A DNA stretch of 39,343 bases, taken from an uncultured SAR86 cluster bacterium. GTDB taxonomy: Bacteria > Pseudomonadota > Gammaproteobacteria > Magnimaribacterales > D2472. A program made the position numbers and the translations under genes. Below are positions 1 to 39,343 of this stretch, piece by piece (the first letter of the stretch is position 1; each line of letters begins with the position of its first letter). The notes below the pieces were generated by a model that saw only the letters and a program-made list of their open reading frames with translations, had not been told where the DNA came from and ran no database searches. The stretch is from contig CACEHH010000008.1 of the NCBI GenBank assembly GCA_902559345.1, positions 1 to 39,343 on the forward strand, read 5' to 3'.

Positions 1-819
1 TAAAAATATGCTTTCAGCTTTTAAACAATTTGTAGATCTGACTGTAAGCTCTAGCTCTTCGATAGATCTAAGTAATATAGGATCAAAATCATTTTGATCT
101 TTTTTGGCCTCTTGTTCTGCAATAGCATCTAAATCAACAAATGCGCTAAGCTGTTGTTGAAATATTGTTGCAGAATGTTCAATAGCCATTTTTGGATCAA
201 GAGTTCCGTCAGTTTCAAGCTCAATTACTAACTTGTCTAAGTCAGTTCTTTTACCTGATCTTGCATTATCAACTGTGTAAGATACCCTTCTAACAGGGCT
301 ATATGATGCATCAACCTTTAAAGCTCCTACAACTCTATCTTCGTCTTCTCTCAAATCAGCTGGTTCATAACCTCTTCCAGTTTTAACAGTTAATATCATT
401 TTTAAATTAACTTTATCTACGATTGTAGCTATATGGAAATCTTGATTTACTAACTCAACATTGCCGGGAACTTCAAATGAAGAAGCTAAAACATCGCATG
501 GTCCTGTTACATCTAATGCTATCTCAGCAGAATCGCCTTCAATTAAGTTAATTGGCATATCTTTAATATTAAGTAGTATATTTATGACATCTTCTCTTAC
601 TCCTTCAATGGTGCTGTATTCGTGTGATATACCATCAATTGATACATCTGTCACAGCAGCTCCAGGCATAGATGAAAGAAGAATTCTTCTTAAAGCATTC
701 CCTAGGGTATGTCCAAAACCTCTCTCTAAAGGCTCAAGCGTAACCTTTGATAAAGTTGGTGATACGTCATCAACTTGTATTTCAGTTGGTACTAATAAGT
801 CTATTACTGATGTTTGCAT
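1..819 (-). CDS. rpoA: RNA polymerase alpha subunit, 3' end cut by window edge
   Basis: The alpha subunit dimerises to start assembly of RNA polymerase, and its C-terminal domain contacts UP elements and activators. The frame is open from the ATG to the first base of the window, giving 273 residues of the usual ~330. The N-terminal domain carries the family signature GFGHTLGNALRRILLSS. Near the window edge the alpha-CTD begins, with LELTVRSTNCLKAES containing the arginine that in E. coli (R265) binds the DNA minor groove. The last ~55 residues lie outside the window. A good ribosome binding site (GGAG, 7 bases before ATG) sits in the short gap after rpsD. It is the last visible gene of the alpha operon; rplQ would be expected next but cannot be seen. 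Confidence 0.98.
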   Translation of the reverse strand, partial: MQTSVIDLLVPTEIQVDDVSPTLSKVTLEPLERGFGHTLGNALRRILLSSMPGAAVTDVSIDGISHEYSTIEGVREDVINILLNIKDMPINLIEGDSAEIALDVTGPCDVLASSFEVPGNVELVNQDFHIATIVDKVNLKMILTVKTGRGYEPADLREDEDRVVGALKVDASYSPVRRVSYTVDNARSGKRTDLDKLVIELETDGTLDPKMAIEHSATIFQQQLSAFVDLDAIAEQEAKKDQNDFDPILLRSIEELELTVRSTNCLKAESIFL

Positions 820-841
820 AATTTTCTCCGCCTTTTTTAAA

Positions 842-1462
842 TTATTTTGAATAGAGCTCAACAATGAGATTTTCGTTAATTTCTGCACTTAAATCAGTTC
901 TATCAGGAATAGATTTAAATACGCCTTTAAAATTTTCTCCATCTACCTCGAGCCAATCACAATCTTCTCTAGATTCTGAAATTTTCAAAGCTGCAGCTAT
1001 TCTTAAATGTCCTCTTTTCGATTCTCTTACTTCGATTTCATCACCTGGTTGAACTTGAAATGAAGGTATATTCACAACTTTACCATTAACCATAAAAGCT
1101 TTATGAGAGACCATTTGCCTTGCTTCTGCTCTGGTTGACCCAAAACCCATTCTGTAGGCCACATTATCTAGTCTTTTTTCAAGAAGAGATAAAAGATTTT
1201 CACCTGTATTGCCTTTTGATGAAGCGGCCTTTTTATAATAATTTCTAAATTGTTTTTCAAGAACTCCATACATTCTTCTTACTTTTTGTTTTTCTCTAAG
1301 CTGAAGACCATAATCAGATAATCTTCCCCTTCTAGCACCGTGAACGCCTGGTACTGTATCCATTTTACATTTTGATTCAATTGCCCTTACACCACTCTTT
1401 AAAAGCAAGTCAGTGCCCTCTCTTCTAGAAAGTCTTAACGATGGTCCTCTATATCTAGCCAT
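842..1462 (-). CDS. rpsD: 30S ribosomal protein S4
   Basis: S4 is a primary 16S rRNA-binding protein that nucleates 30S body assembly; in E. coli it also represses the alpha operon and takes part in antitermination. The 206-residue product has the usual length and starts [16 protein letters not shown]. The S4 RNA-binding domain is visible at about residues 95 to 155 ([20 protein letters not shown] and following). A GGAG-type ribosome binding site precedes the ATG in the 11-base gap after rpsK. It lies between rpsK and rpoA as in other gammaproteobacteria. The leader pseudoknot that S4 binds in E. coli upstream of rpsM has no room here, so autoregulation may differ. Confidence 0.98.
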
Positions 1463-1473
1463 TAAATTCTCCT

Positions 1474-1851
1474 TTAAACTCTTCTTTTCTTAGATGGTCT
1501 GCATCCATTATGAGGAAGAGGTGTAACATCTGTAATACTCTTAATTTTTAAACCGCAAGCATTTAAAGCTCTAATTGCTGACTCTCTTCCGCCACCTGGC
1601 CCTTTAACTTTTACATCTAGGTTAATCATTCCGAATTCTTTTGCAGCATTTCCTGCCTTATCTGCAGCTATTTGAGCAGCAAAAGGCGTGCTTTTTCTTG
1701 ATCCTTTAAATCCTGAACCACCGGATGTTGCCCAACAAATTGTATTACCTTGCTTATCGGTAATAGTAACAATAGTGTTATTAAATGATGAGTGTATGTG
1801 TGCAACTCCATCATTTACTATTTTTTTATTTTTCTTTCCTTTAGTTGCCAT
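1474..1851 (-). CDS. rpsK: 30S ribosomal protein S11
   Basis: S11 is a platform protein of the small subunit that lines the mRNA exit channel. The 125-residue protein is close to the family length (129 in E. coli). It has the conserved segments [18 protein letters not shown] near the N-terminus, [13 protein letters not shown] in the middle, and the basic end [13 protein letters not shown]. The start is fixed by AGAGG six bases before the ATG; this Shine-Dalgarno sequence is formed by the final codons of rpsM, so the two genes are translationally packed with only two bases between them. Second gene of the alpha operon. Confidence 0.98.
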
Positions 1852-1853
1852 AT

Positions 1854-2210
1854 TTATCCTCTCATTGGCTTCTTAGGCCCTTTCCTTGTTCTCGCATTAT
1901 TTTTAGTATTTTGTCCTCTAGTAGGCAATTTTCTTCTATGTCTTATGCCCCTATAACTAGCTAAGTCCATTAATCTTTTAATATTTGTGCTTATGTTTCT
2001 TCTAAGGTCTCCCTCAACAACATATGATGCTACTGAAGTTCTTATACTTTCGATTTCATCTTCTGATAAATCAGATATTTTTTTTGTATAATCTATCTTC
2101 AAATCAGTACAAATATTTTGAGCTGTTTTTCTTCCAATACCATATATATGAGTTAATGAAATCTCAATATGTTTGTTTTCTGGAACATTTACTCCTGCGA
2201 TTCTAGCCAT
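1854..2210 (-). CDS. rpsM: 30S ribosomal protein S13
   Basis: S13 sits in the head of the 30S subunit and contacts the P-site tRNA and the 50S subunit (bridge B1). The 118-residue product matches family length. It starts [26 protein letters not shown] with the helix-two-turns-helix region behind it, and ends in the basic tail [12 protein letters not shown] that reaches the tRNA sites. It is the first gene of the alpha operon, but only three bases separate it from rpmJ, so the alpha operon is almost certainly co-transcribed with the spc operon and there is no leader for S4 binding. Confidence 0.98.
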
Positions 2211-2213
2211 AAT

Positions 2214-2330
2214 TTAACCTTGCCTTTGTTTATGTTTTTGATCTGTTTTACAAATCACGAATAAAACGCCATTTCTTCTTACAATTTTGCAATTCCTACA
2301 GATTTTCTTAACTGATGCTTTTACTTTCAT
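2214..2330 (-). CDS. rpmJ: 50S ribosomal protein L36
   Basis: This 38-residue protein is read directly from the sequence between secY and rpsM. It begins [20 protein letters not shown] and ends KHKQRQG. It is the zinc-ribbon (C+) form: Cys11, Cys14, Cys27 and His33 make the metal site, as in the main L36 of E. coli. It binds 23S rRNA domain VI as a late-assembling large-subunit protein. The ATG lies one base from the end of secY (stop at 2332), so it is probably translated by coupling. Zinc dependence is worth noting because a likely zinc receptor lies elsewhere in this window. Confidence 0.96.
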
Positions 2331-2331
2331 A

Positions 2332-3627
2332 TTATCTCTTATAGTTTTTTAAATTAGCTTTCTTCATTAATGAGGCATATTGTGATGACATCATATGAGA
2401 TTGAACCTGAGCCATAAAATCCATTAATACAACCACTATAATTAATACTGAAGTTCCTCCAACAGAAATGGTTGGCGATATCCCCCCAAAGTTCATTAAG
2501 GCTATTGGAAGTAAACATATTAATGTCAAATAAATTGCTCCAAATACTGTTAATCTTGCTAATACAGAATCAATATAATTGGCCGTTTGTTCTCCTGGTC
2601 TAATTCCAGCTATGTAAGCTCCAGATCTCTTAAGATTGTCTGAAACATCCTTTGTATTAAAAGTTAATGCTAGCCATATAAAACAGAAACTAATTATTAG
2701 TGTTGCAAAAACAATAATATATAAAGGCTGTCCTGGATTCATAAGTAACGCAAAACTCTGTAAGAAGCCTAATGATTCGCTTTCTCCAAACCATGAAGAT
2801 AGTGATGCTGGAAATAATAGGAATGTACTTGCAAAAATTGCAGGTATAACTCCAGCCATATTCACTTTAAATGGAAGATGACTTGTTTGAGCTTGCATTA
2901 ATTTTCTTCCCTGTTGTCTTTGTGCATAATTAACAGTAATTCTTCTTTGTCCTCTTTCAATAAATACAACAACTGCTATAACCGCCATTGATAATAGTCC
3001 TATTCCAATTAAAAGAAGAATGCTTATTTCTCCAAGCCTTGACTGCTCTAAAGCTTGTCCAATAGCAGCAGGAATACCAGTAAGAATACTGGTAGCAATG
3101 ATTATTGATATTCCGTTCCCAATCCCTCTATCTGAAACTTGTTCACCTAACCACATTAAGAACATTGTTCCGGCAACTATAGAGAATACAGCAGGCAAAA
3201 TAAATGAGATACCTGGGTTTATAGCTGCAGTAGATGATAATGTCACTGCTAATGCTAGACCTTGTATAAATGCTAAAAGCGCAGTTCCATACCTGGTATA
3301 TTGAGTTATTTTGTTTCTTCCAGCTTGTCCATCTTTTTTTAGTTCCTGTAGATATGGCACTGAATTAGAAAAAAGCTGCATGATAATTGCTGATGAAATA
3401 TATGGAACAACATTTAAAGCGAATATACTCATTCTCTCTAATGCCCCTCCAGAAAATAAATTAAAAAGACCTATCAAAGTTTCATCCTGTCTAGAAAAAA
3501 AACTTTCAAGCTGAACAGGGTCGATACCAGGAATGGGAATATGTGTTCCCATCCTGTAAACAATAATTGCAAAAAAAACGAACCTTAAACGCTTCCATAG
3601 ATCGCTCATGTTACCCTGGTCTGACAT
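2332..3627 (-). CDS. secY: Protein translocase channel subunit SecY
   Basis: SecY forms the protein-conducting channel of the inner membrane with SecE (also in this window) and SecG. The 431-residue length is typical, and about ten hydrophobic segments can be followed along the chain. Family motifs include [11 protein letters not shown] near the N-terminus, [14 protein letters not shown] and the cytoplasmic loop with [13 protein letters not shown]. The start ATG overlaps the rplO stop by one base (TAATG), implying coupling; a second in-frame ATG at residue 7 could also be used. It is placed between rplO and rpmJ in the spc operon as in most bacteria. Confidence 0.98.
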
Positions 3628-4118
3628 TACTTAGTACTTACCTCTTTTTGATTATCTTTATTTGTATTAATCTCTAAAATTTTACCGCCTGCATCTTCTA
3701 TTGATTTCTTGGCACCCTTAGAAACAGCGATTCCTTCAACAGTTACCTTAGAACTAATTGAGGTATCGCCAAATATTTTTACTTTCTTAATAGATTTACT
3801 TATTACTTTTTTTTCTACAAGAGTTTTTAAATTTACTACATCCATTCCATCTATATTCTTAATATTTACTTCTTTAAAACTATTATTTACTCTTGATGAG
3901 AATCCAAATTTTGGCAATCTCATCTGAAGTGGCATTTGTCCACCCTCAAACCCAGGCCTTATCTTTCCACCTGATCTTGATTTTTGACCTTTATGCCCTC
4001 TGCCAGAAGTTTTACCTGTACCTGAACCTATTCCTCTACCAACTCTTTTTCTGTTTTTTGAAGACCCTTCATCAGAAATAGAATTTAGAGTCATAGTTTT
4101 TTTTAAATCTTCACTCAT
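3627..4118 (-). CDS. rplO: 50S ribosomal protein L15
   Basis: L15 is a late-assembling large-subunit protein with a long glycine and arginine-rich N-terminal extension into 23S rRNA, seen here as RGIGSGTGKTSGRGHKGQK. The 163-residue reading is longer than the E. coli protein (144). Part of this is the N-terminal octapeptide MSEDLKKT before an internal Met9 (MTLNSIS) that aligns with the usual start. The first ATG has GGA about nine bases upstream and is kept here, but initiation at Met9 is possible. The C-terminal lysine-rich tail also adds length. The stop overlaps the secY start. Confidence 0.96.
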   Translation of the reverse strand: MSEDLKKTMTLNSISDEGSSKNRKRVGRGIGSGTGKTSGRGHKGQKSRSGGKIRPGFEGGQMPLQMRLPKFGFSSRVNNSFKEVNIKNIDGMDVVNLKTLVEKKVISKSIKKVKIFGDTSISSKVTVEGIAVSKGAKKSIEDAGGKILEINTNKDNQKEVSTK

Positions 4119-4120
4119 TT

Positions 4121-4309
4121 TTATTTTTCCATTATCTCTAACATATCGGAGATTTTATTAATCATTCCTCTATTACTTGGTGTATCAACAACTGTCACAG
4201 TTTGGTTTAATTTTTTGAATCCCAATCCTTTAATGCAAAGCTTATGTTTTTGCATCCTTCCAATCCCACTTTTAACAAGTTTAATTTTTATTTCTTTATC
4301 TTTAGTCAT
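4121..4309 (-). CDS. rpmD: 50S ribosomal protein L30
   Basis: L30 is a small peripheral large-subunit protein. The 62-residue product has the family core [16 protein letters not shown] and the later [17 protein letters not shown], with the end SDMLEIMEK. Length is typical (59 in E. coli). Its ATG overlaps the rpsE stop codon in an ATGA arrangement, indicating translational coupling, and two bases separate its stop from the rplO start. Its position between rpsE and rplO is the standard spc operon order. Confidence 0.97.
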
Positions 4310-4815
4310 GATATTTCTTCAACTTTTTTGCCTCTTCTTAATGCAACTGTCTCAGGAGATTCCATTTCATTTAAAGCATTAATAGTTGCTCTAACAACAT
4401 TTACAGGATTTGTAGATCCATAACACTTTGCTAAAACATTTTGAACTCCTGCAAGCTCTAATACTGCTCTCATTGCTCCACCAGCAATAATTCCAGTACC
4501 TTCTGATGCCGGCTGCATATAAACATTAGCTGATCCATGTTTAGCTTTGATTGGGTACCATATAGTAGTGTTATTAAGCTCAACCTCAATCATACTTCTT
4601 CTTGCGTTTTCCATAGCCTTTTGAATAGCAATAGGTACCTCTTTAGCTTTACCTCTTCCAAAACCAACTCTACCATTACCATCACCAACTACAGTCAAGG
4701 CTGTAAATCCAAATATCCTGCCGCCTTTAACAACTTTAGCTACTCTATTAACTTGAACTAACTTTTCTTCTAAAGCATCAACTTGTTGATTGTTCATTGC
4801 ATTATTCTCTTTCAT
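4306..4815 (-). CDS. rpsE: 30S ribosomal protein S5
   Basis: S5 lies near the mRNA entry channel and is important for decoding fidelity. The 169-residue product has the S5 RNA-binding domain at about residues 17 to 80, including [19 protein letters not shown] and the following [12 protein letters not shown], and the C-terminal fold with [20 protein letters not shown]. Relative to E. coli S5, the first ATG adds six residues before Met7 ([13 protein letters not shown]). GGAG lies ten bases before the first ATG, so both starts are plausible. The gene overlaps rpmD by four bases. Confidence 0.97.
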
Positions 4816-4819
4816 TTAA

Positions 4820-5167
4820 TTAAAACTCCAATCCTGCATCTCTAGCAGAATCTGCCAAAGCTTTTATTCGACCATGATATTTATATCCCGACCTATCAAA
4901 CACAACTTTCTTAATACCATTCTCTATAGCTCTCTCAGCAACCTTCTTTCCAATTTCTGCTGCAGCCACTAGATTGTTTGAATTTAAATTTAACTCTTTT
5001 TCTACTGTAGATGCTGATACGATGACTTTTGATCCAAGGTTATCAAATATTTGAGCATAGAGATGTTGAGATGATCTATAAACACTCAACCTAGGAGATT
5101 CTTGATTTCTAATATTAGACCTTGATTTTTTTGCCCTTCTTAGCCTTGATAAATTTTTAGTACTCAT
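4820..5167 (-). CDS. rplR: 50S ribosomal protein L18
   Basis: L18 binds 5S rRNA and with L5 joins it to the large subunit. The 115-residue protein has the basic N-terminus LSRLRRAKKSRSNIR followed by the conserved RLSVYRSSQHLYAQIFDN and ends FDRSGYKYHGRIKALADSA. Length equals that of family members (117 in E. coli). The start follows the rplF stop directly with no intervening base. Standard spc operon position. Confidence 0.98.
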   Translation of the reverse strand: MSTKNLSRLRRAKKSRSNIRNQESPRLSVYRSSQHLYAQIFDNLGSKVIVSASTVEKELNLNSNNLVAAAEIGKKVAERAIENGIKKVVFDRSGYKYHGRIKALADSARDAGLEF

Positions 5168-5716
5168 TTATGCACCCGCTCCAGCAGCCTTCTTAGCTTC
5201 TTTTCTTTTAACTTGCTCATCAGAATATCTAACACCTTTACCTTTATATGGTTCAGGTGGTCTAAAAGATCTAATTTCTGCAGCAGCTTGTCCTAGAACT
5301 TGTTTATTATGGCTTCTTAAAATCACTTCTGTTTGAGATGGTGTCTCTACCTCAACTTCTTCTGGTAATTGATATTTGATAGGATGAGAAAAACCAAGAG
5401 TAAGTTCTAGTAGCTTCCCTGAAGCTTTTGCTCTGTATCCAACACCAATTAGTTCAAGTTTCTTTTCAAAACCTTCAGTAACTCCAATTATCATATTATT
5501 TATTATTGATCTTGTTGTTCCAGCTAAAGCAATAGATTTTTGATTGGTGTCATCATATTTAATAGAGATAATATTTTCATTAACTTCTATGGATACTGAT
5601 GAAGGCATATTAAAATCTAATTCGCCTTTACTTCCTTTAACACTTACAACATTGTTATCAGTTGTTAAATTTACTGAATCAGGAATTGTTATTGGATTTT
5701 TTGCTACTCTAGACAT
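5168..5716 (-). CDS. rplF: 50S ribosomal protein L6
   Basis: L6 binds 23S rRNA helix 97 near the sarcin-ricin loop and the factor-binding site. The 182-residue product consists of two similar L6 folds, with the start SRVAKNPITIPDSV and the family signature PEPYKGKGVRYSDE near the C-terminus, which ends in a short Ala/Gly tail. Its ATG overlaps the rpsH stop by one base. Typical spc operon gene with usual length (177 in E. coli). Confidence 0.98.
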   Translation of the reverse strand: MSRVAKNPITIPDSVNLTTDNNVVSVKGSKGELDFNMPSSVSIEVNENIISIKYDDTNQKSIALAGTTRSIINNMIIGVTEGFEKKLELIGVGYRAKASGKLLELTLGFSHPIKYQLPEEVEVETPSQTEVILRSHNKQVLGQAAAEIRSFRPPEPYKGKGVRYSDEQVKRKEAKKAAGAGA

Positions 5717-6111
5717 TAAAATACCTCACACAAAATTTCACCACCAACATTATTAGCTTTTGCATCTTTATCAGTCATGAGTCCTTGGTTGGTAGAAATA
5801 ATATATGCTCCAAGGCCACCCTTTACTGTTTCAAAATCAGAAGCGCTCGAGTACTTTCTTAGACTTGGTTTGCTAATCCTTTTTAGCTCCTTGATAACGG
5901 GCTTTTCATTATGATATTTAAGGCCAACCTCGATCATTGGTTTATTATCTAATTCTGTTTTATTACATGATTTTAGATAGCCCTCTGCAATCAAGACATT
6001 AATTAATTCATGTTTCAGTTTTGAATATGGGACTAAGACATTATCCTTGCCACGCATTAGCCCATTTCTAATTCTTGTTAAGCAGTCTGATATTGGATCT
6101 TGAAAACTCAT
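5716..6111 (-). CDS. rpsH: 30S ribosomal protein S8
   Basis: S8 binds the central domain of 16S rRNA (helix 21) and in E. coli represses the spc operon by binding an rRNA-like site at the start of rplE. The 131-residue protein starts MSFQDPISDCLTRIRNGLMR and carries the C-terminal RNA-binding part GGLGAYIISTNQGLMTDKDA with GGEILCEVF at the end. Length is usual (130). Here rplX and rplE overlap, so if an S8 target site exists it must be inside coding sequence; I did not identify one. Confidence 0.98.
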   Translation of the reverse strand: MSFQDPISDCLTRIRNGLMRGKDNVLVPYSKLKHELINVLIAEGYLKSCNKTELDNKPMIEVGLKYHNEKPVIKELKRISKPSLRKYSSASDFETVKGGLGAYIISTNQGLMTDKDAKANNVGGEILCEVF

Positions 6112-6115
6112 ATTA

Positions 6116-6421
6116 TTACCAACTTGATTTAACTAAACCAGGTATATCTCCTCTCATTGCAGCTTCTCTTAGTTTAATCCGACTTAAACCGAATTTCCTA
6201 TAGACTGCATGAGGCCTTCCTGTTACCTGACATCTTCTAACCACACGAGATGGGCTTGCATTTCTTGGAAGTTTTTGAAACTTAACGCGCGCCTCATATC
6301 TTTCTTCACTTGAAAGGTTCTCATCGTTCATTATTTTTTTAAGAGCAGCTCTTTTGTCTGCAAATTTTGCAACTGTCTTAATTCTCTTAACTTCTCTTGC
6401 TATCATTGATTTCTTTGCCAT
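6116..6421 (-). CDS. rpsN: 30S ribosomal protein S14, long zinc-free form
   Basis: S14 is a head protein of the 30S subunit. At 101 residues this is the long form typical of proteobacteria. It has no CXXC pairs, so it does not need zinc, unlike the short 61-residue form. The conserved C-terminus is visible: [19 protein letters not shown] and then [18 protein letters not shown]. It sits between rplE and rpsH with short gaps on both sides, as in the standard spc operon. Confidence 0.98.
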
Positions 6422-6429
6422 AATCCTGC

Positions 6430-6969
6430 CTATTGTTTAAATGGGAAATTAAAAGCCTTTAAAAGTGCTTTTGCGTGTTCTTGAGATGTTGCAGATGTAT
6501 TTATACAAACATCCATACCTCTTATATTATCAATATTGTCATAATTAATTTCTGGAAAAATTATCTGCTCTTTAATGCCGAAGTTAAAATTTCCTTGCTG
6601 ATCAAATGATTTTATATTTAGGCCTCTAAAGTCTCTTTCACGAGGAATGGCTATGATAATAAGCCTTTCAATAAAATCATACATTTTATTACCTCTTAAG
6701 GTAACTTTGCACCCTAGCGGCCAGCCTTCTCTAATTTTAAAACTCGCAACTGATTGCCTTGCTTTTGTTGTTATTGGTTTTTGACCTGCTATAACTGTTA
6801 AATTTTGCAATGCTGATTCTAAATGTTTTTTATCATTTGCGGCCTCGCCAACACCCATATTTATAACTACCTTTGTTATCTTTGGTACAGCCATTATGTT
6901 ATCTATTCCTAGCTCTTCTTTCAGCGCTGGGCGAAGTTCTTTGTTAAACTTTTCTCTCAAATTAGCCAT
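6430..6969 (-). CDS. rplE: 50S ribosomal protein L5
   Basis: L5 binds 5S rRNA and contacts P-site tRNA in the central protuberance. The 179-residue length is exactly that of E. coli L5. Recognisable segments are [16 protein letters not shown] at about residues 28 to 43, [20 protein letters not shown] in the middle, and [20 protein letters not shown] towards the C-terminus. The ATG overlaps the rplX stop by one base, so translation is probably coupled. Confidence 0.98.
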
Positions 6970-7304
6970 TATTTAATTTCAACCCCATCAGATTTATACA
7001 TTCTTATCTTTTTTCCATTTTTATCAGTTGAATATGCAATTTTGTCTTTAGATTTCTTTTTTGGGTTCCATATTGCAAGGTTTGAAAGTGAAATTGCTGC
7101 TTCTTGTTCAACAACTCCTCCTGTGACACCCATCTCTGGATTTGGTTTTGTATGTTTCTTAATCATATTTATTCCAGTTACAATTCCCTTATTCTTTAAT
7201 TTTAATATCTCTCTTAAGGTTCCCTTTTTTCCAATATCCTTACCAGCAACAACAATCACTTCATCCCCTGATCTTAATTTTGTTGGTGTTGAATGATTTT
7301 TCAT
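6969..7304 (-). CDS. rplX: 50S ribosomal protein L24
   Basis: L24 is an assembly-initiating protein of the large subunit with a KOW domain, seen as [19 protein letters not shown] near the N-terminus. I place the start at MKNHSTPTK, giving 111 residues. A seven-residue longer reading would begin inside rplN, but the chosen ATG has AGAGG nine bases upstream, formed by the last codons of rplN, and yields a length close to E. coli L24 (104). The gene overlaps rplE by one base. The conserved [18 protein letters not shown] stretch confirms the family. Confidence 0.96.
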
Positions 7305-7305
7305 C

Positions 7306-7674
7306 TTATATAACCTCTGGAGCAAGAGACAATATTTTCATATGTCGTCCATCTCTTAATTCTCTTGTTACTGGTCCAAATACTCTAGTGCCGATTGGAG
7401 CTTTTTGTGCATTAATCAAAACAGCAGCATTTTCATCAAATTTTATTAAAGACCCATCACGTCTTCTAACACCTTTTTTAGTTCTTACAATAAGAGCATC
7501 AACAACCTGACCTTTCTTTACCTTACCGGTTGGAATTGCTTCACGAACCGCTACTTTGATAATGTCTCCAATGTTAGCGTACCTTCTTTTAGAGCCGCCA
7601 AGAACTTTAATACACATAACGCTTCTTGCGCCACTGTTATCAGCTATTTTAAGAAGTGACTGCATCTGAATCAT
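7306..7674 (-). CDS. rplN: 50S ribosomal protein L14
   Basis: L14 lies at the subunit interface and contributes to an intersubunit bridge; it is also the docking site of silencing factor RsfS. The 122-residue product starts [19 protein letters not shown] and has the conserved [20 protein letters not shown] segment. Length is 123 in E. coli. It overlaps the rpsQ stop by one base. In E. coli a spc promoter lies before rplN; here there is no gap, so it is probably transcribed from the S10 promoter. Confidence 0.98.
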
Positions 7675-7946
7675 TATTCTTTCTCCTTAATTGCATCTTG
7701 CTTAGAACCATCTGTCATAAGTATCCATGTTTTAGTTTTGGAGTAAGGTCTGCATTCTTTAACAGACACAATGTCACCAATTGAAGCAACATTATCTTCA
7801 TCATGAGCATGGACCTTAGTAGCTCTCTTAATAACTTTTCCGTACAAAGGATGTTTAACTTTTCTTTCGATCTTAACAGTTATGGTCTTGTCTGCCTTAT
7901 TGCTAGTGACAACGCCTGTTAATATTCTTGGATTTGTTGTTTCCAT
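7674..7946 (-). CDS. rpsQ: 30S ribosomal protein S17
   Basis: S17 is a primary binder of 16S rRNA (5' domain) with an OB fold. The 90-residue sequence shows [20 protein letters not shown], the [19 protein letters not shown] stretch and [20 protein letters not shown], all typical. It is the last gene of the classical S10 operon and is followed without a gap by rplN. Confidence 0.98.
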
Positions 7947-7952
7947 TATCTT

Positions 7953-8159
7953 TTATCCCTTATCCTTTAATTTATTTTCATTAATAATAGTCTTTATCAT
8001 TGCTATTTTTTTTCTAATTTTTCTTAATTCACTGGTTTCATTCAATTGGCCTGTTTTATGTTTAATTCTTAGTCCAAACTGAGATTCTCGAGCAGATATA
8101 AGCTCAGCATTTAACTGTTTTAAGTCTTTTTTTCTTAAATCTACCAGTTCCTTATTCAT
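7953..8159 (-). CDS. rpmC: 50S ribosomal protein L29
   Basis: L29 lies at the polypeptide exit tunnel and, with L23, helps dock the signal recognition particle and trigger factor. The 68-residue helical protein begins MNKELVDLRKKDLKQLNAEL and contains the signature-like ARESQFGLRIKHKTGQL segment. It directly abuts rplP and is six bases from rpsQ. Length is 63 in E. coli. Confidence 0.97.
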   Translation of the reverse strand: MNKELVDLRKKDLKQLNAELISARESQFGLRIKHKTGQLNETSELRKIRKKIAMIKTIINENKLKDKG

Positions 8160-8570
8160 TTAAAGATCCTTCTTAATAAAGTGAGTTTTTATTGGTAACT
8201 TTGCTGAAGCTAATCTAAAAGCCTCTCTAGCAAGTTCTTCTTCTACTCCTGCCATTTCAAACATTACTTTGCCTGGTTGAACAAGTGCTACCCAATACTC
8301 AACGTTACCCTTTCCTTTTCCCATTCTCACTTCTAATGGTTTTTTGGTAATTGGTTTGTCTGGGAAAATTCTAATCCAAATATTTCCACCTCTTTTTATA
8401 TATCTAGTCATTGCCCTTCTAGCGGCTTCAATTTGCCTAGCAGTAATTCTTCCTCTGCCAGATGCAACTAGTCCAAATCTTCCAAATGCAATAGTATTCC
8501 CATTCTGAGCTAGGCCTCTATTTCGGCCTTTATGCATTTTTCTAAATTTTGTTTGTTTAGGTTGTAACAT
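8160..8570 (-). CDS. rplP: 50S ribosomal protein L16
   Basis: L16 contacts the A-site tRNA elbow and is needed for late 50S assembly. The 136-residue protein matches E. coli in length. Characteristic stretches are [20 protein letters not shown] at the start, [20 protein letters not shown] in the middle, and [20 protein letters not shown]. It ends exactly where rpmC begins. Standard S10 operon location. Confidence 0.98.
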
Positions 8571-8575
8571 TTCTC

Positions 8576-9232
8576 TTAGCTACCTCCGTGATTTTTATAA
8601 GGATCTTCTGTGATTTCACCTCTATATACCCAAACCTTAACACCTATAATTCCATATGTAGTTAAAGCTTCAGCAGTACCATAGTCTATATCTGCTCTTA
8701 ATGTATGCAATGGTACTCTACCCTCTCTATACCACTCGGTTCTTGCAATCTCAGCTCCATTAAGTCTTCCAGAAACTTCAATTCTTACACCTTTAGCACT
8801 TTGTCTTAAAGCACTTTGAACTGTTCTTTTCATTGCCCTTCTAAACATAACTCTTTTTTCAAGCTGTTGAGCCACACCTTCTGCAAGAATTTTTGCATCT
8901 AAATCAGGCTTCTTGACCTCTTTAATATTTATTTGTGATGGTCCTTTTACTATTTTTTCAACTGCCTTCTTTAAATTCTCTATCTCTTCACCTCTTTTAC
9001 CAATAATTATTCCTGGCCTTGCTGTATGAATATTAACAATGAATGTATCAGCTGTTCTTTCTAACTCAATTTTGCTAATTGAAGAATTTTTTAATTTTGT
9101 TCCTAGGTGTTTCCTAACTTTTAAATCTTCGATTAAATTAGCAGAAAAGTCCTTCCCCTTTGCATACCAATTTGCATTTTGTTTTTTTGAAACACCTAAT
9201 CTAAAGCCATTTGGATTAACTTTCTGTCCCAT
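8576..9232 (-). CDS. rpsC: 30S ribosomal protein S3
   Basis: S3 is a head protein at the mRNA entry site with helicase-supporting basic residues. The 218-residue product starts [17 protein letters not shown], has the KH-type domain with the motif [16 protein letters not shown] at about residues 73 to 88, and the conserved C-terminal domain [20 protein letters not shown]. It is slightly shorter at the C-terminus than E. coli S3 (233). Its ATG overlaps the rplV stop by one base. Confidence 0.98.
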
Positions 9233-9570
9233 TATTTGTCTCCCTCAGCCAAAACTATTTCTATGTGGCATGTAGGTTTTATTATTCTATCTGCTCTACC
9301 TCTTGCTCTAGGTTTCATTCTCTTTAGTCTCATTCCTTGATTAACAATAATTGACTTTACAGATAATTTATCAATATCAGAATTATTATTATTCTCTGCA
9401 TTAGCTATGGCGGATTCTAGTAACTTCTTAATAATTGCTGATCCTTTTTGTTTATTAAAATTTAAAAAATCCAAAGCTTCGTCAATCTTCTTTCCTCTAA
9501 TCTGATCAGCTACCAAAGCAGCTTTCTGAGGTGAAAGTCTTGTTCCTTTTAAATATGCTCTAGTTTCCAT
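9232..9570 (-). CDS. rplV: 50S ribosomal protein L22
   Basis: L22 lines the polypeptide exit tunnel; its beta hairpin loop helps form the constriction that senses nascent chains and macrolides. The 112-residue sequence has [20 protein letters not shown] near the N-terminus and the tunnel-loop region [18 protein letters not shown] near the C-terminus. Length is close to E. coli (110). Two bases separate it from rpsS. Confidence 0.98.
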
Positions 9571-9572
9571 AA

Positions 9573-9842
9573 TTAAGCCTTCCTATCGCCTGAATGCATT
9601 TTAAAAGTTCTTGTAATTGCAAATTCACCTAGCTTATGACCAACCATATCCTCATTAATAAAAACAGGAACATGCTGTCTTCCATTATGAACAGCAATTG
9701 TCAAACCAACCATTGATGGAATAATCATTGATCTCCTGGACCAAGTCTTAATTGGTTTTTTATCATTACTAGCATTAGCCTCATCAACTTTTTTTGATAA
9801 AGATAAATCTATAAATGGTCCTTTCTTAAGTGATCTAGGCAT
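9573..9842 (-). CDS. rpsS: 30S ribosomal protein S19
   Basis: S19 forms a head complex with S13 near the A-site. The 89-residue protein begins [19 protein letters not shown] and carries the signature [19 protein letters not shown] and then [14 protein letters not shown]. Length is typical (92 in E. coli). It follows rplB with a one-base gap, in standard S10 operon order. Confidence 0.98.
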
Positions 9843-9843
9843 A

Positions 9844-10668
9844 CTACTTCTTACCTCTTCTTCTAATAATTAAATCATCAGTTCTTTGATTTTTTCTTGT
9901 CTTATAACCTTTTGTTGGAACTCCCCATGGAGTTGATGGATGTCTGCCTCCAGATGTTCTACCCTCTCCACCTCCATGCGGATGATCAACCGGATTCATA
10001 GCAACACCTCTAACTGTAGGCCTAACACCTCTCCATCTTTTAGCACCAGCTTTTCCTAAAGACTTTAGATTATTTTCTTGGTTTGAGACTGTTCCAAGTG
10101 TTGCTCGACATTCCCAAAGAACTTTTCTGGTCTCACCAGACTGAAGTCTTAAAGTTGCGTAGATACCTTCTTTAGCAACCAACCTTGCAGATGTTCCAGC
10201 GCTTCTTGCTAATTGAGCACCTTTCATAGGTTTTAACTCTACACAGTGAACATTAGTACCCAAAGGAATATCTTTAAGCTTCATTGAATTACCAACTTTA
10301 ATTTCACACTTATCAGATGAAATAATCTCATCACCAACTTTAATTTTAGATGGAGCAATAATATACCTTCTTTCTCCATCTAAATATTTTAATAAAGCTA
10401 TGTGTGCTGACCTATTTGGATCATATTCAATTCTTTCGACAGTAGCTGGAATATCAAATTTATTTCTTTTAAAGTCAATTATTCTGTAATGTTGTTTATG
10501 GCCACCACCTTGATGTCTAACAGTTATTCTTCCATTATTGTTTCTACCGCCATTTTTTGACTTAGATTCAATAAGGGATTTATGAGGTTTTCCTTTATAT
10601 AAATCAGATTTAACTGAAATTAGCCCTCTTCTTCCTGGAGAAGTAGGTTTAGATTTAATGATTGCCAT
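9844..10668 (-). CDS. rplB: 50S ribosomal protein L2
   Basis: L2 is one of the most conserved large-subunit proteins and is essential for subunit association and peptidyl transfer. The 274-residue product has the conserved [18 protein letters not shown]-like region at about residues 40 to 60 and the C-terminal motif [19 protein letters not shown] with the histidine (H229 in E. coli) near the peptidyl transferase centre. Length equals the family (273). Overlaps rplW by one base. Confidence 0.98.
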
Positions 10669-10964
10669 TAGTTTATGCCCTCAAACTGTATTTCAGAATC
10701 TTTACTTATAGATACAAAAGCTTTTTTATAATTTGATTTCTTGTATATTCCAAATCTATTTCTTTTAGTCTTGCCCTTAACAATAGAGGTCGTTACTTTT
10801 AAAACCTCAACTTTAAATAGTTCTTCAACGGCTTTTTTAATTTCTCTCTTAGTTGCTGAAAGATTTACTTTAAACACTACCTGCTTAAGTGTTTCGCTAA
10901 GCCCTGCTGTCTGCTCAGTAATTATTGGAGCTTCGATTAATGTATATAACTTTTCATTATCCAT
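10668..10964 (-). CDS. rplW: 50S ribosomal protein L23
   Basis: L23 sits at the exit of the nascent chain tunnel and is the main docking site for trigger factor and SRP. The 98-residue chain contains [20 protein letters not shown] and the following [19 protein letters not shown], typical for the family (100 residues in E. coli). The gene overlaps the end of rplD by eight bases, so its start is embedded in rplD and translation is probably coupled. Confidence 0.97.
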
Positions 10965-11571
10965 TTATCCATTCCTCGATTTGCTTTAAAGCCTCACTAG
11001 TAACTGCAACTTTCTGAGGCTTTAAAAGATTGACAGGGTTAATTTCTCGAACTGTAATGACATCAACATTAGGAATATTTCTTGCTGATAGATATAGATT
11101 GATGTCTAGTTCATCTGTAATTATTAAAACTTTGCTTAAAGAAAATTCATTTAAAAAATTTGCAATCTCTTTAGTTTTTGGTTTTTTAAGAACAGGTTTT
11201 TCAATAGCAACTAACCTATTTTGTCTAACAAGTTCAGAAAATATAGATTTAATTGCAGCTCGATACATTTTCTTGTTAATCTTTTTATTAAAATCTCTTG
11301 GACGAGATGCAAAAGTAACTCCGCCACCTCTCCAAAGAGGACTTCTGATTGTTCCAGCTCTTGCTCTTCCAGTTCCTTTTTGTCTATATGGCTTCTTGCC
11401 ACCACCCCTTACTTCAGATCTGTTTTTTTGTTTAGCGCTTCCTTGCCTTGAAGCAGCCATAAAACTAACGACTGCCTGATGAATTAAAGATTCATTAAAT
11501 TCTTTACTAAAAATATCATTAGAAATAGATATATCTTTATTTTTAGTATTGGATAATAGTTCTATCTTCAT
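10957..11571 (-). CDS. rplD: 50S ribosomal protein L4
   Basis: L4 forms part of the exit tunnel constriction; in E. coli it also represses the S10 operon by acting on the rpsJ leader and interacts with RNase E. The 204-residue protein has the extended loop region KQKNRSEVRGGGKKPYRQKG and the following RAGTIRSPLWRGGGVTF. Length is usual (201). It overlaps rplC by four bases and rplW by eight. The S10 leader that L4 would bind is too short here (see the rpsJ promoter). Confidence 0.98.
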   Translation of the reverse strand: MKIELLSNTKNKDISISNDIFSKEFNESLIHQAVVSFMAASRQGSAKQKNRSEVRGGGKKPYRQKGTGRARAGTIRSPLWRGGGVTFASRPRDFNKKINKKMYRAAIKSIFSELVRQNRLVAIEKPVLKKPKTKEIANFLNEFSLSKVLIITDELDINLYLSARNIPNVDVITVREINPVNLLKPQKVAVTSEALKQIEEWING

Positions 11572-12200
11572 GATTTTTTTATTGATGGTTTAATTTTTAC
11601 TTTAGAGCCATTAAAACCAGGAATAGCTCCTTTAATAAAGATGACATTATTTTCAATATCCATATCAACAATTTTCAAACTTTGAACAGTATTTTGAACA
11701 TTACCCATATGGCCTGACATTTTTTTACCTTTCCAAACTCTTCCTGGTGTTTGACATTGACCAATAGATCCATGAGCTCTATGAGCAAGTGAATTTCCAT
11801 GAGTAGCATCTTGCATTGCAAAATTATGTCTCTTGATAACGCCAGCATAGCCTTTTCCTTTTGATGTTCCTGTTACATCAACATGCTGACCAACTTCAAA
11901 AATATCTGCTGTAAGATGATGACCTATTTTATGATCAGTAACTTCATCATTTGTCTTAAATTCAGCTATAAATCCAGGATTTACATTTATTTTTTTATAG
12001 AATTCTTTTTGTGATTTTTTAAGATTATTAGATTTATTGGTTTTGGACACAACAAGAGCGTTATAACCATTCTTTTCTTTTGTTTTTATATCAACAACAA
12101 AATTACCGCAAACTGATACAGCAGTTACTGGTATAGATTCGCCATCTTCAAGAAAAAGACGTGACATTCCAGATTTTTTTCCTATTAAGCCTATGCTCAA
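11568..12200 (-). CDS. rplC: 50S ribosomal protein L3, TTG start
   Basis: L3 is an early assembly protein whose extended loop reaches the peptidyl transferase centre. The 210-residue protein begins MSIGLIGKKSGMSRLFLEDG and contains the loop region RAHGSIGQCQTPGRVWKGKK with the glutamine that is methylated by PrmB in E. coli (Gln150 there). No ATG is available: the start is TTG, with AGGAG six bases upstream. The 14 bases AGGAGATAAAATTG are identical at the rpoC start. A 55-base spacer with a GC-rich element separates it from rpsJ. Confidence 0.97.
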   Translation of the reverse strand: MSIGLIGKKSGMSRLFLEDGESIPVTAVSVCGNFVVDIKTKEKNGYNALVVSKTNKSNNLKKSQKEFYKKINVNPGFIAEFKTNDEVTDHKIGHHLTADIFEVGQHVDVTGTSKGKGYAGVIKRHNFAMQDATHGNSLAHRAHGSIGQCQTPGRVWKGKKMSGHMGNVQNTVQSLKIVDMDIENNVIFIKGAIPGFNGSKVKIKPSIKKS

Positions 12201-12214
12201 TTTTATCTCCTTTT

Positions 12215-12250
12215 ACGGGGCTACAAACCCTCTATGGCCGCATTCGCGTT
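12215..12250 (-). promoter_or_regulatory. GC-rich structured element in rpsJ-rplC spacer
   Basis: Between rpsJ and rplC lies a segment of roughly 60 percent G+C in an otherwise very AT-rich neighbourhood. On the transcribed strand it can form a small hairpin CGC-GAAT-GCG and a second one, GGGTT-TGT-AGCCC, just before the rplC Shine-Dalgarno sequence. I do not recognise a named RNA family. Its position suggests a cis-acting role in rplC translation or mRNA processing, but this is inference from composition and pairing only. Confidence 0.35.
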
Positions 12251-12255
12251 AAAAT

Positions 12256-12570
12256 TTATTGTCCTAAGCTTATCTGAACATCTACCCCTGAGGATAGATC
12301 AAGTTTCATTAAAGCATCAACTGTTTTATCAGTTGGCTTGACAATGTCCATTAATCTCTTATATGTAACAATCTCATATTGATCTCTTGCATCTTTGTCT
12401 TTATGCGGAGAAATCAACACAGTTGTTCTCTCTTTTTTTACTGGTAAGGGTATTGGTCCATTGATTACAGCACCAGTTTTTTTAACAGTTTCAACAATCA
12501 ATTTAGCAGAAGCATCAATTAATCTATAATCAAAAGCTTTAAGCCTAATTCTAATTGATTGATTCTCCAT
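12256..12570 (-). CDS. rpsJ: 30S ribosomal protein S10
   Basis: S10 is a head protein of the 30S subunit and, as NusE, partners NusB and NusG in transcription antitermination and coupling. The 104-residue product starts [19 protein letters not shown] and ends with [20 protein letters not shown], matching the 103-residue family. It heads the S10 operon. The promoter lies about 65 to 95 bases before the ATG. A GGG is only two bases before the ATG with another AGG further upstream, so the ribosome binding site is not ideal. Confidence 0.98.
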
Positions 12571-12633
12571 TTCCCTATTTATCTACCTATAAAAAAAATA
12601 ATTTTACATCTCACAAATCGCAAAATGTGGCGT

Positions 12634-12663
12634 ATTCTAAGCTTCTTAAAGCATTGCTGTCAA
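12634..12663 (-). promoter_or_regulatory. Sigma70-type promoter of the S10 operon
   Basis: On the minus strand a perfect -35 hexamer TTGACA (12658-12663) is followed after 18 bases by TAGAAT (12634-12639, five of six matches). It lies in the 123-base gap between fusA and rpsJ, the only sizeable gap in the str-S10 region. The predicted transcript would start near 12627, leaving a leader of only ~55 bases before rpsJ. This is too short for the L4-responsive S10 leader of E. coli. Confidence 0.75.
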
Positions 12664-12693
12664 CTTTATTAAACAGTCTTATAAATATTTTTT

Positions 12694-14799
12694 TTATGCT
12701 GTTTTTAACTCTTCTGCAATATTTTTAGGAACTTCGCCATATTTAGTAAATTCCATTGTGAAAGTGGCTCTTCCTTGTGTCTGCGATCTTAAATCAGTAG
12801 CATATCCAAACATCTCAGCCAAAGGGACTTCTGATGATACTTCTTTTCCAGAAGTAATATCATCCATACCCAAAATTATGCCTCTTCTTCTATTAAGATC
12901 TCCAACCACATCCCCCATGTGATCTTCTGGGGTCACAACAACGACCTTCATAATTGGTTCTAACAATGCTGGTTTTGCCTTAATTGCTCCATCTTTTAAA
13001 GCCATAGAACCTGCAATCTTAAATGCCATTTCATTAGAATCAACATCATGGAATGAGCCATCATAAAGCGTTGCTCTTAGAGCCAGTAATGGGTATCCTG
13101 CAATAACTCCGTTTTGCATTTGTTCTTGAATACCTTTATTGACTGCTGGAATATATTCTTTGGGAATAACTCCACCGACAATCTTATCTACAAATTCATA
13201 ATCATCATCTAACCCTAAAGGCTCAAGTTTAAGCCACACATGCCCGTATTGACCTTTACCACCACTTTGTCTAACAAATTTGCCTTCAACGTCAACAGAT
13301 TCTTTAATTGTCTCTCTATATGCTACTTGCGGTTTACCAATGTTTGCTTCTACTGAGAATTCTCTTTTCATTCTATCAACAAGAACGTCTAAGTGAAGTT
13401 CGCCCATTCCAGAAATAATAGTTTGTCCAGACTCCTCATCACTAGCAACCCTAAAAGATGGGTCTTCTTGAGCTAATTTTCCAAGAGCCAATGACATTTT
13501 TTCTTGATCTTGTTTGGATTTTGGCTCAACAGCAACAGATATAACAGGTTCTGGGAAATCCATTCTTTCCAAAACAATTGGTTTATTTATATCTGATAAT
13601 GTATCGCCTGTAGTAATATCTTTTAGGCCAATACACGCAGCAATATCTCCTGCTCTGACCTCTTTAATCTCTTCTCTATTATTTGAATGCATTTGAACCA
13701 TTCTTCCAACTCTTTCTTTTTTTGTACGAGTTGTGTTCATAACACCATCGCCAACACTCAGCACGCCAGAATAAACTCTAATAAAAGTTAATGTTCCTAC
13801 AAATGGGTCAGTTGCTATTTTAAAAGCTAATGCTGAAAATGGTTCATCATCTGATGATGTTCTCGTATCCGCTTCTTCTTCTTCATCGCTGTTGTTGTTA
13901 GGTATAACCCCTTCTATTGCCTTGACTTCATCCGGAGCTGGTAAAAAGTCAATCACAGCATCTAAAACAGCTTGAACTCCTTTATTTTTAAATGCAGAGC
14001 CACAAAGAGCGAGAATAATCTCATTTGCTAAAGATCTTATTCTTAATCCTTCTTTGATTTGTTCTGTAGATAATTCCCCAGACTCAAGATATGCATCCAT
14101 TAACTCTTCATTAGCTTCAGCAGCTGCTTCAACCATTTCTTCTCGAAGCTTGGTGCATCTATCTAATAAATCTTCTGGAATGTCTTTAGAATCGAAAGTA
14201 AGCCCTTGATCTTCTTCATTCCAATAGATTGCTCTCATTTTAATAAGGTCTACGACTCCTTTAAAATCATCTTCTGCGCCTATGTTGTATTGAATAGGAA
14301 CTACATTTGCTTGGAGTCTGTCTTTAATTTGATCTACAACCCTTTCAAAGTTAGCTCCTGCTCTATCCATTTTATTTACAAAAACTATTCTTGGAACCTC
14401 ATAACGATTAGCTTGTCTCCAAACTGTCTCAGACTGAGGCTCTACACCAGATGTTCCGCAGAAAACTACAACAGCACCATCCAAAACCCTTAATGAACGT
14501 TCAACTTCAATAGTAAAATCTACGTGCCCAGGGGTATCAATAATATTGATTCTATGTTGTGGATACTGTTGCTCCATTCCACTCCAGAAACATGTAGTTG
14601 CAGCAGAGGTAATTGTGATTCCTCTTTCTTGCTCTTGTTCCATCCAATCCATAACAGCAGCACCATCATGAACTTCGCCAATCTTATGAGAAAGGCCTGT
14701 ATAAAATAATACTCTTTCAGTAGTTGTTGTTTTACCAGCATCTACGTGAGCACATATTCCGACATTCCTATATTTATTTAAAACAGTATCTCTTGCCAT
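12694..14799 (-). CDS. fusA: Elongation factor G
   Basis: EF-G is the GTPase that drives translocation on the ribosome and, with RRF, recycling. The 701-residue protein has all G motifs: [12 protein letters not shown] (residues 18 to 29), IDTPGHVDF (about 87 to 95) and NKMD (about 142). The [14 protein letters not shown] switch I region and domain IV segment with GGKGQYGHV are present. It starts ATG in a 19-base gap after rpsG. An acidic stretch [16 protein letters not shown] lies before domain II. It is followed directly by the S10 promoter with no tufA copy between, unlike E. coli and Pseudomonas. Confidence 0.98.
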
Positions 14800-14818
14800 A
14801 ATTATCTAATTAATATTA

Positions 14819-15289
14819 TTAAAATCTGAAATGTGAAAAGGCCTTATTGGCTTCAGCCATTTTGTGAACATCTTCTCTTTTACGATAAGCTGAGCCTTTC
14901 TTTTGAGAAGCATCTTGAAGCTCGCCGGCAAGTCTTAAATCCATAGATTTTTCACTCCTTTTTCTTGCAGCCTCTACAATCCACCTCATAGCTAAAGCCT
15001 GTCTTCTTGATGGACGAATTTCAACTGGAACCTGATAATTTGCTCCGCCAACTCTTCTTGACTTTACCTCTACAACTGGACTAACTTCCTCAAGCGCTTT
15101 CATAAAAATATCTAATGGATTATCTTTCGAATTCTTATTTATTTGATCAAAAGCTCCATATACAATTTTTTCAGCGACAGATTTTTTGCCATCTTTCATT
15201 AAATTATTCATGAATTTGGCTAAAATAATATCTTTATATTTTGGATCTGGTAAAACTTTCCTTTTTTCAGGACTTCTTCTTCTTGGCAT
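14819..15289 (-). CDS. rpsG: 30S ribosomal protein S7
   Basis: S7 is a primary 16S rRNA binder that nucleates the 30S head and lines the E-site; in E. coli it represses the str operon. The 156-residue sequence begins [20 protein letters not shown] and contains the signature region [20 protein letters not shown]. The basic tail ends [12 protein letters not shown]. Two bases separate it from rpsL, so the long rpsL-rpsG intercistronic region to which S7 binds in E. coli is absent here. Confidence 0.98.
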
Positions 15290-15291
15290 AA

Positions 15292-15663
15292 CTATTTACC
15301 TTTTTTAGCCCCATATTTTGATCTTCGTTGTTTTCTTCCAGCCACACCAGATGTATCTAGTGTACCTCTAACGGTATGATATCTAACTCCTGGCAAATCC
15401 TTTACTCTTCCGCCTCTTATTAAGACCAATGAGTGTTCTTGAAGATTGTGCCCTTCTCCACCTATATATGATGTAACCTCATAACCACTAGTTAGCCTTA
15501 CTCTGCATACTTTTCTAAGTGCGGAATTCGGCTTCTTTGGTGTAGTAGTATATACGCGAGTGCAAACCCCTCTCCTTTGTGGGCAAGCATTCAATGCCGG
15601 CACATCAGTCTTTTTAACCTTAGGTTTTCTAGACTTTTTTATTAATTGATTTACTGTAGCCAT
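15292..15663 (-). CDS. rpsL: 30S ribosomal protein S12
   Basis: S12 is the decoding-centre protein that monitors tRNA selection and is the target site of streptomycin resistance changes. The 123-residue product has [17 protein letters not shown] with the wild-type lysine at the K43 position, and the later [13 protein letters not shown] segment with the usual K-D-L-P-G context. It begins the str operon and has its own promoter in the short gap after rpoC. SD-like bases before the ATG are weak. Confidence 0.98.
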
Positions 15664-15686
15664 ATTAATTTTCGTTATACGCGGCG

Positions 15687-15715
15687 ATTTTATAGAGCAG
15701 ATCGTTAATGGTCAA
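15687..15715 (-). promoter_or_regulatory. Sigma70-type promoter before rpsL (str operon)
   Basis: The 54-base gap between rpoC and rpsL contains, on the minus strand, TTGACC (15710-15715) and TAAAAT (15687-15692) with the optimal 17-base spacing. A GC-rich GCCGCG discriminator follows, as expected for promoters under stringent control. The -35 box lies within a few bases of the rpoC stop codon and I see no terminator, so rpoC readthrough probably adds to rpsL transcription. Confidence 0.75.
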
Positions 15716-15717
15716 CA

Positions 15718-18700
15718 TTATTCTTCATCATTTTCATTAAGTTCTTGTCTTAATGCTTCTTCTAGATCTTGTTCTGATAATATTTGTTCATCAAATTCAC
15801 CCTGTTTCTTACTTCTTAGTTTGTCATGGAATTCCATTCCTGTTCCGGCAGGTATCAATCTTCCAACAACAACATTTTCTTTTAAGCCTCTTAAATGATC
15901 TTTCTTGCCTGTAACAGCAGCTTCTGTTAAAACTCTCGTAGTTTCTTGGAAAGAAGCAGCTGATATAAATGAATCAGTTGCAAGAGATGCTTTGGTAATT
16001 CCTAATAATACTCTTTCGAATGAAGCTGGATTTTTACCACTATTTTCAACTTTTTTGTTTTCTTCTTTAAGCTCAGCGTAACTAACCTGATCGCCTTGAA
16101 TAAACTTTGTATCTCCACCATCAATGATAAGTGCTTTTCTTAACATCTGTCTCAAGATTGTTTCAATATGTTTATCATTAATCGATACGCCTTGAAGTCT
16201 ATATACATCTTGAATCTCATTAACAATAAAGTTTGTTAATTCAGGAATTCCTTTTAATCTTAAAATATCATGAGGACTTAATGGGCCTTCAGAAATTATG
16301 TCACCCTTGTTGATTCTCTCTCCCTCAAAAACATTTAATGTTCTATGTTTAGGTATCAACATCTCAGTATTTTGTGATTTTTTGGTAGCTCCTTCAGGAG
16401 TTATAACAAGTCTTACCTTTCCTTTTGTTTCTTTCCCAAAAGAAACAACGCCTGTTTTTTCTGCTAATACAGCAGCATCTTTTGGCTTTCTTGCCTCAAA
16501 TAAGTCAGCAACTCTAGGTAAGCCGCCTGTAATATCTTTAGTTTTTGATGCAACTAGCGGCATTCTTGCAATAACTTCACCAGCTGAAATCTTCTGGCCG
16601 TTTGCTAAGTTTATTAATCCGCCAGCTGGCAATGTGTATATAGCAGGTTGTTTAAATTCTCCAATTAATACTGGATTCTTTTTAGAGTCAACAATTTCAA
16701 TTGTTGGAGTCATATCTCGACCCGCTGATGGTCTATCTGCAACTTCAATTATCTCCATGCTCGAAAGCCCTGTAAGATCATCTACTTGTTCGGTTACAGT
16801 TATACCAGGTTCTATATCTATAAATCTAACTTTTCCAGATGCTTCAGAAACAATCGGTCTTGTATATGGATCCCATGATGCTACTTTGACTCCGTCTGTT
16901 AAATCATCAGCATTATCGACTTCTAAAACCGCTCCATAAGGAACTTTATACTGCTCAATAATTTTTCCGTTAGCATCTGAAATAGAACACATAGCATTTC
17001 TTGATACAACTACTTCAAGCTTATCCTTATTAGTTACAGTTTTCATATCCTCAGAAAATGATACCGCTCCTGCGCTTTTGTTATAGATTGCATTGTCTTC
17101 GGATGAACTTGAAGCTGCACCACCAATATGGAAAGTTCTCATCGTAAGCTGTGTGCCAGGTTCACCAATCGACTGTGCTGCTACAACACCTACTGCCTCA
17201 CCTCTATGAACAAGATGTCCTCTAGCAAGGTCTCTACCATAACAATTTGCACATACTCCAATTGGGGCATCGCATGTCATTGGAGATCTAATTTTAAGAC
17301 TTGATAGATTAAGCTCATCTATGACATCTAAAGCATCTTCATCAAGCATTGTATTTTTAGCAAATAATTCTTTTCCATCTGCATCAAGAATAGGCTCTGC
17401 AATAACTCTACCTAATATTCTGTCTGTAAGAGGCTGAATGATCTCACCACCATCAATAATAGAAGTAACAACAATTGATTCATCGGTGCCACAATCATCA
17501 ATATTAATAACAGAGTCCATTGATACATCACATAATCTTCTTGTTAAATAACCTGAATTAGCTGTTTTTAAAGCAGTATCAGCCAATCCCTTTCTGGCAC
17601 CATGTGTGGATATAAAATACTGCAATACAGATAAACCTTCTCTGAAATTAGCTGTGATTGGAGTTTCAATAATCGAGCCATCAGGTTTTGACATTAACCC
17701 TCGCATTCCAGATAGCTGCCTTATCTGAGCTGGTGAGCCTCTTGCGCCTGAGTCTGCATAAATATATACAGAATTAAAAGATGATTGTTCAATACTTTCA
17801 CCCTCTGGTGTTTCAGCAGTCTCAGTACTAATTTTTTCCATCATAGCTTTTGCCACTTGCTCATTAGCTCTTGACCATATATCGATAACTTTATTATATC
17901 TTTCACCCCTAGTTACGAGACCAGAATCAAACTGCTTCTCAATTGATTTAACTTCCTTCTCTGATGTGTCAATAATTTTTGCCTTTTCTTCTGGTATTAC
18001 AAAATCATTAACTCCAATTGATGATCCAGATCTGGTTGAGAAATCAAAACCTAAATACATTAATTGATCAGCAAATATTACAGTTTTCTTTAAACCAGCT
18101 TTTCTGTATGAAATATCAACTAATTTTGATACTGATTTCTTATTTAAAACGTTATTGATATTTTCAAAGCCAACTTCATAAGGTGTAATTCTCCATATAA
18201 GGATTCTTCCAACAGTTGAGTCTTCAAGAGAGGTTTCATCTTTAGAATGATTAATTCTTACTTTTACGGGAGAATGTATATCTAAACTTCCAGTTTCATA
18301 TGCTCTAAGAACTTCATCTGGATTACTAAAAACTCTTCCTCCACCAGAAGAATTCGCATTATCTCTGGTCATATAATAAAGACCTAAAACAACATCTTGA
18401 GTAGGATTAATTATAGGAGCCCCATCTGCGGGAGATAAGATATTATTAGTAGACATCATAAGAGCCCTAGCCTCAAGCTGGGCTTCTAAAGTTAATGGAA
18501 CGTGGACTGCCATCTGATCTCCATCAAAATCAGCATTAAATGCAACACATACTAGAGGATGCAGTTGTATTGCCTTACCTTCAATCAACTTTGGTTCAAA
18601 TGCTTGTAATCCTAATCTGTGTAATGTTGGTGCTCTATTAAGTAAAACTGGGTGCTCTCGAATAACCTCTTCAAGAACCTCCCAAACTTCTGGAGTTTCC

Positions 18701-19902
18701 CTTTCAACTAATTTTTTTGCAGCTTTAATAGTTGTTGCAAGCTCTCTGTTTTCTAGTTTTCCATAAACAAAGGGTTTAAATAATTCAAGTGCCATTTTTT
18801 TTGGTAGGCCACATTGATGTAGCTTAAGGTTAGGACCGGCCACAATTACAGATCTTCCAGAATAGTCAACACGCTTACCGAGAAGGTTTTGTCTAAATCG
18901 ACCGCCCTTACCTTTAATCATGTCAGCTAATGATTTTAATGGTCTTTTATTGGTTCCTGTTATTACTCTTCCTCTACGTCCATTATCTAAAAGAGCATCT
19001 ACAGACTCTTGTAACATTCTTTTTTCATTCCTAACAATTATCTCAGGAGCATTTAATTCTAATAACCTTTTTAATCTATTATTTCTATTAATTACTCTCC
19101 TATAAAGATCATTCAAATCAGATGTAGCAAATCTTCCCCCTTCAAGAGGAACTAGTGGTCTTAGATCTGGTGGTAATACAGGCAAGATATTCATTACCAT
19201 CCATTCTGGTTTGTTACCAGAATCTTTAAAAGCTTCAAGCAACTTTAATCTCTTAGATAGCTTCTTAAGCTTAGTTTCTGAATTTGTTTGAGGAATCTCC
19301 TCTCTAATAATTCTTATTTCATCATCTATATCAATTTCTTCTAGTAATACCTGAACGGCCTCTGCTCCCATTCCTGCAGTAAACTCATCACCATATTCTT
19401 CATATTTTTCTACCCATTCTTCTTCTGTAAGGATTTCACCTTTTTCTAATGGCGTTAGACCAGGATCAGTAACAATATAACTTTCAAAATAAAGAACTCT
19501 TTCAATTTCTCTTAAAGTAACATTTAAGAGTAACCCTATTCTTGAGGGCAATGATTTTAAAAACCAAATATGAGCAACTGGCGCAGCAAGATCAATGTGC
19601 CCCATTCTTTCTCTTCTAACTTTTGCTAAAGTTACCTCAACTCCACATTTCTCACATACAACACCCCGGTGTTTCATTCTTTTATATTTACCGCATATGC
19701 ATTCATAATCCTTTACAGGACCAAAAATTTTTGCGCAAAATAGACCGTCTCTTTCGGGTTTAAAAGTCCTATAATTTATAGTTTCTGGTTTTTTAACCTC
19801 GCCCCAAGACCAAGATTTAATAACCTGAGGAGAAGCCAGGCCTGCTGAGATTGTGGTGAAATCTTCTTGACCAGTTTTTAAAGATTTTAATAAGTCTTTC
19901 AA
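15718..19902 (-). CDS. rpoC: RNA polymerase beta' subunit, TTG start
   Basis: Beta' carries the catalytic magnesium site, seen as [12 protein letters not shown] near residues 456 to 467. The N-terminal zinc finger is present ([19 protein letters not shown], near residue 70), as is the second zinc site with [13 protein letters not shown] near residue 875, and the rudder and clamp region [18 protein letters not shown]. At 1394 residues it is close to E. coli (1407). The start codon is TTG (family usage in E. coli is GTG) with AGGAG six bases upstream; the rpoB stop TAG forms part of that ribosome binding site. It ends in an acidic tail. Confidence 0.98.
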
Positions 19903-19911
19903 TTTTATCTC

Positions 19912-22900
19912 CTATTTGTCTATATCTAATTCGATGTTGATTCCTAATGACTTAATTTCCTTGCTAAGAACATTAAATGATTCAGGAACATCGGCATCCA
20001 TTTCATAACTTCCATCAACAATATTTTTATACATCTTGGTTCTTCCAGAGACGTCATCTGATTTAACAGTTAGCATTTCTTGGAGAGTATATGATGCCCC
20101 GTATGCTTCAAGAGCCCAAACTTCCATTTCTCCAAATCTTTGACCACCAAATTGAGCTTTACCACCCAATGGTTGTTGGGTAACCAAGCTATATGAGCCT
20201 GTTGACCTTGCATGCATTTTGTCATCTACCAAATGATTAAGTTTTATTATGTACATATAACCTACAGTAACTGGTCGATCAAACTTTTGCCCAGTTCTGC
20301 CATCAAATAAAGTAAGCTGACCAGATTCTGGTAGGTCAGCTAGCTTTAAAAGATCTTTGATTTCACTTTCTTTTGCTCCATCAAAAACAGGAGTAGCAAT
20401 AGGCAGTCCATCTTTAAGATTTTCTGCTAGTTCTATAATTTCCGTATTATTAAATGAATTGATATTTTCTTTGTTTGCAGCATTAGCATTATAAAGTTTA
20501 TCTAAATATGACTTCAATTCTGCTGGTTTAGCATTATCCTTAAGCATTGCATCTATCTTTTTTCCTATTCCTTTAGCTGCAGCTCCCATATGGGTTTCAA
20601 GCACTTGACCAACATTCATCCTTGATGGAACTCCAAGTGGATTTAATACAATATCAACTGGGTTGCCTTCTATATCATATGGCATATCTTCTACAGGCAT
20701 AATTTCTGAAATAACGCCTTTATTACCATGTCTTCCTGCCATTTTATCTCCAGGCTGAATCCTTCTCTTGATAGCTAAATAAACTTTTACTATCTTAATT
20801 ACGCCTGGAGCCAGATCATGACCTCTTATAATTTTAGATTTCTTTTCTTCAAATCTAGTTTTTATATCCTTAATATATGCCTTATATAGAACTTCTGTTT
20901 CTTCTATAGTCTCATTAACATTTTTTACATCTACCCTTATTGAGAAAATATCATTCAGCTTAAGTGTTTCTAATTTTTCTAAAGATAGTATTTCACTTTT
21001 TTTAATTCCATTTCCTTTAACAGCTTTATTATTTTTCAGCAGCTCACAAAGCCTAGTTTTGGTTGCCTGTTCAACTACTGCGGCCTCATCATCAGCATCT
21101 TTCTTTGATTGATCTAGATGATCTTGTTCTATAGATTGAGTTCTAACATCTTTTTCAACTCCATCTCTGGTGAAGACCTCTACACCAATTACAGTACCTT
21201 TAGAGCTAGATCTTTGAGAAGTATCTTTAACATCAGATGCTTTCTCTCCAAAAATAGCTCTTAATAGCTTCTCTTCTGGTGAAAGTTGAGTTTCGCCTTT
21301 AGGAGTAATCTTGCCTACTAAAATATCTCCTGGCTCAACCTCTGCACCAACATATACAATGCCACATTCATCAAGCTTATTTAATGAGCCTTCTCCAACA
21401 TTAGGAATATCTGCAGTAATCTCTTCAGAGCCAAGCTTTGTATCTCTTGCAATACATACTATTTCTTGAATATGTATAGATGTAAATCTATCTTCTCGGG
21501 CTACTTTTTCAGAAATTAATATTGAATCTTCAAAGTTATATCCGTTCCATGGCATAAATGCTATTCGAATATTCTGGCCCAGAGCTAATTCTCCATTATC
21601 AACTGAAGGACCGTCAGCTAAGATATCATCTGCTTTTACTATGTCCCCTGGTTTTACAATTGGACGCTGATTAATGCAGGTATTCTGATTAGATCTTGTG
21701 TATTTTATTAGGTTGTAAACATCTGATGCTGTTTTAGATTTTTTATCAGTTACTCTCACAACAATCCTTGAAGCATCGACACTTTCAACAACTCCTGAAT
21801 TTTTTGCAACTATACATACACCTGAATCTCTAGCAACAACTGTCTCCAGTCCAGTTCCTACGAGCGGTTTTTCTGCTTTAAGGACAGGTACAGCTTGACG
21901 CTGCATGTTTGAACCCATTAATGCTCGGTTTGCATCATCGTGCTCTAAGAAAGGTATTAAAGATGCAGCAATAGATACAACCTGTTGGGGAGATACATCC
22001 ATTAAATCAATTCTATCTGGAGACATTAATTCAAATTCATTGGCATGCCTAACTGCAACTAAGTCATCAATAAATCTATTATTTTTATCTAAAATAACGT
22101 TTGCTTGTGCAATAACGTGTTCTGCCTCATCAATTGCAGATAAATAAATAATTTCATCTGTAACCTTACCGCCAGCAACTTTCCTGTATGGGGTTTCAAT
22201 AAATCCATATTGATTTGTTCTTGAATAAGAAGCAAAGGAATTAATTAGGCCTATGTTCGGGCCTTCAGGAGTTTCAATTGGGCAAACTCGTCCATAATGA
22301 GTTGGATGAACATCTCTAACTTCAAAACCAGCTCTTTCTCTTGTCAGGCCACCTGGGCCTAAAGCTGAGACCCTTCTTTTGTGAGTAATCTCAGATAAAG
22401 GATTATTTTGATCCATGAATTGTGAAAGCTGGCTTGATCCAAAGAACTCTTTGATTGCTGCAGTTACAGGTTTTGCATTAATTAAATCTTGAGGGCCTAA
22501 TTCATCTGCCTCCGCCATGCTTAATCTCTCTCTTACTGCTCTTTCTACTCTAATTAAGCCAACTCTAAACTGATTAGCTGTCATTTCTCCTACAGACCTG
22601 ACTCTTCTATTACCCAAATGATCGATATCATCAACAATATCATGACCATCACGAATATTTACAATTCCTTTCATTACTTCAATAATGTCTTGCTTATCAA
22701 GAATGTGAGGATTATCTTTTTTCTCATTAAGTTTAAGTCTTCTATTAAATTTCATCCTCCCAACTTCTGAAAGATCATATCTTTCTTCGTTAAAGAAGAG
22801 ATTATTAAATAAAGTTTCAGCAGAGTCTTTGGTTGGCGGTTCGCCTGGTCTCATCATTCTGTAAATTTCTACCAAGGCCTCGAGTCTATTAGTAGTTGGG

Positions 22901-23973
22901 TCGGCTCTAAGTGTATTAGAAATATATGGTCCTTTTACAAGCTCGTTAATATATAAACATTTAACTTCTTTTATTTCCGCCTCTTTGATTTGTTCAAAAA
23001 CAACTTCATCTATTTCAGTATTGGCTGGTAATAATACCTCTCCAGTTTCTTTATTAAAAATATCCTTAGATAAAACTTTGCCTATCATAAACTCTTCAGG
23101 GAGAGTAATTTCAGATGCTTTAGAGCTTGTGAGATCTTTTATATGTTTTGCTGTAATTCTTTTACCTGCTTCAACATAAACTTTGCTTTTAACTTTAATA
23201 TCTACAGATAAAGTTTCACCTCTTAATCTTTCAGGAATTAACTCAGTTTTAACTGAGTCTTTTTCAATTTTGTATATATCTTCTTCATAGAATTCAGTAA
23301 GGATTTCTTCAGTACCCATATCTAAAGCCCTTAACATTATAGTTGCGGGGATTTTTCTTCTTCTATCAATCCTACTGAAAAGAATATCTTTTGGATCAAA
23401 TTCAAAATCTAACCATGATCCTCTATAGGGAATAATTCTAGCTGAATAAAGAACCTTTCCAGAAGAGTGTGTTTTTCCTTTATCATGATCATAAAAGACT
23501 CCTGGAGACCTGTGAAGCTGGGAAACTACTACTCTTTCTGTTCCATTAATAATGAAAGATGCATCATCAGTCATAAGAGGAACTTCCCCCATAAAAACTT
23601 CTCCTTCTTTAATATCTTTTACTTCTTTGAAGTTGCTATCTCTGTCGAATAAAACTAATTTAACTTTTATTCTTAAAGGCGCCGAATAAGATAACCCTTG
23701 AATTAAGCATTCTTGAACATCATATGTATTTTTACCTATTTCATAGGAAACATATTCTAAGGCTGCATTTCCCGAAACACTTGTGATTGGAAATAAGGAT
23801 TGGAATACATCCTCTAATCCTTGCTTCTTTCTTGCCTCGGGTGCCAAATCAGCTTGAAGAAATTCAGAGTAAGAATTCGTCTGAGTCTCAATAAGATTTG
23901 GTAAATCCATAACTTTAGCAAAAGTACCAAAGTTTTTTCTTATTCTTTTCTTTTCTGTATAGCTATATGACAT
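19912..23973 (-). CDS. rpoB: RNA polymerase beta subunit
   Basis: Beta forms the other half of the polymerase active cleft. The 1353-residue chain begins [16 protein letters not shown] and matches E. coli length (1342). The rifampicin pocket is wild type by inspection: [20 protein letters not shown] followed by [10 protein letters not shown]. The C-terminal region with [15 protein letters not shown] and [20 protein letters not shown] is present. It is 32 bases downstream of rplL, so the long rplL-rpoB spacer with attenuator and RNase III site known from E. coli is missing, and rpoC follows after nine bases. Confidence 0.98.
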
Positions 23974-24005
23974 AAAATGCGCCCTGTTAAATTAATATAG
24001 TTGTG

Positions 24006-24386
24006 TTATTTAAGCTCGCCTGTTGCTCCAGCCTCAGTAAGCTGAGCCAACATTCCTTCAGCCTCTTCTTTTTTAACACCTTCTTTTAAAGTGCTAGGTG
24101 CACCATCAACCATATCTTTTGCTTCTTTAAGCCCTAAGCCAGTTATAGATCTAACCGCTTTAATCACTTGGACTTTTTGATCACCTACTGCTGATAAAAC
24201 AACATCAAATTCACTCTTCTCTTCAGCTGCTGGAGCATCATCGCCCCCTGCTGCCGCTGGCGCTGCTGCTACAGCTGCTGCTGCAGTAACACCAAATTTC
24301 TCTTCAATATCTGAAATGAGATCTACTAAATCCATTACAGACATCTCTTCTATTGCTTTTAAGATATCATCTTTACTAGTTGCCAT
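24006..24386 (-). CDS. rplL: 50S ribosomal protein L7/L12
   Basis: L7/L12 forms the mobile stalk that recruits translation GTPases. The 126-residue protein has the N-terminal dimerisation helices, an Ala/Pro-rich hinge ([20 protein letters not shown]) and the C-terminal domain with [20 protein letters not shown], where the lysine and glycine residues contact factor G domains. Length is 121 in E. coli. GGAG precedes the ATG in the 17-base gap after rplJ. Confidence 0.98.
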
Positions 24387-24403
24387 TTTTTTCTCCTTAT
24401 AAT

Positions 24404-24934
24404 TTAGGCTGACGCCTCTTTATTGTCTCGAACTGCTGATAAAACTCTTGCCAGTTTGCTTGGTACTTCATTCAATAAAGTAGCAAATTTTCCAACAGGA
24501 GCTTGTAAAACATTAGCTATAAGGCCATATGCTTCTTCTTTAGATGGAAGTTTTGCCAATATATCAATTTGGCTTCCATCTAATAATTGCCCTTCAACCA
24601 CCAAAGCTTTGATTTCTAAGTCGTCAAAATTTTTAGCGTATGTTTTAAGCAATTTTGCTGCTGCACCTGGCTCTTCAAAGGAAAAAGCAAATAAAGATGG
24701 TCCAAACAATACCTCATCTGAGCATCCAAAATCAGTACCTTCAAAAGCTAACTTTGCCAATGAATTCTTAATAACTTGAATATGAATACCAGATTGATTT
24801 GCTTTAGTTCTAATCTCAGAAAGTTCAGAAACTTTTAAACCTCTAGCATCAGAAATAACTAAGGATGAAGCATTTGATGCAACCTCTTTAACTTCCCGAA
24901 CTATATTTTCTTTTTCACTTTTAGATAATGCCAC
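24404..24934 (-). CDS. rplJ: 50S ribosomal protein L10, GTG start
   Basis: L10 anchors L7/L12 dimers to the stalk base; the L10-L12 complex also represses its own mRNA by binding the leader RNA. The 176-residue product has [19 protein letters not shown] at the N-terminus and [16 protein letters not shown] typical of the rRNA-binding domain, with C-terminal helices for L12 binding. The start is GTG, with GGAG seven bases upstream. Length is somewhat greater than E. coli (165). It is preceded by a 159-base leader containing the L10 leader motif. Confidence 0.97.
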
Positions 24935-24951
24935 TGCAATTCTCCAATTAA

Positions 24952-24963
24952 AGCCTTTCGGCT
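24952..24963 (-). promoter_or_regulatory. Hairpin just upstream of rplJ ribosome binding site
   Basis: On the transcribed strand AGCC-GAAA-GGCT forms a four-base-pair stem closed by a GNRA-type tetraloop, ending about nine bases before the rplJ Shine-Dalgarno GGAG. It could participate in the structural switch that makes rplJ translation sensitive to L10 binding. Support is the pairing and position only. Confidence 0.4.
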
Positions 24964-24997
24964 ATTTGGCGACAAATTGCTTAATTACAATTTGAAC

Positions 24998-25047
24998 ACC
25001 ACCTACGTAGGAAATTAAGTCTTTCGACACCTACGGTCTTTGACGGC
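24998..25047 (-). ncRNA. L10 leader RNA (rplJ autoregulatory element)
   Basis: The rplA-rplJ spacer contains a close match to the gammaproteobacterial L10 leader. Read on the minus strand: outer stem GCCGTC pairing with GGTGGT (25042-25047 with 24998-25003), the unpaired AAAGAC segment, inner stem CGTAGG with CCTACG, and an apical GTC-GAAA-GAC hairpin followed by TTAATTT. The same layout in E. coli is bound by the L10(L12)4 complex, which lowers rplJ and rplL translation. The agreement in order, spacing and internal bulge makes this a firm call. Confidence 0.88.
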
Positions 25048-25065
25048 TGCGTAAACGCAACTATC

Positions 25066-25089
25066 TAGTTATGTATCTCTACATAACTA
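25066..25089 (-). promoter_or_regulatory. Perfect hairpin right after rplA
   Basis: Four bases after the rplA stop the transcript can form a perfect ten-base-pair stem, TAGTTATGTA / TACATAACTA, closed by a GAGA (GNRA) tetraloop. No U tract follows, so it is not an intrinsic terminator. It may protect the 3' end of an upstream processed transcript or serve as an RNase III or RNase E processing site separating rplKA from rplJL. Function is inferred. Confidence 0.5.
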
Positions 25090-25093
25090 AAAC

Positions 25094-25786
25094 TTATACC
25101 AGATCGCTTGAGTTAATTTTTACTCCAGGGCCCATAGAGCTACTTAGAGCAATATTCCCTATAAAAACACCTTTAGCAGATGCTGGTTTTAATTTCTTTA
25201 ATTCTTCTAATAGCGCAGAAGCATTAGCCTTAATTTTGTTAGTTTCGAAGCTAACTTTTCCAATACTTCCATGAATAATTCCATTTTTATCTGTTCTAAA
25301 TCTTACTTGACCTGCTTTAACATTTTTTATAGCAGTTGTGACATCGTCTGAAACGGTACCTGTCTTTGGATTTGGCATAAGTCCTTTAGGTCCAAGGACT
25401 TGCCCTAATTTACCAACAACTTTCATGGCTGAATTTGTAGAGATGACAACATCCACAGCGATTTCTTCTTTAGTAAACTTCTCTGCTAAATCATCCATGC
25501 CAACAAAATCTGCTCCAGCCTTTTCTGCAGCACTAGAATCATCCCCATCTGCAAATACTGCAACAACGACTTCCTTCCCAAGACTGTTTGGTAGCGTTAC
25601 AGCGCCTCTTACATTTTGATCTGATTTATTAGGATCTACCCCAAGCTTAACTGATATATCTATAGATTCATCGAATTTTTTAGATTTCACAGATTGAAAA
25701 ATTTCCATAGCCTCGTCAATAGAGTATGTCTTCTCTGGATTAAGTTTTTCTAGAATAACCTTATCTTTCTTAGTTAATTTACTCAT
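25094..25786 (-). CDS. rplA: 50S ribosomal protein L1
   Basis: L1 forms the mobile stalk that helps release E-site tRNA, and in E. coli represses the L11 operon. The 230-residue protein has typical length (234) and contains [20 protein letters not shown], the conserved [20 protein letters not shown] segment and [17 protein letters not shown]. Its ATG overlaps the rplK stop in an ATGA arrangement. No separate L1-binding leader can exist before rplK because rplK overlaps nusG. Confidence 0.98.
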
Positions 25787-26211
25787 AGATCCGTTTCAAC
25801 CCCCATGCTTCTTGCAGTACCTGCAATTATTTTTACTGCTGCATCTATATCATTTGCGTTTAAATCCGGTTCTTTTGCTTTTGCAATATCTTCAAGTTGA
25901 GATCTTGAAAGTTTCCCAACCTTTTCTCTGTTTGGCTCTCCACTTCCTTTTTGAATATTCAAAGCTTTTCTAATCAATACTGCAGCTGGAGGTGTTTTAA
26001 CAACAAAATCAAATGTTTTATCCTCATAGACATTAATTACAACTGGTAATGGCATACCCTTTTCTGATTCTTGTGTTGCAGAATTGAAAGCATTACAAAA
26101 ATCCATAATATTTAGACCAACTTGGCCTAAGGCAGGTCCAACAGGAGGGCTTGGATTTGCACCACCAGCAGGTATTTGTAATTTTAAAACATTTACTATT
26201 TTTTTTGCCAT
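25783..26211 (-). CDS. rplK: 50S ribosomal protein L11
   Basis: L11 forms the GTPase-associated centre with 23S rRNA and is needed for RelA activation. The 142-residue product matches E. coli exactly in length. The proline-rich N-terminal domain [20 protein letters not shown] and the C-terminal RNA-binding part with [12 protein letters not shown] are clear. The ATG overlaps the nusG stop by one base, whereas E. coli has an intergenic leader there. Confidence 0.98.
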
Positions 26212-26738
26212 TATGTTTTCTCTATTTGCATAAAATCTAACTCTACAGGAGTCGCTCTTCCAAGTATCTGAACAGAGACCTTAACCATATTTCTTTCATA
26301 ATCTACATTTTCAACAACACCATTGAAATCATTGAAGGGTCCATCGCATACCCTAATAACTTCACCTGGCTCATATATTGTTTTGGGGGCTGGAGCATCT
26401 TCACCAACCTCAATTCTATTAATAATACTATTAACATCCTCTTCAGATATTGGTAATGGCTTTTCTCTTGTTCCACCAATAAAACCTGACACTCTTGGTG
26501 TCGATTGAACTAATTGCCATGAATCATCTTCTAAATTCATTTGTATTAAAATATATCCAGGAAAGAATTTTCTTTCCGTTGTTTTTTTTGTTCCACGCTT
26601 TAATTCAACAATTTGTTCAGTAGGTATTAGGATTTCTCCAAATTTTTCTGAAAGATTGTTTAAAATTATTCTTTCTTCTATTGCAGCTTTTACTTTTTGC
26701 TCATAGCCAGAATAAGCTTGTATTACATACCAATCCAT
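26211..26738 (-). CDS. nusG: Transcription termination/antitermination protein NusG
   Basis: NusG binds RNA polymerase through its N-terminal NGN domain and uses its C-terminal KOW domain to contact Rho or S10. The 175-residue sequence begins [20 protein letters not shown], has the NGN core [17 protein letters not shown], and the KOW segment [19 protein letters not shown] near residues 120 to 140. E. coli NusG is 181 residues. Four bases separate it from secE, the standard pair. Confidence 0.98.
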
Positions 26739-26741
26739 AAA

Positions 26742-27104
26742 TTAACCTAATACCAATCCTGTAAGAAAACTTAACAAAGATTCAAGACCCCAAAAAAATA
26801 AACATAAGATTACTATAGAGCCAAAAACAATCATAAAAGTCTGAGTTGTTTCCATTCTAGTTGGCCATACAACTTTTCTTATCTCAACTCTAGATTCTTT
26901 CATAAGCTTAATAGCATTAGATCCAAAATTAGTTATGGAAATGAGTCCAAGTCCAATACCAAATAATAATATAACCCCAAGAACTCTATATAAAAATGGT
27001 GTTTCAACCAGGTAACTATTTCCAGCAATAGCTGCTGAAAATACTAATATGGCTAATAACCATTTAAGGTTATTTAGAGCTTTTGAACTTGACCCTTTAT
27101 TCAT
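26742..27104 (-). CDS. secE: Protein translocase subunit SecE
   Basis: SecE braces the SecY channel. I place the start at MNKGSSSKALNNLKWLLAI, giving 120 residues; a nine-residue longer TTG reading would begin two bases from the end of tRNA-Trp and is less likely. GAGAG six bases before the ATG can serve as ribosome binding site. Three hydrophobic segments are visible (about residues 13 to 30, 38 to 57 and 90 to 116), as in E. coli. The conserved amphipathic region ESRVEIRKVVWPTRMETTQT precedes the last membrane segment. Confidence 0.95.
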   Translation of the reverse strand: MNKGSSSKALNNLKWLLAILVFSAAIAGNSYLVETPFLYRVLGVILLFGIGLGLISITNFGSNAIKLMKESRVEIRKVVWPTRMETTQTFMIVFGSIVILCLFFWGLESLLSFLTGLVLG

Positions 27105-27132
27105 AATCAACTCTCTACCATTTCTTTCCAAT

Positions 27133-27208
27133 TGGCAGGCCAGGAGGGACTCGAACCCCCAACCTCCGGTTTTGGAGACCGATGCTCTACCAATTGAGCC
27201 ACTGGCCT
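27133..27208 (-). tRNA. tRNA-Trp (anticodon CCA)
   Basis: A complete cloverleaf reads AGGCCAG ... CTGGCCT in the acceptor stem, with G as discriminator and an encoded CCA end. The anticodon loop CTCCAAA holds the CCA anticodon. The T loop GTTCGAGTC is canonical. Location between tuf and secE is shared with many gammaproteobacteria outside the enterics. Confidence 0.97.
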
Positions 27209-27227
27209 AAAACTTATTTTCATATTC

Positions 27228-27265
27228 TTCAAAGACAAACAAGCCGAGACACAAAGCCTCGGCTA
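27228..27265 (-). terminator. Intrinsic terminator after tuf
   Basis: Twelve bases after the tuf stop, the transcript can form AGCCGAG / CTCGGCT (27242-27248 with 27258-27264) with a nine-base loop, followed by a T-rich stretch TTGTTTGTCTTT. This is a moderately strong Rho-independent terminator, which would lower the supply of tRNA-Trp and secE transcript relative to tuf. Confidence 0.75.
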
Positions 27266-27277
27266 TTAAATCTTATA

Positions 27278-28468
27278 TTACTCTACAATCTTTGATACTA
27301 CGCCAGCACCAACAGTTCTTCCGCCTTCTCTAATTGCAAATTTTAATCCTTCATCCATAGCAATTGGAGCAATCAATGAAACAACCATCTTGATATTATC
27401 TCCAGGCATAACCATTTCAGTACCATCAGGTAGCTCACATGCGCCTGTTACATCAGTTGTTCTGAAATAAAATTGAGGTCTATAGTTATTCATGAATGGC
27501 GTATGTCTGCCACCTTCATCTTTACTTAAAACATAGATCTCAGCTTCAAATTTTGTATGAGGCGAAATTGATTTAGGCTTAGCTAAAACTTGTCCTCTTT
27601 CAACCGCATCTCTTTCAACTCCTCTAAGAAGGATACCGCAATTCTCACCTGCTCTGCCTTCATCAAGAGATTTTCTAAACATCTCAACACCAGTACATGT
27701 TGTTTCGGTTGTTTCCTTAATACCTACAATCTCTAATGGATCTCCTGTATTAACAATACCTGTTTCAATTCTTCCAGTAACAACAGTTCCTCTTCCAGAA
27801 ATTGTAAATACATCTTCAATAGGCATTAAAAAGTTACCATCGACTGGTCTTTCTGGCTCTGGAACATATGTATCAAGTGTCTCAATTAATTTTTGAACAG
27901 ATGGTACTCCTATCTCAGAAGTATCTCCTTCAAGTGCTTTTAAAGCACTACCAACTATAATTGGAGTGTCATCACCAGGGAAATCATATTCATTCAAAAG
28001 TTCTCTAATTTCCATTTCTACTAATTCAAGCATTTCTGGGTCATCATTCTGATCAGCTTTATTCATATAGACAACGATATATGGCACACCGACCTGTCTT
28101 GCAAGTAGAATATGCTCTCTTGTTTGTGGCATTGGGCCATCAGCAGCACTAACAACCAGTATTGCGCCATCCATTTGTGCAGCACCAGTGATCATGTTTT
28201 TAACATAATCAGCGTGACCTGGACAATCAACGTGAGCGTAATGACGAGCAGTAGATACATACTCAACATGAGAAGTAGCAATAGTTATTCCTCTTTCTCT
28301 TTCCTCAGGAGCGTTATCGATATTTGCAAAATCAACTGCATCACCACCAAATACTTCAGCAGCAACTTTCGTTAAAGCAGCTGTAAGCGTTGTTTTACCA
28401 TGGTCTACGTGACCAACAGTACCCACGTTAACATGGGGTAAGGTTCTCTCGAATTTTTCTCTAGCCAT
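27278..28468 (-). CDS. tuf: Elongation factor Tu
   Basis: EF-Tu delivers aminoacyl-tRNA to the ribosome. The 396-residue protein shows [11 protein letters not shown] (residues 19 to 29), the switch I segment [37 protein letters not shown] near residue 81 and NKAD near 136. Domain II and III sequence such as [13 protein letters not shown] and the C-terminal [16 protein letters not shown] are canonical. It is the only tuf in this window; the position between fusA and rpsJ, where a second copy often lies, is empty. Confidence 0.98.
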
Positions 28469-28498
28469 TTTTTTATGCCTCTCTAAAATTGTTATAAA

Positions 28499-28573
28499 TG
28501 GAGCTCATAACCGGACTTGAACCGGTGACCTCTTACTTACCAAGCAAGTGCTCTACCGCTGAGCTATATGAGC
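28499..28573 (-). tRNA. tRNA-Thr (anticodon GGU)
   Basis: The sequence folds with acceptor GCTCATA / TATGAGC, D stem GCTC / GAGC, anticodon stem CTTGC / GTAAG around the loop TTGGTAA (anticodon GGT) and T arm ACCGG-TTCAAGT-CCGGT. Discriminator is T and CCA is encoded. It immediately precedes tuf, the same order as thrT-tufB in E. coli, and is probably co-transcribed with tuf. Confidence 0.96.
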
Positions 28574-28604
28574 CCGTTCACAAGCATCCTATTTTTGGTG
28601 GCGT

Positions 28605-28633
28605 ATTATCACTCTAAAAAGCTATAAACTCAA
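28605..28633 (-). promoter_or_regulatory. Sigma70-type promoter of tRNA-Thr/tuf
   Basis: On the minus strand TTGAGT (28628-28633) and GATAAT (28605-28610) are separated by 17 bases. A CGCC discriminator-like sequence follows the -10 box, as in stable RNA promoters. It lies in the 106-base gap between tRNA-Tyr and tRNA-Thr, so the tuf unit appears to have its own start. Confidence 0.65.
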
Positions 28634-28679
28634 CCTTTTTTATAAGATATTTTAAACGCCAGTATCATAAAATAATTAA

Positions 28680-28763
28680 TGGTGGAGAGGGTAGGATTCG
28701 AACCTACGTAGCCGAAGCGGCAGATTTACAGTCTGCTGGTATTAACCACTCACCCACCTCTCC
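28680..28763 (-). tRNA. tRNA-Tyr (anticodon GUA)
   Basis: An 84-base class II tRNA with acceptor GGAGAGG / CCTCTCC, anticodon loop CTGTAAA (GTA), a long variable arm (CCGCTTCGG region) and T loop GTTCGAATC. Discriminator A and CCA are encoded. It is the first gene of the minus-strand block; the tRNA-Gly that commonly sits next to it in gammaproteobacteria is not present between it and tRNA-Thr. Confidence 0.97.
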
Positions 28764-28777
28764 ATTTAAAGGTAGCT

Positions 28778-28806
28778 ATTTTTGTTCTAGAATGACTTTA
28801 AGTCAA
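28778..28806 (-). promoter_or_regulatory. Candidate promoter of tRNA-Tyr
   Basis: A strong -35 box TTGACT (28801-28806) lies 17 bases before a weaker -10, AAAAAT (28778-28783), on the minus strand. The predicted start is about eight bases before the mature tRNA. The region is only 56 bases and is shared with the divergent biotin ligase gene. Confidence 0.5.
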
Positions 28807-28819
28807 CTAATTTCTTACA

Positions 28820-29563
28820 TTGAAACTACTAGAAAAAGAACAGATTGCGAAGAATATACCTAAAAATATGGTTGATATCGATATATTTGATGAAATTGAC
28901 TCAACAAATGATGAAGCTAAGAGAATAAATCTCAAAAATGATTTTCATTTAATTGTTGCAGAAAAACAGACAAAAGGCAGAGGAAGACAAGGAAAAAAAT
29001 GGTCAAGTCCACCTTTAGGCAATATTTATATGACTATTTGTACTGAAAAAGATGTGTCTTTTGCTCCAATAAGCCTCCTTACAGGATTAATTTGTAAGAA
29101 TGCGCTTACAAAATTGGATAATTCATTAGATATAAAATTAAAGTGGCCAAATGATATTTTGTTTAAAAATAAAAAAATTGGTGGGATTCTTGTTGAAAAA
29201 GAACTTTTTAATTCAAAAATAAAAACAATAGTAGGTATTGGAATTAATATAAAGCTAGATAAAAAGGAGAGTTGGTGGGGTGATTTATCGAAATATGGTT
29301 TTCAAAATCGAAGAAATGAACTTATTGGTGAAATTATAAATAAATTTATCAACACATCTATTAAAAAACCAATTCATTGGGCCAATGAATGGAGAGATAG
29401 TTGTGCGCATATAAACAAAGCAATTGAAATTCATCGCGAAGATAAAACAATACAAAATGCGATTTTTAAAGATATAGATAAGAAAGGAAATGCAATAATT
29501 GAATCCAATAATGGTGTTGAAATTTTTAAAAGTGGTGAGATAAATATAAAGGGAATATATTAA
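28820..29563 (+). CDS. birA: Biotin--protein ligase (BirA catalytic type, no HTH)
   Basis: This 247-residue enzyme is expected to activate biotin with ATP and attach it to the biotin carboxyl carrier protein of acetyl-CoA carboxylase. Catalytic motifs are clear: EIDSTNDEA (residues 25 to 33), the adenylate-binding loop KGRGRQGKKW (52 to 61), KWPNDI (108 to 113) with GGILVE following, and GIGINI (139 to 144). There is no N-terminal helix-turn-helix, so unlike E. coli BirA it should not act as the bio operon repressor. The start is uncertain: TTG is the first start after an in-frame stop; an ATG lies at residue 17, and neither has a clear ribosome binding site. Confidence 0.92.
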   Translation: MKLLEKEQIAKNIPKNMVDIDIFDEIDSTNDEAKRINLKNDFHLIVAEKQTKGRGRQGKKWSSPPLGNIYMTICTEKDVSFAPISLLTGLICKNALTKLDNSLDIKLKWPNDILFKNKKIGGILVEKELFNSKIKTIVGIGINIKLDKKESWWGDLSKYGFQNRRNELIGEIINKFINTSIKKPIHWANEWRDSCAHINKAIEIHREDKTIQNAIFKDIDKKGNAIIESNNGVEIFKSGEINIKGIY

Positions 29564-29564
29564 T

Positions 29565-30125
29565 ATGATTCATTATGTAAAAAAAATATCTCTTGAAAAA
29601 GAGTGTCCAAAAGGATCTAAAGAAATAATTTTAGGTGCAGGTTGTTTTTGGGGGGTTGAAAAAAAATTCTGGGATTTGGGAGGCGTATTCTTAACTTCAG
29701 TTGGCTATTCTGGAGGTGATACAGAAAATCCAACCTATGAAGATGTATGTTATAAAAATACAAATCATGCTGAGGTAGTTAAAATTATTTATAATCCTGA
29801 GATTATTGATTTGAAATCAATTTTAAAAATTTTCTGGGAATGCCATGACCCTACACAGGGGATGAGACAGGGAAATGATATAGGAACTCAATATAGATCT
29901 GTGATATATGCTTCAGATGATTTTGATCTTGAGATTGCAAAAGAAACGAAAGCCACGTATCAGATTGAGTTAAAAAAAAATAATTTCCAAAAAATTACAA
30001 CTGAAATTGATAAAGTTAAGAATTATTATTTAGCAGAAGAATACCACCAACAGTATCTAGCAAAAAATCCAAATGGTTACTGTGGAATTGATGGAACTGG
30101 TTGTAATTTTCCAAATAAAAAATAA
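29565..30125 (+). CDS. msrA: Peptide-methionine (S)-S-oxide reductase
   Basis: MsrA reduces the S form of methionine sulfoxide in proteins and free methionine. The 186-residue product contains the active-site motif GAGCFWGVE with catalytic Cys27, the conserved GYSGGDTENPTYEDV segment, and the HDPTQGMRQGNDIGTQYRS stretch. Cys173 and Cys180 near the C-terminus are in the expected place for resolving cysteines. The ATG begins one base after the birA stop, so the two form an operon. No MsrB domain is fused. A bidirectional terminator follows. Confidence 0.96.
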   Translation: MIHYVKKISLEKECPKGSKEIILGAGCFWGVEKKFWDLGGVFLTSVGYSGGDTENPTYEDVCYKNTNHAEVVKIIYNPEIIDLKSILKIFWECHDPTQGMRQGNDIGTQYRSVIYASDDFDLEIAKETKATYQIELKKNNFQKITTEIDKVKNYYLAEEYHQQYLAKNPNGYCGIDGTGCNFPNKK

Positions 30126-30162
30126 TATTTATTTTTTACTTTTCTAGAACTAGATTTAAGAT

Positions 30163-30194
30163 GCAAAAAAGGGAGTATTAAACTCCCCTTTTTA
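30163..30194. terminator. Bidirectional intrinsic terminator between convergent genes
   Basis: GGGAGT (30171-30176) pairs with ACTCCC (30182-30187) around the five-base loop ATTAA. The stem is flanked by six A on the left and, after one C, five T on the right, giving a U tract for both directions. It lies between the stop codons of msrA (plus) and the exported protein gene (minus). Confidence 0.85.
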
Positions 30195-30209
30195 TTAATC
30201 GTATAACTA

Positions 30210-30941
30210 TTAATCAGGATTAAACTGACTCAAACTTACTTCCATGTAGGATCTAATAAAATCACTATATTCATCAGCTTTTGGGTTGTAATCTGCAAAC
30301 TCTTTTGAATTATACATGCCATCCAAAAATGCTAGAGCGTCTTGTGGTTTTGAAAATGCTGCCCAGATTTCATGAGTTATTCTTCCATTGTTTCCTAAAT
30401 AGTGAGATTGAAGACCGTATGCATTAGCAGACCAATCATATTTCTCAATACTTTTAGAAAAGTCTATCCAAAGAGGAACGAATTTAGCCGGATTTGAAAC
30501 CTCTAGACTCCATCTTAGACTTACTACATTATCTGCAGCTGTTCCACTATTTGTCACTCCAACAGTATGTACAGTAAGATTTTGTGCTGTAGCTTTAATA
30601 TCAAGCTCTAGCATTCGCTTTCTAAACTTTCTTCCAGCTTCTGAGGTAACATATAGCTGATTACCTTTAGCATATTCATCTGCACTTTTATAATAAAAAC
30701 TTACCCCATGAGTAGCCTCATCCCAACCATTATGAAGAACTGCATACATATCAGCTTCAAATTTTTGACTTTTTATCTCTGGCGCATTCATGTATTTGTT
30801 AAATGCTTCTAAACATTTAGCAGGCATTGAACAACTAAAAAGAAAATTTGATTGATATTTTGAATATCCAGGCGGCAAATGATCATCTGCAAACAAACCA
30901 AGAGAAGCTATTAAAAATGAACTCATTATTATTTTTTTCAT
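30210..30941 (-). CDS. Exported protein of unknown function with internal duplication
   Basis: The 243-residue protein has a signal peptide (MKKIIMSSFLIASLGLFA) with likely cleavage before DDHLPPG, so it should be periplasmic or secreted. I do not recognise a named family. The mature part seems to consist of two similar halves, about residues 33 to 125 and 143 to 235: MPAKCLEAFNKYM aligns with NPAKFVPLWIDFS, FEADMYAVLHNGW with WSANAYGLQSHYLG, and both continue with a His/Trp plus Ser-rich strand. The pattern is reminiscent of tandem ferredoxin-like (dimeric alpha/beta barrel) domains, which is a guess. Cys37 and Cys43 could form a disulfide. AGGAG lies five bases before the ATG. Confidence 0.85.
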   Translation of the reverse strand: MKKIIMSSFLIASLGLFADDHLPPGYSKYQSNFLFSCSMPAKCLEAFNKYMNAPEIKSQKFEADMYAVLHNGWDEATHGVSFYYKSADEYAKGNQLYVTSEAGRKFRKRMLELDIKATAQNLTVHTVGVTNSGTAADNVVSLRWSLEVSNPAKFVPLWIDFSKSIEKYDWSANAYGLQSHYLGNNGRITHEIWAAFSKPQDALAFLDGMYNSKEFADYNPKADEYSDFIRSYMEVSLSQFNPD

Positions 30942-30971
30942 ATGAACTCCTATTATTACAATAAAGATTTT

Positions 30972-31000
30972 AAATTATCAAAATATGTTTAAAAATACAA
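30972..31000 (-). promoter_or_regulatory. Candidate promoter of the exported protein gene
   Basis: On the minus strand TTGTAT (30995-31000) and TAATTT (30972-30977) are separated by 17 bases, about 30 bases before the gene start. Both boxes are four-of-six matches in an AT-rich background, so the support is moderate. Confidence 0.4.
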
Positions 31001-31089
31001 CATAATAATTATGACCCAATTATCAAGTATGATTTTAAGAGTTAATTGTATTATTTACTTTTTACCCTTTCTCGCATAATTTATTTGTA

Positions 31090-31095
31090 TATAAT
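31090..31095 (+). promoter_or_regulatory. -10 box of tRNA-Thr(UGU)
   Basis: A perfect TATAAT stands ten bases before the mature tRNA 5' end. No good -35 hexamer is seen at 16 to 18 bases upstream. The pyrimidine-rich segment around 31061-31073 lies there instead. Confidence 0.55.
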
Positions 31096-31105
31096 ACTAT
31101 CCTTC

Positions 31106-31182
<77 letters not shown>

Positions 31183-31236
31183 TTTGATAATGAAATATAT
31201 AATTGTTAAAGATTGGTTAATTTTATAGGATGGCTT

Positions 31237-31365
31237 TTGGAATCAAAAAATAGCTCTAAAGATGAAAAAGATAAAATCTTAAGAAAAGATTTTAAGTTTG
31301 CGCAATATGTTTATGTTGCTCTTTATTTAGCCCTGGTAATTTCTTTAATATTTATATCCATATAA
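31237..31365 (+). CDS. Candidate small membrane protein, TTG start
   Basis: A 42-residue reading frame follows tRNA-Thr(UGU). The N-terminal half is charged (SKNSSKDEKDKILRKDFK) and the C-terminal half is one hydrophobic segment (YVYVALYLALVISLIFISI), giving a predicted single-span protein with the N-terminus in the cytoplasm. The proposed TTG start has AGGA six bases upstream; an earlier TTG at 31213 would give 50 residues. There is no ATG in frame. No family is recognised. The coding claim rests on the organised charge and hydrophobicity pattern and on the second small ORF starting two bases after its stop. Confidence 0.55.
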   Translation: MESKNSSKDEKDKILRKDFKFAQYVYVALYLALVISLIFISI

Positions 31366-31366
31366 A

Positions 31367-31447
31367 ATGGACCTTTCAGTTTATTTAATTGGTAATCTTG
31401 TTTTTATAGCTCTCTTATATTGGGTTGTTAGAAATAAAGATAACTAA
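31367..31447 (+). CDS. Candidate 26-residue membrane peptide
   Basis: This ATG frame begins two bases after the previous small ORF and encodes a 26-residue peptide made of one hydrophobic helix (SVYLIGNLVFIALLYWVV) and the polar tail RNKDN. The positive charge at the C-terminus predicts the opposite orientation to the preceding peptide. The stop overlaps the end of the convergent amidohydrolase gene by four bases. No Shine-Dalgarno is visible, so translation would depend on coupling to the upstream ORF. Size and shape resemble accessory peptides of respiratory oxidases or transporters, but no homologue is recognised. Confidence 0.45.
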   Translation: MDLSVYLIGNLVFIALLYWVVRNKDN

Positions 31448-32730
31448 TCTCTATATGTATTAGGTTTATCGGGATCAGATGTATATCTGTCACGTAATCT
31501 AGTAGATCTTGTTGTTAGATTCATATTTTCGCCATTTATAAAAACATATTCTGGCATAGAGGATGGCTCTAAAGGGTCTGCATCCCATATGATGATATCA
31601 GCATAATTTCCTGATTTTATTTCTCCTCTATTTTCAATACCAAAAACTTTTGCTGGTGTCGAGGTCAGTCCTTTTATAGCAATTTCATATGACATTCCAT
31701 GAGCAACTGCTACTCCAGCACCTTGTCTTATTAAATGAAAGTTATGGCTTCTAGGGGCAGTAAACATTAGCTCAATACCTGCTTTCTCGAGAATGCTAGC
31801 CATTTTGATATTTGATGCGAGTTCATCGAATGAGCCTGGAATATTATTTATAGGATTAATTATCAAAGGAATATCATTTATAGCAATAATGTCTTTCACC
31901 AAATGAGCTTCTTGAGCTCCCATAATTATCATATTTAGATTATATTTTTTCTTCATTTCAACTAACTTAAGAAGATCTGATGCACGATGAGCTTTCATTA
32001 CTAGAGGTAAATCATCATTAACTAGTCTAAATAAGGCTCTCACATCTCTTGGATGAAGTTCCATGAATTCAGCGATTGGTGACTCATCAATCAATTCAGA
32101 AATATCAACATCTGTATCTAGATCTTTTTGATTTATTGATTTAGCAAAAGACAAAAGATCATCAATTACAGCAAATGTTTCTGATCTTGAATGATTGCTG
32201 CTGCCTCCCACACTTCCTGTCATTACCATATCTTTTTCACCAGTAATGCTTAATTCCCCATCGAGAACAAAATATGATCCTAATCCACCAATAGGACTGG
32301 AAGTATTTTGAGGAATGGTTAAGGCAGATGTAATTCCATTAGATCTATTCCATGGAATTAGGGTTGAATTAGGATTAAAAGCATCAAAAATACTAAATCC
32401 AATTTTATATATTTCAGATGAATCATCTCTAGTAACACTCAAAGCTCCAATTTCAACTATCCCAATATTAGTGTCAGTTGCTATTAATCCTGGTGTAACT
32501 ATTTTTCCAGATGCATTGATAATAAAGTCGCCTTGCATATCACTTGAAGAAACTCTTTTAATTACTGGTCCATCTATAAGAATGTTTCCTTCATATGGTT
32601 CATTTTTATTACCATCATATATGGTGGCATTTTTAATTAAGATTGTTTCTGAAAATACATTTGGGCTGAGAACAATTAATGCATATCCAAAACTTACTAT
32701 CAAGAATTTATGAATTTTTTTACCAATCAT
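31444..32730 (-). CDS. Exported amidohydrolase-like protein, metal ligands largely lost
   Basis: The 428-residue protein has a signal peptide (ending near VFSET) and the overall plan of the imidazolonepropionase-like amidohydrolase family: a small beta domain (ILIKNATIYDG, later NYADIIIWDADP) around a TIM barrel. It aligns along its length with the next gene upstream. However the HxH motif after strand 1 is replaced by ATDTNIG (residues 84 to 90), the lysine-containing segment is changed to SVGGSSN, and the SDD of strand 8 is replaced by APRSHN (325 to 330). His248 in KAHRASD remains. It therefore looks like a non-catalytic or altered partner of the upstream enzyme, from which it is separated by two bases. 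Substrate unknown. Confidence 0.88.
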   Translation of the reverse strand: MIGKKIHKFLIVSFGYALIVLSPNVFSETILIKNATIYDGNKNEPYEGNILIDGPVIKRVSSSDMQGDFIINASGKIVTPGLIATDTNIGIVEIGALSVTRDDSSEIYKIGFSIFDAFNPNSTLIPWNRSNGITSALTIPQNTSSPIGGLGSYFVLDGELSITGEKDMVMTGSVGGSSNHSRSETFAVIDDLLSFAKSINQKDLDTDVDISELIDESPIAEFMELHPRDVRALFRLVNDDLPLVMKAHRASDLLKLVEMKKKYNLNMIIMGAQEAHLVKDIIAINDIPLIINPINNIPGSFDELASNIKMASILEKAGIELMFTAPRSHNFHLIRQGAGVAVAHGMSYEIAIKGLTSTPAKVFGIENRGEIKSGNYADIIIWDADPLEPSSMPEYVFINGENMNLTTRSTRLRDRYTSDPDKPNTYRD

Positions 32731-32732
32731 CG

Positions 32733-34121
32733 TTATTGCTCAGTCCTATTTTTAGTTGGTGAAATGATTCCAACATCAAAGTCACTAGATGGGAAAAAGT
32801 TTGTTGCCCTATTATATGCAAGAGCTCCATCTATAAAAACAGTTTCGGCTAAAGCATAAACACTGAATGGGTTTTTTGACCATATAACAACATCAGCATT
32901 TTTACCTACTTTAATCGAACCTGTCTGGTCATAAATTCCTGCTGCTTTAGCAGGATTGCTTGTTATCCAGTTCATTGCTCTAGCTTTTGTAATATCAAAA
33001 CCTGCTCTTAATCCTGCAGATAATGCTTTTGAAGCCTCTTGATTAAGATGTTGAATACCTATTGCATCATCAGAATGAACTATAGCGCAACCGGTTCCAT
33101 TTCTTGCTTGGTCTACGATTGCAATATTTGCTTGGACCATGTCATATGCTTCATGTTTAAAGCCCCACCAATCTGCCCATAACGCTCCACAAATACCATT
33201 GTCGGCTAATAAATCTGCGATCTTATATGCTTCAACACCATGATGAAATGCTGTTATTTTATAACCAAATTCTTTAGCTACATCTATCATTGATGCCATT
33301 TCATCTGCTCTATAGCAATGGTTGTGAACTAAAATATCTCCTCTCAAAACACCAGCTAATGTATCAAGCTCTAAATCTCTTGTTGGTTTATAACCCATTT
33401 CTTTTGCTTCATCTGATTTAGATTCATATTCATTTAAACGGTTTAAATATGCCTCTGCTTCAATCCATGCTTTTCTATATCCAGCGATATTACCCATCCG
33501 TGTTGATGGTGCTTGTTGTCTATTTCCATATACTCTTTTTGGATTCTCACCACATGCCATTTTTAATGAATGAGGAGCATCTGGGAATTTCATAGAATTG
33601 ATGGTATTTCTCTGAAGATTTTTAACCGTAACACCCCTGCCTCCAATTAAGTTTGCAGAACCAGGAAGTACATGAAAAGCAGTAACTCCTCCGCTTAATG
33701 CAAGTGTGTATTGAGGATCCTGTACCCACATCGAGTGTTCAGCCCACACATCTGCCGTTACTGGACTAGTTGCTTCATTTCCATCAGAGCTAGTTTTAAC
33801 ACCTGGAGCAGGATAAACCCCCATATGAGAATGAATATCAATAATACCAGGTGTTACCCATTTGCCTGAAGCATCGATGACTTCAAAATCATCAGATGCT
33901 GGGAGATCTTTTCCGATAGCAATAATTTTTCTATCTTGAATTAATACATCAGTTTCTTGGAATTCATTACCCTCTCCATCATAAATGTTAGCGTTTTTAA
34001 TAAGCACATTGACTGAGGGCAATGGTTCATAGGTAGACTCAAATGGCTTTGCTGATAATTCAACATTAAAGCAAAAAAATATCAAGGTGAAAGAAACTGA
34101 ATACTTTATAAGATTAATCAT
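32733..34121 (-). CDS. Exported amidohydrolase (imidazolonepropionase-like)
   Basis: The 462-residue precursor has a signal peptide ending near ELSAKP and the amidohydrolase fold, with complete metal site: HSH at 97 to 99 in PGIIDIHSHMGVYP, Lys188 in SLKMACGENPK (candidate carbamylated lysine), His268 in HNHCYRADE, His294 in AFHHGVEAYK and Asp351 in VHSDDAIG. The family hydrolyses C-N bonds, including dipeptides such as prolidase-type substrates and cyclic amides, so a periplasmic peptidase or amidase role is likely, but the substrate cannot be read. It is the first gene of a two-gene operon with the degenerate paralogue. No ribosome binding site is obvious; TATAGA lies about 16 bases before the ATG, so the leader may be very short. 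Confidence 0.93.
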   Translation of the reverse strand: MINLIKYSVSFTLIFFCFNVELSAKPFESTYEPLPSVNVLIKNANIYDGEGNEFQETDVLIQDRKIIAIGKDLPASDDFEVIDASGKWVTPGIIDIHSHMGVYPAPGVKTSSDGNEATSPVTADVWAEHSMWVQDPQYTLALSGGVTAFHVLPGSANLIGGRGVTVKNLQRNTINSMKFPDAPHSLKMACGENPKRVYGNRQQAPSTRMGNIAGYRKAWIEAEAYLNRLNEYESKSDEAKEMGYKPTRDLELDTLAGVLRGDILVHNHCYRADEMASMIDVAKEFGYKITAFHHGVEAYKIADLLADNGICGALWADWWGFKHEAYDMVQANIAIVDQARNGTGCAIVHSDDAIGIQHLNQEASKALSAGLRAGFDITKARAMNWITSNPAKAAGIYDQTGSIKVGKNADVVIWSKNPFSVYALAETVFIDGALAYNRATNFFPSSDFDVGIISPTKNRTEQ

Positions 34122-34232
34122 ATGTTGAATAATATAATCTATAATTGGAAATCACGAAAGTTATATGAAAGTATACCGATTAATGAAATAGGTAAAACCA
34201 ATAAAAAATAGAAGCAAAAGAGAATACAAATT

Positions 34233-35363
34233 ATGCAGTTAAATTATTTTAATAGGCCTTATTTTGAAAATGGGGCTATAAAAAAAGTTTCTGAAGTTTT
34301 AAAAACTCATGAAATAAAAAATCCACTAATATGTACCGACCCTGGCCTTTCTTCGATAGGTATGACTGACAAAATAAAAGATCTTATATCTAATGATATT
34401 TCGGTATCATTTTATGAAGAAACTCCTGCCAATCCAACAGAAAACGCTGTGAATGATGCTTTAGATTTATATAAATCAAATGATTGTGATGGTGTTATTG
34501 GCTTTGGAGGCGGATCAAGCATAGATTTAGCTAAAGCAGTAGCACTCATGGCCAATCATAAAGGTGAGCTAATTAATTATTCAGTGAATGAGGGAGGTTA
34601 TGAGAAAATAACAAAGACAACTCCTATGATAGCTATTCCAACAACTTCAGGGACAGGAAGTGAGGTATCTATAGGATCTTTGATTACAATGAATGATGGA
34701 AGAAAGTTGATCTATGCTAGCCCGCATCTAATGCCAATTGCTGCAATTTGTGATCCAGAACTTACAATTGGTTTACCTCCAGTCCTTACAGCTGGAGCCG
34801 GAATGGATGCATTGACACATTGTATAGAAGCTATTTTATCTCCTATAAATGATCCTCCTGCTGAAGCAGTAGGCATAGATGGTATTGAAAAAATTATCAA
34901 AGAAGAAGGTATTATAAGGGCATATAAAGACGGGCATGACAAAGAGGCGAGATGGAACATGATGATGGCATCTACAGAAGGAGCTATGGCTTTTCAAAAA
35001 GGCCTTGGAGCTGTTCACTCTATGAGTCATGCGTTAGGAGCTAACCAAGAACTAAGACTGCATCATGGAACTCTAAATGCAGTTATCTTGCCAACAGTCT
35101 TAAGATTTAATAAAGATCATGTAGGCAATAAATATTCAAGAATTGCTCGAGCAATGGGAAAAGATGAATCAATTAATTTGGCAAATGAAATTGAAAAATT
35201 AAATGAAAAAATTGGTATACCTAGCAATCTAACAGAAATGGGAATAACTGAAGATATGATTCCTAATCTTGTTTCTCATGCCAAAGAAGACCCCAGCAAT
35301 ATAACTACACCTAGATTACCATCTCAAGAAGAATGGGAAAAACTTTTTCTAGAAGCTATGTAA
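34233..35363 (+). CDS. Iron-containing alcohol dehydrogenase
   Basis: This 376-residue group III alcohol dehydrogenase should oxidise an alcohol or reduce an aldehyde with NAD(P)H. The nucleotide-binding motif GFGGGSSIDLAKA (residues 90 to 102) and PTTSGTGSEVS (136 to 146) are intact. Metal ligands are expected at Asp192 and His196 (AGMDALTHCIEA), His262 (VHSMSHALG) and His278 (HHGTLNAV). It is divergent from the amidohydrolase operon across a 111-base gap. Only a weak AAGAG precedes the ATG. No partner enzyme is adjacent, so its substrate is unknown; the metal may be iron or zinc. Confidence 0.94.
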   Translation: MQLNYFNRPYFENGAIKKVSEVLKTHEIKNPLICTDPGLSSIGMTDKIKDLISNDISVSFYEETPANPTENAVNDALDLYKSNDCDGVIGFGGGSSIDLAKAVALMANHKGELINYSVNEGGYEKITKTTPMIAIPTTSGTGSEVSIGSLITMNDGRKLIYASPHLMPIAAICDPELTIGLPPVLTAGAGMDALTHCIEAILSPINDPPAEAVGIDGIEKIIKEEGIIRAYKDGHDKEARWNMMMASTEGAMAFQKGLGAVHSMSHALGANQELRLHHGTLNAVILPTVLRFNKDHVGNKYSRIARAMGKDESINLANEIEKLNEKIGIPSNLTEMGITEDMIPNLVSHAKEDPSNITTPRLPSQEEWEKLFLEAM

Positions 35364-35373
35364 AAAATAACTT

Positions 35374-35396
35374 GAAATATTGTAGAATAACTCTAG
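35374..35396 (+). promoter_or_regulatory. Possible Zur-type operator before the small His-containing gene
   Basis: The 23-base segment matches the gammaproteobacterial Zur box pattern (GAAAT-n-TTATA-n-n-ATAAC type) at about 15 of 23 positions, including GAAAT at the left and ATAAC at the right. It overlaps a possible promoter, TTGAAA (35372-35377) with TAGTAT (35394-35399) 16 bases on, and lies 14 bases before the next gene. The dyad symmetry is weak, so this is only a suggestion of zinc-dependent repression that fits the receptor downstream. Confidence 0.3.
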
Positions 35397-35409
35397 TATC
35401 GTCTAGTTC

Positions 35410-35670
35410 ATGAATAAAAAATATTTAATATATTCGTTTCTATTTATAGCTAGTATCTCATTTCATAGCTTTGCAGATCATCATGATCATTTTAATTCAA
35501 ACGAAGAAAATATTGCTGAGTGTCAAGCTTGCGAAGAAAATGTTGAAATTCAAATTTCTAAAACAAAAACTGATAAGGTTTATTTAGAAAATTCCCCTAA
35601 GACAAATCTAATTTTAAGATTTTTTAGTTTTAAAACAAAGTTAAATTTATCTAGAGCACCGCCTTCTTAA
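35410..35670 (+). CDS. Small exported His-containing protein upstream of the receptor
   Basis: The 86-residue product has a signal peptide (MNKKYLIYSFLFIASISFHSFA) followed immediately by DHHDHFNSNEEN, a His/Asp cluster that could bind metal, then Cys38 and Cys41 in ECQACEEN, and it ends with LNLSRAPPS. Small proteins with a C-terminal RAPP-like end occur next to zinc or copper TonB receptors in other gammaproteobacteria (DUF2946/DUF2607-type); assignment to such a family is tentative. It lies 48 bases before the receptor gene, with a hairpin between. There is no clear Shine-Dalgarno sequence. Confidence 0.75.
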   Translation: MNKKYLIYSFLFIASISFHSFADHHDHFNSNEENIAECQACEENVEIQISKTKTDKVYLENSPKTNLILRFFSFKTKLNLSRAPPS

Positions 35671-35671
35671 T

Positions 35672-35704
35672 AATTAGTTTTTATTTTTAACAAACTAATT
35701 TTTC
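35672..35704 (+). terminator. AT-rich hairpin between small gene and receptor gene
   Basis: AATTAGTTT (35672-35680) and AAACTAATT (35692-35700) form a perfect nine-base-pair stem with an eleven-base loop, followed by TTTC. It begins directly after the stop codon of the small gene. The stem is weak in G+C, so it may act as a partial terminator or as a 3' stabiliser that sets different levels for the two genes. Confidence 0.45.
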
Positions 35705-35718
35705 ATTAAGGAGGAAAT

Positions 35719-38004
35719 ATGAAAAAATTTTTAAACGCAATTATAGTATTAATTGCATTTCATTCGGTAAATGTTACATCTCAGGATGAAGTAGAAGAAG
35801 TTGTAGTTACTTCAGCTTTTATTGATACTTCTGAAATCAATAATCCCCTTTATGTTATCGATGGTGCTGACTTTACTGAAGCAGCCACAACAAGCTTGGG
35901 TGATGCTATTGATGAATATTTGGGAGTATCTATTGCTGATTATGGTTCTGCAGTAGGCCAACCTATCATAAGAGGCATGTCTGGACCAAGAGTAAAAATT
36001 CTTAAAAACGGAATGGTTAACCGTGATGTTTCTGGTCTTGGTGTAGATCACTTAAATGATGTAGATTTAAATGATATAAGCCAAGTTGAAATTATTAAAG
36101 GTCCCTCATCATTGCTTTATGCAAATGGTACTATTGGAGGAATCATTAATGTGGTTGATGAACTCATATCTGCAAATGACTTCGAAATGCCTGAGCTTAA
36201 AATTGGTTATGAAGATCAATCAGTAAATGATGGAAATTCTGAATTTATAAGCTTTAAAAATAATATTGCTGGATTCAATGTAAGCTTTGGCTATAAGAAT
36301 ACAGATTTCGGTAATTATGATGTTCCTAATGGCGCTGTTATTCATGAAGAAGAAGAGCATCACGAGGAAGATGATCACGACGAAGATGAACATCATGATG
36401 AGCATCACGAAGAAGATATGGGCTATATCAATAATTCTGATTTTGCCGTCGAAGCAACAAAATTTGGCATGTCTAAAGTTACAAATTGGGGCTACATTGG
36501 TTTTGGAATTGATAATCTTGAAAGTGTTTATGGCATTCCTTTCCATGGAGATGAACACGGTGATGAACACGGTGATGAACATGGTGATGAGCACGGTGAT
36601 GATGATGGTGATGAACATGGTGATGATGAAGATCATGAAGGTCATGATGAACATGGTGAAGAAAGAATCTTTTCAACAACTGATTCTGAAACATTCTCAA
36701 TTAAGGGCTCATATAATGTCAATGGAAATTTAGTTAATAAAATTGATTTTTCATATCGTGATTCAGACTATTCTTTAACTGAAGCTCATGAGGAAGAAGG
36801 TCATGATGATCATGGTGATGATCATGGTGATGATCATGGTGATGAGCATGAGGAAGAAGGTCATGCTCCAACAGTCTTTATGAATGAAGCAGTCGAGTAC
36901 ACTGCAGCTTTTGATATGTCCAATGATAGCTCAACTCAAAAAGTTGTAGTCAATTTTGTTGATGAGGATAACTCTATTGTTGGTGAGGAAGCATTCATGA
37001 ATCCTGCTAATAGTGAGGAATTCACAATTGGTTATTACCTTAGTAAAGACTTAGGTATGTATGATCTAGATTTTGGATATAGGTTAGATCAAATTGAAAG
37101 AACTGGTAGTGTTACAGATGAGGATCATGGAGATATTGATTATTACACTATAGACGATTCTACAAGTAGCTTTGCAGTTACTCTTGGTACAGATCTAAGT
37201 GATTCTCTTGGTGTAAGCGTTGGGTATGCAAGTGTTGAGAGACTCCCATCTTCTATCGAACTATTTATGAATGGGCCTCATATGGCTACTGGTAGATTTG
37301 AAGTTGGTAATCCAAATCTAAACAGTGAAACTTCAAATAACTTTGATATTACCTTTAACTTTGATAACGGAGATTTCTATGGTTATGCAAGTTTTTATAT
37401 CACTGATGTGGATAACTATATTGCGCTAATAGATGAAGAAGACGATCATCATGATGAAGATGAGCATCATGATGAAGATGAGCATCATGAAGATGAGGAT
37501 GAACATCATGATGAAGATGAACATGATGACCATGGTCATGGTAATTTAATCCATGCAAATTATATGCAAGAAGATGCTGAGTTTGATGGTTATGAGTTCG
37601 AAGTTGGAAAAAGTTTCGACTTAGGTTCAGGCGAGTTATCTTTATCTTTTGGAAGAGATGTAGTTAATGCTAAATTTTCAGATGGGCATAATGTACCTAG
37701 AATTAATCCAGCAAGAAACATATATTCTTTATCTTACAAACAAGAAGATCTACTTTTCAAAATGACTCTTAAGGATGTTGAAAAACAAAATGATTTTGGT
37801 GAGGGCGAAACAGCAACTGATTCTTATCAAATGCTTAATACAAGACTTACCAAAACATATAGTGTTGGTGATAGTGATATAAAAGTATCACTATTTGCTA
37901 ATAATCTACTTGATGAGGTAGCAAGAAATCATGCATCTTTTGTTAAAGATGAAGTTCCTCTTCCTGGAAGAAACTATGGTTTAAAGTTTAACCTTAATTT
38001 CTAA
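35719..38004 (+). CDS. TonB-dependent receptor with His/Asp/Glu-rich loops, probable zinc uptake
   Basis: A 761-residue outer membrane receptor. It has a signal peptide (about residues 1 to 21), a TonB box-like EEVVVTSAF, a plug domain with GQPIIRGMSGPRVKILKNGM and EIIKGPSSLLYANGTIGGI, and a beta barrel ending in GRNYGLKFNLNF with a terminal aromatic residue. Four segments are extremely rich in His, Asp and Glu: about residues 209 to 234, 276 to 315, 355 to 382 and 572 to 608. They should lie in extracellular loops and capture metal, as in ZnuD-type zinc receptors. AGGAGGAA five bases before the ATG is the strongest ribosome binding site in the accessory region. Zinc is the likeliest ligand, copper or nickel possible. 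Confidence 0.9.
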   Translation: MKKFLNAIIVLIAFHSVNVTSQDEVEEVVVTSAFIDTSEINNPLYVIDGADFTEAATTSLGDAIDEYLGVSIADYGSAVGQPIIRGMSGPRVKILKNGMVNRDVSGLGVDHLNDVDLNDISQVEIIKGPSSLLYANGTIGGIINVVDELISANDFEMPELKIGYEDQSVNDGNSEFISFKNNIAGFNVSFGYKNTDFGNYDVPNGAVIHEEEEHHEEDDHDEDEHHDEHHEEDMGYINNSDFAVEATKFGMSKVTNWGYIGFGIDNLESVYGIPFHGDEHGDEHGDEHGDEHGDDDGDEHGDDEDHEGHDEHGEERIFSTTDSETFSIKGSYNVNGNLVNKIDFSYRDSDYSLTEAHEEEGHDDHGDDHGDDHGDEHEEEGHAPTVFMNEAVEYTAAFDMSNDSSTQKVVVNFVDEDNSIVGEEAFMNPANSEEFTIGYYLSKDLGMYDLDFGYRLDQIERTGSVTDEDHGDIDYYTIDDSTSSFAVTLGTDLSDSLGVSVGYASVERLPSSIELFMNGPHMATGRFEVGNPNLNSETSNNFDITFNFDNGDFYGYASFYITDVDNYIALIDEEDDHHDEDEHHDEDEHHEDEDEHHDEDEHDDHGHGNLIHANYMQEDAEFDGYEFEVGKSFDLGSGELSLSFGRDVVNAKFSDGHNVPRINPARNIYSLSYKQEDLLFKMTLKDVEKQNDFGEGETATDSYQMLNTRLTKTYSVGDSDIKVSLFANNLLDEVARNHASFVKDEVPLPGRNYGLKFNLNF
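36343..36420 (+). repeat. His/Glu/Asp-rich coding segment 1 of the receptor
   Basis: Imperfect GAA/GAT/CAT codon repetition encoding a run of about 26 residues that is almost entirely Glu, Asp and His. It lies shortly after the plug-barrel junction. Confidence 0.8.
36541..36663 (+). repeat. Tandem 12-base repeats encoding His-Gly-Asp-Glu units
   Basis: At least four near-identical copies of the unit GATGAACACGGT with mostly third-position changes, followed by degenerate copies. They encode repeated D-E-H-G tetrapeptides. Such an array is prone to copy-number change by slippage, always in frame because the unit is 12 bases. Confidence 0.9.
36781..36864 (+). repeat. Tandem 12-base repeats encoding His-Gly-Asp-Asp units
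   Basis: Copies of GATGATCATGGT flanked by two copies of the sequence for HEEEGH. The symmetrical layout suggests growth by duplication inside the loop. Confidence 0.85.
37432..37542 (+). repeat. Repeats encoding His-His-Asp-Glu-Asp-Glu units
   Basis: Several copies of a 15-base unit CATCATGATGAAGAT and its variants encode H-H-D-E-D followed by a variable Glu-containing linker. This array is in a later barrel loop than the other three. Confidence 0.85.
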
Positions 38005-38020
38005 AATAAATAAAACTTAA

Positions 38021-38047
38021 TTAAGGGCTCTTTATGAGCCCTTTTTT
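38021..38047 (+). terminator. Intrinsic terminator after the receptor gene
   Basis: AAGGGCTC (38023-38030) pairs with GAGCCCTT (38036-38043) around the five-base loop TTTAT, followed by a T run. This is the strongest terminator in the window and closes the receptor transcript only 26 bases before the next start codon. Confidence 0.92.
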
Positions 38048-38073
38048 ATGAAATTTAATCTAAACTCTATTTC

Positions 38074-39343
38074 ATGAACTATTTGGAACTTGCTATAAAT
38101 CAGATTATTAAAGAGCAGAATATTCCGCATGAATGGAATTCATTAATAAAAGATGAGCTTAATGGTATTAATTTAACAAATGACCCCAATAGAAAAGATT
38201 TAACTGATATTCCTTTTATAACTATTGATGGAGAAGATGCTAAGGATTATGACGATGCTGTTTTCTGTAACGAAAATAAATCTTCTTTTAATCTTATGGT
38301 TGCTATAGCAGATGTTGCATCTTTTGTTTTACCCGATACTGAATTAGATAAAGAAGCGTTTAAAAGAGGTACATCAATATATCTTCCTAAAACTGTAATC
38401 CCAATGCTTCCAGAAATTATTTCAAATAATATTTGTTCATTGGTTCCTAATGAAAACAGAAACGTTCTTGTTTGCGAAATTATTTTTAGCTTAACCGGAG
38501 AAATACAGTCATATAAATTTTTTGAAGCTGTAATAAAATCTTTTAAAAGATTTACTTACAATGAAATTGAGAGCCACAAAATTGATGAGTCTAATATATT
38601 TGATTCTATAAAATCCTTAAAAAAACTTACTAAAATGCTTTTGCAGAATAAGACGAAAAGACATGCATTAGAAATAAAATCTATAGAGCCTTCTATCAAT
38701 ATTGATAATGCAGGCAACATTATAGATATAAAAATACCAAAAAGATTATTTGCCCACCAAATGATTGAGGAATCTATGATTGCAGCAAATATTTGTGCTG
38801 CAAAATTCTTAAAAAAGAATTATGGTTATGGTGTATATAGAGTGCATGAAGAGCCTGAATCTATAAAAATAGAAAACTTAAAGAAGTTTTTTTCTTTGAA
38901 AGGCCATTCAAATAAAAAAAACGTAAATAAATTAAATTTAATTAAGTCTTTGATTGAGCATGCAAATAAAAATGAAAACAATAAACATCTTAATATATTG
39001 ATACTGCAATCACTTAAGAGAGCTCAATATTCTTCAAAACAAATAGGCCATTTTGGATTGCAGCTAGAACAATATTCTCATTTCACTTCTCCAATAAGAA
39101 GATACCCAGATTTATTAGTCCATAGAATGATCAAAAATATTTTAAATAGCTCTAATAATCATTTTGAAGAAGAAAATCTTGAAGAAGATTTAGGAGAGTT
39201 ATCATCGCTTGAAAAGAGAGCAGAAATATCTTCTAGGCAAGTTGGTCAGCAACTCATCTGCTATATGCTTAAAAAATCTATTGGAGAAGAGTTTTCATCA
39301 TTTGTAGTAGGTATTGCAGAATTTGGACTATTTTGTGAAATTG
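38074..39343 (+). CDS. RNase R/RNase II-family exoribonuclease lacking N-terminal cold-shock domains, 3' end cut
   Basis: The frame encodes at least 423 residues of a 3'-5' exoribonuclease. The RNB catalytic domain is clear: ITIDGEDAKDYDDAVF (residues 49 to 64) with the aspartates equivalent to E. coli RNase R D272, D278, D280 and D281, then YLPKTVIPMLPEIISNNICS and the late motif HFTSPIRRYPDLLVHRMIKN. An S1 domain begins at the window edge (SFVVGIAEFGLFCEI). The start aligns with about residue 230 of E. coli RNase R: the winged-helix and both cold-shock domains are missing. An in-frame stop at 38056 and the terminator just upstream rule out a longer N-terminus. No Shine-Dalgarno is visible. 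Confidence 0.9.
   Translation, partial: MNYLELAINQIIKEQNIPHEWNSLIKDELNGINLTNDPNRKDLTDIPFITIDGEDAKDYDDAVFCNENKSSFNLMVAIADVASFVLPDTELDKEAFKRGTSIYLPKTVIPMLPEIISNNICSLVPNENRNVLVCEIIFSLTGEIQSYKFFEAVIKSFKRFTYNEIESHKIDESNIFDSIKSLKKLTKMLLQNKTKRHALEIKSIEPSINIDNAGNIIDIKIPKRLFAHQMIEESMIAANICAAKFLKKNYGYGVYRVHEEPESIKIENLKKFFSLKGHSNKKNVNKLNLIKSLIEHANKNENNKHLNILILQSLKRAQYSSKQIGHFGLQLEQYSHFTSPIRRYPDLLVHRMIKNILNSSNNHFEEENLEEDLGELSSLEKRAEISSRQVGQQLICYMLKKSIGEEFSSFVVGIAEFGLFCEI

Follow-up and report, generated by a model that had tools for sequence, protein, structure and literature searches.

A metal-ligand-bearing amidohydrolase and its ligandless paralogue encoded side by side in a SAR86 bacterium: a probable enzyme/pseudoenzyme pair

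Two described assemblies resemble the gene pair reported here. The 2-aminoisobutyrate hydroxylase AibH1H2 is a heterodimer with AibH2 as the catalytic subunit and AibH1 as the presumed structural one. AibH2 is homologous to a hydroxylase that was repurposed within the amidohydrolase superfamily, and it has a flexible loop near the interface, where contact with the partner was proposed to help the loop form the metal site (PMC12141560, excerpted text). In the ATCase-pDHO of Pseudomonas, the transcarbamoylase depends for its activity and stability on an inactive dihydroorotase-like subunit, and the homologous domain of yeast is described as lacking the zinc ligands (PMC7053772, excerpted text).

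We analyzed a 39,343-nt stretch of DNA from an uncultured SAR86 bacterium (the window), one contig of a genome of 0.92 Mb rated 71.67% complete. Two adjacent genes of the window encode an amidohydrolase with a full set of metal ligands (P1) and a paralogue that has lost them (P2). AibH1H2 resembles what we propose for P1/P2 in that its catalytic subunit stems from an amidohydrolase and has a partner whose role is mainly structural; it differs in its Pfam family, given as PF4909, in that AibH1 still binds metal, and in being a Mn/Fe hydroxylase (PMC12141560, excerpted text). For P1 and P2, only PF01979 and PF07969 were reported at E up to 0.1, and PF04909 (Amidohydro_2) was not. The partner in ATCase-pDHO is a transcarbamoylase, of a different pathway (as far as the excerpts of PMC7053772 go), whereas the fixed neighbor of P2 is the amidohydrolase P1 (80 of 80 named loci, best 80 of 577 P1 matches). 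P1/P2 belongs to neither type, being set apart from AibH1H2 by its Pfam family and from ATCase-pDHO by its partner. The type of mechanism is already known from these two systems (excerpted text), and no description of the P1/P2 pair itself was found in the literature searched (open-licence PubMed Central text).

The best solved match of both proteins, the Thermotoga maritima amidohydrolase PDB 3ooq, retains six ligands, unlike P2, and its entry title gives no function. Dihydropyrimidinase-related proteins (CRMPs) were found among the weaker rows of the solved-structure sequence searches for both P1 and P2. These are animal proteins of the dihydropyrimidinase branch that have the amidohydrolase fold, have lost the metal ligands and are not known to have an operon partner.

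Translation of the window gave two open, co-oriented frames on the minus strand. P1 (32733..34121, 462 aa) is the first gene of the pair and P2 (31444..32730, 428 aa) the second; each has a signal-like N-terminus, and at the junction (32731..32735) the P1 stop codon is followed by 2 bases and then by the P2 ATG. Translation and alignment placed the P1 ligands at H97-S98-H99 (the first metal-ligand motif, HSH; 33825..33833), K187 (33561..33563), H268 (33318..33320), H294 (33240..33242) and D351 (33069..33071), all on the minus strand; K187 is presumably the bridging (carboxylated) lysine expected from amidohydrolase chemistry. On the same strand, P2 has D86-T87-N88 (32467..32475) in place of HSH, no lysine equivalent to K187 in the alignment, and P326-R327-S328 (31747..31755) in place of the ligand Asp, with D351 of P1 aligned to P326. 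A first-pass annotation of this DNA had described a complete enzyme next to a stripped one, and this was borne out. Its ligand list stood for HSH, His268, His294 and Asp351 and was wrong for Lys188, the lysine being K187; its substitution of PRS for SDD was right within one residue. Among the matches listed, the nearest named relatives of P1 were uncultured SAR86 bacteria.

By both sequence and fold, P1 and P2 are closest to 3ooq, clearly above other solved amidohydrolases (phmmer, 2.1e-67 for P1 and 7.6e-30 for P2). AlphaFold2 single-chain models had a mean pLDDT of 84.2 for P1 and 93.4 for P2. Against 3ooq_F, the P1 model gave Z = 41.2 (380 residues aligned, rmsd 2.5; next entry Z = 23.4) and the P2 model Z = 43.8 (363 residues aligned, rmsd 2.8; next entry Z = 25.3); a Foldseek comparison covered P2 only. 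A match to 3ooq at this Z means that P2 has the complete amidohydrolase fold but not the set of metal ligands, and the earlier impression of retained fold elements in an intact frame agrees with the open frame and the predicted fold. Both proteins passed the Pfam gathering cut-offs for PF01979 (P1, 42.1 bits; P2, 37 bits; cut-off 25) and PF07969 (P1, 54.7 bits; P2, 32.3 bits; cut-off 29.7). The NCBIfam matches listed for P1 and P2 (the best 25 of 55 and the best 25 of 76) were far under their cut-offs, as with the Xaa-Pro dipeptidase equivalog NF051886 (P1, 54.2 bits; P2, 23.8 bits; cut-off 500). Both proteins have conserved residues at their termini beyond the 3ooq-aligned part (P1, S29, Y31, D447 and F448; P2, L412, R415 and Y416), and these are candidates for an interface.

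All six ligands (HxH, Lys, His, His and Asp) were kept in 143 of 143 distinct P1. In the 140 distinct P2, none of the six was kept in 111 proteins, one in 24 and two in 5; the places retained were those of H268 (16 proteins), D351 (11), H99 (4), K187 (2), H294 (1) and H97 (0). Ligands that are displaced but present in P2 were therefore considered and rejected on the sequence alignment, no P2 having more than two of the six; the conserved H329 of P2 did not fall at any ligand place in that alignment. The P1 and P2 sets comprised 152 rows each with repeats, distinct proteins being counted by their last 190 residues. Locus L045 (short P1) and repeats were left out when the rows were assembled; among the rows used, the P1 of L032 and L090 are short, some class-sample P1 are clipped at the edge of the stretch (e.g., L060), and the P2 of L156 runs off its contig.

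Median dN/dS (NG86) was 0.150 for P2 (maximum 0.348) and 0.070 for P1 over 331 SAR86-type locus pairs, which are those with dS < 2 in both genes out of 780 pairs from 40 loci and are not independent. The dN of P2 was approximately 2.25-times that of P1 over all pairs. P2 is under purifying selection, weaker than that on P1. The first-pass annotation had turned to relatives for whether the ligand losses are fixed and the second gene constrained, and both proved to be the case; P2 showed neither displaced ligands in the alignment nor random decay. In three same-family genomes (G100, G104 and G044), P1 or P2 was split over frames or carried stops, which may be sequencing errors.

The two genes were found together far beyond the genome of the window. 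At every one of the 80 named loci (the 80 best of 577 P1 matches), P2 lay directly downstream of P1 on the same strand, and the genes overlapped by 4 bases in 55 of these 80, an approximate count since start codons were picked by rule. Named carriers include SAR86, Microbulbifer, Lysobacter, Xanthomonas, Glaciecola, Colwellia, Sphingomonas, Caulobacter and Hyphomonas, among others; in one annotated relative both genes are annotated as amidohydrolase. The named loci were sought with paired P1 sequences, and linkage is tested with less bias in the phylum sample: P1 was present in 36 of 299 genomes, with P2 beside it in 36 of 36. The P2 search passed in 35 of the 36; the remaining genome (G700) missed the cut-off of 1e-12 and was counted on a directly downstream HMM match of 262 bits. 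The class sample gave 14 carriers in 274 genomes, the same 14 for each gene and adjacent in every one. These two samples share genomes, and the genome of the window is counted in the family, class and phylum samples. Strong matches (E < 1e-50, against weak ones at E > 1e-6, a grouping of our own) in the same-family sample of 107 genomes gave 89 genomes with both genes, 16 with neither and 2 with a single gene, both of the latter ending at contig edges. Many of these same-family genomes are incomplete, and joint absence may partly be missing sequence.

No third conserved neighbor was detected, the commonest cluster occurring at 8 of 80 named loci (best 80 of 577), in a clustering of open frames only, where shadow frames make up some of the clusters and several of the loci are short. 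The neighboring genes of these 80 loci gave no functional clue. The P1-P2 pair is the conserved unit. Several neighbors were recorded by sequence look. In the window, P1 has as its divergent neighbor a frame (34233..35363, plus strand) that resembles an iron-type alcohol dehydrogenase; a frame like a zinc-type alcohol dehydrogenase lies upstream of the pair instead in five named relatives (L087-L091). The frame at 35719..38004 (plus strand) has the look of a TonB-dependent receptor, perhaps for a metal, and contains long His/Asp-rich repeats; six named relatives (L086-L091) have a frame upstream of the pair that resembles it by eye. The frame at 30210..30941 (minus strand) encodes a 243-aa protein with an N-terminus that appears signal-like by eye and with no Pfam family at E 0.01. 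On a Qipengyuania plasmid, a single case, a peptide transporter lies just upstream of the pair.

A sister lineage of 7 loci showed a different arrangement. Its catalytic protein is approximately 1000 aa long, with an amidohydrolase-like ligandless domain at the N-terminus, the catalytic domain at the C-terminus and a middle region between them. The N-terminal domain had 0 of 6 ligands in six loci and 1 of 6 in one, and the catalytic domain had 6 of 6. A P2-type gene lay directly downstream of the fused gene in 7 of 7 loci; these downstream genes kept no ligand (one gene), one ligand (four) or two (two), most often at the H268 place (6 of 7). In a tree of 25 P1 and 25 P2 rows, with a midpoint root for drawing only, P1 joined the catalytic domain of the fused proteins (100/97), and the two together joined the lone homologues described below (96/94); P2 clustered, with weak support (81/18), with the genes that lie downstream of the fused ones. 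The fused ligandless domain formed a lineage separate from P2; therefore, what the fusion demonstrates is the tying of such a domain to the enzyme and not a fusion of P2. Two further loci were recorded. On a plasmid of Hymenobacter volaticus (Bacteroidota; L191, 3592-6981), the order is that of the fused lineage, a P2-type gene lying downstream of a catalytic gene that is spread over two reading frames. A distant third pair, a six-ligand protein and a neighbor with one ligand, occurs at L250 (G592:C1:1647500-1653500), in a genome that also carries an ordinary P1-P2 pair.

We consider it likely, with a probability of roughly 0.7, that P1 and P2 form a hetero-oligomer of enzyme and pseudoenzyme that goes back to a single enzyme. 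P1 would be a working metal-dependent amidohydrolase, its ligands being observed and its metal content and activity predicted from them, and P2 a pseudoenzyme subunit produced with P1 from the same two-gene unit. Both would be exported and would assemble in the periplasm, with P1 lipid-anchored in some relatives, and only P1 would hold metal and hydrolyze in the hetero-oligomer. P2 would retain the ancestral fold and interface of an enzyme that presumably self-assembled and would order the active-site loop of P1. What was observed is the ligand pattern, the predicted fold, the fixed linkage, the purifying selection and the fused ligandless domain of the sister lineage; the heteromer is suggested indirectly by the co-occurrence, by the close or overlapping genes, by that fused domain and by a complementary loss of residues. 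Because P1 and P2 travel together in the sampled proteobacterial genomes, P2 is probably a needed partner of P1 and not junk.

The loop in question, residues 104-128 of P1 (33738..33812, minus strand), contains D113, N115, E116 and E128, which were invariant in a 58-row alignment. With P1 modelled alone, residues 104-115 and 117-128 had pLDDT < 50, a low confidence that may only reflect the shallow alignment (58 rows). P2 probably orders this loop, as judged from the low confidence of a segment with invariant residues and from the AibH1H2 precedent as excerpted.

The complementary loss was seen by comparison with homologues that stand alone. In Acetoanaerobium, Monoglobus, Cytobacillus and Nonomuraea, one place was found in each searched record (E 1e-20); these genera lie in other phyla, and sampling outside the proteobacteria was thin. 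Together with 3ooq they make five lone proteins, each with 6 of 6 ligands, and the window differs from this form in having two genes, one of them ligandless, in place of one gene that carries the full ligand set. The five share 76 invariant columns, of which 21 were kept in both P1 and P2, 25 in P1 only, 7 in P2 only and 9 in neither, with 14 mixed (60 of the 152 rows of each protein were compared). The P1-only columns include H97, H99, K187, H268, H294, N115, E116, N193, K195, K322 and E324; the P2-only columns are P242, D252, the Ile at 253, P293, L314, G318 and G345. This comparison put the Asp ligand of the lone proteins one column off D351 and so scored it as kept in neither; in the separate ligand alignment, it falls at D351. 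D252 is found in 5 of 5 lone homologues, and E93 (in P2 at 32452..32454, minus strand) and N119 in 4 of 5 each; all three are kept in P2 and lost in P1. Such a pattern is as expected if a self-assembling ancestral enzyme divided its roles. A stronger version, which we put forward tentatively and on balance doubt, is that duplication split this enzyme into two obligate halves. P1 would have kept the metal site and P2 would have given it up, and P2 would supply in trans to the P1 active site the residues or interface that P1 lost, the places concerned being E93, N119, D252, L314, G318 and G345.

P2 might instead be an enzyme in its own right, metal-free or of different chemistry, that uses E93, D102, R182, R249, D252, E274, H329 and N330 and acts in the pathway of P1 without contacting it. 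One operon can encode pathway enzymes that do not touch, the fold of P2 is predicted at high confidence, and both the faster dN of P2 and its own conserved polar residues also fit a separate function. Among the 140 distinct P2, D102 was conserved in 139, D252 in 134, E93 in 133 (Asp in the other 7), R182 in 131, H329 in 122 and N330 in 116 (H329-N330, 31741..31746, minus strand), in company with G132 (140), G149 (140) and R415 (137). However, E93, N119 and D252 occur in the lone homologues and are lost in P1, and D102, R182, R249 and E274 are common to P1; thus, these residues need not mark new chemistry. In addition, P2 without P1 occurred only once in the family, class and phylum samples, at a contig edge. 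We regard an independent enzyme as unlikely.

Co-occurrence and close spacing would fit equally a secreted binding or regulatory protein that captures substrate, inhibits P1 or helps it fold, with only brief contact. Here the evidence on location is relevant. Hydrophobic signal-like N-termini were found in 136 of 152 P1 and 141 of 152 P2 rows by a crude hydropathy scan, suggesting that both proteins are exported. A strict lipobox matched 47 of 152 P1 rows versus 2 of 152 P2 rows, with no strict match in the P1 of the window itself; P1 may therefore be membrane-anchored in some relatives, and the two proteins may not always share a location. The permanent fusion of a ligandless domain to the catalytic domain in the sister lineage favors a standing assembly over brief contact, and we find a transient role quite improbable. 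That P2 is a duplicate in decay or an artefact of annotation, as its lost ligands, its faster evolution and the split frames of a few same-family genomes might suggest, was rejected as having a negligible chance, given the purifying selection, the near-invariant residues of P2, the frames open in most relatives and the fixed linkage.

If the hetero-oligomer reading is right, P1/P2 would be a widespread system in which an enzyme and an obligate pseudoenzyme share one fold, and its lone, paired and fused forms would let the path from one enzyme to two subunits be followed. With both genes called amidohydrolase, as in the one annotated relative, P2 would be counted as an enzyme, which it cannot be if the usual mechanism applies, and assays of P1 may leave out a partner that it would need; the practical rule would be to co-express both genes to find the activity of this uncharacterized clade. 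Should the two genes be obligate halves of one enzyme, a whole lineage of exported amidohydrolases would depend on a pseudoenzyme, and its sister branch would have fused a further ligandless domain.
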